Under the pieces are notes generated by a model, which was not told where the DNA came from, searched no databases, and saw nothing but the letters and a program-made list of their open reading frames with translations. A program made the position numbers and the translations under genes. 64,000 nucleotides of DNA from positions 1,646,501 through 1,710,500 of the forward strand of contig NZ_ATTI01000001.1 of NCBI RefSeq assembly GCF_000419605.1, read 5' to 3'. Source of the DNA: Sphingomonas phyllosphaerae 5.2. Its GTDB lineage: Bacteria > Pseudomonadota > Alphaproteobacteria > Sphingomonadales > Sphingomonadaceae. Positions 1 through 64,000 of this stretch are shown here, piece after piece (the first letter of the stretch is position 1; the number at the start of each line of letters is the position of its first letter).

Positions 1-112
1 CCGACAATTTTTCGGCGAGCACCGACAGCCACATCGCTGCGGCGCGCCGCGCGCGTGCCGCGTCGGGCAGACGATCGGTGGCTTGTTGCGCTCGCGTACA
101 AACCCTAAGCAT
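1..112 (-). CDS. Partial hypothetical protein, N-terminus only
   Basis: An open frame on the minus strand starts at ATG 112 (preceded in frame by a stop) and runs off the window edge for 37 codons. The visible peptide is rich in Ala and Arg and ends AMWLSVLAEKLS. It is divergent from the Crp/Fnr gene, with about 40 bp between starts. No family is recognised, and such a short GC-rich frame could be chance. Confidence 0.3.
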   Translation of the reverse strand, partial: MLRVCTRAQQATDRLPDAARARRAAAMWLSVLAEKLS

Positions 113-151
113 CGATCAGGGACGTAGTATTTCTGGGGGGCAGGCCATCCG

Positions 152-886
152 ATGCGGGTGACGAAGGACTTTTTGCGTGGGCGCGGCCGGCACGCGATGA
201 CCGAGGCCGAGAAGGACGTGCTGGAGCGCGCCGTCGAGCGCGTCGAGCGATTGCCCGCGCGCACCATCGTCACGCGGCGGGGGGAACCGGTGATGTACAG
301 CACCTTGCTGCTCGATGGCGTCATGTGCCGCTATATGGATGCACGCGACGGCTTCCGGCAGTTGGTGGCATTGCAGATCACCGGCGATTTCGTCGACCTG
401 CACGGCTATCCGCTGCGCCGGCTGGACCACGATGTCGGCACGCTTGCCGATTCGACCATCGCGCTGATCCCGCATGCGCGGATCGACCTCATTCTGGCGG
501 AACATCCGCAGCTTGCGCGCCTCATGTGGCGTTCGACGCTGCTCGACGCCGCGCTCCACCGTGAATGGATATTCCGCATCGGGCGCCTCGATGCCGCTGG
601 GCGGCTCGCGCACTTTCTGCTGGAGACCTATCACCGGATGCGCGTCGTGGGCGCGGCGGATGGCGGCACCTTCGCCTTTGCGCTGACGCAGCAGGATCTC
701 GGCGAGGCGCTGGGGCTGACCAGCGTGCACGTCAACCGCATGCTGCGGCGGCTGCGCGAGGCCGGGCTCCTCGACTTCGCGCGTGGCACGGTGCGCATCC
801 TCGACCATGATCGGCTGGCGCGGCTCGGGGAGTTCGACCCCGACTATCTCTACCTCGAGGAAGGTAAGTGGCAGACCGCGCCTTGA
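152..886 (+). CDS. Crp/Fnr family transcriptional regulator
   Basis: A 244-residue cytoplasmic regulator. The N-terminal half (about 20-145) has the layout of a cyclic-nucleotide-binding-type beta-barrel sensor. The C-terminus (about 155-225) carries a Crp-type winged helix, with the recognition helix in the stretch LGEALGLTSVHVNRMLRRL. There is no N-terminal cysteine cluster, so an FNR-like iron-sulfur sensor is unlikely. The start at 152 follows a G-rich stretch; an in-frame ATG at 197 is an alternative. The ligand and targets cannot be read from the sequence. Confidence 0.88.
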   Translation: MRVTKDFLRGRGRHAMTEAEKDVLERAVERVERLPARTIVTRRGEPVMYSTLLLDGVMCRYMDARDGFRQLVALQITGDFVDLHGYPLRRLDHDVGTLADSTIALIPHARIDLILAEHPQLARLMWRSTLLDAALHREWIFRIGRLDAAGRLAHFLLETYHRMRVVGAADGGTFAFALTQQDLGEALGLTSVHVNRMLRRLREAGLLDFARGTVRILDHDRLARLGEFDPDYLYLEEGKWQTAP

Positions 887-951
887 TCCGGCGCCGCATC
901 GCGGCATGAAGTCGCTTGGCCGCAGCGCGTAAATAGCCTTAGGTGCTGGTC

Positions 952-2142
952 ATGTCCGATCAGCTCCCGCCCGCCGAACCGTTCATTCCGGCGCCCACTG
1001 CGGCGGGGATCGACCCACCGCTACGCCGTGATCGCCTGCTGGCGGGGCTGACGCTGACCGCCGGGATCGGGCTGATGCTTGGCCTGCCGTTCGCGTTGCA
1101 GGCGGGGGCCGAGTTCTTCATGCCGACCTCGATTGCGCTGGTCGTCTCGCTGGCGCTGATCCCGTTGCTCGAGTGGCTCGAGCGACGGCGGCTGCCCTCG
1201 GCGATCGCGGCGTTACTCTGCGTCGTGCTGTTCCTGGTGATCGCCAACGTCGCACTGGCCGCGATCGTGGTGCCGGCGACCGAATTCTTCCGGCTGCTGC
1301 CGCGTCGCATCCACCGCATCCAGGCGAACCTCGCCCCGATCCTCGATCTTTATTCCAGTCTGGAGCGTTACGCGAACCGGACCTTGCGCCAGATCGCGAC
1401 CACTCCGGTGCGGCCGTCGCCGGCCACCACGGTCGCGCCGCCGAGTTCGATCGTCGAGCTGGCCGCCACCTCGGCACCCGCGGTCATCATCCAGACCTTC
1501 TACGCGATTCTGGTGGCCTTCTTCTTCCTGTCCGGTTGGACTCGGATGCGCGAGAAGATGATCACCGGACGCGCCAGCTTCGGCGGTGCGATGACGACCG
1601 CGCGCGTGTTGCAGGAAATGGTCGATGCGGTGTCCTCGTACCTGGGCACCATCACCGCGATCAACATCGCACTGGGCGCGATCGTGGCGGGTGCGCTGCA
1701 CCTGCTGGGGATGCCGTTCCCCTTGATGTGGGGCGGGATCGTCACCCTGCTCAACTACGTGCCGTATTTCGGGCCGGTGGTCGCGGCGCTGCTGCTGGCG
1801 ATCGGTGGGCTGATGACCTTTTCCGACGTGTGGACCGCCTTGTCGGCGCCCGCGATCATGTATGGCGCGCACCTGATCGAGGCCAATGTGGTGACGCCGT
1901 TGATCGTCGGGCATCGCCTGACGATCAACCCGGTGATGATCCTCATCTCGATCAGCTTCTGGGGCTGGGTATGGGGCACGGTGGGCGCGTTGCTGGCGGT
2001 GCCGATCCTCATCATCGTCCAGACGATCCTGTCCGCCGCCGGGCGTCCCGACATCGCCGGCTTCCTGTTCGAGGACGGTACGCTGATGCGCGGGCAGGAG
2101 GAGCAGGCGACGGTAATTGAAAAAGTACCCGACAGCCGTTGA
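952..2142 (+). CDS. AI-2E family transporter (PerM/UPF0118)
   Basis: An integral membrane protein of about 396 residues. Hydrophobic segments lie near residues 25-45, 60-75, 80-105 and 180-200, with a long C-terminal membrane block (about 235-365), as in AI-2E/PerM permeases. The central hydrophilic stretch, followed by segments with G-P-V-V-A and P-L-I-V-G-H-R-L, is typical. Members have been linked to autoinducer-2 or ion export, but the substrate here is unknown. The frame can be extended upstream to a GTG at 943; ATG 952 gives MSDQLPPAEP, a more usual N-terminus. It is a single gene, followed by tRNA genes. Confidence 0.88.
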   Translation: MSDQLPPAEPFIPAPTAAGIDPPLRRDRLLAGLTLTAGIGLMLGLPFALQAGAEFFMPTSIALVVSLALIPLLEWLERRRLPSAIAALLCVVLFLVIANVALAAIVVPATEFFRLLPRRIHRIQANLAPILDLYSSLERYANRTLRQIATTPVRPSPATTVAPPSSIVELAATSAPAVIIQTFYAILVAFFFLSGWTRMREKMITGRASFGGAMTTARVLQEMVDAVSSYLGTITAINIALGAIVAGALHLLGMPFPLMWGGIVTLLNYVPYFGPVVAALLLAIGGLMTFSDVWTALSAPAIMYGAHLIEANVVTPLIVGHRLTINPVMILISISFWGWVWGTVGALLAVPILIIVQTILSAAGRPDIAGFLFEDGTLMRGQEEQATVIEKVPDSR

Positions 2143-2188
2143 CAGGGTTCGGCACGCCGCCTAGTTGGCGCGCCTCACGCTTCTCCAA

Positions 2189-2265
<77 letters not shown>

Positions 2266-2362
2266 CCCTTCGGGATGGTTTTTGGTAGCGGCGTTTTCCG
2301 GCAGGAAATGCGCGTGTTAGCGGACGTGATGTCCGTGCAGACGCGCATCCCGCCGATGGAAT

Positions 2363-2439
<77 letters not shown>

Positions 2440-2463
2440 TTCTTCAATGGCTTGTCGTCAGCA

Positions 2464-2670
2464 TCAGCGCCAGCGCCCGGTTTCCATCCAGCGCAGCAGC
2501 GGCTTGAGCGGCGTGATCCACACGATCCCGGTGACGAGGTAGAAGGCGAGCTGAACCGCGCCGTGCCAGTGCCCGATGGTGCCGGATAATGATGCGATTC
2601 CGACGCACCAGATGAGGATCAGGAGCAGGATAAGCAGCATTCCGACCGGTTTGCGCCACGACGGTGTCAT
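2464..2670 (-). CDS. DUF2842 small membrane protein
   Basis: A 68-residue protein with two hydrophobic segments (about 10-30 and 38-56) separated by a short polar loop containing GHWHGA. This is the size and layout of alphaproteobacterial DUF2842 proteins, whose function is unknown. The start ATG at 2670 overlaps the stop of fau (ATGA), so translation is probably coupled and the gene is the last of the zapA-6S-fau transcription unit. Confidence 0.8.
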   Translation of the reverse strand: MTPSWRKPVGMLLILLLILIWCVGIASLSGTIGHWHGAVQLAFYLVTGIVWITPLKPLLRWMETGRWR

Positions 2671-3209
2671 TCGGTGATCCAATCCTGCTCGGTGGCGATT
2701 GCATGAAGCGGCATGTCCCATGGATCGGCCGGTATCGCCTCCAGCCGTTGCACGCTCCACGCCACGCCGATCCGCTTCGCGTGCGGGAACGCCTCGAAGG
2801 CGCGGTCGTAATGACCCGCACCTTGCCCGATGCGGTTCAGGTGGCGATCGAACGCGACCAGCGGCGTCAGTACGATGTCGGGCGCTACCGCCACGTCTTC
2901 GCCCGCTGGCTGTCGCAACCCGAACGGCCCTGCCGTCAGCGCCGTGTCTGGTGCCCAGCGAAGGAACCGCAACGGCGTCGCCCGGTCCACGACGTGCGGG
3001 AGCGCCAACGAACACCCCGCGGCCGCCGCAGCCTGCGCCAGCGGCGCCGGATCCGCCTCGCTGCCGATCGGTACATAGCTCGCGACCACCAGCCCGGGGG
3101 ACAGCAGTGCCATGAACCGGCGGTCAGCGCGGATCGGCGCATGCGCGGACACGACAAACGCGTCGCGCGCGGCTCTGGCTGCGGCGCGCAGGACTCGTTT
3201 GTCCGTCAT
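2667..3209 (-). CDS. fau: 5-formyltetrahydrofolate cyclo-ligase
   Basis: A 180-residue enzyme that converts 5-formyl-THF to 5,10-methenyl-THF with ATP, in one-carbon metabolism. The family signature GQGAGHYDRAF (about 128-138) is present, preceded by the LTPLVAFDRHLNRIG stretch that binds ATP and folate. Length matches the family. It sits directly downstream of the 6S RNA and zapA, as ygfA/fau does in many proteobacteria, and overlaps the DUF2842 gene by 4 nt. Confidence 0.93.
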   Translation of the reverse strand: MTDKRVLRAAARAARDAFVVSAHAPIRADRRFMALLSPGLVVASYVPIGSEADPAPLAQAAAAAGCSLALPHVVDRATPLRFLRWAPDTALTAGPFGLRQPAGEDVAVAPDIVLTPLVAFDRHLNRIGQGAGHYDRAFEAFPHAKRIGVAWSVQRLEAIPADPWDMPLHAIATEQDWITE

Positions 3210-3232
3210 GGCGTCCGATGGAAGAGGCGGGT

Positions 3233-3389
3233 GGCGGGACCGCCGTGGCCGTGTGCCGGGGTATCCACTGACGCTCGGTACGTCAGGTGGGAATCATGTG
3301 CGTCGGACCAGGATCCGGGCAGGGACAACCCCCATGGAAGATGAATAGCCTCAGGGATAGTTCTAGGCTCGTACCGGGCAGAACCCGCC
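3233..3389 (-). ncRNA. ssrS: 6S RNA (SsrS), RNA polymerase regulator
   Basis: The 189-nt gap between zapA and fau, read on the minus strand, folds into a long rod. The ends close as GGCGGG/CCCGCC followed by CTGCC/GGCGG. A GGGGT/ACCCC helix lies beyond an unpaired centre, and the tip is a hairpin of about 9 bp (CCACCTGACG / CGTCAGTGG, one bulged C). The rod with a central bubble, the length of about 157 nt and the position between zapA and fau match 6S RNA, which binds housekeeping RNA polymerase in stationary phase. Ends are estimated from the closing helix. Confidence 0.75.
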
Positions 3390-3398
3390 GACACCAAC

Positions 3399-3704
3399 TT
3401 AGGCGCTCGGCAGCGTTTGCTCAAGGGCTGCGGCGATCGATTCGAGTCGTTCCGACAATCGGTCGAGCGCCACGCCTTCCGGCGTCTCGGGCGGCGGGGC
3501 GTTGCGCGCGTCGATCAGCGCATCGGCCACCATCAGCGCGGCCAGGAGCATCGCGCGGTTCGCGCCCCCCGCACCCGCGGCGCGGCGTGCCACGTCCCAG
3601 CGCTCGTCGATCAGCGCCGCCGCCTGCTCCAGCCGCGCTTCGCCACCGTCGCGGCACGCGAGATCGTAGGTCGTATCGCCGATGCGCAGGTTCACGAGCG
3701 CCAT
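3399..3704 (-). CDS. zapA: Cell division protein ZapA
   Basis: A 101-residue cytoplasmic protein. It begins MALVNLRIGDTTYDLAC, the ZapA fold start (I-x-x-x-x-Y-x-L-x-C), and continues with a helical C-terminal half suited to dimerisation. ZapA bundles FtsZ filaments at the division site. The start at 3704 shares one base with the stop of the upstream 62-residue coiled-coil gene (TGATG). The 6S RNA follows at once. Confidence 0.88.
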   Translation of the reverse strand: MALVNLRIGDTTYDLACRDGGEARLEQAAALIDERWDVARRAAGAGGANRAMLLAALMVADALIDARNAPPPETPEGVALDRLSERLESIAAALEQTLPSA

Positions 3705-3892
3705 CAGTCGGCTCCTTGCGCGTCGGCTTCGTTGGCGATGATCGCGTCCAGCGCCGCGATGGCCTGCGCCATCGTCGCCTTCAAGGTGGCGTGCCGGCGT
3801 TCGAGCAGGGTGTCGGCGGCGTGCCGCGCGGCGATCGCCTGTTCGACGCGTCCGATGGCGGCGTCGAGCCGGGCGATCGCGGGATTTTCCAT
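3704..3892 (-). CDS. 62-residue coiled-coil protein encoded upstream of zapA
   Basis: A small, fully helical, charged protein with spaced leucines and isoleucines (LDAAIGRVEQAI, TLLERRHATL, MAQAIAALDAII) that predict one continuous coiled coil. Its stop overlaps the zapA start by one base, so the two are translationally coupled. Family not recognised with certainty. By size and coupling it could be a partner of ZapA in the way ZapB is in other bacteria; that is inference. Confidence 0.72.
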   Translation of the reverse strand: MENPAIARLDAAIGRVEQAIAARHAADTLLERRHATLKATMAQAIAALDAIIANEADAQGAD

Positions 3893-4030
3893 AATCCGAT
3901 CGCGATAGGATCGTGCGCGCCCGCCGACAAGTAGCTTGCGCGGCGGAACGATGCAGCGCGGCGGTTGACGGTTGCGCATCCACCTGCGCAAAAGCCGCCG
4001 CATCTGGACGGAACTTGGCGGAGAGTGACG

Positions 4031-5032
4031 ATGACGAAGGTGGCGATCAACGGCTTCGGGCGCATCGGCCGGCTGGTGGCGCGCGCGCTGCTGGAGCGCG
4101 GCAGCGAGCTGGAACTGGTGGCGATCAACGATCTGGCCGATACCAAGTCCAATGCCTGGCTGTTCAGCCGCGACAGCGTGCACGGCAAGTACGCCGGGAC
4201 CGTCGAAGCCGATGGGCAGGACATGGTAATCGACGGCAAGCGCATTCGCGTCACCGCCGAGCGTGATCCCGCCAACCTGCCGCATGCCGAACTGGGCGTC
4301 GACATCGTGCTGGAATGCACCGGCTTCTTCACCGACCGCGCCAGCGCGCAGAAGCACATCGATGCCGGCGCGAAAAAGGTGTTGATCTCGGCCCCGGCCA
4401 AGGGCGTCGACATCACCGTCGTCTACGGCGTGAACCACGACAAGCTCGAAGCCGGCCACACGATCGTGTCGAACGCGTCGTGCACCACCAACTGCCTGGC
4501 GCCGGTCGCCAAGGTGCTGAACGACGCGATCGGGATCGAGCGCGGATTGATGACCACGATCCACGCATACACCAACGACCAGAAAATCCTCGATCAGATC
4601 CACCCGGACCTGCGCCGCGCGCGCGCCGCGGCGATGAACATCATCCCGACCACGACCGGCGCGGCACGCGCGGTGGGCGAGGTGCTGCCTGAACTGAAGG
4701 GCAAGCTGGACGGCTCGGCAGTACGCGTCCCGGTTCCGGACGGCAGCCTCGTCGACCTGACCTTCACGCCGGCGCGCGACACGACGAAGGAAGAGGTCAA
4801 CGCGCTGCTGAAGGCGGCTGCGGAAGGCCCGATGAAGGGCGTGCTGGAATTCTCGGACGAACCCTTGGTGTCGATCGACATCGTCCACACGCCGTTCTCC
4901 TCGACGGTCGACAGTCTTGAGACTGCGGTGATCGACGGCAAGCTGGTGCGCGTCGTCAGCTGGTACGACAACGAATGGGGGTTTTCGAACCGCATGGTCG
5001 ACACCGCTTCGGCGATGGCCAAGCTGGGGTGA
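4031..5032 (+). CDS. gap: Glyceraldehyde-3-phosphate dehydrogenase, type I
   Basis: A 333-residue glycolytic enzyme converting glyceraldehyde-3-phosphate, NAD and phosphate to 1,3-bisphosphoglycerate. The N-terminal Rossmann motif is [10 protein letters not shown], the acidic ND at about 31-32 suggests NAD preference, the catalytic Cys lies in [12 protein letters not shown], and the C-terminal [12 protein letters not shown] is intact. ATG 4031 was chosen because the Rossmann strand starts there. It is followed by a palindromic repeat, then MOSC and pgk. Confidence 0.97.
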
Positions 5033-5041
5033 GCAACCCGC

Positions 5042-5106
5042 CGTCATGCCGGCAGAAGCCGGCATCTCCCTGTAATGGAGAGACCCCGGCCGCCGTCGGG
5101 GTGACG
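5042..5106. repeat. 65-bp nested palindromic intergenic repeat
   Basis: The element is bounded by CGTCA and TGACG. Inside lie the perfect 8-bp hairpin ATGCCGGC-AGAA-GCCGGCAT (5046-5065), a small CTCC/GGAG hairpin, and CCCCG/CGGGG arms. It resembles the short palindromic intergenic elements common in proteobacteria. In RNA it would form a strong structure between gap and the MOSC gene. Confidence 0.7.
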
Positions 5107-5123
5107 GGCGCGGGGGCGGGTGC

Positions 5124-5582
5124 ATGACCGGCACCTTGCTGGGCATCGCGCGCCACGCGCGCTCGCGCGCGCCGATGCAGTTGGTGGACCGTGTCGAGGT
5201 CAGCGTGGATGGCGGCATCCATGGTGACTTCCGCGGCGCGATGCGTGGCAAGCCCTACAAGCGGCAAGTGACGCTGATGGAGCGCGGCGACTGGGTGGCG
5301 GCAATGGCCGAGGTCGGCCACACGATCGGCTGGCAGGAGCGCCGTGCGAACCTGCTGGTCGACGGCTTCGACCTGCCGCAAGCGCCGGGCGTGCGGCTGC
5401 GGATCGGCGGCGACGTGGTGCTGGAAGTCACGCGTGAATGCGACCCGTGCGACCGCATGGAGGCGCTGGCCGCCGGTTTGCGCGCGGCGCTGACGCCTGA
5501 CTGGCGCGGCGGTGCGTGCGCGATGGTGGTGGAGGGCGGCTGGATCGCCGCCGGTGATGAAATCAGGATCGAGGAATCATGA
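5124..5582 (+). CDS. MOSC domain protein
   Basis: A 152-residue single-domain protein. MOSC domains carry or transfer sulfur through a conserved cysteine, here in the stretch [10 protein letters not shown] (about 109-118), a usual C-terminal MOSC signature. GGIHGDFRG in the N-terminal half is also typical of the family. The gene lies between gap and pgk, and its stop overlaps the pgk start (ATGA). The substrate is unknown; a link to central carbon flux is only positional. Confidence 0.85.
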
Positions 5583-6769
5583 CCAAGTCCTTCCGAACAC
5601 TCGACGATATCGGTGACGTCCGCGGCAAGCGCGTGCTGGTGCGCGAAGATTTGAACGTGCCGTTGCACGACGGGCGGGTCAGCGACGACACCCGGCTGCG
5701 CGCAACCGTGCCGACGGTGGCCGAACTCGCCGACAAGGGCGCGATCGTGCTGGTGCTGGCGCATTTCGGGCGTCCGAAGGGCGTGCCGTCGCCGGAGACC
5801 TCGCTGGCGCAGATCGTAAGGCCGTATGAAACGGTGTTGGGTCGCCCGGTCCGCTACATCGATTGGGAAGGCGCCGCAGCGGCGATCGCGACGATGCAGC
5901 CCGGCGACATCGGCGTGCTGGAGAATACGCGCTTCTTCGGCGGCGAGGAAAAGAACGATCCGGCGGTGGTAGAGCGCTTCGCCGCGTTCGGCGACCTCTA
6001 CGTCAACGACGCCTTCTCGGCGGCGCATCGCGCGCATGCCTCGACGGAGGGTTTGGCGCATCGCCTGCCGTCGTTCGCCGGCCGTGCGATGGAAGCCGAA
6101 CTCGACGCGTTGGAGAAGGCGCTCGGCAAGCCCGAGCATCCCGTCGCCGCAGTGGTAGGCGGTGCGAAGGTGTCGACCAAGCTGGCAGTACTCAAGCACC
6201 TGGTCACGCGCGTCGACCATCTCATCATCGGCGGCGGGATGGCGAACACCTTCCTCGCCGCGCGCGGCGTCGATGTCGGCAAAAGCCTGTGCGAGCACGA
6301 GCTGACCGGGACCGCCGAGGAGATTTTCGATGCTGCCGAGCAGGCCGGCTGCACGATCCATCTGCCCTATGACGTGGTGGTCGCCACCGAGTTCAGGCCG
6401 AACCCACCGACCCGCACCGTCAACGTCCATGAGGTCGCCGCCGACGAGATGATCCTCGACGTCGGCCCGGCCGCGACCGAATCGCTGGGCGACGTGCTCA
6501 AGAACTGCCGGACGCTGGTGTGGAACGGCCCGCTCGGCGCGTTCGAGACGCCGCCGTTCGACACCGCCACGGTCGCTCTGGCGCGTACTGCCGCGGCACT
6601 GACCAAGGAAGGCAGCCTCGTCTCGGTCGCGGGCGGCGGTGACACGGTCGCCGCGCTGAACCAGGCTGGCGCGGGCGACTCGTTCACCTTCGTCTCCACC
6701 GCCGGCGGCGCCTTCCTGGAGTGGATGGAAGGTCGCGAATTGCCGGGGGTCGCGGCGCTCCAGCGCTGA
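5579..6769 (+). CDS. pgk: Phosphoglycerate kinase
   Basis: A 396-residue glycolytic enzyme making ATP and 3-phosphoglycerate from 1,3-bisphosphoglycerate. The N-terminal signature [10 protein letters not shown], the hinge motif [11 protein letters not shown] and the C-terminal nucleotide-binding [12 protein letters not shown] are intact, and length is normal. It is translated with a 4-nt overlap after the MOSC gene and ends 6 bp before the convergent hydrolase gene. Confidence 0.97.
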
Positions 6770-6775
6770 CGCGTG

Positions 6776-7438
6776 TCAGGCGTGCAGGCGGCGATCGTCG
6801 CCGGCACGCTGCGACAGGATCGCACGGGCGTCGCCCGGCGTACGCACCTCGCCATGCGGGCCACCGGCCGCCGTCAACACGCGCTCGAGCAGTTCCAGTC
6901 CCTCGGGCCATTGCCCAAGCCCGCTGGCGGCGTTGATGTGACCGTGCGCGCCGTAATCGACGAAATGGCTGCCCCAGTCGACCGCCATGCTGTGCGCGCG
7001 CTCGACCGTCACCCACGGGTCGTCGTTCGATGCGACGAGGATCGAGGGGAAGGGCAGCGCCAGCTTCGGCGCGGGCCCGAACGGCGCCAGTTCGCTGGCG
7101 ATCCCGGCGCGATCGACGTCCGCCGGTGCGACCAGCAGCGCACCCGCCACCGGCCATCCATAAGGCTGCGGGCTCATCGACGCCCACCACGCGATCGCGA
7201 TGCAGCCAAGGCTATGACCGACGAGGATTACCGGCGCCCGTGCCGAGGACACCGCCTGGTCGATTTTCGTCACCCAGCTGTTGCGATGCGGACGGTCCCA
7301 CATTCCGAGATCGATGCGCGACGTATCGGGGCGGCTGCGCTCCCACAAAGTTTGCCAGTGCGCCGGACCCGAACCACCCAGGCCGGGGACGGTCAGCACG
7401 GTCGGCTGAACCGACAGATCGTAGTTGGCATGTCCCAT
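6776..7438 (-). CDS. RBBP9/YdeN family alpha/beta hydrolase
   Basis: A 220-residue cytoplasmic serine hydrolase. The nucleophile elbow is GHSLG (about 95-99), the acid lies in the NDDPWV stretch, and the catalytic His is in GAHGHIN, all in the order of RBBP9-like enzymes. The start at 7438 has an excellent AGGAGG 6 bases upstream. The physiological substrate is not evident. Confidence 0.85.
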   Translation of the reverse strand: MGHANYDLSVQPTVLTVPGLGGSGPAHWQTLWERSRPDTSRIDLGMWDRPHRNSWVTKIDQAVSSARAPVILVGHSLGCIAIAWWASMSPQPYGWPVAGALLVAPADVDRAGIASELAPFGPAPKLALPFPSILVASNDDPWVTVERAHSMAVDWGSHFVDYGAHGHINAASGLGQWPEGLELLERVLTAAGGPHGEVRTPGDARAILSQRAGDDRRLHA

Positions 7439-7638
7439 GACGTACCTCCTGTTCCCGTGTGCAGGCGAGGCCGCGGTTCAGTGTGGGGTCGGGCATACCG
7501 CGGCCTCTGATCCGACATGTAATCCCGAGTAGATTGATCGGCAATCGTGCAGCGCAGCAAGTCGTGCAAACGGTGCCCCTGCTGCGACGAGGCGTTGCGC
7601 GGCTTGCCGCGACCGGCGCGGCGCGCGATAGCGCCGCA

Positions 7639-8382
7639 ATGTCCGCTAACCCCAAACAGCGTGCCGACCAATTGCTCGTCGATCGCGGCCTTGCCGAGTC
7701 GCGCACGCGCGCGCAGTCGCTGATCATGGCCGGGCTCGTCTTTGCCGGTGACCGCAAGATCGAGAAGCCCGGGCAGTCGCTGCCGGGCGATACGCTCCTC
7801 GACGTACGCGGGCGCGATCACCCCTGGGTCTCGCGCGGCGGCATCAAGCTGGCGCATGGCCTCGATCATTTCGGCTGGGACGTGGCCGGGGCCGTGGCGA
7901 TCGACGTCGGCTCCTCGACCGGCGGCTTCACCGACGTGCTGCTCAGTCGCGGCGCGGCGCGCGTGTACGCGGTCGATAGCGGCACGAACCAGCTGGCATG
8001 GAAACTGCGGCAGGACGATCGCGTCATCGTCCATGAACAGACCAGCGCACGCATCCTGACCACGGCGCATATCCCCGAGCCGATCGACCTGGTGGTGTGC
8101 GACGCCAGCTTCATCGGATTGGCGAAGGTGCTGGAGGTGCCGCTCGGCTTCGTGCGCGCCGGCGGCCGCGCGATGGCGCTGGTTAAGCCGCAGTTCGAGG
8201 CCGGGCGCGGCGAGGTGGGGAAGGGCGGAGTGGTGCGCGACCCGGCGATCCACGCGCGCGTCTGCACGGAGGTGGCGGACTGGTTCACCGCCGGTGGCTG
8301 GCAGGTGGAAGGCGTGGTCGAAAGCCCGATCACCGGGCCGGAGGGGAACGTGGAATTCCTGCTCGCGGCGCATCGTGGTTGA
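7639..8382 (+). CDS. tlyA: TlyA family rRNA (cytidine-2'-O)-methyltransferase
   Basis: A 247-residue protein with an N-terminal S4 RNA-binding domain (about 8-65; RADQLLVDRGLAESRTRAQ) and a C-terminal FtsJ/RrmJ-type methyltransferase (about 68-245). The SAM motif is IDVGSSTGGFTDVLL, followed by VKPQFEAGR. TlyA homologues methylate 16S and/or 23S rRNA; some have been called hemolysins. Start at ATG 7639, where homology begins; the frame is open further upstream but looks non-coding. Divergent from the RBBP9-like gene. Confidence 0.9.
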   Translation: MSANPKQRADQLLVDRGLAESRTRAQSLIMAGLVFAGDRKIEKPGQSLPGDTLLDVRGRDHPWVSRGGIKLAHGLDHFGWDVAGAVAIDVGSSTGGFTDVLLSRGAARVYAVDSGTNQLAWKLRQDDRVIVHEQTSARILTTAHIPEPIDLVVCDASFIGLAKVLEVPLGFVRAGGRAMALVKPQFEAGRGEVGKGGVVRDPAIHARVCTEVADWFTAGGWQVEGVVESPITGPEGNVEFLLAAHRG

Positions 8383-8442
8383 ACCGCGTCACGCGCCGCG
8401 CGCTATGCATGATGTCGGCGTAACGATCTGGCGCGCAAGGGG

Positions 8443-9003
8443 ATGAGCATGGGCGAAGTGGCATCGAAGGAGCAGTTGCGGATGTCCTTCGTTCGCTGGG
8501 CGGCGGTGGCGGTGCCTGCGGTGCTGTTGCTCGGCTTCCTCTCCGGCCGCACCGTGCCGTCGGGGGAGCAGAATGGCTGGTACGCCGCGCTGACCAAGCC
8601 CGACTTCACGCCGCCGGGCTGGGCGTTTCCGGTCGTCTGGTCGTTGCTCTACGTCATGATAGGGGTGGCGCTGGCGCTGGTGTTGAGCGCGCGTGGCGCG
8701 CGATTGCGGGGGCTCGGCATCGCGCTGTTCGTCGCCCAGCTCGCCGGCAATCTCGCCTGGACGCCCTTGTTCTTCGGCGCGCACCACGTCGGCGCGGCAT
8801 TCCTGTTGATCGTCGCGATCCTCGGCCTGTCGATCCTCACCACGATCGTCTTCGCGCAGGTTCGGCGCGTCGCGGCGTGGCTGATGGTGCCGTACATGGC
8901 GTGGCTGTGCCTCGCCGGCGCGCTCAATTGGGAGATCGGGCGGCTGAATCCGGACGCGGAACGGGTTGTGAAAGCCGCCGCGGCATCCCAAGTGATCCGC
9001 TGA
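8443..9003 (+). CDS. TspO/MBR family membrane protein
   Basis: A protein of up to 186 residues with five hydrophobic helices (about 20-38, 63-82, 90-108, 115-138, 143-162). The segments WYAALTKPDFTPPGWAFPVVW and NLAWTPLFFG are hallmarks of TspO, which binds tetrapyrroles and affects porphyrin handling and stress responses. The true start could be 8443 or 8449. Confidence 0.93.
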   Translation: MSMGEVASKEQLRMSFVRWAAVAVPAVLLLGFLSGRTVPSGEQNGWYAALTKPDFTPPGWAFPVVWSLLYVMIGVALALVLSARGARLRGLGIALFVAQLAGNLAWTPLFFGAHHVGAAFLLIVAILGLSILTTIVFAQVRRVAAWLMVPYMAWLCLAGALNWEIGRLNPDAERVVKAAAASQVIR

Positions 9004-9029
9004 CCTTTGCTCTCGCAGGACGAATCGCC

Positions 9030-9290
9030 ATGCAATCCGAAAACCAACTGTTCGGTGACGTCGCCAAATTGTTCAACGGTGCGGCCGGCACGATCGCGGG
9101 CATGGGCCGCGAGGCCGAGGCGAACGCCCGCGCGCGTGCGCGTGAGTGGATCGGCGGGCTCGACTTCGTGGCGCGTGACGAGTTCGAGGTCGTGAAGGCG
9201 ATGGCGATCGCAGCGCGTGACGAGAATGACGCGCTGCGCGCGCGGCTCGAAAAGCTGGAAGCGGCGCTGGCCGACCGCCCGACCACCTGA
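9030..9290 (+). CDS. ubiK: Ubiquinone biosynthesis accessory factor UbiK
   Basis: An 86-residue BMFP-domain protein: an amphipathic N-terminus (NQLFGDVAKLFNGAAGTIAGM), then the conserved DFVARDEFEVVKAMAIAARDEN stretch, and a C-terminal coiled coil with LEKLEAAL. UbiK assists aerobic ubiquinone synthesis and binds membranes. It lies 26 bp after tspO. Confidence 0.88.
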   Translation: MQSENQLFGDVAKLFNGAAGTIAGMGREAEANARARAREWIGGLDFVARDEFEVVKAMAIAARDENDALRARLEKLEAALADRPTT

Positions 9291-9308
9291 CGTGCTGGCC
9301 GCGCGTGT

Positions 9309-9322
9309 ATCCCCGCGGGGAT
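9309..9322. promoter_or_regulatory. 14-bp perfect palindrome upstream of ybjN
   Basis: ATCCCCGCGGGGAT lies between ubiK and the ybjN-like gene, inside a wider imperfect palindrome with CGCGT and ACGCG arms (about 9302-9329). It could be an operator or part of a weak terminator; there is no T-tract. Confidence 0.35.
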
Positions 9323-9349
9323 GACGCGCGGCATGGGCCATGCGATAAG

Positions 9350-9862
9350 ATGCCGATGCTCGACGAAGCCGACCAATTTTCCGAACCCGAAGCACCACTC
9401 GACATGCTCGAATCCTACTTCCTCGCGCACGGCTGGCCGTGCGAGCGGAACGAGGACGAAATCACCGCGACCGTCAAAGGCAGCTGGACCGAATATGAAC
9501 TCCGCGCGCTGTGGCGCGAAGAGGACGGAGTGGTGCAATTGCTCGCCTTCCCCGACGTGAAGGTGGCCGAGGGGCGGCGCGGCAAGATCTACGAGACCCT
9601 GGGGCTGATCAACGAGCAGCTGTGGCTGGGCCATTTCGAGATGTGGTCGTCCAGCGGCATCCTGCTCTATCGTTGCGCCACCGCGATCGAGACGCGCGAG
9701 GGCGAGGCGACGATGTCGCTCCCGACCGCCGAGCTGCTGATCGACTCGGCGATCGACGAGTGCGAGCGTTTCTACCCGGTCTTCCAGTTCGTGCTGTGGG
9801 GCGGAAAATCGCCGAGCGAGGCGATCGCTGCTGCGATGGTCGAGACGCAGGGCGAGGCCTGA
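9350..9862 (+). CDS. YbjN domain-containing protein
   Basis: About 170 residues, acidic and cytoplasmic. The domain spans most of the protein: DMLESYFLAHGWPCERNEDEITATVKGSW is the typical YbjN opening and FYPVFQFVLWGGKSPSEAI the typical end. YbjN proteins are thought to be stress or chaperone-like regulators. ATGs at 9350 and 9356 are both plausible. proC starts 5 bp after its stop, a pairing seen in related genomes. Confidence 0.85.
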   Translation: MPMLDEADQFSEPEAPLDMLESYFLAHGWPCERNEDEITATVKGSWTEYELRALWREEDGVVQLLAFPDVKVAEGRRGKIYETLGLINEQLWLGHFEMWSSSGILLYRCATAIETREGEATMSLPTAELLIDSAIDECERFYPVFQFVLWGGKSPSEAIAAAMVETQGEA

Positions 9863-9867
9863 CCAAG

Positions 9868-10653
9868 ATGCGGCTGTGGATGATCGGTTGCGGCAACATG
9901 GCCTCGGCGATGCTGCGGCGGTGGCTGGACAGCGGCGTGGTGGCGGCCGACGACGTCGACGTGGTCAACCGGACCGCCCGTGTGCTGCCCGGCGACGTGC
10001 GGCAGGCGCGCGCTCTTCCCGACGGTCCGCCCCCCGACGTCGTAGTGCTGGGGATCAAGCCGCAACAACTGGACGAGGTGGCCGCGATCCACCGTGAGCG
10101 CGTGCGCGCCGCGCCCTTGCTGGTGTCGATGCTCGCCGGCGCCGACCCCGAACGACTGGCGGCGGCGTTCCCCGGCCCGGTGGCGGTACAGACGATGCCC
10201 AACCTGCCGGTCGAGCTAGGCCGCGGTGTCCTCGCCGTTCACGCGCCGGCCGCGCCGGCCGCCGCGCGCGCGACGGTCGATCGCCTGATGGCCCCGCTCG
10301 GGCTGGTCGAGTGGTTCGACGATCCCGCGCGCTTCGCCGCTGCGGGTGCGTTGTCCGGCTGCGGGCCGGCGTTCCTCTTCCGCTTCGTCGATGCGCTCGC
10401 CGCTGGCGGGATCTCGATCGGGCTCGACCCGGAGCGTGCCGCAGCGGTGGCGCTGGCGACGGTCGAAGGCGCGGCAGCGATGGTGGCTGCCAGCGATCGT
10501 ACGCCTGCCGCGCTTGCCGACGCGGTCGCCAGCCCCGGCGGCATGACGCGGGCAGGGCTGAATATGCTTGACGAGCCTCACGGGCTTACCCCGCTTCTGC
10601 AACGCACGCTGCGCGCGGCGGCGGCGCGGGGTGCGGAGATGGCGAAGGGCTGA
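9868..10653 (+). CDS. proC: Pyrroline-5-carboxylate reductase
   Basis: A 261-residue enzyme reducing pyrroline-5-carboxylate to proline with NAD(P)H. The N-terminal Rossmann motif is IGCGNMASAM. The signature region contains SGCGPAFLFRFVDAL and ASPGGMTRAGLNML, which form the substrate site. It follows the ybjN-like gene after 5 bp, so the two are probably co-transcribed. Confidence 0.95.
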   Translation: MRLWMIGCGNMASAMLRRWLDSGVVAADDVDVVNRTARVLPGDVRQARALPDGPPPDVVVLGIKPQQLDEVAAIHRERVRAAPLLVSMLAGADPERLAAAFPGPVAVQTMPNLPVELGRGVLAVHAPAAPAAARATVDRLMAPLGLVEWFDDPARFAAAGALSGCGPAFLFRFVDALAAGGISIGLDPERAAAVALATVEGAAAMVAASDRTPAALADAVASPGGMTRAGLNMLDEPHGLTPLLQRTLRAAAARGAEMAKG

Positions 10654-10666
10654 CTGGCGGGCGGCG

Positions 10667-11173
10667 CTACCCGCGCAGGCCTTCTACCCGCGCGATCTCG
10701 TCATCGGGGATCAAGCCCTCCAGCACCGCCCAGAAACCCGTCACCGCGCCTTGCCCGGCGCGCGAATAGGCTGCCGACAATTTTTCGCGCAGTGCCTCGT
10801 ACAGGCTCGTCTCCAGTTCGACCCCGGCCGGCGTCAGCCGCAGCAATCGCTGCCGCCGGTCGCGGTCCCCGGCGCGCGTCTCGACCAGTTCACGCTCCAT
10901 CAGCTCGTTCAGCACCCGGCCGAGCGACTGTTTGGTGATCGCCAGCAGCGCGAGCAGGTCGCTGACCGGCATGTCTGGCTTGCGGGCGATGAAGTATAGC
11001 GCGCGGTGGTGCGCGCGCCCCAACCCCTGCCTCGACAATCCCTGGTCGATCGAGCGCGTGATATGCGCGTTGCCGAAATACAGGAGCTCCAGCCCGCGAC
11101 GAATCTCGGTTTCGCGCAGGAAAAGCGGCGAGGCGGAGTGGGTTGGGGCAGCCATGTTGACCGGCTTTGCCAT
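10667..11173 (-). CDS. MarR family transcriptional regulator
   Basis: About 168 residues with a winged helix-turn-helix: PVSDLLALLAITKQSLGRVLNELMERELVET, then the wing GDRDRRQRLLRLTPAG, as in MarR proteins, which bind palindromic operators as dimers. Starts at 11173 or 11155 are possible. It is divergent from ilvE with a shared gap of about 75 bp, so it may regulate itself and perhaps ilvE. The effector is unknown. Confidence 0.88.
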   Translation of the reverse strand: MAKPVNMAAPTHSASPLFLRETEIRRGLELLYFGNAHITRSIDQGLSRQGLGRAHHRALYFIARKPDMPVSDLLALLAITKQSLGRVLNELMERELVETRAGDRDRRQRLLRLTPAGVELETSLYEALREKLSAAYSRAGQGAVTGFWAVLEGLIPDDEIARVEGLRG

Positions 11174-11249
11174 CCGCCCTAGGCCACCGCAACCCCGGCG
11201 CACCGACTTGCCGTCGTACGCCGCTCACGATCCTTGGAGGCCACGCCCC

Positions 11250-12329
11250 GTGAACTTCGCGTTCGAACCGCATCCGTCCCCCGTTTCCGCCAACGATCGC
11301 GCGGCGCGGCTGGTCGATCCCGGGTTCGGGCGCGTCTTCACCGATCACATGGCGGTGCTGCACTATTCCGAAGGCCGCGGCTGGCACGACGGCAGCATCG
11401 GGCAGCGCGTGCCGCTGACCATGGACCCGGCGTCGTCGGTGCTCCACTATGCGCAGGAGATTTTCGAGGGGCTCAAGGCGTACAGGCTGGAGGACGGGGG
11501 CTTCGCGCTGTTCCGTCCGGAAGCGAATGCACGGCGCTTCAACGCCTCGGCGCGGCGAATGGCGATGCCCGATCTGCCGGAAGAACTCTTCATCGAATCG
11601 GTCGAGCAACTGGTGCTGACCGAGCGCGACTGGATGCCGACGGTCGAGGGCGGCTCGCTTTACCTGCGACCGTTCATGATCGCGTCCGAGGCGTTTCTCG
11701 GCGTCAAGCCGTCCGCCGAATATCTGTACATCGTGCTCGCTTCGTCGGTCGGCGCCTATTGGAAGGGTGGCGCGCGCGCGATTTCGCTGTGGGTCAGTCA
11801 TGATTATACGCGTGCCGCGCCCGGCGGAACGGGCGCCGCCAAGTGCGGCGGCAATTACGCCACCAGCCTGATCGCCCAGCAGGAAGCGATCCGCCGCGGT
11901 TATGATCAGGTGGTGTTCCTCGACGCGGTCGAGCGCCGCTGGATCGAGGAGCTCGGCGGAATGAACATTTTCTTCGTGTTCGAGGACGGCTCGCTGCGCA
12001 CGCCGCCGCTGACCGGCACGATCCTGCCCGGCATCACGCGGGACTCGATCCTGCGCATCGCCCGCGACCAGGGTCTGACCGTCAACGAGGAGCCCTATGC
12101 ACTGGAAGACTGGCGTGCCGACGCCGCCAGCGGCCGGCTGGTCGAGAGCTTCGCATGCGGTACCGCCGCCGTCGTCACGCCGATCGGCCGCGTCGCCGGC
12201 CCGGATTACGAATTCACGATCGGCAGCGGCGGCACCGGCCAGCTGACGGCGCACTTCCTCGACCGGCTGACCGCGATCCAGCGTGGCCGCGCGGAAGATT
12301 CGCACGGCTGGTTGCATCGTATCGGTTGA
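11250..12329 (+). CDS. ilvE: Branched-chain amino acid aminotransferase
   Basis: A 359-residue PLP enzyme of fold type IV that transaminates Leu, Ile and Val. HYAQEIFEGLKAYR, LYLRPF and the Lys in GTGAAKCGGNYA (the PLP lysine region) are intact, as is EELGGMNIFFV. The GTG start at 11250 was chosen because TTGGAGG lies 9 bases upstream; the open frame extends further upstream but there it overlaps the MarR gene. Confidence 0.95.
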   Translation: MNFAFEPHPSPVSANDRAARLVDPGFGRVFTDHMAVLHYSEGRGWHDGSIGQRVPLTMDPASSVLHYAQEIFEGLKAYRLEDGGFALFRPEANARRFNASARRMAMPDLPEELFIESVEQLVLTERDWMPTVEGGSLYLRPFMIASEAFLGVKPSAEYLYIVLASSVGAYWKGGARAISLWVSHDYTRAAPGGTGAAKCGGNYATSLIAQQEAIRRGYDQVVFLDAVERRWIEELGGMNIFFVFEDGSLRTPPLTGTILPGITRDSILRIARDQGLTVNEEPYALEDWRADAASGRLVESFACGTAAVVTPIGRVAGPDYEFTIGSGGTGQLTAHFLDRLTAIQRGRAEDSHGWLHRIG

Positions 12330-12365
12330 GCTTTCCCGCGCGCCCGGTTAAGGCGCGCGGCTCGT

Positions 12366-12440
12366 TGGGGCGTCGCCAAGCGGTAAGGCACCGGTTTTTG
12401 GTACCGGCATTCGCAGGTTCGAATCCTGCCGCCCCAGCCA
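12366..12440 (+). tRNA. tRNA-Gln (TTG)
   Basis: A 75-nt cloverleaf with encoded CCA. Acceptor TGGGGCG pairs with CGCCCCA, the anticodon arm is ACCGG-TTTTTGG-TACCGG with anticodon TTG, and the T arm is CGCAGG-TTCGAAT-CCTG. The AT-richer foreign-looking segment starts just after it. Confidence 0.97.
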
Positions 12441-12622
12441 GTTTTAAAAAAACCAGACTTCGCAGTAACTTGCGGCCCAATTTAGCGGAAGTGTGGGGCA
12501 GGTCTGTGGGGCATATGTGCGGGGCGGTCTCAGATTGCTTCATTCGCTAGAGCCCGTCTGCATCTTTCGCTTGGACTTCCCGCCTACACCGCTAGGTTTT
12601 TCCCAAAGGGGTGGGGTAAGTC

Positions 12623-14149
12623 GTGGCAGAGGCGAAGGCGAAGACGCGCAATATCGAAACTTGGGAAGTTGCACTGATTAAGGCGCTCTTGAGGCGGCAG
12701 CAGCACACCAAGGACCAGATCATCTCCCTGTTCAGTCGGCCGGATCGCACGGTCAATCCCTACCGGCTGGCCGAGATCGCCAAGGGAGAAGCTTTCGCTG
12801 AGGTCGAGGAGGCGGAAGAGCTTCAGGTCACCACGTACCTGAAGGGATTCGGTAGAACTGAAGACCCTCGCCGGGCTTTCCAAGACGCAAGCCCGCTCCA
12901 TCCAGTTAATCTGCGGCTTTTGCTCACCCTTCGAGCTGGCACGGACGAGTTGATAATCGAGGAAACGGACCGATTCGAATGTAAAGAAAGCCTGAACTTC
13001 TCCGGCAAGGCAGCCTACGCCCGCGCGATTGTCGCCTTCGCTAACGCACGGGGAGGCATGCTGCTGTTCGGAGTGCGCGATGCCGACAAGAAGATCGTGG
13101 GTATCAATCCGGGAAGGTTGAAGGGGTACGACCCTGCCAAGCTTAATCAGTACCTCATGTCGGCGTTTACCCCTGTGCCCCTATGGCAGAAGGGAGAAGT
13201 CGAAATAGCTGGCAAGACAGTGGGTGTCATTTTTGTGCCACAGGCGACCGAAAGGCCGCTAATTTGCACGAAGGATGACGGAGACGACCTCCGAGAGGGC
13301 GATATCTACTTCCGCTATCCGGGGGAGAACCGGCGTGTTAAATATGCCGAACTTGCTTCTATCATCAACCAGAAAAGGCAGGAAGCTGGCCGGGCGTGGG
13401 GTTCGATCCTGCGTCGTATAGACCGCGCAGGGATAGAGAATGTGGCTCTTCTCAATGTAGAGAGCGGATTAGTTGAGGGTCCCTCTGGTCGCTTCCTCAT
13501 AGATGAGACGCTCATTCCAAAACTCCAATTCATTTCGCGCGGTCATTTCTCAGAAGAGGAGGGCGCGCCAGCGTTGCGGCTCCTTGGGGACGTCGAGACT
13601 ATCCAAGGAGCAACCGTAGATGTTGCGGCGGAGGTGGTCGATCACGTTCACGTCAATGACGACCTCCTTATTGAAGCGTTCGTTTCGAGAGCTTCCGTGA
13701 GCCATCCTAGGCTCTTCATCGAGCATCTGGCATACACAACCAAGCTCTGGCTGCCTGTGTTTGCCTTTGTCCGAATGGCAGGGATGACCGATGAAGAGGC
13801 GGCAGCGCTAGTGGCGGAGCAGCAAGGTGCGAAGCCCAAGATGGTCGAACGTCAGGGAGTGCGGATTGTCTCTCGCGACGTTCCCGTTGGAGCGGCGAAG
13901 CCCACATCAGCAGAACCCGCAAGGTCCGCCATTATCGCACAGACGCTGCCAACGCCCGCCACCGAAAAGGATTGCCGCGCCTTTGTGAAGGCCGTGCGAA
14001 CATTAGAGGCGGGAGAGGTGAAGGCCGACTACCTCCTGCCTCTTCTCGAAAGTTGTTGGCGCACCTTCGATAAACCCGGCGTCCGCGCTTCGACACAGTA
14101 TGCCATCGCGCATGTTGACGTCATGCTGCACAAGCAGGGAGCAAAGTGA
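12623..14149 (+). CDS. AlbA_2 (Schlafen-type) domain protein
   Basis: A 508-residue protein. An N-terminal helical part (about 12-55) contains LIKALLRRQQHTKDQIISLFSRPDRTVNPYRLAEIAKG, which looks like a DNA-binding segment. The AlbA_2 domain (about 115-250) shows FECKESLNF, AIVAFANARGGMLLFGVRD and VGINPGRL. A helical region follows. AlbA_2/Schlafen proteins are putative nucleic-acid-binding ATPases or nucleases, often in mobile or defence contexts. The GTG start at 12623 follows a G-rich site. Codons are clearly AT-richer than in neighbours. Its place between tRNA-Gln and a broken recombinase suggests transfer. Confidence 0.78.
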   Translation: MAEAKAKTRNIETWEVALIKALLRRQQHTKDQIISLFSRPDRTVNPYRLAEIAKGEAFAEVEEAEELQVTTYLKGFGRTEDPRRAFQDASPLHPVNLRLLLTLRAGTDELIIEETDRFECKESLNFSGKAAYARAIVAFANARGGMLLFGVRDADKKIVGINPGRLKGYDPAKLNQYLMSAFTPVPLWQKGEVEIAGKTVGVIFVPQATERPLICTKDDGDDLREGDIYFRYPGENRRVKYAELASIINQKRQEAGRAWGSILRRIDRAGIENVALLNVESGLVEGPSGRFLIDETLIPKLQFISRGHFSEEEGAPALRLLGDVETIQGATVDVAAEVVDHVHVNDDLLIEAFVSRASVSHPRLFIEHLAYTTKLWLPVFAFVRMAGMTDEEAAALVAEQQGAKPKMVERQGVRIVSRDVPVGAAKPTSAEPARSAIIAQTLPTPATEKDCRAFVKAVRTLEAGEVKADYLLPLLESCWRTFDKPGVRASTQYAIAHVDVMLHKQGAK

Positions 14150-14217
14150 AGGCGACAGGTGGTAGCTCATATCTTTGAGAAAGAAAAAAGCAGGGCCTCC
14201 TGTCCCCTCCCTCACAC

Positions 14218-14782
14218 CTACGCCGCCCGTTTTTCCGCGCGCTGGTTAGCCGCACGGCTTACCCCGTACTCCCGCGCCAGCACCACTAATGAAATCCCAG
14301 CGGCCCGCCGTGCCTTCATGGCGTCCTGCTGATCCCTGTACAGAGCCGAGGGACGCCCCAGAGCCTTGCCCGCGGCCTTGGCACGGGTCAGGCCTGCTTG
14401 GGGCCGCTCGATCAATAGGTCACGCTCGAACTCCGCCACCGCCGATCGGACGCCCATGGTCATCTTCCCGCCGCGCTGGTCAGGTCGACGCTCCCAAGGC
14501 GAGGCAGTGAACGCGGACCCCGTCCGCTGCCAGCCGCTCGACAGTGGCGCGCACGTTCATCGCGTTGCGCCCTAGGCGGTCCAGCTTCGTGACAATGTGG
14601 ACGTATCCCACCTCCAGGCGGTCGACAAGGCGGGCGAACCCGGCCCGCTCCATGGCTGCCACGGACCCAGAGACGGTCTCTTCCACCACGCGCTTGGGCT
14701 CAACGGCGACACCGGCGGCGGCAATCTCCCGGAGGGCAGCAGTCCGGCGAACCCGACTGGATCTTCGCGCTTCGAGACCCTG
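14218..14782 (-). pseudogene. Broken serine recombinase (resolvase/invertase family)
   Basis: Three pieces of one resolvase-type protein can be read on the minus strand. A middle piece (about 14480-14740) gives REIAAAGVAVEPKR, VEETVSGSVAAMERAGFARL and HIVTKLDRLGRNAMNVRATVERL. The frame breaks near LALG/VDLTSAAG, where one base seems lost from a G run, and breaks again before KMTMG. The last piece gives AVAEFERDLLIER, QAGLTRAKAAGKALGRPSAL and LVVLAREYGVSR. The catalytic Ser and N-terminus are missing; what remains starts right after the stop of the GGDEF-EAL gene. It is a dead gene. Confidence 0.85.
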
Positions 14783-14785
14783 CGA

Positions 14786-16840
14786 TCAGGCGCACTGGAC
14801 ATCGTCGACGATGACGTGAGGCTTGAGGGACATGATTTTGCGGACGTGTTCGGGATCGGCGAGCGACCGCGACGGTTTGCCGATCAAATAGCCCTGGATG
14901 GCTGAGCATCCCTCCCTTACGACGATCGCCAGCTGAGCGGCTTCCTCGACCCCTTCCGCGAGCACCGACATGTTTAGCGTGGCGCCAAGCATCGCGACCG
15001 ACCGCAGGATCGAGACCGCCTGATCGTCATGCTCGATCTCGGCGACGAACGATGCGTCGAGCTTGATGCGGTCGAAGGGGAATGATCGCAGCACATCGAG
15101 CGACGAATAGCCGACGCCGAAATCGTCAAGTGCGATCCCGATCCCCATCGCCTTCAGGGCCCGCAACTGTTCGAGTGCGAAACGCCGATCATGAATGATC
15201 GCGCTTTCCGTCAACTCGAGCGACAAGCGTTCGGGTGCCAGTCCGCTATCAGCCAGTGCAGAGCGCACGGTTTCGATCAGCAATGGATCGGCCAGGTGGA
15301 TCGGGGAAAGGTTGACGGCGACGGGGTAGCGGTTCGGCCACGCGGCTGCTTCGAAGCACGCCTGGCGAAGAACCCAGATGCTGAGGGGAACGATGTCACC
15401 GCTTTTTTCGGCCAATGGAACAAACATCGCTGGTGGAACCATGCCCCTGGTCGGGTGCCGCCAGCGGATGAGTGCTTCGTAGCCTGTGATCTCGCCAGAC
15501 GGGACGATCGCCTGTACTTGATAATGAAGCTCGAACGCCGCCGCATCCAGCGCCGTTCGCAGGTCGGCAATCAACTCACGCCGCTCCCGAACCGCATCAT
15601 CCATCTGCGCGTCATAGTAGCAAGGTTCGGTCGAGTGCGCGGACTTTGCCCGGTACATCGCGAGATCCGCCTTGGCGAGCAGCGCGTCGGCGTCAAACCC
15701 GTCATGGTTCGCCAGAGCGACACCGATGTTGGTCCCCACCGACGCCGTGAATCGCTCGAACACGAATGGTGCTTCGAATACAGCGCGGAGCCTGGCGAGA
15801 AAATGACGTAGTTCGTCGGGATCGTCGTAGGAGACCACCGCCGCAAATTCATCGCCGCCGAGTCGCGCGATGAACTCTCCGGTCTCCAGTATCGCCGTCA
15901 GCCGCGCAGCCAGAGCGACAAGAAGCTGGTCGCCGGCCTGATGCCCATAGGTGTCGTTGACCACCTTGAACCGTGAGAGATCCAGCACGATAACCGCCAT
16001 GCACGAATAACCGCCATTGATCAGAAAGCGTTGTTCGAGCTCTCCCATGAAGCTGGTTCGGTTCGATAAGTCCGTGAGGCCATCGTGCATTGCCATTCGA
16101 CTAAGGCGTCGGTACGATTCACTTTGTGTATGTCCGTCGATAAGCGCGCTGATCGCTGCACATCCGACGATGATGCCGGTGGCGACCGTCGTCGTGACGA
16201 CCAGGGCATCTATCGTTAGATCGGATAGTCCGTTGCCTAGCTTCAGCACCGTGATCTGCATCGCAGCCATGCCGGTGAAGTGCAGCGCTGCCACTGCGAG
16301 GCTCAGCAGCCCGACCGCCCGTATGCTAGCAGCGCGGCCTTGCGTTTTCAGGTCCTGAAAGGCGGCGGCCGTCAGGCCGCATGAAAGTGCCACCGATGCT
16401 GCAACGTAACGCCAGTCCCATGTGACGATACCGTCTACCCGATATGCCGCCATCCCGATGTAGTGCATCACTGCGATGCCGGCGCCGATGAGACTGCCGC
16501 CAGCAACGCCCGCCCATGATTGTTGCCGCGCTGCGATCGCAAGCCCCGGGGCGGCCAGAAGCATGGCAGCAAGCAGCGAACCGAGGGTCAGCATCGGATC
16601 AAGTACGACCGGCGTGGCTGCGCGGAAGGCCATCATCGCAACGAAGTGGGTTGCCCAGACCATCGTGCCGGCACTGACGGCCGCCAGGATCACCCAGCCC
16701 AGACGGCTGTGACCGGACGAGGCGCGAACGCGGTTAAACAACTGCACCGACGCCGCAGAGCCGATGACGCAGACCAGCAGCGCCAGAGCGACCAGACGCA
16801 GGTCGTGCTCGCGGGCGATACAAAGGGCGACGCGCATCAT
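14786..16840 (-). CDS. MHYT-GGDEF-EAL cyclic-di-GMP enzyme
   Basis: A 684-residue inner-membrane protein. The N-terminal integral sensor (about 1-235) has three MHYT-type repeats (ATHFVAMMAF, MHYIGMAAY, LHFTGMAAM), proposed to bind copper or sense gas. The GGDEF domain (about 245-415) has an intact RLGGDEFA; no clear RxxD inhibitory site precedes it. The EAL domain (about 430-670) has YEALIRW, ELTES, DDFGVGYSSL, RIKLD and AEGVE, so both synthesis and breakdown of c-di-GMP look possible. Its start overlaps the stop of the GAF gene by 4 nt. Confidence 0.93.
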   Translation of the reverse strand: MMRVALCIAREHDLRLVALALLVCVIGSAASVQLFNRVRASSGHSRLGWVILAAVSAGTMVWATHFVAMMAFRAATPVVLDPMLTLGSLLAAMLLAAPGLAIAARQQSWAGVAGGSLIGAGIAVMHYIGMAAYRVDGIVTWDWRYVAASVALSCGLTAAAFQDLKTQGRAASIRAVGLLSLAVAALHFTGMAAMQITVLKLGNGLSDLTIDALVVTTTVATGIIVGCAAISALIDGHTQSESYRRLSRMAMHDGLTDLSNRTSFMGELEQRFLINGGYSCMAVIVLDLSRFKVVNDTYGHQAGDQLLVALAARLTAILETGEFIARLGGDEFAAVVSYDDPDELRHFLARLRAVFEAPFVFERFTASVGTNIGVALANHDGFDADALLAKADLAMYRAKSAHSTEPCYYDAQMDDAVRERRELIADLRTALDAAAFELHYQVQAIVPSGEITGYEALIRWRHPTRGMVPPAMFVPLAEKSGDIVPLSIWVLRQACFEAAAWPNRYPVAVNLSPIHLADPLLIETVRSALADSGLAPERLSLELTESAIIHDRRFALEQLRALKAMGIGIALDDFGVGYSSLDVLRSFPFDRIKLDASFVAEIEHDDQAVSILRSVAMLGATLNMSVLAEGVEEAAQLAIVVREGCSAIQGYLIGKPSRSLADPEHVRKIMSLKPHVIVDDVQCA

Positions 16841-17388
16841 CGCGCGCCGCCCCGGCTAAGCAGCTCCATGCGCCCTTCGAGCGCCTTCGAAACCTGCCGG
16901 GCCAAGCTTGAGAGATAAGCCTTCTGATCGGCCGAGGCAGCCTTTCTAACCTTCGTATCCGCGACGCAGAGCGCACCGACGTGGATACCGTCGGTGCGCT
17001 GCAAGCTGGCGCCGATGTAGTAGCGCACGTAAGGCTCCCCGGTGACGCCGGGGAGGCGTGAGAATCTGGGATCCGAGAGTGGGTCCACCACCTCGAGCAC
17101 GTCGGGGCAGTCGAGCGCGAAACCGCAGAACCCGCTCGCGCGCGGGATGCAGTCGATCACCAGGCCATGGCTGGCCTTGAACCACTGCTGATCACCATGG
17201 ATCAGCGACAACATCGCAAGTGGCGCATCGAAAGCCTGCGCTGCCGCGGCCACAAAGCGATCGAACGTCGGCTCCGGCGCTGATCCGACGACGTTCAAGC
17301 CCCTGACTGCGCGGGATCGTTTCCGCTCTTGTAACAGGCTTTTCAGCATCGGCTTCTCGTGCTCGAATATCGGTAAGTTTATCCTCAT
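16837..17388 (-). CDS. GAF domain protein
   Basis: A 183-residue cytoplasmic protein consisting mainly of one GAF domain (about 40-170): FDAPLAMLSLIHGDQQWFKASHG, SGFCGFAL, VRYYIGASLQ and VGALCVAD are typical of the small free-standing GAF proteins often found with GGDEF/EAL enzymes. It overlaps the MHYT-GGDEF-EAL gene by 4 nt, so it probably passes a signal to that enzyme; the ligand is unknown. Confidence 0.85.
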   Translation of the reverse strand: MRINLPIFEHEKPMLKSLLQERKRSRAVRGLNVVGSAPEPTFDRFVAAAAQAFDAPLAMLSLIHGDQQWFKASHGLVIDCIPRASGFCGFALDCPDVLEVVDPLSDPRFSRLPGVTGEPYVRYYIGASLQRTDGIHVGALCVADTKVRKAASADQKAYLSSLARQVSKALEGRMELLSRGGAR

Positions 17389-17635
17389 CGCCTGAACCGC
17401 TTAAAGAATCATGCTCGGACTGTCTGCCGAACGTTTCCGGACGTGACGCACCGCGCCTTCACCGAGCCACTCGCCCGGCGAGGATGTCCATTTCGTCGGT
17501 CGCAATTCTTGCCTGAGCGACTGACCAAAGTGGGAATGTCGAAGCGTTGGTCGAGCGCTCGCAACCGGCGCCCGCCGTGGCAGACAGCCTGCGCAAGCAG
17601 GGTTACGCATCGCCGTCGAGATGATAGAGAACGGC

Positions 17636-17965
17636 ATGCGCAAGCTCGTGCCCCTTCTGGCGTGCCTGATGCTGGTCTTCACCGTCTGGGCCGGGATGGC
17701 GCATGCCGCGGAAGTCGGCGGCGGCGAGATGAGCAGGACCGAAATGGCCGCGCATGCGCCAGGTGACGGTGACGAGGTTTCCGCGGACGCCGACAAGAAT
17801 TATCCGCATCATCATGCGAGCTGCCACGAACACCACGTGGATACGCCTTCTATCCGTTCGACTGCCGCTCCGATCGCCCTCGCATCCGCGAGGCCGCTGC
17901 CGCCGCGCAGCCGCGCGTTGAGCGGGCACGACACGGAAGCGGACCTTCGCCCCCCGCAGGCCTGA
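17636..17965 (+). CDS. His-rich secreted protein leading the metal efflux operon
   Basis: About 109 residues from ATG 17636 (an ATG 5 codons upstream is also in frame). The N-terminus MRKLVPLLACLMLVFTVWAGMAHA is a signal peptide. The mature part is acidic with a His/Cys cluster NYPHHHASCHEHHVD, suited to binding soft or transition metals in the periplasm. The outer-membrane channel gene of the efflux pump starts 55 bp downstream. Small His-rich proteins at this position are familiar in related genomes; a metal-buffer role is inferred. Confidence 0.75.
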   Translation: MRKLVPLLACLMLVFTVWAGMAHAAEVGGGEMSRTEMAAHAPGDGDEVSADADKNYPHHHASCHEHHVDTPSIRSTAAPIALASARPLPPRSRALSGHDTEADLRPPQA

Positions 17966-18020
17966 CCCGCCCCGTCGGGCGCGCGACCGTGCGTCCGGGT
18001 GACCCCGTCAGGAGCATTTC

Positions 18021-19283
18021 ATGAACCGCATCATCGCGGCCGGGCTGGGCGCAGTCGCCTGCGCATCGTCGCTGCAGGCCCAGACCGACCGGACCGCCGT
18101 CCCGGCATCGGTCCTCACGCTTGCCGAGGCTATCGAGAGAGCAGGCGCGTCGTCTCCGTTCCGGGATGCGGGGTCGGCCGGCCTCCGTGCCGCGGAGGCG
18201 CAACGTCGCGTCGCCGCGCTTCGCCCCAATCCGTCGATCGTCGGCGAGGCGGAGAACGTCGCCGGCACCGGCATCTATCAGGGGCTGCGATCGTCGGAGA
18301 CGACGCTCGGCCTCGCGCTGCCGCTGGAACTCGGCGGCAAGCGCGGCGCCCGCATCGCCGTAGCGGAGGCGCAACTCGGCCGCGCCGGTCTCCAGGCCGA
18401 GATCGCGCGCGCCGACCTGCGACTGCGGGTGACACAGTCCTACAATGCGGCCGCCGCCGCCCAGCGCTGCGTCGCCATTGCACAGGATCAGGCCGGCATT
18501 GCAGCCGAGGTACTTCGCGCCGCCCGCGTGCGGGTACAGGCCGGTCGCGCATCGCCGCTCGAGGAGCAGCGTGCCGCCGTCGCACGCATCCTCGCCGAAG
18601 GTGCGCTGGATCGGGCACGCCGGTCGACAGAGGTGGCGTCCGGCAATCTCGCCCGGCTGCTCGGCATGCCGGTCGATCGGCTCGATCTCGCCTGGTTCGA
18701 TGCAGTGCCCCCAGGCGGCACGCACCGCACATCGTCGGCAGCGGGAACGCTGACGGCCGCCAGCGCTCGTGCCGATCTCGACACGGCGACCGCGCAGGTC
18801 CGTCTGGCCCGCAGTCAGCGGGTGCCGGACCTCACCGTCAGCGCCAGCGCGAGGCGGCTGGAGCAGACCAACGACGTCGCCGCGGTGTTCGGGATCTCTA
18901 TCCCGCTGAACGTCTTCAACAACGGTCGGGCCAGCATCGCCGTTGCCGAGGCGCAGCGGGAACAGTCCGACGCCCGGCGACGGGTCGCGCTGCTTGATGC
19001 CGAGCAGGCGGTGGCGACGGTACAGGCCGAGGCAGAGAACGCTGCGACCACGGCGCGCAACGCCAGCGGGCCGGCGCTCGCCGCGGCGGCCGAGGCAGCC
19101 CGGATCGCCCGCATCGGCTACCGCGAAGGCAAGTTCGGGCAGCTCGATCTCCTCGATGCCGAACGCACGCTGCTCGAAACCCGCACGACCGCGATCGACG
19201 CGCTGGCCGCCCATCACGATGCGCAGGCGCGCCTGGAACGGCTGACCGCCGCCGCGCCGCTCCCCGAGGACGATCGACCATGA
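18021..19283 (+). CDS. czcC: CzcC-like outer-membrane channel (TolC family)
   Basis: A 420-residue protein with a signal peptide (cleavage after about residue 20, SLQAQ) and two outer-membrane-efflux repeats (about 35-215 and 235-405) of long helices flanking strands. RIGYREGKFGQLDLLDAERTLLETR is a typical second-repeat motif. It forms the trans-envelope duct for the RND pump encoded next. A good AGGAG precedes the ATG. The stop overlaps the adaptor gene by 4 nt. Confidence 0.9.
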   Translation: MNRIIAAGLGAVACASSLQAQTDRTAVPASVLTLAEAIERAGASSPFRDAGSAGLRAAEAQRRVAALRPNPSIVGEAENVAGTGIYQGLRSSETTLGLALPLELGGKRGARIAVAEAQLGRAGLQAEIARADLRLRVTQSYNAAAAAQRCVAIAQDQAGIAAEVLRAARVRVQAGRASPLEEQRAAVARILAEGALDRARRSTEVASGNLARLLGMPVDRLDLAWFDAVPPGGTHRTSSAAGTLTAASARADLDTATAQVRLARSQRVPDLTVSASARRLEQTNDVAAVFGISIPLNVFNNGRASIAVAEAQREQSDARRRVALLDAEQAVATVQAEAENAATTARNASGPALAAAAEAARIARIGYREGKFGQLDLLDAERTLLETRTTAIDALAAHHDAQARLERLTAAAPLPEDDRP

Positions 19284-20431
19284 ACCGCATCATGAAGGCC
19301 GCCATGCCCGCCGTCCTGTCGCTCGCCGTCTCCGGCTGCGGCCGGTCGGCAGAGCTTGCGGAAAACCCCGGCGAGGTCGTGGAGACCAGGGAGGCCGCCA
19401 CCGGCGATCCGATGACCGCGCCGCTCTCTGCGCAGCAGATCGCCGACGCAGGCATCGAGGTCACCCGCCCGACCGTTGGCGGCGTCGCGGGCGCGATCGA
19501 GCTTCCTGCGACAATCGAGGGCGACCCGCAGGGCGTGCAGGTGGTCTCGGCCGCCATCGGCGGCCGCCTCGTCTCTCTGACGCGCAATCTAGGCCAGCCG
19601 GTCCGGCGCGGCGAGACGTTGGCCGTCATCGAGAGCCGGGAGGCCGCAAGCCTCAACGCCGAGGTGGAAGCCGCGCGCGCGCGCTCCGCGCTGGCCCGGT
19701 CGAACCTGCGACGCGAGCAGCGCCTGTTCGCCGAGCGGGTGTCGCCCGAGCAGGACCTCATCGCCGCGCGCACCGCCGCGATCGAGGCCGACATTGCGCT
19801 GCGCCTTGCGCGTCAACAGCTGTCGGCCACCGGCGGCGGCGGCGGCGGCGCGCTCAACCGCATCACGGTGCGCTCGCCGATCTCCGGACAGGTGATCGCC
19901 CGCTCGGCGACGCTCGGCCAGCAGATCGCCGCCGACGCCGAGATCTTCCGTGTCGCGAACCTCGCCAAGGTGTCGGTGACGATGTCGCTGGTGCCGGCGG
20001 ATGCCGGTCGGGTCGCCCCGGGCGCACGCGTCGAGGTCACGTCGTCGGGACGGCATCAGGAAGGCCGCGTCACCTTCGTCTCGCCGATCCTCGACGAGAC
20101 CACCCGGCTCGTGCCGGTGATCGCGACCATCGACAATGCCGGCGGCACATGGCGCGTCGGCGAGAATGTCAGCGTGTCGGTGCTGTTGCCCGCCACCGGT
20201 GATCGCAGCGTCGCCGTGCCGTCCGCCGCGGTGCAGATGATCGGCGACAAGCCGCATGTCTTCGTGCGGACCCCCTCGGGCTTCAAGGCGATTGCGGTGA
20301 CGCTCGGCCGCGCCAACGGCGGCTCGGTCACCGTCACCGCCGGCCTGACCGGTGAGGAGCGCATCGCCTCCACCAACTCGTTCACGCTCAAGGCCGAACT
20401 CGGCAAGGGTGAAGCGAAGGATGAGGATTAG
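19280..20431 (+). CDS. czcB: CzcB-like periplasmic adaptor, lipoprotein
   Basis: A 383-residue membrane-fusion protein linking pump and outer-membrane channel. The N-terminus has a lipobox (LAVSGC, Cys near residue 15), so it is a lipoprotein. A barrel-sandwich domain (about 70-110 and 185-220; GQVIARSATLGQQI), a helical hairpin (about 115-175) and C-terminal beta-barrel parts follow. The metal cannot be deduced. Confidence 0.9.
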   Translation: MNRIMKAAMPAVLSLAVSGCGRSAELAENPGEVVETREAATGDPMTAPLSAQQIADAGIEVTRPTVGGVAGAIELPATIEGDPQGVQVVSAAIGGRLVSLTRNLGQPVRRGETLAVIESREAASLNAEVEAARARSALARSNLRREQRLFAERVSPEQDLIAARTAAIEADIALRLARQQLSATGGGGGGALNRITVRSPISGQVIARSATLGQQIAADAEIFRVANLAKVSVTMSLVPADAGRVAPGARVEVTSSGRHQEGRVTFVSPILDETTRLVPVIATIDNAGGTWRVGENVSVSVLLPATGDRSVAVPSAAVQMIGDKPHVFVRTPSGFKAIAVTLGRANGGSVTVTAGLTGEERIASTNSFTLKAELGKGEAKDED

Positions 20432-20434
20432 GCC

Positions 20435-23400
20435 ATGCTCGCCCGTATCGTGACCCTCGCGGTCGAGAAGCGCTGGCTCGTCCTGCTGCTGACCGTCGCC
20501 GCGGCACTCGCCGGAGTGTTCGCCATCCAGCGGCTGCCGATCGACGCCGTGCCCGACATCACCAACAATCAGGTGCAGATCAACGTCGTCGCGCCTGCAC
20601 TATCGCCCGACCAGATCGAGAAGCAGGTCGCCTTCACCGTCGAAACCGCGCTCGCGGGCATTCCCGGCCTCGAACATACCCGGTCGCTCAGCCGCAACGG
20701 TTTCGCCCAGATCACCGCGGTCTTCGATGAGAAGACCGACATCTATTTCGCGAGGTCGCAGGTCGCCGAACGGCTGCGCACCGCCGAGGAGAGCCTGCCC
20801 GACGGCGTGAACCCCGAGATGGGACCGATCGCGACGGGCCTGGGCGACATTTTCATGTGGACGGTCGAATATCGTGAGCTCGACCAGGTCAAGCACCGGA
20901 ACGGCGAACCCGGGCTCCAGAAGGACGGCAGTTACATCACGCCGGAGGGCGACCACCTCTTCGAAGCTGCCGCCAAGGCGACCTACCTGCGCACCGTACA
21001 GGACTGGATCGTCACGCCGCAGCTGAAGGGCAGTGCGGGCTTGGCCGGAGTCGACAGCCTCGGCGGCTATACCAAACAATATCTCGTCGTCCCCGACATC
21101 CAGCGCATGGCAGCGATGAAGATCACGCTGCAGGATCTCGCCACCGCGCTCGAGCGCAACAACACCAGCGCCGGCGCGGGCGTGGTCAACCGCAACGGCG
21201 AGGGGCTGGCCGTCCGTGCGGACGGCCGCGTGCGCAATGCCGACGAACTGGCGCGGACCGTGATCGCCACGCGCGAGGGCGTGCCGATCCTGCTCAGCCA
21301 GATCGCCACCGTCCGTGCCGGGCAGGCGCTGCGCATGGGCTCCGCCTCGGAGGACGGTCATGAGGTCGTCGTCGGCACCGCGGTGATGCGGATCGGGGAG
21401 AACAGCCGCACCGTTTCCACCGCGGTTGGCGCGCGGCTGCACGATATCGGTCGCGCGTTGCCTGTCGACGTTGTGGTAAAGCCGGTGCTCGATCGCACCG
21501 AACTGGTCAACTCGACCATCGCGACCGTCGCCGGCAACCTGGCGGAAGGAGCGCTGCTCGTCATCGTCGTATTGTTCGCGCTGCTCGGCAATCTCCGCGC
21601 GGCGTTGATCGCGGCGCTCGTCATCCCGATCACGATGCTCCTGACCAGCATCGGGATGCTGAAAGTGGGCGTTTCGGCCAATCTGATGAGTCTGGGCGCG
21701 CTCGATTTCGGCCTGATCGTCGACGGCGCCGTCATCATCGTCGAGAACGCGTTGCGACGGCTCGGCCACGCCCAACATGGCCGCAACGAGCCGCTGCCGC
21801 TCCGCCAACGCCTCGATCTGGTTGCGGCGTCGGCGCGCGAGATGATCCGTCCGTCCGTCTACGGTCAGGCGATCATCATCCTCGTCTACGCGCCGTTGCT
21901 CACCTTCACCGGCGTGGAGGGCAAGATGTTCGAGCCGATGGCGCTGACCGTCATCATCGCGCTCGTCTTCGCCTTCATCCTGTCGATGACCTTCGTGCCC
22001 GCCGCGATCGCCATCTGGCTCAGCCGACCGGTCGACGAGAAAGAAAGCCGGATCGTCGGCTGGCTGCGTCGCCGCTACGAGCCCGGCCTCGGCAAGGCGA
22101 TGAGGCGGCCGGGCGTCACGCTCGGCGTCGCCGTCGGCGCACTGGCACTCGCCGGCATTGCCTTCACCACCCTGGGACAGGAGTTCCTGCCGCAACTCGA
22201 CGAGGGCAACATCCTCGTCCAGGCGGTGCGCATTCCCGGAACCTCGGTTGACCAGAGCCAGGCGATGCAATTTCAGGTCGAGAAGATGCTCGCCCGCCAG
22301 CCCGAGGTGCGCTTTGCCTTCTCGCGCACCGGCACGTCGGAGATCGCCTCGGACCCGATGCCGCCGAACGCGACCGACACCTTCGTCATCCTGAAGCCGC
22401 GCGCCGAGTGGCCCGATCCTGATCTGGGCAAGAAGGAACTGGTGGAGCGGATGGAAAAGAGGCTCTCTACGCTGCCCGGCAACGCCTACGAGATCACCCA
22501 GCCGATCCAGATGCGCTTCAACGAACTGATCGCAGGCGTCCGCGGCGACATCGCGGTCAAGGTGTTCGGCGACGACTTCGGCGGCATGAACGACGCGGCC
22601 GGCCGCATTGCCGCCATCCTGCGCAAGACACGCGGTGCCGACGACGTGCGGGTCGAGCAGACGGAGGGGCTGCCGATGTTCGACATCCGCCCCAATCGCA
22701 TGGCGATGTCGCGGATCGGTGTCACCGCCGGCGACGTGCAGGACACCGTCGCTGCCGCGATCGGCGGACGCGAGGCCGGCGTGATCTTCGAGGGCGATCG
22801 CCGCTTCCCTGTCGTCATCCGCCTGTCGGAAGCATCGCGTTCGGACCTGACCGAGGTGGCGCAGGTGCCGGTGCCGACCTCCGCCGGCGGTTTCGTGCCG
22901 CTGTCGACGGTGGCCGACATCGCCGTCGTCGACGGCCCCAACCAGATCAGCCGTGAAAACGGCAAGCGCCGCGTCGTCGTGCAGGCGAATGTCCGTAATC
23001 GCGACGTCGCCGGCGTGGTGGCGGACGCGCGTGCCGCGATCGATGCGCAGGTCAGGATGCCGCCCGGAAGCTACGTCGAATGGGGCGGACAGTTCGAGAA
23101 TCTGGCATCGGCGCGCGACAGGCTGCTGCTGGTCGTTCCCGTGTGCTTCGCGGTCATCATGCTGCTGCTCTACGGGGCGCTCGGGTCGGTGCGCGACGCC
23201 GTCATCGTCTTCACGGGCGTGCCGCTGGCGCTGGTAGGTGGCGTGCTGGCGCTGGCGTTGCGTGGTATGCCGTTTTCGGTTTCGGCGGCCGTGGGCTTCA
23301 TCGCGCTGTCCGGCATTGCCGTGCTCAACGGCCTCGTCATGGTGGCGTCGATTCACGACTTCATGGCACGCGGCATGGAGCGGGTGAGGGCGGCTCATGA

Positions 23401-23638
23401 CGGGGCGTTGGCGCGACTTCGGCCGGTCGCGATGACGGCGCTGGTGGCATCGCTCGGCTTCGTGCCGATGGCGGTCGGGCACGGGGCCGGCGCCGAGGTG
23501 CAGAAACCGCTCGCCACCGTCGTCATCGGCGGTCTGATCTCGGCCACGCTGCTGACCTTGTTCGTCCTGCCGACGCTGTACGCGCGCTTCGGCGGATGGC
23601 GAGCGCCTGCCGTGATCGATCCGTCTCCCCAACCTTGA
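20435..23638 (+). CDS. czcA: CzcA-like heavy-metal RND efflux pump
   Basis: A 1067-residue inner-membrane proton/metal antiporter of the HME-RND class. TM1 is near residues 10-28. The signature DFGLIVDGAVIIVENALRR in TM4 (about 427-445) carries the proton-relay acidic residues of CzcA-type pumps. Two large periplasmic loops and the duplicated 6+6 TM plan are present, with length normal for the class. It follows the adaptor gene after 3 bp. The substrate may be Co, Zn, Cd, Ni or similar. No linked regulator gene is visible. Confidence 0.93.
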   Translation: MLARIVTLAVEKRWLVLLLTVAAALAGVFAIQRLPIDAVPDITNNQVQINVVAPALSPDQIEKQVAFTVETALAGIPGLEHTRSLSRNGFAQITAVFDEKTDIYFARSQVAERLRTAEESLPDGVNPEMGPIATGLGDIFMWTVEYRELDQVKHRNGEPGLQKDGSYITPEGDHLFEAAAKATYLRTVQDWIVTPQLKGSAGLAGVDSLGGYTKQYLVVPDIQRMAAMKITLQDLATALERNNTSAGAGVVNRNGEGLAVRADGRVRNADELARTVIATREGVPILLSQIATVRAGQALRMGSASEDGHEVVVGTAVMRIGENSRTVSTAVGARLHDIGRALPVDVVVKPVLDRTELVNSTIATVAGNLAEGALLVIVVLFALLGNLRAALIAALVIPITMLLTSIGMLKVGVSANLMSLGALDFGLIVDGAVIIVENALRRLGHAQHGRNEPLPLRQRLDLVAASAREMIRPSVYGQAIIILVYAPLLTFTGVEGKMFEPMALTVIIALVFAFILSMTFVPAAIAIWLSRPVDEKESRIVGWLRRRYEPGLGKAMRRPGVTLGVAVGALALAGIAFTTLGQEFLPQLDEGNILVQAVRIPGTSVDQSQAMQFQVEKMLARQPEVRFAFSRTGTSEIASDPMPPNATDTFVILKPRAEWPDPDLGKKELVERMEKRLSTLPGNAYEITQPIQMRFNELIAGVRGDIAVKVFGDDFGGMNDAAGRIAAILRKTRGADDVRVEQTEGLPMFDIRPNRMAMSRIGVTAGDVQDTVAAAIGGREAGVIFEGDRRFPVVIRLSEASRSDLTEVAQVPVPTSAGGFVPLSTVADIAVVDGPNQISRENGKRRVVVQANVRNRDVAGVVADARAAIDAQVRMPPGSYVEWGGQFENLASARDRLLLVVPVCFAVIMLLLYGALGSVRDAVIVFTGVPLALVGGVLALALRGMPFSVSAAVGFIALSGIAVLNGLVMVASIHDFMARGMERVRAAHDGALARLRPVAMTALVASLGFVPMAVGHGAGAEVQKPLATVVIGGLISATLLTLFVLPTLYARFGGWRAPAVIDPSPQP

Positions 23639-23741
23639 ACGCAGGATCTGCATAGGCGGGCACCACGACCGGTAACCATCGCTGCTCCGGATTGTAGCGC
23701 GGCGACGTCGACCGCGGCGAATTCAGCAACAATCTGAAACT

Positions 23742-23760
23742 GATATTGATAGTGACTCGC
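23742..23760 (+). promoter_or_regulatory. Fur-box-like site upstream of the TonB-dependent receptor
   Basis: GATATTGATAGTGACTCGC matches the 19-bp classical Fur box GATAATGATAATCATTATC at 13 of 19 positions, including the first GATA-TGATA hexamers. It lies 45 bp before the GTG start of the receptor, a sensible repressor position. It could equally serve another metal-responsive Fur-family protein. Confidence 0.45.
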
Positions 23761-23804
23761 AGCGGCGCAATCTCTATCGGGGTTCCCGGTTGAAGGGGAA
23801 ACTC

Positions 23805-26066
23805 GTGATCTATTTCAGTGCACTACTACTCGGAACGGTATCGATGGGCGGCGCGGCGCCCGGTGCGGATGCGCTCACGGCACCGGTTCCCAACGACGTC
23901 GATGGCAATGAGCAAGTTCGCGAGGGCGACATCCTCGTCGTCGGCAAAAGCTACGGGCGGGAGGTCGGGAAAACCGTTACGCCGCTGAAGGACACGCCGA
24001 ACACCGTCACCGTTATCGATCGCGAACAGATCGAGGGGCAGAACCTGTTCACGCTGGAAGACGCGCTGACCGCCACGACGGGCATCACCGTCAACGGGGT
24101 GGGCAGCGAAGACCCGTCGTTCCTCTCGCGCGGGTTCGCGATCAACAATTATCTGATCGACGGTGTGCCCACGTTGTCGGTAAACTTCCCTTCCGCGGTT
24201 CCGGACCTGTTCTTCTACGACAGGTTGGAGGTGCTGCGCGGCCCTGCCGGACTGTTCAGCGGATCGGGCAACCCCGCGGGCAGCATCAACCTGGTCCGCA
24301 AGCGGCCGCTGGAGAGTGCGCGTTTGCAGGCCAGCGCCGGCTACGGAAGCTATGAGAACGTCCGTCTCGAACTCGATGCCTCGGCGCCGATCGGCAGCAC
24401 GGCCGGGTTGCGCGCCGGCGTGATGGCGCAGGATCAGGACCAGTTCTTCGATACCGCGCATCGCAACCGGCTGGACGCGTTCGTCGTCGGATCGCTGGAG
24501 ATCGGCGCGCGGACGACACTCACCGCGGGGGCGAATTACGACCGGTTCCGACCTGCCGTCCAGTCGGGCCTGCCCGGTTACGCCGGCGGCGCCGATGGCA
24601 GCGACGGCCGCCTGCTCGACGTGCGCCGCTCCACCTATCTGGGTGCGGACTGGAACCGCTTCGACGCGACAACGTGGTCGGGCTTCGTCGAGGTGGCGCA
24701 CCGTGTCTCCGATCGCTGGACGCTGCGTGCCACGGGTCTGTACACCGATGTCGATCGCGTCGACGTGTACAGCTACATCGGCGCGCAGCCGGTGACCGCC
24801 GCCAATCGCGGCTTGACGAACCAGATCGCCTACCGCGGCGATAGCAGGCAGCAGACGCGCTCGGTCGATTTCAACGGCATCGGTAGCTTCCCGCTGTTCG
24901 GACGCGATCAGACGCTGATCCTCGGGGCGGACTATCAGGCGAGTTCCGGCACCTCCTATTTCACACGATTGTCGAACTACGCCCGCATCGACGTGTTCAA
25001 CCCGGTGTCGCCGGCCGAACCGCCGCTTGATCCCTACGGTCGTTTGCCTCCGTATCCGGTGCAGGGCACGCCCGGCATCTGCACGCCGGTGCAGACGCCC
25101 GCGCAATGCGTGACGCAGGTATATGGCGGCTCGACCACGGAGGTGGAGCAATACGGCATCTATGGCCAGATGCGGCTCAGCCCGCTCGCCGGCCTGACGC
25201 TGATCGGTGGCGGTCGGCTGACGTGGTACGACACCGGCAGCCAGACCTTGCTGCCAGCGGTGGGGATGCGGTCCGGCTATACGATCGAGAACCGCTTCAC
25301 CCCCTATGCCGGGATCGTGTGGGACGTGACGCGCGACCTGAACCTGTACGCCAGCTATGCCGACAGCTTCACGCCACAGGCGCAGCCGGTTGGACGGCAG
25401 CGCGCCGACGGCGACGGCATCGAACCGATGATCGGCGAGCAGTTCGAGGCTGGCAGCAAGCTGTCGTTGATGAACGACCGGCTGCTGCTGTCGGCCGCCG
25501 CCTATCAGATCACGCAGACCAACCGCCTGTTCAACGATCCGGTCGACACGACGCTTTACTATCAGCTCGGCAAGGTGCGCTCGCGCGGGATCGAGGCGGA
25601 GCTGAGCGGCGAGATCGTGTCCGGCTGGCGCATCAACGGCGGCTATAGCTACACGCGGACCAAGTTGCTGGCCGACATCAACCCCGCCGTCGAGGGAACG
25701 TCGCTGGTGCCGGTCATCCCGCGGCACATGGCCAAGCTGTTCACCAACTATGCGCCGGCCGGCGGCGCGCTGGCGGGGGCGAGCATCGGCGGCGGTCTGA
25801 CGTTCTTCGGTGAGACGTCTGGCGGCACGCCCTCGTCGGTGGCGGCAAACGGAACGCGGACCGTCTCGACCGTCGTGCGACAGGGCAGCTACGCGGTGCT
25901 CGACCTGCGCGCCGGGTACAAGCTGACCGAGCAACTCGGCCTGTCGATCAACGTCAACAACCTCCTCGACCGTAGTTATTACGCACGCATCTTCTCTACG
26001 GCACGCGGCAATTACTACGGCAGCCCGCGGACCGTCTTCGCCACCCTCCGCTACACGATCGGCTGA
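23805..26066 (+). CDS. TonB-dependent siderophore-type outer-membrane receptor
   Basis: About 753 residues. A signal-like N-terminus is followed by a plug domain (about 50-165) with TVTVIDREQI, SRGFAINNYLIDGVP and LRGPAGLFSGSGNPAGSINLVRKRP, the siderophore-receptor pattern. A 22-strand barrel ends in RTVFATLRYTIG, lacking the usual terminal aromatic residue. GTG 23805 was chosen because AAGGGGA lies 6 bases upstream; a TTG 15 bases earlier is also in frame. It probably imports a metal chelate, and the upstream Fur-like site fits. It lies 166 bp after the efflux pump. Confidence 0.9.
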   Translation: MIYFSALLLGTVSMGGAAPGADALTAPVPNDVDGNEQVREGDILVVGKSYGREVGKTVTPLKDTPNTVTVIDREQIEGQNLFTLEDALTATTGITVNGVGSEDPSFLSRGFAINNYLIDGVPTLSVNFPSAVPDLFFYDRLEVLRGPAGLFSGSGNPAGSINLVRKRPLESARLQASAGYGSYENVRLELDASAPIGSTAGLRAGVMAQDQDQFFDTAHRNRLDAFVVGSLEIGARTTLTAGANYDRFRPAVQSGLPGYAGGADGSDGRLLDVRRSTYLGADWNRFDATTWSGFVEVAHRVSDRWTLRATGLYTDVDRVDVYSYIGAQPVTAANRGLTNQIAYRGDSRQQTRSVDFNGIGSFPLFGRDQTLILGADYQASSGTSYFTRLSNYARIDVFNPVSPAEPPLDPYGRLPPYPVQGTPGICTPVQTPAQCVTQVYGGSTTEVEQYGIYGQMRLSPLAGLTLIGGGRLTWYDTGSQTLLPAVGMRSGYTIENRFTPYAGIVWDVTRDLNLYASYADSFTPQAQPVGRQRADGDGIEPMIGEQFEAGSKLSLMNDRLLLSAAAYQITQTNRLFNDPVDTTLYYQLGKVRSRGIEAELSGEIVSGWRINGGYSYTRTKLLADINPAVEGTSLVPVIPRHMAKLFTNYAPAGGALAGASIGGGLTFFGETSGGTPSSVAANGTRTVSTVVRQGSYAVLDLRAGYKLTEQLGLSINVNNLLDRSYYARIFSTARGNYYGSPRTVFATLRYTIG

Positions 26067-26099
26067 CACAATCATTTCGTTCAAAAAGGGAAATACACC

Positions 26100-26729
26100 A
26101 TGCGCCTTTCATTGTTCGCTGCCACCCTGCTGATGATACCGTCCACTGCGTATGCGCACGAAATCTGGATCGAGCGTGACGGCACCGGCGCAGCGCGGAT
26201 CTATCTGGGCGAGCCCGGCGAGGCACCGCCTCCCGGCGGCGATCCCGAATTCGCCAAGCTGCAGAAGCCCAAGTTGCTGGGTGCCGATACCAGTCCGGTC
26301 ATTCGCCGCGCCGGGTTCCTCGAAGTCGCGGTTCCCCCGGGCGACGTCCGCCTCTCGGATGACGCAGTCTTCGGGCCGTGGGGGCCGAAGGACAAGCGGG
26401 AGGGAGTCATCTATTACGCGCGCGCCGGACGTCAGGAAGCGACGGCGGCGCTTCCGTTCGAGCTGGCACCGGTTGCGACGGGCGCGTCGCGCTTCGTTCT
26501 GACGCGCGATCGCCAGCCGCTTCCGAATACGGCCGTCGCGATGTTCGCGCCGGATCGGACGAAGACGGAACTGCGGACGGACGCATCCGGTGTCGTCGAA
26601 GTGCCGGCCACGCGGGCCGGTCGGTATCTGCTGGTGGCGGCGGCGCGCGACGACCGCTCGGCTACGCTGCCGGGCGGGAAGGTTGACGTGGTGCACCACA
26701 TCACGACCACGTCGTTCGTCTTGCCCTGA
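26100..26729 (+). CDS. DUF4198 periplasmic protein
   Basis: A 209-residue protein with a clean signal peptide (MRLSLFAATLLMIPSTAYA, then HEIWIERDG). The mature chain has the DUF4198 plan: HEIW near the new N-terminus and two beta-rich domains, the second (about 125-200) with LPNTAVAMFAPDRTKTELRTDASGVVEVPATRAGRYLL. This family is related to nickel-uptake periplasmic domains and often sits beside TonB receptors. It follows the receptor by 33 bp, with AAAGGGAAA upstream. It may bind the imported metal; the N-terminal His supports this weakly. Confidence 0.82.
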   Translation: MRLSLFAATLLMIPSTAYAHEIWIERDGTGAARIYLGEPGEAPPPGGDPEFAKLQKPKLLGADTSPVIRRAGFLEVAVPPGDVRLSDDAVFGPWGPKDKREGVIYYARAGRQEATAALPFELAPVATGASRFVLTRDRQPLPNTAVAMFAPDRTKTELRTDASGVVEVPATRAGRYLLVAAARDDRSATLPGGKVDVVHHITTTSFVLP

Positions 26730-26750
26730 CGAGGGCGCCGGCGGTGACCG

Positions 26751-26780
26751 GCCCTGCCCGCGTCGAGAAGCGGGCAGGGC
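26751..26780 (+). terminator. Strong hairpin after the TonB/DUF4198 genes
   Basis: A perfect 11-bp stem GCCCTGCCCGC/GCGGGCAGGGC with an 8-nt loop, 22 bp after the DUF4198 stop. There is no T-tract, so it may stop transcription poorly on its own or protect the 3' end of the mRNA. Confidence 0.6.
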
Positions 26781-26860
26781 ATGTGTGCAGCAGCGCGCTT
26801 TAACGGACGCGGGCTGCCAGGCGGAATACGAAGGCGAGCAGCCCCGAAGCTCGACAGGGC

Positions 26861-27940
26861 CTACTTACCCGTCGCTTTCTCGATCAGTTCGATGACCCAA
26901 TCTCCGTCGAGCAGGCGCTCGGCATCGGTTTGTGCGACCTCGATCGCCTGTTCGCCGCGGTAGATCCGCACGATCTGGCTGCCCGCGATATCGCGCGGCA
27001 ACCTGCCGACCTCCTCTGCTTTCACGGCACGTTCCCGCAGCTCGATCCGGCCACCCCGCGTGACGAGGTCGGTGACATAGTCGGCAACATGCGGACCGGT
27101 GGTGCACTGGGCCAGCAGCTGCCCGCCGAAGCTGACCGGATTGACGATGATGCTGGCACCCGCGTCGCGGGCGAGAAGTTCGTTTTCGATGGCGGCGATC
27201 GACACCGCGATGCCGGCGTGGGGTGCGAGCCGGCGGCAGGTAAGGATGATCAACACTGCGGTATCGTCACGACCGGGGCAGACGATCACGTTGCTGGCGC
27301 TCTCGACCTTCGCGATCTCCAGCACCTTGTTGTGGGTTGCATCGCCTTCGACCGTGGTGACGCCCCATTCCTCGGCCAGCCGCAGACGGCTGCTATCCTC
27401 ATCGACGACGACGATCCGTCCGGGAGAATGGCCGCGTTCGAGCAGTTCGCTGACTGCGGCGGACCCCGAGCGACCATAGCCGCAGACGATGACATGATCC
27501 TTCAACCCGTGTCTGGCGAGGCCCATGCGCCACCGCTCCCATCCTTGCCTCAGCATGAAGCTGTAGGCGCTACCCAGAAAGATCAGGAACACGAAGATCC
27601 GGATCGGCGTGACGACGAAGGTATCGAACATGCGCGCCGAGTCGCTGACCGGCACGATGTCGCCATACCCCACCGTCGTCACGGTGATGACGGTGAAATA
27701 GACGATGTCGAGGAAGCTTACCGCGCCATCCGTATTGTCCCGCAGCCCGGCGCGATCGATCCAGTGTCCGCCCAGCGCGATACCGACGAGCACCAGCACC
27801 GCCACGCCGCGGATCGCCAGCGTCGTCAGCGGGCTGAGCCGTCCCGGACGGTAGAAGCGCGGGCGCATCGCGGCCACGGCCGATCGCGCGGCCAGCCGCC
27901 CGGGCGTCAATGCGGGCTGGACCGGTCGACGGTGTCTCAC
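26861..27940 (-). CDS. Kch-like potassium channel with RCK (TrkA-N) domain
   Basis: A 359-residue inner-membrane protein. TM1 is about 42-62, the pore loop has selectivity filter TVGYGD (about 88-93) and TM2 is about 112-130. A cytoplasmic RCK domain (about 147-260) has VIVCGYGRSGSAAVSELLERG as the Rossmann motif and VVVDED ending strand 2. The gene is monocistronic and convergent with the DUF4198 gene. Confidence 0.9.
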   Translation of the reverse strand: MRHRRPVQPALTPGRLAARSAVAAMRPRFYRPGRLSPLTTLAIRGVAVLVLVGIALGGHWIDRAGLRDNTDGAVSFLDIVYFTVITVTTVGYGDIVPVSDSARMFDTFVVTPIRIFVFLIFLGSAYSFMLRQGWERWRMGLARHGLKDHVIVCGYGRSGSAAVSELLERGHSPGRIVVVDEDSSRLRLAEEWGVTTVEGDATHNKVLEIAKVESASNVIVCPGRDDTAVLIILTCRRLAPHAGIAVSIAAIENELLARDAGASIIVNPVSFGGQLLAQCTTGPHVADYVTDLVTRGGRIELRERAVKAEEVGRLPRDIAGSQIVRIYRGEQAIEVAQTDAERLLDGDWVIELIEKATGK

Positions 27941-28207
27941 GGACAGGTGACGGGGGCGAAGCGATCCACGCGCGCATCCTTCTGTTAGAGCTGCGCGATC
28001 GGCAAGGCCCGGCAGATCGAGCCGCCCGATCTACTTCAGATCCTCGGCAACACATACCGGGACCAGGCAGCCGAGTTCCGCGGTCGGTCTCCGGTCCATG
28101 AGCCGGCATCCAGATCATTGAACTAGATCGCATTCCGCTCGTTACGCCGGGCATCCAATATCGTTCGGTTCGTCTCGGCTTCAGCCCGGCGCCCGCGAGG
28201 AGCTGAC

Positions 28208-28420
28208 ATGGCGGAGCTGATACTTCACGGGCTATCGATTGCGAGGTCGGCTTTCGTCAAGCCGTTGGCGTCATTGGTCGAGGACAACCTGCATGGAATG
28301 AGCGACGGTGACCGTTATCGCACCGTCGAGATCGTCATGCCTGGCGTCGTCGTTACTGAAGTCGATCCGAAATCCAACGCATGCCGGCGCGGCAGCGACG
28401 CACCCAGGCTACGCGCTTGA
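28208..28420 (+). CDS. Short protein upstream of the glycosyltransferase operon (uncertain)
   Basis: A 70-codon frame with GAGGAG 5 bases before its ATG. It overlaps the first 40 nt of the glycosyltransferase frame. The peptide has a hydrophobic start (MAELILHGLSIARSAF) and an acidic middle; no family is recognised. The ribosome site is good but third-position GC is lower than in neighbouring genes, so it may be a leader peptide, a real small gene or chance. Confidence 0.4.
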   Translation: MAELILHGLSIARSAFVKPLASLVEDNLHGMSDGDRYRTVEIVMPGVVVTEVDPKSNACRRGSDAPRLRA

Positions 28421-29463
28421 GTGCCGACGCGGGAGCATTCCGTTCAGCCGTCGCTATCGCCATCTGTGTTCCCGCCCGCGACGAGGCAGCCCGCCTGCCG
28501 CGGCTGTTCGAGGCCGTTGACCGGCTCCAAGTGCCGGCGGGCGCTTCAGTTTCGCTCTGCTTGCTGCTCGACGGCTGTATCGATGGCAGCGCCGCCATCG
28601 CTGCCGCTTATGCTCGACGGGCGCGACACGGCGTCCATGTCGGGGCGGTCGAGCATTCGGCGGCGAACGCCGGCGTGGCGCGGCATCGCGCGATGCTGCT
28701 GGGTGCGGAAACGCTGAGTGCGCCAGGTGACGTCCTCATGACGACCGACGCCGACAGCTGGCCCAACCCTGCGTGGCTCCACGCGACGGTGGCGGCGCTC
28801 GATCGTGCCGATCTCGTCGCCGGCGACGTGATCCGCAGCGGCGCGGGCGCTCACCCCGATCAGGATCGCATCGAGGCGTATTACGCGCGATTATTCTCGC
28901 TACGGCGCCTCATCGATCCGGTCGAGTGGGAGGCACCGTTTACGCATCACCACACCAGCGGTGCGAACATGGCGATGCGCGCCGACACGTATGCGGCGCT
29001 CGGCGGCTTTCCCGCGCTGGTGAGTGGTGAGGATGCGCGCCTCGTCGACGAAGCCTCGCGGGCGGGTCTGCGCGTCCGGCGCGACGCGGCGAGCGTGGTC
29101 CATACGTCGGGCCGCCGCCGCGGGCGGGCGCTGGGCGGACTTGCGGCGACGCTGCACGCACTCGATCACGATGGCGTCGGCAGCGTTCGCGTCGCGCACC
29201 CGGCCGATCAACTGTGGCAGTATCGCGCGCACGCGCTGGCCCGCCGCGTCTTCCTTCAACGGGATCTGTCATCGCTCTCCGAAGCGATAGGGCTCGACGC
29301 GGATCATCTCGTCGGCGTCGCACGTGATTGTCCGAATGCCGAGGCGTTTGCGATGCGCGTCGTTCCCATCCCGCCGGGTGGCATGCGGCAGGTATCGCTT
29401 GCCGCGGCAGAGACCGTGCTCGCGACGCTGACTGCTTCGCTATCGTCGGCGCAGGCGGCATGA
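28381..29463 (+). CDS. GT2 family glycosyltransferase
   Basis: Up to 360 residues. The GT-A domain (about 22-235) opens with VAIAICVPARDEAARL (nucleotide-sugar binding) and has the metal-binding stretch TTDADSWPNPAWL; GEDARLVDEA is in the acceptor region. No membrane helices are visible, so it is a soluble or peripheral enzyme. ATG 28381 is the only upstream ATG, but the conserved domain begins 20 residues later. It is the first gene of a four-gene operon and overlaps the next gene by 4 nt (ATGA). Sugar and acceptor are unknown. Confidence 0.82.
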   Translation: MPARQRRTQATRLSADAGAFRSAVAIAICVPARDEAARLPRLFEAVDRLQVPAGASVSLCLLLDGCIDGSAAIAAAYARRARHGVHVGAVEHSAANAGVARHRAMLLGAETLSAPGDVLMTTDADSWPNPAWLHATVAALDRADLVAGDVIRSGAGAHPDQDRIEAYYARLFSLRRLIDPVEWEAPFTHHHTSGANMAMRADTYAALGGFPALVSGEDARLVDEASRAGLRVRRDAASVVHTSGRRRGRALGGLAATLHALDHDGVGSVRVAHPADQLWQYRAHALARRVFLQRDLSSLSEAIGLDADHLVGVARDCPNAEAFAMRVVPIPPGGMRQVSLAAAETVLATLTASLSSAQAA

Positions 29464-30434
29464 CCGAACTGCGAAGGCAGCTCGTCGCGCTTGGCGGCGA
29501 GTTGAAGAACCTCGGCGATCCTGTCGACGCCGACGCGCTGCTGGAGCTATTGCGGCTGCTCTATCGTGCCGGCCGACAAGACCTCCCGCTCGGCCGCTTG
29601 TTCGAGGGACATGTCGATGCCGCGCAGATCGTGGCGCGTTATGGCACAGCGATGCGACGCGCGTGGCTGCGCGACGCGGCGATCGGCGGCGCACTGCTCG
29701 GAGTGTGGAACGCCGACTTGCCGGGCGACCCGCTGCGGCTCGTGGATGGGCGGCTGAGCGGCGGGAAGAGCTTCGCGTCGGGCGCCGGGCTGCTCAGCCA
29801 CGCGCTCGTCACGGTGGACATGCCGGCGGGTCGCCAGCTCCTGTTGCTCGATCTCTCCGCAATGCCGCCCGTCATCGATCGCGGCGTCTGGCGCGTGATG
29901 GGGATGCAACGATCGGAAACCCACTCGGTCCGCTGGCACGATGCGATGGTCTCCTCCGACGCTTCGGTGGGGCAGCCCGGTGATTATGTAAGAGAACCCT
30001 GGTTCAGCGGCGGCGCCTTACGTTTCGCGGGCGTTCAGGCCGGCGGCATCGCCCGGCTGGTCGACGGCGTTCGCGACCATCTCGTCGCGGCGGGACGATC
30101 GGCCGATCCGCATCAGGCGGGCCGGTTGGCGCAGCTGTACGCGCTGGCGCAATCGGCCGCCGGCGCGGTACGACGCGCCTCCGTGGGCTGGTTTACCGAC
30201 GAGGAAGCGCGCCTGCCGCTCGTCGCCGCAGCACGCGCCGCCGTCTACGCCGCGGGCGGTGACGCGATCATGCTCGCGCAGGAAGCGGTCGGCGTGCAGT
30301 CGCTGTTCCTGGATCATCCGCTGGCCGCGGCGATCACCGACCTCTCGATGTACCTGCGTCAGCCCGGGCCGGACGCGCAGCGCATGCAGGTGGGCGCGGC
30401 GGTGGCGGCGGGAACGTTGCGGGTGGCGCTGTGA
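29460..30434 (+). CDS. Acyl-CoA dehydrogenase-like protein, shortened and degenerate
   Basis: A 324-residue protein with the flavin-fold plan of acyl-CoA dehydrogenases but about 50 residues shorter than usual. The middle beta-domain (about 75-175) and C-terminal helical domain (about 185-320) are recognisable (ARAAVYAAGGDAIMLAQEAVGVQSLFLDHPLAAAITDL). At the C-terminal position where common members have IYEGTSEIQ, with catalytic Glu, this one reads MYLRQPGPDAQ. The chemistry is thus probably not ordinary acyl-CoA oxidation. It overlaps both neighbours by 4 nt. Confidence 0.75.
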   Translation: MTELRRQLVALGGELKNLGDPVDADALLELLRLLYRAGRQDLPLGRLFEGHVDAAQIVARYGTAMRRAWLRDAAIGGALLGVWNADLPGDPLRLVDGRLSGGKSFASGAGLLSHALVTVDMPAGRQLLLLDLSAMPPVIDRGVWRVMGMQRSETHSVRWHDAMVSSDASVGQPGDYVREPWFSGGALRFAGVQAGGIARLVDGVRDHLVAAGRSADPHQAGRLAQLYALAQSAAGAVRRASVGWFTDEEARLPLVAAARAAVYAAGGDAIMLAQEAVGVQSLFLDHPLAAAITDLSMYLRQPGPDAQRMQVGAAVAAGTLRVAL

Positions 30435-31084
30435 TCGTGCCGCCCGGACGCTTGCGCTCGCTGCTGGTCGTCGCGCCGCACCCCGACGACGAGACGATCG
30501 CCGCACATGCGCTCATGTCGCGGCTGCGGCGGCGCGGCGTCATCGTGCGTGTGCTGGTCGTGAGCGATGGCGCAGCGTCTCATCCGAACAGCGCGCGTTG
30601 GCCGCGCCGCCGGCTCACGCGTGAGCGCCAGCACGAGACGCGACGGGCGATGCGCCGGATCGGAGTGAATGCCGACGCGATCACCTTCCTCGGCCTTCCC
30701 GACGGTCGGTTGGCGGATCATGCGTCCAGCGTGTCCCGTCTGGTTGCGCGGGCAGCACGCGCGCTTCCGGTTCCATCGCTGGTGCTCGCCCCATCAGCCG
30801 ACGACGCCCACCCCGACCATCGTGTCGTGTCCGCCGCGGTGCGGCAACAGGCGGGCGTGCGCTGGTGGAGCTATCCGGTGTGGCCGGCGGGACAACGCCT
30901 GCGTGGCGCCAAACCGCTCGCGCTGACCGCACAGGAACGTCTCGCGAAGCGACATGCGCTTCGTGGTTACCGTACGCAGGCCGGCTGCATCACGGACGAT
31001 CCGAACGGGTTCGCGCTGACAGCGCGCCAGATCCCAGCCTTCTGCGGCCCGCGTGAGCTGTTCGCCGCGGCTGGCGGACGGTGA
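30431..31084 (+). CDS. PIG-L/LmbE family deacetylase
   Basis: A 217-residue zinc-dependent enzyme of the family that removes N-acetyl groups from amino sugars such as GlcNAc conjugates. Metal ligands are in APHPDDE (about 15-21) and DAHPDHRVV (about 119-127). The GTG start at 30431 overlaps the previous stop (GTGA). Next to a glycosyltransferase, it may deacetylate the transferred sugar; that is inference. Confidence 0.88.
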   Translation: MIVPPGRLRSLLVVAPHPDDETIAAHALMSRLRRRGVIVRVLVVSDGAASHPNSARWPRRRLTRERQHETRRAMRRIGVNADAITFLGLPDGRLADHASSVSRLVARAARALPVPSLVLAPSADDAHPDHRVVSAAVRQQAGVRWWSYPVWPAGQRLRGAKPLALTAQERLAKRHALRGYRTQAGCITDDPNGFALTARQIPAFCGPRELFAAAGGR

Positions 31085-31677
31085 GGGCGATCACCCTCGA
31101 CGGGTTCGAGCGGACCTTCGCCGCCGATCCCGATCCGTGGCGGACGTTCGCGAACCGCGACGAAGCGACAAAGCGAACCGCGATTCTCCATGCGATCGGC
31201 GCCGGGCCGCACGGTCGTATCCTCGAACTCGCGGCGGGCAATGGTTCGAACAGTCGTGCATTCGCCGCGCGGACGCTCCGGCTCGACGCCACGGAGGCGA
31301 CCGCGGCGGGCACGCGACTGGTGGCGGCAGCGCTTCCGCCGGGGTCACGGCGCGCGCGGGCGCTGCGGCTGGCGGTGCCGGCGCGCCTGCCGCGATCACG
31401 CTATGACGCGATCGTGGTTGCGGAGCTCCTCTATTATCTCTCCCCACGCGCGATGAAGCGGACTGCCCGCGACCTCGCCCGCGCGTTGCGACCGGGCGGC
31501 ACGCTGGTGCTCGCGCATCATCGCATCGACTTCCACGATTTCGCCCAACATGCCGCGGGCTTGCAGCGCTACTTTCTCGCCCGGACGGGACAGGCCTGGT
31601 CCGTCAGGACGGTCAGGCGCACGGGCCGCTGGGTGGTGCTCGCCTGTGTCCCCCGCCGCTCGCCGAGATCGTCGTAG
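31081..31677 (+). CDS. Class I SAM-dependent methyltransferase (NodS-like)
   Basis: A 198-residue enzyme. The SAM-binding motif is RILELAAGNGSNSRAFAAR (about 45-63), with VVAELLYYLSPRAM at motif III and LRPGGTLVLAHH at motif IV/V. Size and N-terminus (FERTFAADPDPW) resemble NodS-like small methyltransferases, which methylate deacetylated chitooligosaccharide nitrogen. The GTG start overlaps the PIG-L stop (GTGA). It is the last gene of the four-gene operon. Confidence 0.85.
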   Translation: MRAITLDGFERTFAADPDPWRTFANRDEATKRTAILHAIGAGPHGRILELAAGNGSNSRAFAARTLRLDATEATAAGTRLVAAALPPGSRRARALRLAVPARLPRSRYDAIVVAELLYYLSPRAMKRTARDLARALRPGGTLVLAHHRIDFHDFAQHAAGLQRYFLARTGQAWSVRTVRRTGRWVVLACVPRRSPRSS

Positions 31678-31711
31678 TCGGCGAAGGCGAGGTGGCGACC
31701 GTTGTCCGGGT

Positions 31712-32587
31712 TTATGAAACCGGCACGCCGCCGGTTACCGCGACGACATTGCCGGACATGTAGCTGCCCTCCGCCGATGCGAGCAGCACATAGGCGGGGG
31801 CAAGCTCACCCGGCTGTCCCGCACGCCCGATCGGCGTATCCTGCCCCAATGTTTCGAGTTCGTGCGGCGACTTGGCGATCGGCTGGATAGGCGTCCAGAT
31901 CGGGCCGGGCGCGACGGCGTTCACGCGAATGCCGTCACTCGACAGAAGGTTGGACAACCCTATTGTAAGGCTCGAAATCGCACCCTTGGTGGCGGCATAG
32001 ACAATCATGTTCTTCCCGGCGACCTTGGCCTGCTCGCTCGTGGTGTTGATGATCGCCGATCCGGGCTTCATGTGCGGCGCCGCCGCCTTGGCCAGACGGA
32101 TCATGGCGAAGACGTTGGCGGCGAAGGCATCCTGCATCTCGTCGTCGTCGATGCTGTCCAGCCCTTCGTTCATCGTCTGCGCCGCGGCATTGTTGACGAG
32201 GACATCCAGCCTGCCGAATTCCGCGACCGTGCGATCGACGATGGCCGCACAATGATCGCGGTCGCGAAGATCGCCTGGCAGCAGAAGGCAGCGCTGTCCC
32301 GCCTTCTCTACCCAGTCCTGTGTTTCCTCGGCATCGGCCTGCTCGTCGGCAAGATAGGATATGGCGACGCTCGCCCCTTCACGGGCGTAGGCGATCGCCA
32401 CCGCGCGGCCGATGCCGGAGTCTCCGCCGGTGATCAGCGCCACCTTTCCGTCGAGCACGCCCTTGCCGACGTAGCTTCCCTCGCCGTGATCGGGCTTGGT
32501 TCGCATGTTCGTCGTCAGCCCGGGTCGCGGCTGCTGCGGCTCGTCGGGAAAGCTCGTCGGCTGGCTGGTGCGTGGATCGTCGGTCAT
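31712..32587 (-). CDS. SDR family oxidoreductase, YghA/general-stress type
   Basis: A 291-residue NAD(P)-dependent enzyme. The Rossmann motif is TGGDSGIGRA (about 55-64), followed by NNAA and the catalytic YAATK (about 200-204). The Pro/Gln-rich N-terminal 40 residues (PQQPRPG) are usual in the YghA/YdaD group. ATG 32587 has AGGAA 6 bases upstream. The frame stays open upstream and would encode a hydrophobic segment, but the ribosome site favours the short form. The substrate is unknown. Confidence 0.88.
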   Translation of the reverse strand: MTDDPRTSQPTSFPDEPQQPRPGLTTNMRTKPDHGEGSYVGKGVLDGKVALITGGDSGIGRAVAIAYAREGASVAISYLADEQADAEETQDWVEKAGQRCLLLPGDLRDRDHCAAIVDRTVAEFGRLDVLVNNAAAQTMNEGLDSIDDDEMQDAFAANVFAMIRLAKAAAPHMKPGSAIINTTSEQAKVAGKNMIVYAATKGAISSLTIGLSNLLSSDGIRVNAVAPGPIWTPIQPIAKSPHELETLGQDTPIGRAGQPGELAPAYVLLASAEGSYMSGNVVAVTGGVPVS

Positions 32588-32854
32588 GTCGCTTCCTGTC
32601 GCTGGATCGAGCAGCAAACGGCCCACAAGCGATAACGTGCCCACCCCCGCCGCCACCGCAAGCACGTATGGCAATGGTCCGCTCGCAGAGAAGAATGAGC
32701 GCGGCGGGCGGCGGGAGGGGCAGGCGTTTCCCGTCGGGTCGACCCTGTCCACGCGTTACTGCACGCCGCCTTGAGGACAGGCGGGCGAGAACGTTGACGC
32801 TGTCCGGAACAGCCTGCACAGCGGGTAGGGGCAAGCGGAAAAGGGGGCAGCTTC

Positions 32855-34438
32855 GTGCATGCGGCGGCGAACTTCGAGCTGATCATCGGCATGTTCCTGG
32901 TGGTGCTGGGGCTCCACTACCTCGCCCGTCGGCTGGCGTTGCCGCCCGCCGCGGCACTGATCGTCGGCGGTTGCGCCGTGGCCTTTGTGCCGGGCGTGCA
33001 GGGGATCGTGATCGACCCCGAGCTGGTCCTCGTCCTGTTTCTGCCACCCCTGTTGATGGATGGCGCATGGTTCACCGCCGTCGCGTCGTTCCGGCGCCAC
33101 ATGGCCGGCATCCTGTCGCTGGCGGTCGGCGCGGTGTTCTTCACCACCGCCGCCGTGGCGATCGTCACGAAACTGCTCATGCCCGGGCTTCCCTGGGCGG
33201 CGTGCGTCGCGCTGGGCGCGATCGTGTCTCCTCCGGACGCAGTATCCGCCCGCGCTGTGTTGCAGCGGGTCAAGCTGCCGCGCCGGCTGACGACGCTGCT
33301 GGAGGGCGAGAGCCTTTTGAATGATGCCGCCGGTCTGGTCCTGTTCCGGTTCGCCGTCGCGGCGGTACTGACCGGCAGCTTCGATCTGGGCGCCGCGACC
33401 GGAACCTTCGTCCTGCTGGTCGTCGGCGGCATCGCCGTCGGCGCGGCGATCGGCGGATTGTGGGTGCTGCTCCTTCGCCGTCTCGGCGACGATACGTTGA
33501 TGATCGCCGCGACGGTGCTCGTCTGCTGGAGCGCCTATATCGCCGGCGAACTGCTGCACGTCTCGGGCGTCATCGCCGTCGTCACCGCGGGCCTGACCTG
33601 CGGCTGGTACCAGCACGTCGTCTTCAACGCGAGCGTGCGCATCCGCGCCATGGCCTTCTGGCAGGTGCTGGTGTTCCTTCTCGAAGCCGCCGTCTTCCTG
33701 CTCATCGGCTTGTCGCTACGCGGTTTGCTGGACCGGGTCGGCGGGATCGGCGTGGTGGTGGACACGATGGCGCAGCCTGTCCTGCTGATCGCCGTGGCCG
33801 TGATCGTGGCGCGCTTCATCTGGGTCTTCGGGGTGGATGCAACGGTGCGCGCCGCACGCGCGGTCGGATGGGCCCGGCAGCAGCCGCTCGGTGCACGTGC
33901 TGCGGTGGTGATCAGCTGGGCGGGGATGCGCGGCGTGGTCACGCTGGCGGTCGCGCTCTCGCTTCCGGAAACGATGCCGGCGCGGGATCTGATGCTCGTC
34001 GCCGCCTTTGTCGTGATCCTCGTCACGGTGCTGGTGCAGGGCACGTCGCTCGGGGCCGTCATCCGCTGGGCAAAGCCGCCGGAAGATGCCGGCGCGGGAC
34101 CGCCGCTCGATCTTCAAGCTGCTGAGACGATGATGTTCCAGGCGCAATTGGTCGCCGTGGAGCGCGCGGCTGTCGATGCCCATGGCAACGTCATCCATCC
34201 GCAACTGCTCCGCCGCTATACGACCCGTGCCACCGCGGCAGATGCCTTCGACGGCACAAATGAGGAGCGCAACGCCGCGATCGCCAGCCATTTCGACGTG
34301 ATCATCGCGGCCGTCACGGCCGGTCGGGCGGAATTGGTCCGGCTGCACCGCGCCGGGCGTATCGATGATGAGACCCTACACGACCTCGAACATGATCTGG
34401 ACCTGGAGGAGCTTGCTGCCGAGGCAGCGAAGGGTTGA
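32855..34438 (+). CDS. CPA1 family Na+/H+ antiporter
   Basis: A 527-residue inner-membrane exchanger with about 12 helices across residues 5-400. Motifs GAIVSPPDAVSA (about 124-135) and EGESLLNDAAGLV (about 149-161), with the ion-binding acidic residues, are typical. The C-terminal 120 residues are cytoplasmic, helical and charged, probably regulatory. The GTG start is supported by AAGGGGG 7 bases upstream; no in-frame ATG is near. Confidence 0.92.
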   Translation: MHAAANFELIIGMFLVVLGLHYLARRLALPPAAALIVGGCAVAFVPGVQGIVIDPELVLVLFLPPLLMDGAWFTAVASFRRHMAGILSLAVGAVFFTTAAVAIVTKLLMPGLPWAACVALGAIVSPPDAVSARAVLQRVKLPRRLTTLLEGESLLNDAAGLVLFRFAVAAVLTGSFDLGAATGTFVLLVVGGIAVGAAIGGLWVLLLRRLGDDTLMIAATVLVCWSAYIAGELLHVSGVIAVVTAGLTCGWYQHVVFNASVRIRAMAFWQVLVFLLEAAVFLLIGLSLRGLLDRVGGIGVVVDTMAQPVLLIAVAVIVARFIWVFGVDATVRAARAVGWARQQPLGARAAVVISWAGMRGVVTLAVALSLPETMPARDLMLVAAFVVILVTVLVQGTSLGAVIRWAKPPEDAGAGPPLDLQAAETMMFQAQLVAVERAAVDAHGNVIHPQLLRRYTTRATAADAFDGTNEERNAAIASHFDVIIAAVTAGRAELVRLHRAGRIDDETLHDLEHDLDLEELAAEAAKG

Positions 34439-34441
34439 ACC

Positions 34442-36739
34442 CTAGGCCGCTTGCTCGAGCCGTCCCAGTAACCGCTGCAACGCTGCCGCCGGCACCGCTT
34501 CCGAGAACAGGAACCCCTGCAATTCGTTGCACCCGGCGTTTTCCAGGAACGCGCGTTGCAGCCCGGTTTCGACACCCTCGGCGGTTACCAGCAATCCCAT
34601 GGCGTGCCCCAGCCGCACCACCGCATGGATGATCGCTGCCGCATCGTCCGCCTCGCCCAGCCTCTGGATGAAGCTGCGGTCGATCTTGATCTTGTCGACT
34701 TCGAACTTGCTGAGATAGCTGAGGCTTGAATAGCCGGTACCGAAGTCGTCGAGCGCGATGCGGAAACCCGCGCGGCGCAGCGCACCCAGTGTCGCGCGCA
34801 CCACTTCGTCATTGTCGAGCAGGACGCTTTCAGTCACCTCCAGCTCGATCTGCTGCGCGCGTGCGCCGGTTTCGCGCACGATCGCGATCAACTCGGCGGC
34901 CAGCGTGCGCGATCGGAACTGGACCGGCGAGATGTTGACCGCCACGGACAGACCCGGCCACGCCACGGCCACCCCGCACGCATCGCGCAGCACGCGGCGG
35001 GTAAGCGCCCCGATCAGCCCGCTTTCCTCCGCGACGTTGATGAAGGCGGCGGGTGCCAGCCAGCCGCGGCGCGGATGCTGCCACCGCAACAGCGCCTCGA
35101 CCCCGATCACGCGGCTGCCGCTGCCATCCATTTGCGGTTGATAGTGGACGAACAGCTCGCTCTCGCGCGCGATCGCCTCGCGCAGATCGTCCTCGATCTC
35201 GCGTCGCAGCTTCACGCTCTCGTCCATGTCGGCGATGAAGAAACGATAGCCGTTCCGTCCTTCCGCCTTGGCGCGATACATCGCGATATCGGCGGTCCGC
35301 ATCAACTCGGTGCGGTCGCCCTGCGCGTCGCGGAAGCAGGCAATCCCGATACTCGCGCCGATATGCACGTTCGCGCCCAGCACGACGAACGGCTCCTGGA
35401 TCGCGGCCACCATAGCGCCCGCCACCGTTCCGATCGCGGCTTCGTCGGCGCGCGTGCCCAGCAGTACCGCAAACTCGTCGCCGCCCAGCCGCGCCACCAG
35501 ATCACCCGGCAGCACCAGCGCCTCCAGCCGCATCCCTACTTGCCGGATCAAGTGATCGCCGGCGAGATGTCCCAGCGTGTCGTTCACCTGCTTGAAGCGG
35601 TCGAGGTCGATCAGCAGCACCGCGCTCACACCTTCCGGGGCGCCGAGGCCGAGCATGTCGTCGAGCATCGTGAGCAGCCGCGCGCGATTGGCCAGCCCGG
35701 TCAGCGTGTCGTGATAGGCGAGACGATGCGCCTGCGCCTCTTTCGCCTGCAATTCGAGATGCGCGACCCGCAACTGGCCGAGCGTGGCGGCGTCCTTGCG
35801 CATCAGCCGCCCGACGCCGGCGAGCAGCGCCGCGACCGTGGCCAACAGCCCGGCAAGGACGGCTGCGGCCGTTGGAACCATCGCCTTCCATACCGCCTGC
35901 CCGGGCTGGTCCGGTCGCCAGGCGAGCATGCCGATCCGCTTGCCGTCCTCGGCGGTCAGCGCAACGCCGCGCTCCGCCTGGAACGTCCGCCCCACGGTGG
36001 CCCGCGCGCCGGCCAGGAGCTGGACCGACGCCAATTGTTGCACGAACGAACGGTCGAGATAGCGGACGCTCAGCAGCAGCGGTGCTGGTCCCGGCGGCGC
36101 GTCGCCGTCGCTGCCATCGGGAACGATCCGCATCACGCTGACCGCGGCGAGGCGATCGCCCACCGCCACGGTGCTGGTGGCATGGATTGCGCTCGGTGAG
36201 GTACGCACGCTCGCATGGTTGGCGAGCGGCTGGCCGGGCAATCGCTCATGCGGGTTCGCCGCGCGGTGCGTCCGTTCGCGGACGGCGTCGATCAACGGTG
36301 CAGCGGCGCGGGTATAAATTCTCGCCGGGCGCCCTGGCGATGCCAGCCGCTCGCCATCCTGCATCATGTAGACCGGCGCGTCGTGCGGCGAGAGGATGAT
36401 GTCCACATCATGCGCGAAGACGTAGTTCAGCCACGTGCCCGCATTGATGTCGATCCAGCCCCAATTCGGCTGCGATTTGTAGAGTTCGCGTAGTAGCGGG
36501 CTCCAGATCGCCACGCCGCTCTGGCTTTGCGCGAGCTCGTCGAGCGCGTCGTCCACGGCGAGTTGGGCTTCATGGCCCTGCCGCTCCGCCGAGACCAGGT
36601 CCGCCTGCCTCGCCGCGGTGTGGAGCGCATAGAAGACCGTGGCAGTCAGGCCGAGTGCCAGCAACGCGATCGGCAACGCCACTGCGCTCACGAACCGCCA
36701 GCGCCCGTGCGTGGCCGTTTGATACCGAGATATACGCAA
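34442..36739 (-). CDS. CHASE4-GGDEF-EAL cyclic-di-GMP enzyme
   Basis: A 765-residue inner-membrane protein. TM1 (about 17-40), a periplasmic sensor (about 45-280) resembling CHASE4, and TM2 (about 287-310) are followed by a GGDEF domain (about 335-500; RLGGDEFAVLL intact) and an EAL domain (about 515-760; VEALLRWQHP, ELEVTES, DDFGTGYSSL, KIKIDRSF, TAEGVET intact). Both activities look possible. It is convergent with the antiporter, with 3 bp between stops. The signal is unknown. Confidence 0.92.
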   Translation of the reverse strand: MRISRYQTATHGRWRFVSAVALPIALLALGLTATVFYALHTAARQADLVSAERQGHEAQLAVDDALDELAQSQSGVAIWSPLLRELYKSQPNWGWIDINAGTWLNYVFAHDVDIILSPHDAPVYMMQDGERLASPGRPARIYTRAAAPLIDAVRERTHRAANPHERLPGQPLANHASVRTSPSAIHATSTVAVGDRLAAVSVMRIVPDGSDGDAPPGPAPLLLSVRYLDRSFVQQLASVQLLAGARATVGRTFQAERGVALTAEDGKRIGMLAWRPDQPGQAVWKAMVPTAAAVLAGLLATVAALLAGVGRLMRKDAATLGQLRVAHLELQAKEAQAHRLAYHDTLTGLANRARLLTMLDDMLGLGAPEGVSAVLLIDLDRFKQVNDTLGHLAGDHLIRQVGMRLEALVLPGDLVARLGGDEFAVLLGTRADEAAIGTVAGAMVAAIQEPFVVLGANVHIGASIGIACFRDAQGDRTELMRTADIAMYRAKAEGRNGYRFFIADMDESVKLRREIEDDLREAIARESELFVHYQPQMDGSGSRVIGVEALLRWQHPRRGWLAPAAFINVAEESGLIGALTRRVLRDACGVAVAWPGLSVAVNISPVQFRSRTLAAELIAIVRETGARAQQIELEVTESVLLDNDEVVRATLGALRRAGFRIALDDFGTGYSSLSYLSKFEVDKIKIDRSFIQRLGEADDAAAIIHAVVRLGHAMGLLVTAEGVETGLQRAFLENAGCNELQGFLFSEAVPAAALQRLLGRLEQAA

Positions 36740-36896
36740 GCCGCTGAACTCCCCGCACCATATTGCGGGAAAATCCTCAACGGCCGGTTAATGATCGAGC
36801 CTGGCGTCCGACATAGCGATGAACATGAGGGGCAGCTGAAGGCCAAGGCTTCGAAAAGCGCTTGTGGGTCGTTCAGGGGAGCGATCCGACGCGCCG

Positions 36897-37391
36897 CTAC
36901 TCGGCGGCCGCATGGGCGACGGCTTCGGACCGTGCATCGCGGATCATCAACCAGCCCGTCAGGATCAACGTCACGCCCGACGCCAGGAAGACATAGTCCC
37001 AGATCGAACGTCCGAGACGCTCGTAGACGTGGTGAAGGTTGAGAATGTGGTGATCGATGATCCCCTCGACCAGATTGAACAGGCCGAAGCCAAGCAGGGT
37101 CGATCCGAACAACGCCTTGCCGGAGAGGAGCACGCCGGGGCGCTTCACTGCCTTCCACAGCAACACGATGCCCGCGGCTGTCGCGATCCATACCAGCGCG
37201 TGGAACAGGCCATCCCAGACCATGTTGGTCTTCGCGCCGACGAGCGTGTCGGTGGGGATACGCGACGACAGCATGTTGTGGAACTGAAGTATCTGGTGAA
37301 ATACGATGCCGTCCACGAAGCCTCCCATTCCGATCCCGAGCACCATGCCCGCGGAAGTGAGCGGTTTCGTCGTCAATAGGCGCTCCGACAT
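36897..37391 (-). CDS. DUF2243 membrane protein
   Basis: A 164-residue protein with four hydrophobic helices. GGFVDGIVFHQILQFHNM (about 20-37) and NLVEGIIDHHILNLHHVYE (about 100-118) are the His-rich signatures of DUF2243; the paired His residues could hold metal or heme. AAGGAG lies 6 bases before ATG 37391. It follows the CxxCH mini-protein gene by 10 bp. Function unknown. Confidence 0.85.
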   Translation of the reverse strand: MSERLLTTKPLTSAGMVLGIGMGGFVDGIVFHQILQFHNMLSSRIPTDTLVGAKTNMVWDGLFHALVWIATAAGIVLLWKAVKRPGVLLSGKALFGSTLLGFGLFNLVEGIIDHHILNLHHVYERLGRSIWDYVFLASGVTLILTGWLMIRDARSEAVAHAAAE

Positions 37392-37401
37392 CGTTGCTCC
37401 T

Positions 37402-37608
37402 TCACAGAAGATACTTGCGGGCCGCGCAGGCCACGACGAGCAGCACCGGCGCCGGTGCCGCCAGGGCGGCACAGTTGCTCAGGAAATCCGGACCGAAGAT
37501 TGCCATGCGGACCTCTTCGGCGGTTCGGCTGTGGCAGAGCGTGCACGCCCATGCCGGCGTGCCGGCGAACAGCAGCGGTAACGGGGAGAGGCGAAGGGCC
37601 AGCTTCAT
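37402..37608 (-). CDS. 68-residue exported or membrane protein with CxxCH motif
   Basis: The N-terminus is signal-like (LALRLSPLPLLFAGTPAWA), followed at once by CTLCHS, a CxxCH as in c-type heme sites, and a C-terminal hydrophobic helix (about 46-64). Family not recognised. Heme attachment would need periplasmic export, which the signal region permits. It precedes the DUF2243 gene by 10 bp, so the two probably work together. Confidence 0.7.
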   Translation of the reverse strand: MKLALRLSPLPLLFAGTPAWACTLCHSRTAEEVRMAIFGPDFLSNCAALAAPAPVLLVVACAARKYLL

Positions 37609-37664
37609 GTGACACCCGGACGCAGGGGGCGCCCGCCCGGACGATGCCGGGCGGGCGGAAAGGC

Positions 37665-38168
37665 TCAGGCGTCTTCGGCCTGCAGATTGACCGACGTTTC
37701 CGCCAACTGGGTCATATACTCGTCGCCACCGTAGATTTCCTTGGTGGCCGCGCCGAGCTTCTTCGCGTCGTCCTTCAGCCCGAGCGCCTTGGCGTAGGCG
37801 GCCGCCGTGCCGAAACCGGCGATGCCGTAATGCGTCATGCGCTGATATTGCGCGATGATCAGTACGTCGAGGAGCGGCCCCTTTTTCGGTCCTTCCTCCA
37901 GGACGTGCTTGGTCGCCTCCGCTACCAGGCCTTCCATGCCCTTGCAGTGCTCCTTGGAAACCTTCTCGTCGTGGCTGGCGATCAGCTCCTTGAGCACATC
38001 CGTATGCTTCGTGACGCCCTCGTGCGAGGCGGTCAGCATATCCTTCAGCTTGGCGTCGCTGGCCTTCGTGGTGATCTTCTTCAGCACCTTGAGCATCTGG
38101 TCGTTGGCGGACCAAAGATCCTTCATCTCGTCGATGTAAATGTCCTTCAGGTCCTCGGGGGTCGACAT
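37665..38168 (-). CDS. YciF-like DUF892 ferritin-fold protein
   Basis: A 167-residue four-helix protein. It starts DLKDIYIDEMKDLWSANDQML, with repeated E-x-x-H pairs further on (HEGVTKH, EEGPKKG, AQYQRMTHYGIAGFGTAAAYAKALG) as in YciF/YciE stress proteins, which can hold a di-iron centre. AAGGAG lies 8 bases before ATG 38168. Probably cytoplasmic and stress-linked; it may share a transcript with the two genes that follow. Confidence 0.88.
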   Translation of the reverse strand: MSTPEDLKDIYIDEMKDLWSANDQMLKVLKKITTKASDAKLKDMLTASHEGVTKHTDVLKELIASHDEKVSKEHCKGMEGLVAEATKHVLEEGPKKGPLLDVLIIAQYQRMTHYGIAGFGTAAAYAKALGLKDDAKKLGAATKEIYGGDEYMTQLAETSVNLQAEDA

Positions 38169-38493
38169 GCTCAGGCTCCTTGGCTTGCCGAAGCGCAATG
38201 CTCCGATCCGCTGCGAGCGCTTCACTAAGCCGATGAGTTCCCTGGCGATTGTGCGCAGCACGCTATGTAATCGATAACGAACGGCGCGCGGCCACGGGTG
38301 GCGATGGGAGGCCAAACCGGGCATCCGTGAACGGGCGTTTGCTTCCGAAGCAAGCGAGCAGGCCGCTGGACGATCCGTTCCACTTGTCCGCCGACCGGCC
38401 CGGCCGCTGCGCCGCGAACGGACTGGCGGTGGCGCGACGACGCAAGGCCTTTAACGTTGCTGGAGAAGCGTTAGAAGGTGGGCGGGCTGATAG
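38169..38493. other. Gene-free divergent region between yciF-like and kinase genes
   Basis: 325 bp between divergently read genes. It presumably holds both promoters. I looked for the alphaproteobacterial general-stress (EcfG) pattern GGAAC-16/17-CGTT in both directions and found no convincing match. No RNA gene or repeat is recognised. Confidence 0.5.
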
Positions 38494-40884
38494 GTGGAAG
38501 GGCGGTCCTTGAAAGAGCACGAGAGGGATATCGCTGCGGTCGCCAGCATCGATGTCGTGCCGACGATCCTTGCCGCCGTCTGCCGCGCGACCGGGATGGG
38601 TTTCGCTGCGGTCGCTCGCGTCACCGATGAACGCTGGATCGCGTGCAGCGTCCGCGACGAGATCGACTTCGGCCTGCTGGTTGGCGACGAGCTCAAGCTC
38701 GAGACGACGATCTGTCACGAGATCCGCAAAAGCGAGCAACTGGTCGTGATCAGCAACGTGTCGTCGGATCCGACGTATCGCGATCATCACACGCCGGCCC
38801 TGTACGGGTTCGAGAGCTACATCTCGGTGCCGATCGTTCTGGCGGATGGCCGGTTCTACGGCACCCTGTGTGCCGTCGATCCTCATCCCCGACCGATCGA
38901 GGCGCCTGAGATCATCGCCATGTTCAAGATGTTCGCGAAGATCATCGGGCAGCAACTCGACACTTCCGACCAGCTGACGGCCGCGAACACCACCATCTCC
39001 TGGCATGAGAACGAACGCGACCTTCTGTGGGAGAGTTCGCCGGACCTGCTGGTCGAGCTCGATTTTGCCGGAAACATCCTCCGCATCAACCCGGCCTGGA
39101 CCGCGATCCTGGGCTTCGAGCGCGAAGAGTTGCTCGGACGACAGGTCGACACGCTCGTCGTTCCGGAGGACGTGGAGGTCACGAAGCAAGCGCTTGCCGA
39201 CGCCGTAGCAGGATCACCGCCGACGATCGAAAACCGGTACCTGCACAAGGACGGCTCCACCCGCTGGTTTTCCTGGGTGGCCGCGCCTACCGAGCGATCC
39301 GTTCTGGCGACCGGGCGGCACATCACGGCGCAACGAAGGGCGGAGGCGGCACTCAGGGACGAACAGGATTTCGTGCGCCTGGCGCTGTCCGCGATCGGAG
39401 GGGTAGGGGTCTGGACGTACGACATCCCGGCCGATCGTTTCTCCTGCGACACCTCGATCGCCGAGCTGTACGGCCTCGATCCGGCACGCATATCGGCGGG
39501 CTTCACGCGTGACGAATTCTTCGCCAACGTCCATCCGGACGATCGCAGGGCGCTGGACAAGGTCCTTGCGAGCGGCCTGAAACGCTGCGGCGAACTCGAA
39601 CTCGAATACCGGCTCCTGCATCCCGGTGGCGCGGTGCGTTGGGTCCTTTCCCGTGGCCACACGTACATGGACCTTCAGGGCCGCGCCGTCCGTCGCACCG
39701 GCATCGGCGTCGACATGACCAGCCAGCGACAGATCGAAGATCAATTGCGGCAGTCGCAGAAGATGGAAGCGCTCGGCCAGCTGACCGGCGGCATCGCGCA
39801 CGACTTCAACAACCTGCTCACGGTGATCCGCGGTTCTGCCGATCTCCTGCGCCGGGCGAACGTCGACGAAGAGCGGCGTCAGCGCTATCTCGATGCCATC
39901 GCCGACACGGCTGATCGTGCCACGAGGCTGACCAGCCAGCTGTTGTCGTTCGCACGACGGCAGGCGCTTACGCCCGAGGTCTTCGACGTCGGCGAAAGCC
40001 TGGAGAACGTCGCGAAGATCGTCGAAACGCTCGTCGGGTCGCGCATCGTCCTCGACATCGACGTGAGTCACTGTCCTTGCCTGATCAACGCCGACCGGAC
40101 GCAGTTCGACACGGCGATCGTCAACATCGCCGCGAACGCGCGCGATGCCATGAACGGCGCGGGCCGACTGACGATCTCGGCGACGCCGGTCGACGGTATC
40201 CCTGCCGTACGCGCTCATTCACCCGTCGCGGGCCGGTTCATCGCCGTCACGCTGACCGACACCGGCCCGGGCATTCCGGCGGACCGGCTCGACCACGTGT
40301 TCGAGCCTTTTTTCACCACCAAGGGCGTCGGACAGGGTACCGGGCTCGGCCTCTCGCAGGTGTTCGGCTTCGCAAAGCAGTCCGGCGGCGAGGTCATCGC
40401 CCGGAACGAAGCCCATGGCGGAGCCAGCTTGACGCTCTATCTTCCGCTGTCGAACCACGTGGCGGCGGTGCCGGGTGAGTCCGTTAATCACGAGATCGCC
40501 TTGTCGGGCGAGGGGCTGTGCATCCTCGTGGTGGAAGACAACGAAGAGGTCGGCTCGTTCGCTACCGGCGCCCTCGATGAACTCGGCTACCAGACGAAAT
40601 GGGTCCTCTCGGCCGCCGCGGCACTGGAAGCGCTCGAGGCGCGCCGCGATTTCGACCTCGTATTTTCCGACGTGGTGATGCCGGGTATGTCGGGCATCGA
40701 GCTCGGCCGCGAGATCCAGCGGCTCTACCCGCATCTCCCGGTGATCCTCACCAGCGGTTATAGCGAAGCTATCGTCCAGTCAGGGGCAAGCGGCTTTACG
40801 CTGCTGTCCAAGCCCTACACGATCGCCAGCCTGTCGCGCGTGATCCAGCGGGCAAGGCGACGCTCGGGGCGCTGGCGGAGCTGA
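38494..40884 (+). CDS. Hybrid sensor histidine kinase GAF-PAS-PAS-HisKA-HATPase-REC
   Basis: A 796-residue soluble kinase with no membrane helix. GAF is about 15-155, PAS-1 about 170-285, PAS-2 about 295-415. The phospho-His is in GGIAHDFNNLL (about 433), the HATPase has NIAANARDAMN, DTGPGIP and GQGTGLGL, and the C-terminal REC (about 675-790) has VVEDNEE, the phospho-acceptor in SDVVMPGMSG and the KPY lysine. GTG 38494 or TTG 38509 could start it. No response regulator or output gene is adjacent. The signal may be light or redox through the sensor domains; not provable here. Confidence 0.92.
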   Translation: MEGRSLKEHERDIAAVASIDVVPTILAAVCRATGMGFAAVARVTDERWIACSVRDEIDFGLLVGDELKLETTICHEIRKSEQLVVISNVSSDPTYRDHHTPALYGFESYISVPIVLADGRFYGTLCAVDPHPRPIEAPEIIAMFKMFAKIIGQQLDTSDQLTAANTTISWHENERDLLWESSPDLLVELDFAGNILRINPAWTAILGFEREELLGRQVDTLVVPEDVEVTKQALADAVAGSPPTIENRYLHKDGSTRWFSWVAAPTERSVLATGRHITAQRRAEAALRDEQDFVRLALSAIGGVGVWTYDIPADRFSCDTSIAELYGLDPARISAGFTRDEFFANVHPDDRRALDKVLASGLKRCGELELEYRLLHPGGAVRWVLSRGHTYMDLQGRAVRRTGIGVDMTSQRQIEDQLRQSQKMEALGQLTGGIAHDFNNLLTVIRGSADLLRRANVDEERRQRYLDAIADTADRATRLTSQLLSFARRQALTPEVFDVGESLENVAKIVETLVGSRIVLDIDVSHCPCLINADRTQFDTAIVNIAANARDAMNGAGRLTISATPVDGIPAVRAHSPVAGRFIAVTLTDTGPGIPADRLDHVFEPFFTTKGVGQGTGLGLSQVFGFAKQSGGEVIARNEAHGGASLTLYLPLSNHVAAVPGESVNHEIALSGEGLCILVVEDNEEVGSFATGALDELGYQTKWVLSAAAALEALEARRDFDLVFSDVVMPGMSGIELGREIQRLYPHLPVILTSGYSEAIVQSGASGFTLLSKPYTIASLSRVIQRARRRSGRWRS

Positions 40885-41065
40885 CGCCGGGCGAGGCACT
40901 TGCGCTCTCGCCCGGCGATTGAAGGTTCGGGCAGGTGAGGGGGCTCGGCGCCGTCGCCGGTTCGGCGAGGGCGTGTCCGCGCGCTCCGACGATGTGCAAA
41001 CCCTCTCTCCTGTCAGGCTGGAATGCCGTATCGCGCGCGCCGCTTGCCGCTGCCCCGCCGCCGGC

Positions 41066-41926
41066 TCAGCGCCCGATCGCGTCAAGCTCGGCCACCGCCT
41101 CCTCGGGCAGCGTCAGCGATGCCGCGGCGAGGTTCTCATGAAGATGCGGAAGCGACGAGGTGCCGGGGATCGGCAGGATGTTGGGCGCGCGCTGGAGCAG
41201 CCATGCGAGCGCCACCTGCATCGGCGTCGCGCCCAGCCGCGCCGCCACGGCGGATAACGCCGCCGATTGCAGCGGGCTGAAGCCGCCAAGCGGGAAGAAG
41301 GGGACATAGGCGACACCTTCCGCCGCCAGCGCGTCGATGAAAGCGTCGTCGCCGCGATACGCCAGATTATACTGGTTCTGGACGCAGGCGATCTCGGCGA
41401 TGCCGCGTGCTTCCTCGAATTGCGTCGGCGTCACGTTGCTGAGGCCGATATGGCGCACCAGCCCCTGTCGTTGCAGATCCGCCAGCACCTTCAACGGCTC
41501 GGCCAGCGATCCTTCGGCGGGGCCGTGGACGTCGAACATCAGGCGGAGATTGACGACGTCCAGCGCGTCCAGGCCGAGGTTCGTCAGATTGTCGTCGATG
41601 GCACGCGCCAGTTCGTCCGCCGCGAAGGCCGGCAACCACGACGCATCGTCGCCGCGCCGCGCACCGATCTTGGTCACGATCAGCAGTTCGTCGGGGTAGG
41701 GCGACAGCGCCTCGCGGATCAACCGGTTGGTGATGTGCGGGCCGTAGAAGTCGCTGGTATCGATGTGGTTGACGCCCGCCGAGATCGCGGCGCGCAGTAC
41801 GGCGAGCGCCTCGTCGCGGTCACGCGGCGGGCCGAACACGCCGGGTCCGGCAAGCTGCATCGCGCCATAACCGAGCCGCTTCACGTTGCGTCCGGCGAAA
41901 GAATAAGTGCCTGCGTGGTCGATCAT
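41066..41926 (-). CDS. Aldo/keto reductase
   Basis: A 286-residue TIM-barrel NADPH oxidoreductase. GVNHIDTSDFYGPH gives the catalytic Asp and Tyr, and LLIVTKIG the Lys. Where many members have a catalytic His after LDL-x-x, this one reads LDVVNLR, as in the pyridoxal-reductase-like subgroup. IPGTSSLPHLHENL is the C-terminal NADPH-binding segment. AGGAGAC lies 7 bases before the ATG. Divergent from a LysR gene, its likely regulator. Confidence 0.9.
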   Translation of the reverse strand: MIDHAGTYSFAGRNVKRLGYGAMQLAGPGVFGPPRDRDEALAVLRAAISAGVNHIDTSDFYGPHITNRLIREALSPYPDELLIVTKIGARRGDDASWLPAFAADELARAIDDNLTNLGLDALDVVNLRLMFDVHGPAEGSLAEPLKVLADLQRQGLVRHIGLSNVTPTQFEEARGIAEIACVQNQYNLAYRGDDAFIDALAAEGVAYVPFFPLGGFSPLQSAALSAVAARLGATPMQVALAWLLQRAPNILPIPGTSSLPHLHENLAAASLTLPEEAVAELDAIGR

Positions 41927-42017
41927 TGGCTGTCTCCTGTGCTGGCGGTGAGATACGGCTTGCGCATTCACGGGATAAGCGGGACGTATCCGCACGGGCT
42001 GTGCGGAAAATCGAACG

Positions 42018-42914
42018 ATGAAGGCCGACCTTGCCGATCTGAACGCCTTCCTCGCGGTTGCGCAGGCGCGCGGCTTCCGCGACGCGGCCCGCGCCGTGGG
42101 CGCGAGCGCCTCGACGTTGAGCGAAGCGGTGCGGCGGCTGGAGGCGCGGCTTGGCGTGCGCTTGCTCCACCGCACCACGCGCAGTGTGACGCCGACCGAG
42201 GCGGGGGCGCGGCTGATCGAGCGGCTGGGGCCGGCGCTCGGCGAGGTGGAGGCGGCGCTCGATGTCGTGAACCTGTTCCGCGATCGGCCGGCGGGCACGC
42301 TGCGGCTCAACGTGCCGGTCAGCGCGGCGCGGCTGGTGCTGCCGTCGATCCTGCCCGGCTTTCTCGCCGCCTACCCCGACATCCAGGTGGAGATCGTCGC
42401 CGAGGACGGCTTCGTCGATATGGTCGCGTCGGGCTGCGATGCCGGCATCCGCTATGACGAGCGGCTGGAGCAGGATATGATCGCGGTTCCGATCGGTCCG
42501 CGGGTCCAGCGCTTCGCGACCGCCGCGGCACCGGCCTATCTCGACGCGCGTGGCCGGCCGAGCCATCCGCGCGACTTGCTCGAGCACGCCTGCCTGCGGG
42601 GCCGCTTCACCAGCGGTGCGCTCACCAGCCCGTGGGAGTTCGAGCGCGACGGCGAGATCGTGCGGATCGAGCCGCAAGGGCCATTGATCGCGAGCGTTTC
42701 CGGCGCCGCGGACCTGCTGGTCGACGTGGCGCTGGCGGGCGGCGGGATTCTTTCGCTGTTCGAGGATTGGCTGCGGCCCGCGCTCGACAGCGGTGCGCTG
42801 GAGCCTGTGCTGCCGGATTGGTGGCAATCCTTCTCGGGACCGTTCCTCTACTATTCCGGCCGTCGCCTCGTGCCGCCGCCGCTGCGCGCCTTCGTCGACT
42901 TCATCCGCGGCTAG
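42018..42914 (+). CDS. LysR family transcriptional regulator
   Basis: 298 residues. An N-terminal winged helix (about 1-62; FLAVAQARGFRDAARAVGASASTLSEAVRRLEARLGVRLLHRTTRSV) precedes the LysR effector domain (about 90-295). The gene is divergent from the aldo/keto reductase, with a 91-bp gap, the classic layout for LysR control of the neighbour. Confidence 0.93.
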   Translation: MKADLADLNAFLAVAQARGFRDAARAVGASASTLSEAVRRLEARLGVRLLHRTTRSVTPTEAGARLIERLGPALGEVEAALDVVNLFRDRPAGTLRLNVPVSAARLVLPSILPGFLAAYPDIQVEIVAEDGFVDMVASGCDAGIRYDERLEQDMIAVPIGPRVQRFATAAAPAYLDARGRPSHPRDLLEHACLRGRFTSGALTSPWEFERDGEIVRIEPQGPLIASVSGAADLLVDVALAGGGILSLFEDWLRPALDSGALEPVLPDWWQSFSGPFLYYSGRRLVPPPLRAFVDFIRG

Positions 42915-42921
42915 GCGCGAT

Positions 42922-43070
42922 CGACATTCAGCGCTTTCGCGGGTGCCGAACTGCTCGCGAATGAAGATGATGAGCTGTCGGGCGAACCGCGCTGCCACGA
43001 TCGGGCAGATTTGCTTCCTCCGCTCGCGATGACGGCGCTTCCGGGGAATTCGCCTGAATCTCGATCGGTC
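42922..43070. repeat. Dispersed intergenic repeat, copy A
   Basis: About 150 bp similar to 58713-58935: both begin CGACATT-AGCGCTT-CGCGGG, share GAACTGCTCGC-like and CGGGCGAACCGCG stretches, then TTGCTTC-CGCTCGCGATGA, and end in CTGAAT-TCGGTC-like sequence. Copy A lacks an internal segment of about 70-80 bp present in B. It lies in the 342-bp gap between the convergent LysR and porin genes; the rest of that gap shows no gene. Confidence 0.75.
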
Positions 43071-43256
43071 CTGAAGCGTCGCGAGCGGCCCGGGCCTGCG
43101 TGGTGACGCAGCTTCGCCCTGCCGCGGGTCGGCCTCATCGATGCGGGTACTGGCGTCAACGCCGGAAAGGACGGCGAGCCACCGGAACCCTGCTCTGATC
43201 GAATTCGTGGCGGGAACGGTCACGCCGCTCCCGCCACGACAATTCAGGAACGACGA

Positions 43257-44765
43257 TCAGAATGTGACGCCGACACCCCCGGTGACGGTCTCGCCATTGT
43301 CCTTGCCGGTGAAGGCACCGGCGCGGTTGTCGGTGTTCCAGTGGATCACGTTGAACTGCAACCGGATCACGCTGTCGAGATACCAGTTCATTCCCGCGGT
43401 GACCGCCGAGCCCTTGCCGCCCGTCGCGATCCCGGAGAAATCGAGGTTCTCGTAGCGCGTCAGCACTTCGATGGCGCCCGAACCGCCATCGAACACCGGC
43501 TTCAACACGCGCGGTTGCGCGAACGTGCCGAGGCGCGGATTGTACGGCGGCAACTCGCCGGTGACGAACCAGCCACCGGACAGGCTCCATGCCTTGGTGA
43601 CGAGATCGTCACGCCCGGCGTTGAGCCGCGCATGGCGCTCGCCGGCCTCGCCCATCACCCAGATCGGCCCTGCATAGCCGCCGACCTCGGCACCGTAGCC
43701 GGTCGTTCCGGTGCCGCCGACCACCGGGCCGGTCGAAACGCGCAGCAGGCTGTTGAAGCGTCCGCCGATCACCGTGTTGCGGGTCAGCGTGCCCGGGCCG
43801 ACCGCGAGCTTCTCGTCGAAGCCCCACAGACCCAGGTGAACGATCGAACGATCGGTCTTGAACGGGTTCCAGTGCGTGCGCGCCAATACCGTCCGGCTGT
43901 CCGACACGCTCTGGCTGGCATCGACGTTGTCGCCGCTGAGTGTGATCGATGCGTGGCCGGATTTCCAGAACAGCCGCGGCATCAGCGCGATACCGTAGAA
44001 GCCGCGTTGCGGGATGATCGAGGTCGCGACGACGTTGCGTTCTAGGAACGGCGGTGCGTCCGATCCGCTCGACCCTTCGAAGCTGCGGTCGTTGAACATG
44101 TTGCCGAAGCGGACGTCGTAGGAGATCTGCCCGACATCGTTGCGCCAGCCGACGAACATCGTGCCCACGTCCGACACGTTGTCTGCGAAATCGTTCTCGA
44201 ACTGGTAGAAGAAGTGCGTGCCGATCGCGCCTTCGATGCCGATGCGCAGCGCGCGGGCACCGGTCGTCGTGATGTTGCGCGCGTCGTACTTCGACCCGAA
44301 CGTCGAACTCGCGTGGTTGATGATGCGGCCGCGCATCTTGAACGTGTACTTGCCGTCGGCCGAGTGGAAGATCGGCAGGCCGCCCCGCCATTCGGTGGTG
44401 ACGCCCGACGGGTTCATCGCCGCGGCGCGTGCCTGCGTCACGGTCTGTTCGGCCGGGCTCGCCGCGAGGATCTGCGGCGCGAACGACACGGTTTCGCTGT
44501 CGTTGCCGACCGTCGACGACGCGGTCGCGACCTGCCGCGGTGCGCCCGGTACGCTCGGTGCGGTAGAAGCCGCCGCGACCGGCGTTCCATTTGTCTGCGG
44601 CTTGCCCTCGACCGCTTCGAGACGCGCCCTCAAGGCGGCGATCTCGCTGGCCTGTGCACGCAGCAGCGCGAGGATCTCGGCCTGATCGGCGGTGTTCTGG
44701 GCCTGCACTGGCGTGGCCAGCAAGAGAGCGGACAAGGACACGCCCACATGGAAGAGATGTTTCAT
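43257..44765 (-). CDS. OprO/OprP family phosphate-selective porin
   Basis: A 502-residue outer-membrane protein. The signal peptide ends at TPVQA (about residue 22), followed by a short coiled coil (AEILALLRAQASEIAALRARLEAVE, about 29-53) typical of trimeric OprO/P porins. A 16-strand barrel follows from about 115, with FKMRGRIINHAS at its start, and ends VTF with terminal Phe. No PhoB box was recognised upstream, so phosphate control is not shown; transport of other anions is possible. Confidence 0.88.
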   Translation of the reverse strand: MKHLFHVGVSLSALLLATPVQAQNTADQAEILALLRAQASEIAALRARLEAVEGKPQTNGTPVAAASTAPSVPGAPRQVATASSTVGNDSETVSFAPQILAASPAEQTVTQARAAAMNPSGVTTEWRGGLPIFHSADGKYTFKMRGRIINHASSTFGSKYDARNITTTGARALRIGIEGAIGTHFFYQFENDFADNVSDVGTMFVGWRNDVGQISYDVRFGNMFNDRSFEGSSGSDAPPFLERNVVATSIIPQRGFYGIALMPRLFWKSGHASITLSGDNVDASQSVSDSRTVLARTHWNPFKTDRSIVHLGLWGFDEKLAVGPGTLTRNTVIGGRFNSLLRVSTGPVVGGTGTTGYGAEVGGYAGPIWVMGEAGERHARLNAGRDDLVTKAWSLSGGWFVTGELPPYNPRLGTFAQPRVLKPVFDGGSGAIEVLTRYENLDFSGIATGGKGSAVTAGMNWYLDSVIRLQFNVIHWNTDNRAGAFTGKDNGETVTGGVGVTF

Positions 44766-45553
44766 GCATCAAGCCAATCAAGGCGAGCACAGGCGTATTA
44801 TCGCTTGGGATCTATCGCGTCGGCACATCGAAGATGGCAGGTCCCGGCCAGAACCCGCGCACTCCGAAACAACCTGCGACTTGGACCCGCGATATTACGA
44901 GGCTTCACCGGGTTTCTGGAGCACTTCGAATAAGTTGGGAGCAGTTAATTAGTCGCTAATCGGAAAGGATCAGCAACAAACGGGAATTAGCGTGCAGGCG
45001 CTGCCTACCGGATTGCGCTCGCCCGAGCGCGGTTCGCACGGAAAGCGCGCGAAAGGCTGTGCGCTGGCGAACGGGTCAGGCGTGATTCGGCCCGGGATCG
45101 GCGGACACGCGAGCGGGCTGTCGCGATACCCGTGGGGCGTGCTGCGCTATCGTGGATTTCGGACGATGCCGTTGACGATGCACGATGATGCCGAAGCTAC
45201 GTGCCTTCGCTGCGACGGCGACGGCGACATCACCTCGCTATGTCGGCATTACTCGGCCGAGCGTGTCTGCCGGTAGTGCCTAACGGTCGACTGTTCGTCA
45301 GGCGCCGGCAGCGTCCAGCGGCCGCGCTTGTGGTCGCGCGCCGCCGTGGACGTGGATCATCGGCTCGGCGTCCTCGCAAACCCCGGATTGGCAAAGTCGT
45401 TGCCCGCACGTGTCGGCGAGGGCCGCTCCGCGTCCCGCGCGCGCGGGGGCGATGCCGCTGACTTGCTTCAGCGCCCGCCGGCTTATGGGTGCGTGCTGAA
45501 CAGGCTGCGCAACACGCGCTTACCTGCGGTCCGTCGCCATTGGCGCCGCAGCG
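44766..45553. other. Gene-free region upstream of the porin gene
   Basis: 788 bp. Its first part holds the porin promoter; a small perfect inverted repeat ATTAG-TCG-CTAAT lies near 44949-44961. A short frame around 45167-45276 encodes a peptide with CLRCDGDGD, but without ribosome site or codon bias. No RNA gene, repeat or mobile element is recognised. It might hold a decayed gene. Confidence 0.5.
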
Positions 45554-46003
45554 CTATGCCCGCCCCGCTGCGACCGCGGCATCGCTCGCCAGTCGGTCGG
45601 CACGCTCGTTCTCGGGATGGCCGGCATGGCCCTTCACCCATTTCCAGTCGACGCGGTGCGGGCGGGCGGCCTCCAGCAGCGCCTGCCACAGTTCCGCGTT
45701 CTTCACCGGCTTCTTGTCGGCGGTCTTCCAGCCGTTCTTCTGCCAGCCGTGGATCCACTTCGTCAGCCCGTCCATGACGTAGCGGCTGTCGGTCGACAGC
45801 GTGACCCGACACGGCCGTGTCAGCGCGTTCAGCCCGCGGATCGCCGCCATCAACTCCATGCGGTTGTTGGTGGTCAGTGGCTCGCCGCCGGAGAGTTCCT
45901 TCTCGTGCTTGCCGGCCCGGATCACCGCGCCCCAGCCGCCCGGGCCGGGATTGCCCTTGCACGCGCCGTCGGTGAACAGCTCGACCTGCGTCAACTCGGT
46001 CAT
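45554..46003 (-). CDS. rnhA: Ribonuclease HI
   Basis: A 149-residue enzyme cleaving RNA in RNA-DNA hybrids. Catalytic acidic residues are visible: Asp in [17 protein letters not shown], Glu in [10 protein letters not shown], Asp in LSTDSRYV and the C-terminal Asp in ENERADRLA. The basic handle [20 protein letters not shown] is present. Its start overlaps the thrB stop by 4 nt. Confidence 0.96.
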
Positions 46004-46953
46004 GCGAATGCCCGCGGATTGGCTTCGTACCAGTCGAGCCGCCGCAGGTACGCCAGCGGATCCTTGCGCATCACCAGCGCGTCGGCCGGGGTGTGCAGCC
46101 AGTCCCACGCCCGGCTCAGCAGGAAGCGGACGCACGCGCCCTGCGCGAGCAGCGGCAGCGCCGCGCGTTCGGCCGCCGACAATGCGAACGACGTGCCATA
46201 ACCGTCCAGCAATGCGGCTCCGATTGCCGCATCCGGATCGCGGCCATGCGCGTCGAACGTCCACGCCGAGTGCATCACCGCGACATCGAGCGCGCGCACG
46301 TCGGTGCAGGCGAAATAGAAGTCGATCAGCCCCGTAACCTCGTCGCCGCGCATCAGCACGTTGTCCGGGAACAGGTCCGCATGGATCGCGCTGACCGGCA
46401 GGCCGAGCGGCCACGCCGCCTCGACGCGCGCCAGTGCGGTGTCGACGCGATCGAACAGGCCGGGCTGGATCGCGTCGAGGTCGCGTCCGCAGCGCTCCAG
46501 CAACGGTCGCCACGTCGCGATGCCCATCGAATTGACACGCGTCTGCGCGAAGTCGGCGAGCGCGGCATGCATCTCCCCCATCGCGCGCGCGGCGGCATGC
46601 GCCTGGGCGGGCGTGGGATGCGACACCGACACACCCGTCAGAAAACGGATCAGGCACGCTGGCCGGCCCTCCAGCTCCTGGATCACGCCGCCAGCGCGGT
46701 CGGCGATCGCCGGCGGCACCGCCAGCCCGCGCGCGGCGAGATGGTCGAGCAACGCCATGAAGAACGGCAGGTCGTCCGCCGCGACGCGCTTCTCATAAAG
46801 CGTCAGGATGAAACGCGCGCCGGTGGTGTCGACGAGGTAGTTGGAGTTCTCCACCCCCTCGGCGATCCCCTTCACGGAGACGAGTTCGCCGACATCGTAG
46901 CGGCGCAGGAAAGCGCCCAGCGCTTCCGCGGAGACGTGCGTGTAGACGGCCAT
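46000..46953 (-). CDS. thrB: Homoserine kinase (APH-fold type)
   Basis: A 317-residue kinase making O-phosphohomoserine for threonine synthesis, of the aminoglycoside-phosphotransferase-like ThrB class used by alphaproteobacteria. It starts [23 protein letters not shown] and has [14 protein letters not shown]. The catalytic loop is [12 protein letters not shown] (about 194-205) with LIDFYFA as the metal-binding Asp. The start lies 6 bp after the ispH stop. Confidence 0.94.
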
Positions 46954-46959
46954 GCCAGC

Positions 46960-48000
46960 TTACGCAGCGGCCTCTAGCCCGCGCGGCAGCTTGAACGCGA
47001 TCGTCTCGCGGGTCGTTTCCTCCTCCCGCTCGGTCACGTCGAAGCGCGTCGACAGCCGGTCGACCAGTTCGCGCACCAGCAACTCGGGGGCGGAAGCGCC
47101 CGCGGTGACGCCCAGCGTGCCGACCCCGTCGAGGAACGCCCAGTCGAGATCGGCGGCACGCTGGATCAGCGCGGCGCGGATGCCCTGTCGTTCCGCGACC
47201 TCGACCAGCCGCAGCGAGTTGGACGAATTGGGCGCGCCGATCACCAGCACCGCGTCGCATGCACTTGCGATCGCCTTCACCGCCGCCTGCCGGTTGGAGG
47301 TGGCGTAGCAGATGTCCTCGCCGTGCGGCGCCTGGATCGTGGGGAAGCGACGGTGCAGCCCGGCGACCATCGCGGCGGTGTCGTCGACCGACAGCGTCGT
47401 CTGCGTGAGGAACGCAAGGTTCGCGGGATCGGCGGGCGTCAGCGCCTCGACGTCGGCGACCGTCTCGACCAGCGTCATCGCGCCCTCGGGGACCTGGCCG
47501 AACGTGCCGATCACTTCCGGGTGACCGACGTGGCCGATGAACACGATGTGGCGCCCGGCAGCGACCAGCCGTTCGGCCTGCCGATGCACCTTGGAGACGA
47601 GCGGGCAGGTGGCATCGAGATAGTCGAGTCCACGGTTCTGCGCCTCGGCCGGCACCGACTTGGGCACACCGTGGGCGGAGAAGACGACGGGCGCGCCATC
47701 GGGCACCTCGGTCAATTCCTCGACGAACACCGCGCCCTTCGCCTTCAGCGAATCGACCACGAACTTGTTGTGGACGATTTCGTGCCGGACATAGACCGGT
47801 GCGCCGTGCTTCTCGATCGCGAGCTCGACGATCCGGATCGCCCGGTCGACCCCGGCGCAGAAGCCGCGCGGAGCGGCAATCAGCAGTTCCAGCGGGCGGC
47901 GCCGCACCGGCCCGGTCCCGGGCATCGTCCCGGGCGCGGCTTCGGGCACGGGCGCGGCAGGGTGGTCGGCGGCGGCGGTCACGTTCGGGATATCGGCCAT
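46960..48000 (-). CDS. ispH: 4-hydroxy-3-methylbut-2-enyl diphosphate reductase
   Basis: A 346-residue last enzyme of the MEP isoprenoid pathway, making IPP and DMAPP. The three iron-sulfur Cys are in [16 protein letters not shown] and [11 protein letters not shown]; the catalytic Glu of the [10 protein letters not shown] region and the SNS-type GAPNSSNS are present. The N-terminal 35 residues are an Ala/Pro-rich extension. First gene of an ispH-thrB-rnhA transcription unit. Confidence 0.96.
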
Positions 48001-48116
48001 GCGCCGGCTCTACGCGAATGCTTGCTCCGGCGATAGACGGTTCCTATGCTGGCGACGACCCGGGGCCGTCATGCGGCGCCGTATCGCCTCTTGCCCATTA
48101 CCCCGGGATTGTGTTC

Positions 48117-48761
48117 GTGAACGCTCGCTATATCGCTGCTCCGCTGGTCCTCTTGCTCGTGGCCGGTTGCGCGCGCAGCGGGGAGATCGATACCTCCGGG
48201 GGGGTCGGCATCACCGCCGTCCGCTCGGCCTGTCCCACGGTCGGTGTGCCCGCCGGCACCGGCGACATTACGATGTTCGATCCGCCCGCCAGCCGCGCCG
48301 CCGCCGCGATCGACGTCGTCGCGACGATCAGCAACGTGCGATCCACCTGCGACGATCAGGGTGCCGAGGTGTCGACGCGCGTCACGTTCGACGTGCGCGC
48401 GCGCCGTACCCGCACCGACGGTCCACGCGATGTGACCCTGCCGTATTTCATCGTCGTCACGCGCGGCGGCAACGCCGTGGTCGCCAAGCGCGTGTCGCAG
48501 GTCGGGCTGCACTTCGACGCCGGGCAGGGGCTGGCCACCACCAGCGCCGAGGCGAGCAGTTCGATCGCGCGCACTGCCGCCACATTGCCACAGGAAGTGC
48601 GCGACCGCCTGACCCGCCGTCGCAAGGCCGGCGACGAGGATGCCGCGGTCGATCCGCTCGCCGATCCGAAGATTCGCCAGGCGGTGGCGTCGGCGTCGTT
48701 CGAGGCGCTGGTCGGCTTCCAGCTGACGCAGGACCAGTTGCGCTACAACGCCACGCGCTGA
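48117..48761 (+). CDS. Hypothetical lipoprotein
   Basis: 214 residues from GTG 48117 (a GTG at 48111 is also possible, but GGG lies 9 bases before 48117). The N-terminus ends in the lipobox LLVAGC (Cys about residue 18). The mature part is beta-rich with an acidic C-terminus. No family recognised. Divergent from ispH. Confidence 0.72.
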   Translation: MNARYIAAPLVLLLVAGCARSGEIDTSGGVGITAVRSACPTVGVPAGTGDITMFDPPASRAAAAIDVVATISNVRSTCDDQGAEVSTRVTFDVRARRTRTDGPRDVTLPYFIVVTRGGNAVVAKRVSQVGLHFDAGQGLATTSAEASSSIARTAATLPQEVRDRLTRRRKAGDEDAAVDPLADPKIRQAVASASFEALVGFQLTQDQLRYNATR

Positions 48762-48871
48762 TCCGTTCGGAGCGAACGGATAGTTTTTTCGGCGGTCACC
48801 TTTGCGCAATGTTTGGCGGCGTAGAACGCCCGCTGCCGGTGTCTCGACGATGCGGCCTAAGGATTGATGAC

Positions 48872-49168
48872 GTGACAAGCCTGTCCCCGATTGCCAGCTC
48901 GATGTCGGTCGCCAGGCCGGTCGCGCCCGCTGGCGCCACCGTGGTACAGGCACCGACCACGCCGGTCGCCGCCACTGCCAAGGTCGCCGCCCCCGCGCAG
49001 GACGCCAGCACGCGCTCGACCGGCAGCCTGATGCGCACCGCCAGCGAGCAGCTCGATCAATTCGACCGCGTCATGGAAAAGCTGCGCTCCAGCATGGCGG
49101 CAGGCGCGGTGACTTACGGTGGCGGGCCGTCGATGGGGCAGGGCCAGATCATCGATCGGCTGGCGTAA
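48872..49168 (+). CDS. 98-residue hypothetical protein upstream of ruvB
   Basis: A low-complexity Ala/Val/Pro/Thr-rich first half and a helical second half (LMRTASEQLDQFDRVMEKLRSSMAAG), ending MGQGQIIDRLA. GTG 48872 is chosen because AAGGA lies 8 bases upstream. It has no signal peptide and no recognised family. ruvB begins 72 bp downstream. Confidence 0.55.
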   Translation: MTSLSPIASSMSVARPVAPAGATVVQAPTTPVAATAKVAAPAQDASTRSTGSLMRTASEQLDQFDRVMEKLRSSMAAGAVTYGGGPSMGQGQIIDRLA

Positions 49169-49240
49169 CGCCCACGTCGTCGCGGTGCTCGTCGCAGCAC
49201 GGGACTTGCCCCGGTGGCGCGCATCGCTACGGAACGAAGC

Positions 49241-50266
49241 GTGACCGATGAGGACCGCCTGATCTCGCCCGCGCGCCGCGTCGAGGATGTCGACGCCGCG
49301 CTGCGCCCGAAGACGCTCGACGATTTCGTCGGGCAGAAGGCCGCGCGCGAGAATCTGCGGGTGTTCATCCAGGCGGCGAAGAGCCGCGGTGAGGCGCTCG
49401 ATCACGTGCTCTTTTTCGGACCGCCCGGGCTCGGCAAGACCACATTGGCGCAGATCGTCGCGCGCGAGATGGGCGTGGGCTTCCGCGCGACGTCGGGTCC
49501 GGTCATCGCCAAGTCGGGCGATCTCGCCGCCTTGCTGACCAATCTCGAGGATGGCGACGTCCTCTTCATCGACGAGATCCATCGCCTGCAACCCGCCGTC
49601 GAGGAGGTGCTCTACCCCGCGATGGAGGATCGCGCGCTCGACCTGATGATCGGCGAGGGGCCGTCGGCGCGCAGCGTGCGGATCGACCTGCCACGCTTCA
49701 CCTTGGTCGGAGCGACGACACGGCAGGGATTGTTGACGACGCCGCTGCGCGACCGTTTCGGCATCCCGGTGCGGCTGCAATTCTACACCGTCGACGAACT
49801 GGAACGCGTCGTATTGCGTGCGGCACAGTTGCTCGAACTCGGCATCGCGCGCGACGGCGCGGTCGAGATCGCACGCCGCGCGCGCGGCACGCCGCGCATC
49901 GCCGGCCGGCTGCTGCGGCGGGTGCGCGATTTCGCGAACGTCGCGAACGTGGCCGTCGTCGACGCGACCGTCGCGGACCGTGCGCTGGATCGGCTGGAGG
50001 TCGACCGGCTCGGGCTTGATGCGATGGACCGTCGCTATCTCATGATGATCGCCGACATCTATCGTGGTGGCCCGGTCGGCGTCGAAACGCTGGCGGCTGG
50101 CCTGAGCGAGCCGCGTGACACCGTCGAGGAAGTGATCGAGCCGTATCTGATCCAGCTCGGGCTGGTCGCGCGCACTGCGCGTGGCCGCGTGCTCAACGCG
50201 GGCGGGTGGAAGCACCTCGGGCTCAACCCGCCGGCCGGTTCTCAGGACGGGCTGTTCGACCAGTAG
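49241..50266 (+). CDS. ruvB: Holliday junction branch-migration ATPase RuvB
   Basis: A 341-residue hexameric AAA+ motor. Walker [10 protein letters not shown], Walker B FIDEIH, sensor 1 GATTR, arginine finger in PLRDRFG, and the C-terminal winged helix with [13 protein letters not shown] 49241 gives [13 protein letters not shown], matching usual RuvB N-termini; a GTG at 49214 is also in frame. ruvA and ruvC are not in this window. Confidence 0.95.
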
Positions 50267-50347
50267 GAAGCGGCGGCGTCGTGCCGCTATCCCGGCGGCG
50301 GTGATTGTGGGAGAGGTGCGCTCTCGATGACGATACGGGACGAAACG

Positions 50348-50704
50348 ATGCGATCGATGACGGCATTTCGTAGCGCGCTGGTCGCGGCGGCGCTGATGGC
50401 GTGCGGGCTCTCCGCGCCTCTGCTGGCGCAGACGCATTTCGAAGGCGCCGGGCAGGAATCGAGCATCGACTGCGACGATGGCGAGGCGCATATCACCGGC
50501 GCCAGCAACCGGATCACCGTCGATGGCCCGTGCCGGTTGCTGTCGGTGGAGGGTGCCGGCAATATCGTCAGCGTCGATCTGGCCGAGAAGGCGGCGATCC
50601 GCGTTGTCGGCAGCAGCAACCACATCACGTGGCGCGCACCCGGCCAGGCCCGACCGCGCGTCAGCAGCACCGGCGCCGGCAACAGCATCCGCCGCGCGCA
50701 ATGA
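50348..50704 (+). CDS. DUF3060 secreted beta-solenoid-like protein
   Basis: About 118 residues. A signal peptide (ends about APLLAQ) precedes short repeats of the DUF3060 kind: AHITGASNRITVDGPC, LSVEGAGNIVSVD, RVVGSSNHITWRAPG and VSSTGAGNSI, which suggest a small right-handed coil. Two Cys in the mature chain could form a disulfide. ATG 50327 is an alternative start. Function unknown. Confidence 0.78.
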   Translation: MRSMTAFRSALVAAALMACGLSAPLLAQTHFEGAGQESSIDCDDGEAHITGASNRITVDGPCRLLSVEGAGNIVSVDLAEKAAIRVVGSSNHITWRAPGQARPRVSSTGAGNSIRRAQ

Positions 50705-50759
50705 TCGTGGACGGAGGGGGCTGCGGCGAGGGTGGGGGCGAACCGCTCCCGCCGCGCGA

Positions 50760-51215
50760 TCAGTCCCCGCGCCGGTAACGCGCGTCGAACTCGGCGTCCG
50801 ACATCACGAGATAGCGGATCGTGTCGATCAGCGCCCATAATCCGGTGAAGAGCAGGCCGACGACCGTGATCGTCAGCACCAGCATCACGATCCCCGATTT
50901 GGTCCGGCCGAGATAGAAGCGGTGCACGCCCAGCGTGCCGAGCACGAACGCCAGTGCGGCGGCGACATATTTGTTGCGGTCGTTGCCGTGCCGCACCTGC
51001 GGGCCGACCGTGGCCGGCGCGAGTGTCGGCGGCGCGACGAGCGGGAAGATGTTGAGCGCGCGTGCGCCCGAGGTCTCGAAATCGACCGATTGGCCGATCA
51101 CCGGCTCGCCGCGCTGCGTCCAGTCCTCGGGCAGGAACGTGTAGCGCTGACCATCGTCGCCGGCGACCAGGCCGTGCCCGCTCCGCGCATCCACGCCCAA
51201 TACCTGACCTCGCAT
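50760..51215 (-). CDS. TM2-domain protein with N-terminal cold-shock-like domain
   Basis: About 151 residues. The first 60 (RGQVLGVDARSGHGLVAGDDGQRYTFLPEDW, then GQSVDF and ALNIFPL) have the strand order of a cold-shock OB fold. A TM2 module follows (about 78-140): NKYVAAALAFVLGTLGVHRFYLGRTKSGIVM, then a second helix with FTGLWALIDTIRYL. Ends in a charged tail. Function unknown. Confidence 0.78.
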   Translation of the reverse strand: MRGQVLGVDARSGHGLVAGDDGQRYTFLPEDWTQRGEPVIGQSVDFETSGARALNIFPLVAPPTLAPATVGPQVRHGNDRNKYVAAALAFVLGTLGVHRFYLGRTKSGIVMLVLTITVVGLLFTGLWALIDTIRYLVMSDAEFDARYRRGD

Positions 51216-51352
51216 CGTGCCGTTCCTTCGAATTCCTGCGACATGCCTGAACATCGCGGCGGCGATTCTGGCAAGGATCGGTGCGCGAATACACCCGACA
51301 AAAATATATTGCTGCGTGGCACCCAGGCCACAGGTCTGATAGCCACGCCGGC

Positions 51353-53620
51353 ATGCCCGTGTCCGCCGCCCGCTCCGCCCGCGATATCCTGGTCAACCTT
51401 CACGATGTGATGGCGGCGCGCTCGAACGCGCAGGCCAAGCTGAATTCGGTCGTGGAGATCATCGGCGAGGCGCTCGATAGCGAGGTCTGCTCGATCTACC
51501 TGCTGCGCGAGGGCGTGCTGGAGCTGTTCGCGACCCGCGGGCTGGACCCCGCCGCGGTCCACGTCACGAAGCTGGCGCTCGGCGAGGGGCTGGTCGGTAT
51601 GATCGCGCAGCATAGTGAGGTGCTGAACCTCGACGAAGCCGCCAGCCATCCCGATTTCGCCTACAAGCCGGAGACCGGCGAGGATCGCTATCACAGCTTC
51701 GCCGGCGTGCCGATCATCCGTCGCGAACGCGCGGTCGGCGTGCTCGCGGTGCAGCATGCCGATCCGCGCCGCTACGAGGATGTCGAGATCGAGGCGTTGC
51801 AGACCGTCGCGATGGTGCTGAGCGAATTGATCGCCAACGCCGGGCTGATCGATCAGGGCGGCCCGCGCGATCGTCCGCAATCGACCGCGCCGACGCGCAT
51901 CGCCGGGCAGAAGCTGGTGGACGGCATGGCGGCGGGCTGCGCCGTCTTCCACCAGCCGCGGATCCATATCGAGCACACCGTGGCCGAGGATACCGAGGCG
52001 GAGCGCCACCGTGTCTACGCGGCGTTCGACAAGATGCGCGAGCAGATCGACCGCATCGCGCGCGAGGCCGAGTTCGGGGTGGGTGACGAGCATCAGGAGG
52101 TGATCGCCACCTACAAGATGTTCGCCTATGACGAGGGCTGGGCACGGCGCATCAACGAGGCGATCGACAGCGGGCTGACGGCCGAGGCGGCGATCGAGCG
52201 CGTCCAGCAGCGCACGCGGCAGCGGATGCGGCAGATCGACGATCCCTTGCTGGCGGACCGGATGCACGATCTGGAGGATCTATCGAACCGGCTGTTGCGG
52301 ATCGTCTCCGGTCAGATGGGCACCGCGGCGCAGATGGGCCTCCGGCAGGACACGATCCTGATCGCACGCAACCTCGGTCCGGCGGAGTTGCTGGAATATG
52401 ACCGCCGCCGCCTGAAGGGGGTGGTGCTGGAGGAGGGCTCCCTGACCGCGCACGTCACGATCGTGGCGCGTGCGATGGGCGTGCCGGTGCTCGGCCGTGT
52501 CCGCGACGTCCGCCGGTTGATCGCGGAGGGCGACCTGCTGCTGCTCGACGTGACCGAGGGCACGCTGACGGTGCGCCCGACGACCGGGATGGAAGAGGCG
52601 TTCGACGCCAAGCTCGAGACGCGGCAGAAGCGCAAGGCCGCCTATGCCGCACTGCGAGACGTGGCACCGGAGACGAAAGACGGTCATCGCGTCACCGTGA
52701 TGGTAAATGCGGGTCTGCGCGACGATGTCGCGGCACTGGACGTCACCGGTGCGGACGGAATCGGTCTTTTCCGCACCGAATTCCAGTTTTTGGTTTCTGC
52801 CACGCTGCCTCAGCGCGAGCGGCAGCAGCGCCTCTACCGCGAGGTGCTCGACGCGGCTGGCGCACGCCCGGTGATCTTCCGCACGGTCGACATCGGCGGC
52901 GATAAGGCATTGCCGTACCTGATTAATGCCGAGGATGAGGAAAATCCGGCGATGGGCTGGCGCGCGCTGCGGCTCGCGCTGGAGCGCGATGGCTTGATGA
53001 AGGCGCAGGCGCGCGCGCTGCTGGAGGCGGCGGCTGGCCGCACGCTCAACGTCATGTTCCCCATGGTATCAGAGGCTTGGGAGTTTGACGAAGCGCGCGC
53101 GCTGGTTGAGAAGCAGCGTGATTTTCTCGCCGGGCGTGGCAAGCGGCTGCCGCTGGAGGTTCGCTACGGCGCGATGCTGGAGGTGCCGGCGCTCGCCTTC
53201 CAGCTCGACCTGCTGCTGCCGAACGTCGACTTTCTTTCCATTGGCACCAACGACTTGACCCAGTTCCTCTTCGCCGCGGACCGCGCCAACCCGAAGCTGG
53301 CCGAGCGCTACGACTGGCTGTCGGCGTCGATCCTGCGTTTCTTGCGTCTTGTCGCGATACCCGCTGCGCAGGCCGGGGTGCCACTGGGCGTCTGTGGCGA
53401 GATGGGTGGGCGCCCGCTTGAGGCTATGGCGTTGATCGGGATCGGAATCGACCGGCTGTCGATCACCCCGGCGGCGGTCGGACCGGTCAAGGCGATGATC
53501 CGCTCGCTCGATCGCGCTGCGATCACCGCGTTCATGGAGCCGTTGCTGGCGAACCCGCCGCGCGACATTCGCGGCGTACTGACGCGCTGGGCCGCGGAGC
53601 ACGGCGTCGAACTGGCGTAA
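51353..53620 (+). CDS. ptsP: Phosphoenolpyruvate-protein phosphotransferase PtsP (EI-Ntr)
   Basis: 755 residues. It takes phosphate from PEP and passes it to NPr in the regulatory nitrogen PTS. N-terminal GAF domain (about 10-160); phospho-His in EEGSLTAHVTIVAR (about 366), near GVPVLG; PEP-binding barrel with GADGIGLFRTEF, SIGTNDLTQFLFAADR and the catalytic Cys in GVCGEMGG. No ptsH/ptsN genes are in this window. Confidence 0.94.
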   Translation: MPVSAARSARDILVNLHDVMAARSNAQAKLNSVVEIIGEALDSEVCSIYLLREGVLELFATRGLDPAAVHVTKLALGEGLVGMIAQHSEVLNLDEAASHPDFAYKPETGEDRYHSFAGVPIIRRERAVGVLAVQHADPRRYEDVEIEALQTVAMVLSELIANAGLIDQGGPRDRPQSTAPTRIAGQKLVDGMAAGCAVFHQPRIHIEHTVAEDTEAERHRVYAAFDKMREQIDRIAREAEFGVGDEHQEVIATYKMFAYDEGWARRINEAIDSGLTAEAAIERVQQRTRQRMRQIDDPLLADRMHDLEDLSNRLLRIVSGQMGTAAQMGLRQDTILIARNLGPAELLEYDRRRLKGVVLEEGSLTAHVTIVARAMGVPVLGRVRDVRRLIAEGDLLLLDVTEGTLTVRPTTGMEEAFDAKLETRQKRKAAYAALRDVAPETKDGHRVTVMVNAGLRDDVAALDVTGADGIGLFRTEFQFLVSATLPQRERQQRLYREVLDAAGARPVIFRTVDIGGDKALPYLINAEDEENPAMGWRALRLALERDGLMKAQARALLEAAAGRTLNVMFPMVSEAWEFDEARALVEKQRDFLAGRGKRLPLEVRYGAMLEVPALAFQLDLLLPNVDFLSIGTNDLTQFLFAADRANPKLAERYDWLSASILRFLRLVAIPAAQAGVPLGVCGEMGGRPLEAMALIGIGIDRLSITPAAVGPVKAMIRSLDRAAITAFMEPLLANPPRDIRGVLTRWAAEHGVELA

Positions 53621-53731
53621 CGATCGGACGGCCCGAAACGGCGGACGCGAGCGGGATCGGTTGACACTCCGGTGCCGCTTTGAAAGACGATGCGAACGAA
53701 AAGCGGAAACACGCCCGGGTCGGAGACAGGA

Positions 53732-54601
53732 ATGAGCGAAGGCGAGCAACCCGCACGGGAAACGACCACGGCCGGTGCCGCGATGCCCGGTACGGTGGGC
53801 GGTCGACTGCGTGCCGCCCGCGAGGCGCAGGGATTATCGGTGGCGGAAGTCGCCGCGCGCACCCGTGTGACACAGCGCTTCCTCGAGGCGCTGGAGGACG
53901 ACCGGCTCGATCTGCTGCCGTCGCCGACCTATGCTTCAGGTTTTGCGCGCGCTTATGCCCGCGCGGTCGGGCTCGACCAGGCCGAGATCGGGCGCGGGAT
54001 CCGCAGCGAACTGGCACGCGGCGCGATGCCGATGCGTCAGCACCATATCGAAGAGATTGCCGATCCTTCCCGAGGGCCGTCGCGCGGGTTGGTCATCGTC
54101 GCGGCGGGGATCGCGCTCGCCGTGCTGGTGCTCGGCGTGTTGTGGCTGTCGACCGGCATGTTCCGGGGGACGCAGGAAGCGCCGGAGGCGGCGGGTGCCA
54201 GCCCTTCGGTCGTCGCACGCAGCGCGCCAGTCCCGCCGCCAACGCCGACGCCGCAGCTCGGCAAGGTGGTGCTGACCGCGAAGAACGAAGTCTGGATGCG
54301 TGTCTATGACGGTGCGAACGCCACATTGTTCACCGGCACGCTTCAGCCCGGCCAGACCTTCGAGGTGCCCGCCGGCGCGGATCGCCCGATGCTCAACATC
54401 GGCCGCCCCGACCAGCTGTCGATCACCGTCGACGGCCGCGCACTCCCGCCGCTTGGTGACGGCAAGCGGGCGATGAAGGACGTTGGCGTCAGCGCGCCGG
54501 CGCTCGCGACGCGCTTCTCCGCGACCCCGGCGCCCGGCGCGGCGCCGGCCGGCACCTTGACGCCGCCTGCCTCCCAGCCGGCGGCGACCGCCGCACAGTG
54601 A
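53732..54601 (+). CDS. RodZ-like membrane protein (HTH_25/DUF4115)
   Basis: 289 residues. A cytoplasmic helix-turn-helix (about 22-90; GGRLRAAREAQGLSVAEVAARTRVTQRFLEALE), TM helix (about 126-147), Pro-rich linker, and periplasmic DUF4115 (about 180-260; WMRVYDGANATLFTGTLQPGQTFEVPAG). RodZ links MreB to cell-wall elongation. The start has AGACAGGA upstream. It precedes cpoB by about 70 bp. Confidence 0.87.
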   Translation: MSEGEQPARETTTAGAAMPGTVGGRLRAAREAQGLSVAEVAARTRVTQRFLEALEDDRLDLLPSPTYASGFARAYARAVGLDQAEIGRGIRSELARGAMPMRQHHIEEIADPSRGPSRGLVIVAAGIALAVLVLGVLWLSTGMFRGTQEAPEAAGASPSVVARSAPVPPPTPTPQLGKVVLTAKNEVWMRVYDGANATLFTGTLQPGQTFEVPAGADRPMLNIGRPDQLSITVDGRALPPLGDGKRAMKDVGVSAPALATRFSATPAPGAAPAGTLTPPASQPAATAAQ

Positions 54602-54674
54602 CGGGCTGCTTCATGCTGGCGACAGCGATGTTCGACGAAGGTAGGTCCGGTGCCGCGACGCATCGGGGAGTGAG

Positions 54675-55562
54675 ATGATGACGAGATATCTGCTGGGCGC
54701 CGCCGTCGCCTTGACGCTTGCCAGCCCCGCGCTGGCGCAACGCGATGCGCCGGTCGGAGCACGCGTCGACAAGCTTGAAAGCGAAATGCGCGCGGTGCAG
54801 CGTAAGGTGTTTCCGGGCGGCGCAGGGATGATGGTCGAGCCGCAGATCGCACCAAGCGCACCGAACCCGGTAGAGGCGGCAGGCGTTCCCGCCAGCGGTG
54901 CGATCACGGATCTTTCGGCGCGGGTCACGTCGCTTGAGCAGCAACTGGCATCGATGACCGGGCAGATCGAGCAGGGCCAGTATCGCTTGCGCCAGCTCGA
55001 GGACCAGTTTGCCGAATACCGCAAGGCGACCGACGCGAAGCTCGCTGCGCCACCCGCCGCTACCCCGGTGCAGCCAGTCGGTGGTCCGGACGTGACCGTG
55101 CCGGAGGCACCCGAGCCCGCCGGCGACAAGTCGGCGGCGAACTCCGCGAACGTCACCAGGCCAAGCACCGGCGATGGCGCGGAAGACGGCTACCTCTACG
55201 GCTTCCGGCTTTGGGAAGCGAAACGCTACGGGGATGCCGTGACTGCGCTGAAAAAGGTCGTTGCCGATTATCCCAAAAGTCGTCGCGCCAGCTATGCGCA
55301 GAACCTGATCGGCCGCGCCTATCTCGATGATGGCAAGCCGAGCCTCGCCTCGATTGCTTTCTACGACAATTACAAGAAGTTCCCGGACGGTGAGCGCGCG
55401 CCCGACAGCCTGTATTATCTCGGAAGCGCCCTGGTGAAACTCGATAAGGCTGCCGACGCCTGCAAGGTTTATGGCGAGCTGGTCGATGTCTATGGTGCAA
55501 CAATCTCGGCGAAGATGAAGGCGGACGTGGCCAAGGCGCGCGTCGCCGCCAAGTGCAAGTGA
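54675..55562 (+). CDS. cpoB: Tol-Pal accessory protein CpoB (YbgF)
   Basis: A 295-residue periplasmic protein. Signal peptide (ends ASPALAQ), an N-terminal coiled coil (about 30-40 and 75-120; SARVTSLEQQLASMTGQIEQGQYRLRQLEDQF), then tetratricopeptide repeats (about 170-290; YLYGFRLWEAKRYGDAVTALKKVVADYPKS). CpoB couples the Tol system with peptidoglycan synthesis at division. No tol genes are nearby; tilS follows directly. Confidence 0.88.
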   Translation: MMTRYLLGAAVALTLASPALAQRDAPVGARVDKLESEMRAVQRKVFPGGAGMMVEPQIAPSAPNPVEAAGVPASGAITDLSARVTSLEQQLASMTGQIEQGQYRLRQLEDQFAEYRKATDAKLAAPPAATPVQPVGGPDVTVPEAPEPAGDKSAANSANVTRPSTGDGAEDGYLYGFRLWEAKRYGDAVTALKKVVADYPKSRRASYAQNLIGRAYLDDGKPSLASIAFYDNYKKFPDGERAPDSLYYLGSALVKLDKAADACKVYGELVDVYGATISAKMKADVAKARVAAKCK

Positions 55563-55563
55563 G

Positions 55564-56568
55564 GTGACGTTGCGCCCGCTGCCGACGTCGGCGGTGGCGC
55601 GGTTCCGGACCGACGTCGATCGACTGCTCGCGCGTGCGCTAGGCGAGGGCGAGCTAACGCAGGATGTGCGGCTCGCGCTCGCGGTGTCGGGTGGAGCCGA
55701 CAGCATGGCCATGCTCCGGCTCGCCGCGGCGGCGTTCCCCGGCGGGGTGATCGCGGCTACGGTCGATCATCAACTTCGCGCAGCTGCCGCCGCAGAGGCC
55801 GCCTCGGTCGCACGGACCTGCGCCGAGCTCGGCATCGCGCATCAAACTCTTCGTCCTCTCGCGCCGATAACGGGCAACAGCGTCCAGAGGCGCGCACGCG
55901 AGGCGCGCTACGCCGCGCTCGCCGAATGGGCGAGGCGTGAGGGCGTGGCTATCCTGCTCACCGCCCACCACGCCGACGATCAGGCTGAAACGTTGCTGAT
56001 GCGGTTGCAACGCGCTTCCGGGCTCGCGGGTCTATCGGCAATCCGCGCGATCCGCTTCGATGCGTGTGGCGCCGTCATCCGCCCGCTGCTCGGCTGGCAA
56101 AGGAGCGAACTGCGTACATTGGTAAAGGACAGTGAGACGCCGTTCGTCGACGATCCCTCCAACGCCGATCCGCGCCATGATCGTACGAAGGTTCGCGCTT
56201 TGCTCGCCGATACCCCCGCGCTGAAGCCGGCGGCGCTTGCCGCCTCGGCTGCGTTTCTCGCCGAGGCGGAGGAAGTGGTGGCGCAGGCCGCCGATACGTT
56301 ATGGTCCCATTGTTGGCACGGCCACGACCGGCCGTTCGCGGTCGCGACAGCGCCGCGCGAACTGCGCCGCCGCTTGTTGCGGCGGGCGCTCACCGAATCG
56401 CGCGCGCAACTCGGCGTGGCATCACCGCTTTTTGACGACTCGACCAATGTCGAGGCGCTGCTCGATGCGCTGGCGGCCGGGCGGGGCGCCACGCAAGCCG
56501 GTATCCTGGTGCGCCCGACCCGCACCGGCTGGTTATTTCTTGCAGCGCCGCCGCGTCGATCACTCTGA
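55564..56568 (+). CDS. tilS: tRNA(Ile)-lysidine synthase
   Basis: A 334-residue N-type ATP pyrophosphatase that puts lysine on the wobble cytidine of the tRNA-Ile CAU anticodon. PP-loop [13 protein letters not shown] (about 41-53), AATVDHQLR and [13 protein letters not shown] are intact. The GTG start lies 1 bp after the cpoB stop. The C-terminal domain is short, as in many alphaproteobacteria. Confidence 0.94.
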
Positions 56569-56632
56569 CCGGCGTTGTTCCATTGCCATTAACCCGTCTG
56601 CGCCTACATTGCAGCGGACGGAAAGGTGGCCG

Positions 56633-58615
<1,983 letters not shown>

Positions 58616-58646
58616 TCCGGTGATGCACGGCTAAACAAAAGACGAG

Positions 58647-58675
58647 AAGGGCGGCCGGAAGGTCGCCCTTTTTTT
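58647..58675 (+). terminator. Intrinsic terminator of ftsH
   Basis: Arms AAGGGCGGCC and GGTCGCCCTT pair over 9 of 10 positions around a GGAA loop, followed by a run of T. It lies 31 bp after the ftsH stop. Confidence 0.92.
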
Positions 58676-58712
58676 ACGGGATGCGCGCAGAGCGAGCGCC
58701 TTAGATACTAGG

Positions 58713-58935
58713 GGCGACATTTAGCGCTTCGCGGGCGCCGGACTGCTCGCCGAGTAAGATAATCCATCCATTCGGGCGAACCGCGCCGCCGCGATCGAAC
58801 GGATTGCTCGCCCCGCTCGTCATTGCGAACATCGCAAAGCAATCCAGCGTTTCGCACGACCCCCAAACTTGCTTCGCTACGCTCGCGATGATGGCGCGCG
58901 CAGGAAACCGGCTGAATGTTGGTCGGCTCTAAGAT
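58713..58935. repeat. Dispersed intergenic repeat, copy B
   Basis: About 220 bp in the gap between the convergent ftsH and ligA genes, similar to copy A at 42922. Its extra internal segment contains TCATTGCGAACATCGCAAAGCAATCC, close to the GTCATTGCGAGC-GCAAGCAATCC type of short palindrome common in alphaproteobacteria, so a second repeat may be nested here. The remainder of the gap (58936-59086) shows no gene. Confidence 0.75.
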
Positions 58936-59086
58936 AGAACGAAATATGGGGTAGACATGGCTATAGTGGCCAACCAGCGTGACCGCGCTCGTCACTCATA
59001 TAATCCTTTGTCATCCTGAATGACGGCGCACAGGCGTGCCCGCGCGATGACGTGATGGAAGCGTTATTTGCTTCCATCGCCGCTGC

Positions 59087-61225
59087 TCAGCCGGCTGCAG
59101 CCACGATCGCGACCCATCCCGCTTCGTCGACGATGCGGATGCCTAGTTCGGCGGCTTTCTTCGCCTTGGATCCTGCTCCCGGCCCGGCGACCAGCAACTC
59201 GGTCTTCTTCGACACCGTGCCCGCGACATGCGCTCCCAACGCCTCGGCCTGCGCCTTCGCCTCGTCACGGCTCAGCGTCTCCAGCGTGCCGGTGAAGACC
59301 ACCGTCTTTCCTGACACTTCCGAGGCCCGTGTCTCGACCACGAACGGCGGCGGCGTCACTTCGGCGAGCAGGTCGTCCCAGACGGTTCGATTATGCGACT
59401 CGTGGAAAAAGTCAGCCAGAGCATGCCCCACCGCCGCGCCGACATTCTCGACCCCAATCAGCTCGGCGATTGCCTTGTCGACGCGCGCGCGACGCTTGTC
59501 GTCGCTCTCGCCGATCACCGCGATCATGTCCTCACGGAGTGCGATCACCGCCCCCGCCATGGCGGCGATGGCGGGCAACGTGACATAGCGTTTCAGCAGG
59601 TCGCGCGCGGTGACGATCCCGATGTGGCGGATGCCGAGCCCAAACAGCAACCGCGCCGCATCGGGCGAACGTCGCGCCTCGATTGCCTCCAACAGCGCGT
59701 CGACCGATCTTGCCTGCCATCCCTCGCGCCCCACCAGTGCCTCGCGGTGCGCGGCCAGCCGGAAGATATCCGCGGGCTCGGCGATCCAGCCGAGCGCGAC
59801 GAACTCCGTCAGCGTCTTTTCGCCCAGCCCGTCGATGTCCAGCGCGCCCCGACTGACGAAATGCTTCAGCCGCTCAAGCCGTTGTGCCGGGCACACCAGC
59901 CCGCCGGTGCAGCGCACGTCGACCTCGCCGTCCGCTGCGATTGCCTCGCTGTGGCAGATCGGGCAATGGTCGGGGAAGGAGAATGGCGGCAGTTCACGAT
60001 CGCGGGGTAACACCTCGACGATCTGTGGGATCACGTCGCCGGCGCGTTGCAGGATCACGCGGTCACCCTCGCGAACGTCGAGCCGCGCGATCTCGTCGCG
60101 ATTGTGGAGCGTCGCGTTGGTCACCACCACGCCGCCCACCGTTACGGGGGTCAGGCGCGCGACCGGGGTCAGCTTGCCCGTGCGTCCGACCTGGATGTCG
60201 ATCCGCTCCAGCGTGGTCTGCGCGCGCTCGGCAGGAAATTTGTGCGCGATCGCCCAGCGCGGCGCGCGCCCGATGCTGCCCAGCCGCGCCTGCCAGTCGA
60301 GCCGATCGAGCTTGTAGACGACGCCGTCGATATCGAACGGCAGATCGGCTCGCCGCGTTTCGATCGCGCGGTATACTGCCAACGCTCCCGCCGCATCGTC
60401 GCACCGCGCGAAAGCATCGGCGATCGGGAAAGCCCAGTCGCGCAGCGCTGCGACCACTGCCGCCTGCGTCCCGCCCGGCACGGCGCTCGCCTCGCCCCAC
60501 CCATGTGCGAGGAAGCGCAGCGGCCGCGCATTCGTAACGGAAGCATCCTTCTGGCGCAGCGAACCCGCCGCCGCGTTGCGCGGATTGGCGAATTGTCGCG
60601 CGTCCTTGCCCGCCATCGCCGCCTCGTCCGCCAGCCGCCGGTTCAGCGCCGCAAACGCTTCCTTTTCCATATAGACCTCGCCACGCACCTCGAACACGTC
60701 GGGCGCGGTAGCGGGCAGCATCTCCGGGATGTCGGCGATCGTCCGCACGTTGGCGGTCACGTCTTCACCCACCGCCCCGTCGCCGCGCGTCAGCGCCTGC
60801 ATCAATCGGCGGCCTTCGTAGCGCAGCGAGCACGACAGTCCGTCGATCTTGGGTTCCGCGGTCAGTGCCACCGGCTCCTCCGCGGAGAGCTTCAGAAACC
60901 GCCGCACCCGCGCGACGAACTCCGCAACGTCCTCGTCGGAGAACGCGTTATCGAGGCTCATCATCGGTCGGGCATGCGCGACCTTGGCAAGGTGTCCGGC
61001 AGGCGCAGCGCCGACCTGTCGGCTGGGCGAATCAACTCGGACCAGCGTCGGATAGGCGTGCTCGACCGCGGTGTTGCGGCGGACCAGCGCATCATAGTCG
61101 GCGTCACTGATCTCGGGCGCGTCGTCGGTATGATACAATCGGTTATGGCGCGCGATCACGGCGGCCAGCCGCTCGAGCTCGGCAGCGGCTTCGATCTCGT
61201 TCTCGGGCAGCGGCGTGTCGGTCAT
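59087..61225 (-). CDS. ligA: NAD-dependent DNA ligase
   Basis: A 712-residue replication/repair ligase. Adenylation Lys in AEPKIDGLSCSLRYEGR (about 125), OB fold, four-Cys zinc site (CPICH and VRCTGGLVCPAQ), helix-hairpin-helix repeats and a C-terminal BRCT domain (about 632-705; GKTVVFTGTLE). All parts are present in the usual order and length. Confidence 0.97.
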   Translation of the reverse strand: MTDTPLPENEIEAAAELERLAAVIARHNRLYHTDDAPEISDADYDALVRRNTAVEHAYPTLVRVDSPSRQVGAAPAGHLAKVAHARPMMSLDNAFSDEDVAEFVARVRRFLKLSAEEPVALTAEPKIDGLSCSLRYEGRRLMQALTRGDGAVGEDVTANVRTIADIPEMLPATAPDVFEVRGEVYMEKEAFAALNRRLADEAAMAGKDARQFANPRNAAAGSLRQKDASVTNARPLRFLAHGWGEASAVPGGTQAAVVAALRDWAFPIADAFARCDDAAGALAVYRAIETRRADLPFDIDGVVYKLDRLDWQARLGSIGRAPRWAIAHKFPAERAQTTLERIDIQVGRTGKLTPVARLTPVTVGGVVVTNATLHNRDEIARLDVREGDRVILQRAGDVIPQIVEVLPRDRELPPFSFPDHCPICHSEAIAADGEVDVRCTGGLVCPAQRLERLKHFVSRGALDIDGLGEKTLTEFVALGWIAEPADIFRLAAHREALVGREGWQARSVDALLEAIEARRSPDAARLLFGLGIRHIGIVTARDLLKRYVTLPAIAAMAGAVIALREDMIAVIGESDDKRRARVDKAIAELIGVENVGAAVGHALADFFHESHNRTVWDDLLAEVTPPPFVVETRASEVSGKTVVFTGTLETLSRDEAKAQAEALGAHVAGTVSKKTELLVAGPGAGSKAKKAAELGIRIVDEAGWVAIVAAAG

Positions 61226-61265
61226 CGCGCCGGGTTAGGCAAGCCGCGCGCGACCGTCCAGAGCG

Positions 61266-61697
61266 TCAGGCGGCAGCCAGGCTTTCGGCGGTCGCATCGG
61301 CGAGGCTGGTGCCGTCGAGGATCCGCGCAGTCTCGTCACGGACGCGCATCATCGCCAGCCGGATCGCGCAATCAGCCTCCGACTTGCAATCCTTGCAGGG
61401 ACGATACGCGGTTCGGCTGACACACGGAACCAGCGCCAGCGGCCCTTCGATCACGCGGATCACTTCGCCAAGCGAGATCAGGTGCGCCGGCCGTGACAGC
61501 ACGTAGCCGCCCATCTTGCCACGATAGCTGTGCAGCAGTCCGGCATCGCGCAGGTCAGCGAGGATCAGCTCCAGGAATTTGCGCGGTACGTTCGCCTCCG
61601 CGGCGATCCGCGTCATCGGGATCGGTGCCGAACCGGCCGGCGCGCTGGCCAGGAACAGCATCGAGCGAAGTGCATAACGGGAACGCTGGGTAAGCAT
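61266..61697 (-). CDS. Rrf2 family transcriptional regulator
   Basis: 143 residues. N-terminal winged helix (RSRYALRSMLFLA, MTRIAAEANVPRKFLELILADLRDAGLL, GKMGGYVLSRP). The Cys set VPCVSRTAYRPCKDCKSEADC (four Cys) in the ligand region fits an iron-sulfur cluster, as in other Fe-S sensing members. It lies 40 bp from ligA but is probably an independent gene. Upstream, near 61698-61725, is an AT-rich stretch that could hold its operator. No isc or suf genes are nearby. Confidence 0.9.
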   Translation of the reverse strand: MLTQRSRYALRSMLFLASAPAGSAPIPMTRIAAEANVPRKFLELILADLRDAGLLHSYRGKMGGYVLSRPAHLISLGEVIRVIEGPLALVPCVSRTAYRPCKDCKSEADCAIRLAMMRVRDETARILDGTSLADATAESLAAA

Positions 61698-61779
61698 AGC
61701 CGACTATATACAGGGATATTGTGGCACGCAAATGGCGCGATGCCCTTTCCCAGCCGACGCATATGGCCTATATGACGTT

Positions 61780-62060
61780 CGTCGGGTTCTACCCGGCTAT
61801 GGCGATAAACTGCGGCGTAGACTAGACGCAGCGGACCCGGGGGCGGTACCCGGCGGCTCCACCACCGCAGCTGCGCTGAGAGGCGAAGCTACGCTGACGG
61901 GGCCGAACTAGGATCGACGTGTGTTGAAAGGCGCTGTTTTCGCTCGGAATGGGACCACCGCAACGGCCCATTACACAAGTGCCAACGATAACGAAGCACT
62001 CGCGATTGCGGCGTAACTGAGGGCCTAACGGCCTGACGTTACACCAAAATAGCGCGGTTG
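61780..62060 (+). ncRNA. ssrA: Transfer-messenger RNA, circularly permuted two-piece form
   Basis: The acceptor piece comes first and ends at 61864 in CGGCTCCACCA, with a T-arm CCGGG-GGCGGTA-CCCGG before it. A 34-nt spacer follows. The coding piece starts at 61899 with GGGGCCG, which pairs with CGGCTCC, and continues AGGATCGACG as in other tmRNA 5' ends. The tag reading frame at 61981-62016 encodes ANDNEALAIAA plus stop, inside a hairpin closed by GTAAC/GTTAC (62013-62042). tmRNA rescues stalled ribosomes and tags the peptide for proteolysis. Outer ends are estimates. Confidence 0.92.
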
Positions 62061-62124
62061 GACCCCACCGGGCAACAGAAGGGACTCCAGCGGTTCGGGG
62101 AGCACCGGGCAACAGAAGCTCCCC
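62060..62124 (+). ncRNA. Twin hairpins with identical loops after tmRNA
   Basis: Two hairpins in a row each expose the 16-nt stretch CACCGGGCAACAGAAG (62066-62081 and 62103-62118, exactly 37 nt apart). The second stem is a perfect GGGGAGC/GCTCCCC; the first is a weaker GGA-CCC/GGG-TCC. The sequence around the shared loop differs in the two stems, so loop identity is selected or recently copied. This may be the 3' part of the tmRNA precursor or a separate small RNA. Confidence 0.55.
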
Positions 62125-62837
62125 ACTCACCCTCGTCTGTTCACCAGAACGCGCTGTGCGCCAATAGCATGGCGCGGGCTGTGGTAGGCTGCGGATCGCG
62201 GCAGGCGATGTCGATCGCTCGGCGCGTTGCAACCAGCGTCCCGTCGTGGACGGTAATAGCGAGCCAATCGATTCGGTCGTGAGCGAGCCAAGGCTGGCGG
62301 GACATGACGCCCGCGCGCCGAAAACCCATCACATTTGATCGGCTTGCTGGCCTTGGCGCAAGAGTCGCATCAGCGTCGCTGGAAAGCCGGTAAGCTGTAC
62401 CATCGCGATGGCAGCGGCGTGCTCTGCGATCGATCGATCTCGCCGACGTTCGTTACGCCGGTTGGCGCTTGTAGCGAGTAAGTCGAAGCGCGGCGGATGG
62501 CCGTTCGGCGGCAACCCGTCTCCATCTGCGCTCTCGTCGTTTACGTCCCATGGGCCCGATTAGATTGTATCTAGGCGACCTTCAGAACTTGCGCGCATCA
62601 ACCGCGTCGGTCGTCGCGCAGACCCGTGGCACATGGGCCGGACAAGCGGATGTGGTGCAGCGTCACGGCATAGCGCAGCTTGAAAAAAGTCGGCGGCTCG
62701 TGGAAGCAGTAGAAGGTTGATCTCCGACGGCTCAGCACACTGCGCCCGTCACCATCGCAAACCGGCAAATTCGCGCGCCCGTGTGGCTGACGGCCGCAAA
62801 ATAGGGGCGCGCCGATCAACCGGCGCGCCGCCCCATA
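62125..62837. other. Gene-poor region
   Basis: 713 bp with no recognised protein family, repeat or RNA. Two short minus-strand frames, 62329-62514 (61 codons) and 62141-62332 (63 codons), overlap by 4 nt (GTGA), which could indicate a decayed or very small gene pair, but neither shows recognised similarity. There is no clear terminator. Confidence 0.45.
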
Positions 62838-63002
62838 TCAGTCGTCGCCGAGCAGCGAGGATTTGCGTGGGATCGTTTCCTCGCTCGGCTGCCCCTTGTC
62901 GAGCGTATCCGATGGGCGGCGTGCGTCGCCGTCACGCTGGTGCTCCGTCGAAAGGTTCGGCCGCTCGGTCTCGGTGGTCGGGCGAATATCGTCCTTGTCC
63001 AT
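62838..63002 (-). CDS. 54-residue hydrophilic protein
   Basis: A 54-codon gene: MDKDDIRPTTETERPNL, then a charged middle with SDTLDKGQPSEETIP and the end RKSSLLGDD. It is rich in Asp, Glu, Arg, Thr and Pro, without hydrophobic core, so probably disordered. AAGGAG lies 7-8 bases before the ATG, much stronger than chance. Family not recognised. Confidence 0.72.
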   Translation of the reverse strand: MDKDDIRPTTETERPNLSTEHQRDGDARRPSDTLDKGQPSEETIPRKSSLLGDD

Positions 63003-63120
63003 GCATCGTCTCCTTCGATGTCCCGAACGGATCGAATCGAGACGACGTTCCCGATGCGTCCGGCAGGCCGTGATCGTGCACGAACGAACCGTTCCGAATG
63101 GGCGTGACGAGCATTGCCGC

Positions 63121-63909
63121 TTACCCGTCGATGCTTACCCCCAGCGAAGCGTTGACCAGCCCGCCGTCCACCGCGATCGTCTCGCCGATCACGTAATCGC
63201 CCGCGCGGCTCGCCAGATAGATGGCGGTGCCGGCCATATCCTCGTCGAGGCCGATCCGCTTCGCCGGGATCGACTTGGCGACTGCATCGCCGTGATCGCG
63301 TGCCGCACGGTTCATCTCGCTGGCGAACGCGCCGGGCGCGATCGAGGTGACGTTGATGCCGTCGCGCACCAGCCGTGCGGCCAGCCGTTTGGTCAGATAG
63401 ATCAGCGCCGATTTCGACGCGTGATAGCTGTACGTCTCCCACGGGTTCAGCCGCAACCCGTCAACCGAGGTGATATTGATGACCTTGGCGGGCGCGCCGT
63501 GCGATGCTCCGGCCTTCAACAGTCCATGCAGCGCCTGCGTCAGAAAGAACGGCGACTTGACGTTCAGGTCCATCACCTTGTCCCAGCCCGCCTCCGGGAA
63601 CTCCTCGAACGCCACGCCCCATGCCGCGCCGGCATTGTTGACGAGGATGTCCAGCCGCTCCTCACGTTCCGCCACCGCCGCCGCCAGTGCGCGGCACCCA
63701 TCGACGGTCGCCACGTCCTGCGGCAGCGCGATGCAGTTCGGCCCCAGCGCCGCGGCGGTTTCCTCACACGCCGCGGCCTTGCGGCTGGAGACGTAGACGC
63801 GCGCGCCCTGGGCTACGAAGCCCGCCGCGATCATGCGGCCGATCCCGCGGCTGCCGCCGGTGACCAGGGCGACTCGGCCGTCCAGCCGGAACAGGTTGGT
63901 CGTATCCAT
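63121..63909 (-). CDS. SDR family oxidoreductase
   Basis: A 262-residue NAD(P)-dependent dehydrogenase. Rossmann motif TGGSRGIGRM (about 17-26), NNAGAAWG, the catalytic Ser in ITSVDG and YSYHASK (Tyr/Lys). The C-terminus has AVDGGLVNASLG. It lies 11 bp downstream of the acyl-CoA dehydrogenase gene on the same strand, so the two may share an operon in fatty-acid or CoA-ester breakdown. Confidence 0.92.
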   Translation of the reverse strand: MDTTNLFRLDGRVALVTGGSRGIGRMIAAGFVAQGARVYVSSRKAAACEETAAALGPNCIALPQDVATVDGCRALAAAVAEREERLDILVNNAGAAWGVAFEEFPEAGWDKVMDLNVKSPFFLTQALHGLLKAGASHGAPAKVINITSVDGLRLNPWETYSYHASKSALIYLTKRLAARLVRDGINVTSIAPGAFASEMNRAARDHGDAVAKSIPAKRIGLDEDMAGTAIYLASRAGDYVIGETIAVDGGLVNASLGVSIDG

Positions 63910-63920
63910 CAGTCTCTCCC

Positions 63921-64000
63921 TTATCCGCCGCGCTTCAGCGTCTCACGTGCGATGATCAGTTGCTGGATCTGGCTGGTGCCTTCGTAGATGCGGAACAGCC
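63921..64000 (-). CDS. Acyl-CoA dehydrogenase, C-terminal end only
   Basis: The last 25 codons of a minus-strand gene that continues past the window edge. They give FRIYEGTSQIQ followed by LIIARETLKRGG and the stop. IYEGTSQIQ is the standard acyl-CoA dehydrogenase end, with the catalytic Glu of the common subfamily. Confidence 0.88.
   Translation of the reverse strand, partial: LFRIYEGTSQIQQLIIARETLKRGG

What the first reader, a model, noticed from the sequence alone, without database searches (positions are those of the whole stretch)
28381..31677. Four-gene operon with 4-nt overlaps: glycosyltransferase, odd acyl-CoA dehydrogenase, PIG-L deacetylase, NodS-like methyltransferase
Every junction overlaps by exactly 4 nt (ATGA, GTGA, GTGA), which points to tightly coupled translation and proteins that act together. 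The logic glycosylate, oxidise, N-deacetylate, methylate resembles steps of Nod-factor or glycolipid tailoring, yet there is no chitin synthase, acyl carrier protein or exporter, and the dehydrogenase is shortened and lacks the usual C-terminal Glu. I know of no described product for this set. It may make a small glycosylated or aminosugar compound, or modify an envelope lipid.
Basis: partly seen in the sequence, partly recalled or inferred. Interest (0 to 1): 0.8.

Follow-up and report, generated by a model that had tools for sequence, protein, structure and literature searches.

The report
Conserved aminosugar-tailoring stress gene cassette
Four overlapping bacterial genes, found side by side in three bacterial phyla (and with one part swapped in a fourth), are predicted to build an unknown sugar compound by attaching an amino sugar, likely stripping its acetyl group, methylating it and oxidising it, and relatives sit near stress-survival genes more often than control stretches do.

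Summary
In detail: GT2, a 324-aa acyl-CoA-dehydrogenase-fold protein, PIG-L and a NodS-like methyltransferase overlap by 4 nt at all three junctions. The set is not private to this strain. The second gene has a relative in 32 of 398 sampled genomes of the phylum and 102 of 201 of the genus, own genome included. All four genes lie together in 101 of 120 loci examined, including Nostoc and Deinococcus gobiensis plasmids; 0 of 40 control windows hold any. Gene order varies, linkage holds. In Rubrobacter a CE4 polysaccharide deacetylase stands where PIG-L would. Near-identical whole cassettes occur in differently named Sphingomonas species. The "odd dehydrogenase" is nearest by profile to DszC-type flavin monooxygenases; NodS is the methyltransferase's nearest characterised relative. 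I infer a cassette that transfers, N-deacetylates, N-methylates and oxidises an aminosugar, perhaps for stress tolerance. Stress-gene neighbours support the last point only moderately (9 of 30 loci against 0 of 40 controls, partly circular); an EcfG promoter test was negative. Product and acceptor are unknown. My paper searches found no description of the set.

The parts
28381..29463 (+). GT2 glycosyltransferase (GT-A fold), 360 aa; true start may lie downstream
   Evidence: PF00535 37.6 bits; D68, D123-x-D125, E217-D218 conserved 26/26; model pLDDT 91.0, residues 1-19 under 50
29460..30434 (+). acyl-CoA-dehydrogenase-fold flavoprotein, 324 aa, nearest by profile to DszC-type flavin monooxygenases
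   Evidence: profile best PDB match DszC 3.6e-24, 7.5e-19; model pLDDT 94.7, fold matches
30431..31084 (+). PIG-L (LmbE) family de-N-acetylase, the only PIG-L found in this genome
   Evidence: PF02585 101.1 bits; H17, D19, D20, H127, H130 conserved 26/26; genome search
31081..31677 (+). SAM-dependent methyltransferase, NodS-like
   Evidence: PF05401 25.2 bits, cut-off 24; NodS best PDB match 1.6e-8, and 5.6e-29 by profile, second to an uncharacterised methyltransferase
29460..29463 (+). ATGA start/stop overlap, GT and flavoprotein
   Evidence: sequence; 4-nt overlap in 78 of 106 loci scored
30431..30434 (+). GTGA start/stop overlap, flavoprotein and PIG-L
   Evidence: sequence; 4-nt overlap in 99 of 109 loci scored
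31081..31084 (+). GTGA start/stop overlap, PIG-L and methyltransferase
   Evidence: sequence; 4-nt overlap in 98 of 108 loci scored

Best explanation
The four genes form one conserved gene cassette that likely makes a modified aminosugar glycoside: the GT2 enzyme is predicted to transfer an N-acetylhexosamine to an unknown acceptor, the PIG-L protein would remove the acetyl group, the NodS-like enzyme would N-methylate the freed amine, and the acyl-CoA-dehydrogenase-fold protein likely acts as a flavin-dependent oxygenase on the product. Shown: the gene set, its overlaps, its linkage across phyla, near-identical whole cassettes in differently named species, and conservation of the residues that mark the GT2 and PIG-L active sites (their roles recalled). 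Inferred from homology: each reaction and the order of steps. Inferred from genome context only: a role in general stress or drying tolerance. In most Sphingomonas loci seen, the four genes stand without the linked glycosyltransferase families found elsewhere; in Salinisphaera, some Sphingomonas, other Alphaproteobacteria and one locus of another class, further glycosyltransferases and sometimes a sucrose-phosphate-synthase/phosphatase protein lie nearby, so the acceptor may differ between lineages or be supplied elsewhere in the genome.
For: Linkage: all four genes within 4.5 kb of the flavoprotein in 101 of 120 loci: 74 of 80 named loci, 20 of 30 unnamed phylum-wide loci, 6 of 9 plasmid loci, and the window. 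Among the 30 unnamed loci L111-L140 the methyltransferase is there in 28, PIG-L in 24, GT in 22 (read). 0 of 40 control windows held any of the four. Order changes (GT upstream in Sphingomonas and Salinisphaera, downstream in Acinetobacter and most loci from other classes of the phylum, on the opposite strand in Bradyrhizobium, Komagataeibacter, D. gobiensis and Nostoc) while linkage stays. Four-gene patristic distances correlate at r 0.93-0.97 (largest of 300 permutations 0.26), and in three genomes with two cassette copies the copies diverge together in all four genes. Whole cassettes 99.4-100% identical over 3156 bases in five loci titled S. echinoides, S. lacusdianchii, S. jejuensis, S. 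panni and S. abaci (L078, L079, L080, L083, L084). Function: NodS nearest characterised methyltransferase, then phosphoethanolamine N-methyltransferases; CE4 deacetylase beside the flavoprotein in Rubrobacter, with no PIG-L found within 4.5 kb; GT best matches include TarS, chondroitin polymerase, heparosan synthase; flavoprotein best profile match DszC, with MsuC and nitrososynthase-type KijD3 also listed. Stress context: Ku, LigD, KatE, DUF892, OtsA or OtsB in 9 of 30 loci against 0 of 40 controls, p 2.2e-4; Ku in 21 of 32 genomes with the flavoprotein against 68 of 366 without; cassette between katE and otsAB on an Acinetobacter ursingii plasmid.
Confidence: 0.5

Rival explanations
1. The second protein is a dehydrogenase or oxidase rather than an oxygenase: it removes hydrogens from an acyl or amine group (as ColB1 does on carrier-bound cysteine), and the cassette makes an unsaturated or imine-containing glycoconjugate.
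For: ColB1 and acyl-CoA dehydrogenases score as high as DszC in fold comparison; PF00441 matches 13 of 40 members. The window protein has no His in its C-terminal segment, where XiaF places one by the flavin hydroperoxide.
Against: The canonical catalytic Glu position is Pro302 in the window protein and Pro, Ala, Ser, Thr or Cys in the other 19 members (position set by ungapped extension of the alignment). Sequence profiles rank DszC first, and a W-x3-GM motif (W144, G148, M149) is shared with DszC and TdsC but not with isobutyryl-CoA dehydrogenase in the alignments.
Confidence: 0.27
2. The cassette tailors an envelope component (glycolipid, lipopolysaccharide or exopolysaccharide) rather than making a small soluble molecule.
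For: GT best structural matches include teichoic-acid and polysaccharide glycosyltransferases; extra glycosyltransferases lie beside the cassette in several lineages; a UDP-galactopyranose mutase lies nearby in D. gobiensis.
Against: No fifth gene family is a constant neighbour: the largest after the four is a catalase in 27 of 111 loci, so no exporter or acyltransferase travels with the set. Sucrose- or trehalose-forming genes, which make soluble sugars, are neighbours in some lineages.
Confidence: 0.35
3. The cassette makes a low-molecular-weight thiol or conjugate by the mycothiol/bacillithiol logic (GT, then PIG-L deacetylase).
For: PIG-L resembles BshB1 (46.5 bits) and has the PIG-L-type hypothetical protein TT1542 as its best PDB match.
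Against: BshB1, BshB2, Mca and MshB cut-offs are not met; no fifth family, hence no cysteine ligase, is a constant neighbour; the GT is a GT2, whereas MshA and BshA are GT4 (recalled).
Confidence: 0.06
4. The genes are only neighbours by hitch-hiking in plasmid-borne stress islands and act in separate pathways.
For: Six of nine plasmid loci fetched carry all four genes, and near-identical blocks occur in several species.
Against: Conserved translational overlaps, linkage kept through rearranged gene order and across phyla, correlated divergence of all four genes.
Confidence: 0.03

Closest known systems
Nod-factor core enzymes NodC-NodB-NodS
   Same: GT2 plus N-deacetylase plus NodS-like methyltransferase; NodS is the nearest characterised relative of the methyltransferase; a CE4 deacetylase stands beside the flavoprotein in Rubrobacter
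   Different: PIG-L in the other lineages where a deacetylase was found; NodS equivalog score 31.6 against 300; no NodA match in the own genome, with an uninformative control; an added flavoprotein; found mostly in non-rhizobia, in four phyla
DszC / TdsC / MsuC group D flavin monooxygenases and sugar nitrososynthases (KijD3, DnmZ)
   Same: DszC is the best profile match of the second protein, MsuC and KijD3 also match; same fold for DszC, TdsC, KijD3 and DnmZ; KijD3 is called a sugar N-oxygenase in PMC5481743 (passages); that DnmZ acts on an aminosugar is recalled
   Different: 14-21% identity in the fold matches listed for these enzymes, shorter N terminus, no adjacent flavin reductase in the window, activity untested; the His that XiaF places by the flavin hydroperoxide is lacking in the C-terminal segment of the window protein, where R300-Q301 are invariant, although members from other classes have a His there (RQ-x-H)
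Mycothiol / bacillithiol biosynthesis (MshA-MshB, BshA-BshB)
   Same: GT followed by PIG-L de-N-acetylation
   Different: GT2 not GT4 (the latter recalled), no constant fifth gene such as a cysteine ligase, cut-offs not met

Membership tests
PIG-L / LmbE de-N-acetylases | PF02585 over its curated cut-off | tested here: met
   101.1 bits against 28.2
PIG-L / LmbE de-N-acetylases | metal-site and base residues (HPDD...HPDH; roles recalled) | tested here: met
   H17, D19, D20, H127, H130 conserved in 26 of 26
BshB / MshB | NCBIfam equivalog cut-off | tested here: not met
   46.5 of 182.5 and 21.5 of 224.35 bits
GT2 glycosyltransferases | PF00535 over cut-off and DxD motif | tested here: met
   37.6 against 23.3 bits; D123-x-D125 in 26 of 26
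GT2 transferring N-acetylhexosamine | donor specificity | not testable with these tools
   HexNAc transferases are prominent but not exclusive among best matches
NodS | Pfam NodS cut-off | tested here: met
   25.2 against 24 bits, matching residues 104-160 only
NodS | NCBIfam NodS equivalog cut-off | tested here: not met
   31.6 against 300 bits
Nod-factor pathway | NodA acyltransferase in the genome | tested here: inconclusive
   0 of 1 genome, and 0 of 14 control genomes rang
acyl-CoA dehydrogenase | fold | tested here: met
acyl-CoA dehydrogenase | C-terminal catalytic Glu | tested here: not met
   position reads Pro302, by ungapped extension of the alignment to 1rx0; no Glu there in 20 of 20 members; the Glu's role is recalled
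group D flavin monooxygenase | closest relatives by sequence profile | tested here: met
   DszC 3.6e-24 and 7.5e-19, ahead of isobutyryl-CoA dehydrogenase 2.6e-15 and 1.8e-13
group D flavin monooxygenase | PF08028 C-terminal domain | tested here: inconclusive
   4 of 40 members; PF00441 in 13 of 40; neither in the window protein
group D flavin monooxygenase | use of reduced flavin and O2 | not testable with these tools
   a Flavin_Reduct gene lies elsewhere in the genome
EcfG general stress regulon | GGAAC-N16-17-CGTT promoter upstream | tested here: not met
   2 of 76 loci, none upstream of the window operon; the two matches in the window lie far away and equal chance

The most novel reading that the evidence does not exclude
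The cassette is a portable pathway for an undescribed N-methylated, N-oxygenated aminosugar protectant (a hydroxylamine- or nitrone-like sugar) that radiation- and drying-tolerant bacteria of four phyla (Sphingomonas, Deinococcus, Rubrobacter, Nostoc, Acinetobacter and others) have exchanged alongside catalase, Ku/LigD and trehalose or sucrose genes.
Probability: 0.12. Interest if true: 0.9.

Novelty: new variant of a known kind. Interest (0 to 1): 0.62.

Why it matters
A four-gene set kept together across three phyla, with a different deacetylase in a fourth, and found as near-identical blocks in several species probably makes something useful, yet I found no description of it in the searches made. 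If the predicted chemistry holds, it would be a Nod-factor-like aminosugar tailoring route outside symbiosis and would give a concrete metabolite to test for a part in bacterial survival of drying and oxidative stress. Many proteins annotated as acyl-CoA dehydrogenases may be misnamed: a member whose closest named relatives are Pseudomonas had 5291 matches at E 0.001, though some of these may be true dehydrogenases.

Tried and rejected
EcfG (general stress sigma) promoter upstream of the operon: 2 of 76 loci (L059, L060, with nearly the same motif); 5 of 81 loci with under 300 bases of upstream sequence were left out, and in 18 of the 81 the search was anchored on the flavoprotein ORF because no GT ORF had been picked; rejected as a general rule. 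CE4 deacetylase as a general PIG-L substitute: no other match in 111 sequences, L031-L140 and a stretch of the window, so it is a single case. An ORF between flavoprotein and methyltransferase in L119 and one beside the flavoprotein in L120 gave no Pfam match. The Deinococcus flavoprotein carries about 400 extra N-terminal residues; no Pfam or convincing PDB relative, a 25% match to a glycosyl-hydrolase-1-like protein of L045; a glycosidase role is only a guess. Profile search with all 20 family members found no conserved stretch to scan with, so the named-genome scan used six alphaproteobacterial members, and its 80 loci (of 416 that encode a relative) are mostly Sphingomonas and Salinisphaera. 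Literature searches for the set gave nothing relevant in their listings (open-access papers only). Four Acinetobacter desiccation or stress papers were searched for the gene names by passage only: none has PIG-L, LmbE or acyl-CoA dehydrogenase in its main text. DszC active-site roles were looked for and not found for S163 or W205, so I claim none. On checking, I lowered the novel case from 0.13 to 0.12 and my estimate of a stress role to about half, because the one independent marker pair is not significant alone.
Full report
What is there. Reading 28381-31677 on the + strand gives a GT2 glycosyltransferase, a 324-residue acyl-CoA-dehydrogenase-fold protein, a PIG-L deacetylase and a SAM methyltransferase, overlapping as ATGA, GTGA and GTGA. 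Pfam and NCBIfam confirm three of the four; the second protein matches no Pfam family on its own. Its family profile and AlphaFold model (mean pLDDT 94.7) show the acyl-CoA dehydrogenase fold. The GT model has pLDDT 91.0 with residues 1-19 under 50, so its true start may be downstream. The own genome has one copy of the second gene and one PIG-L gene, this one.

It is a cassette, not a local accident. In 398 genomes sampled from the phylum, 32 have a relative of the second protein, the own genome included; in the genus, 102 of 201. I took stretches of up to 20 kb round 30 of the 32, 80 named loci and nine plasmid loci. With the window this makes 120 loci; 101 hold all four genes within 4.5 kb of the flavoprotein: 74 of 80 named, 20 of 30 unnamed, 6 of 9 plasmid loci, and the window. 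Forty control windows from 24 of the genomes that have the second gene hold none of the four. All three 4-nt overlaps occur in 75 of the 120 loci. The GT moves from upstream (Sphingomonas, Salinisphaera) to downstream (Acinetobacter, most loci from other classes of the phylum) to the opposite strand (Bradyrhizobium, Komagataeibacter, Nostoc, D. gobiensis) while staying linked. Such linkage through rearrangement is stronger evidence for joint function than the overlaps.

Spread and transfer. A plasmid search found matches to the flavoprotein in 72 records, 35 of them covering at least 80% of it. The Nostoc plasmid locus holds all four genes; D. gobiensis has flavoprotein, PIG-L, methyltransferase and a GT2; D. 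radiodurans has flavoprotein, PIG-L and, one gene further on, the methyltransferase, with no GT found near. A Methylobacterium plasmid has the flavoprotein with none of the others found. In Rubrobacter indicoceani a CE4 polysaccharide deacetylase precedes the flavoprotein and no PIG-L was found near; a NodS-like methyltransferase, a pyridine-nucleotide-type FAD oxidoreductase and a GT2 follow. In Sphingomonas, five loci of differently named species carry cassettes 99.4-100% identical over 3156 bases (L078, L079, L080, L083, L084), beside a KatE catalase in four of them (all but L079). In three genomes with two copies all four genes diverge together, and across 101 loci the four distance matrices correlate at r 0.93-0.97. 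Species descent also raises such correlations; the within-genome copies do not share that weakness.

Model. GT2 adds an N-acetylhexosamine to an unknown acceptor; PIG-L removes the acetyl group; the NodS-like enzyme methylates the amine; the flavoprotein oxidises the product. All four steps are inferred. The deacetylase swap in Rubrobacter is the best single hint that the substrate is an N-acetylated sugar, and it is one case only (one search found no other CE4 in the 111 sequences searched).

Stress context. Markers Ku, LigD, KatE, DUF892, OtsA or OtsB lie in 9 of 30 phylum-wide loci and 0 of 40 controls (Fisher p 2.2e-4). I picked Ku, LigD, KatE and DUF892 after seeing them in such loci, so part of this is circular. 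OtsA/OtsB were taken from the Acinetobacter plasmid and found in 3 of 30 against 0 of 40, which alone is not significant (p 0.07); the SDR beside the window's cassette shows no enrichment (3 of 30 against 3 of 40). Ku is present in 21 of 32 genomes with the flavoprotein and 68 of 366 without (odds ratio 8.4), uncorrected for descent or genome size. On the A. ursingii plasmid the cassette lies between katE and otsAB; katE matters for drying tolerance in A. baumannii (PMC13232832, abstract start in the listing and passages). Salinisphaera, some Sphingomonas, other Alphaproteobacteria and one locus of another class add GT4, GT2, GT28 or sucrose-phosphate-synthase/phosphatase genes. Against a stress role, the EcfG promoter was found in only 2 of 76 loci tested.

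Verdict. A real, widespread and apparently undescribed biosynthetic cassette. That it is a functional unit I hold at over 95%; the specific aminosugar chemistry at about half; a stress role at about half.

Noticed in passing
window 31712-32752 (-), 26861-27940 (-), 32855-34438 (+): Neighbours of the cassette: an SDR oxidoreductase resembling general stress proteins (name recalled), a TrkA-domain ion channel and a Na/H exchanger.
   Followed up: partly
L141:6546-8885 and L142:6582-8930: Deinococcus flavoproteins are about 780 aa with an N-terminal region of about 400 aa lacking Pfam matches; that of D. radiodurans (L141) is weakly like a glycosyl hydrolase family 1 protein.
   Followed up: partly
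L078, L079, L080, L083, L084: Cassettes 99.4-100% identical over 3156 bases in loci of five differently named Sphingomonas species, four of them with a KatE catalase gene next to it.
   Followed up: partly
L112, L147, L144, L146: A Crp/Fnr-family regulator lies near the cassette, or near the flavoprotein, in several unrelated lineages; such genes were also found in 1 of 40 control windows.
   Followed up: no
window 23790-26729 (+): TonB-dependent receptor followed by a small DUF4198-like protein (below its cut-off), a possible metal-uptake pair.
   Followed up: no
L144:9496-10698 (+): Rubrobacter cassette contains a pyridine-nucleotide FAD oxidoreductase that might supply reduced flavin to the flavoprotein.
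   Followed up: no
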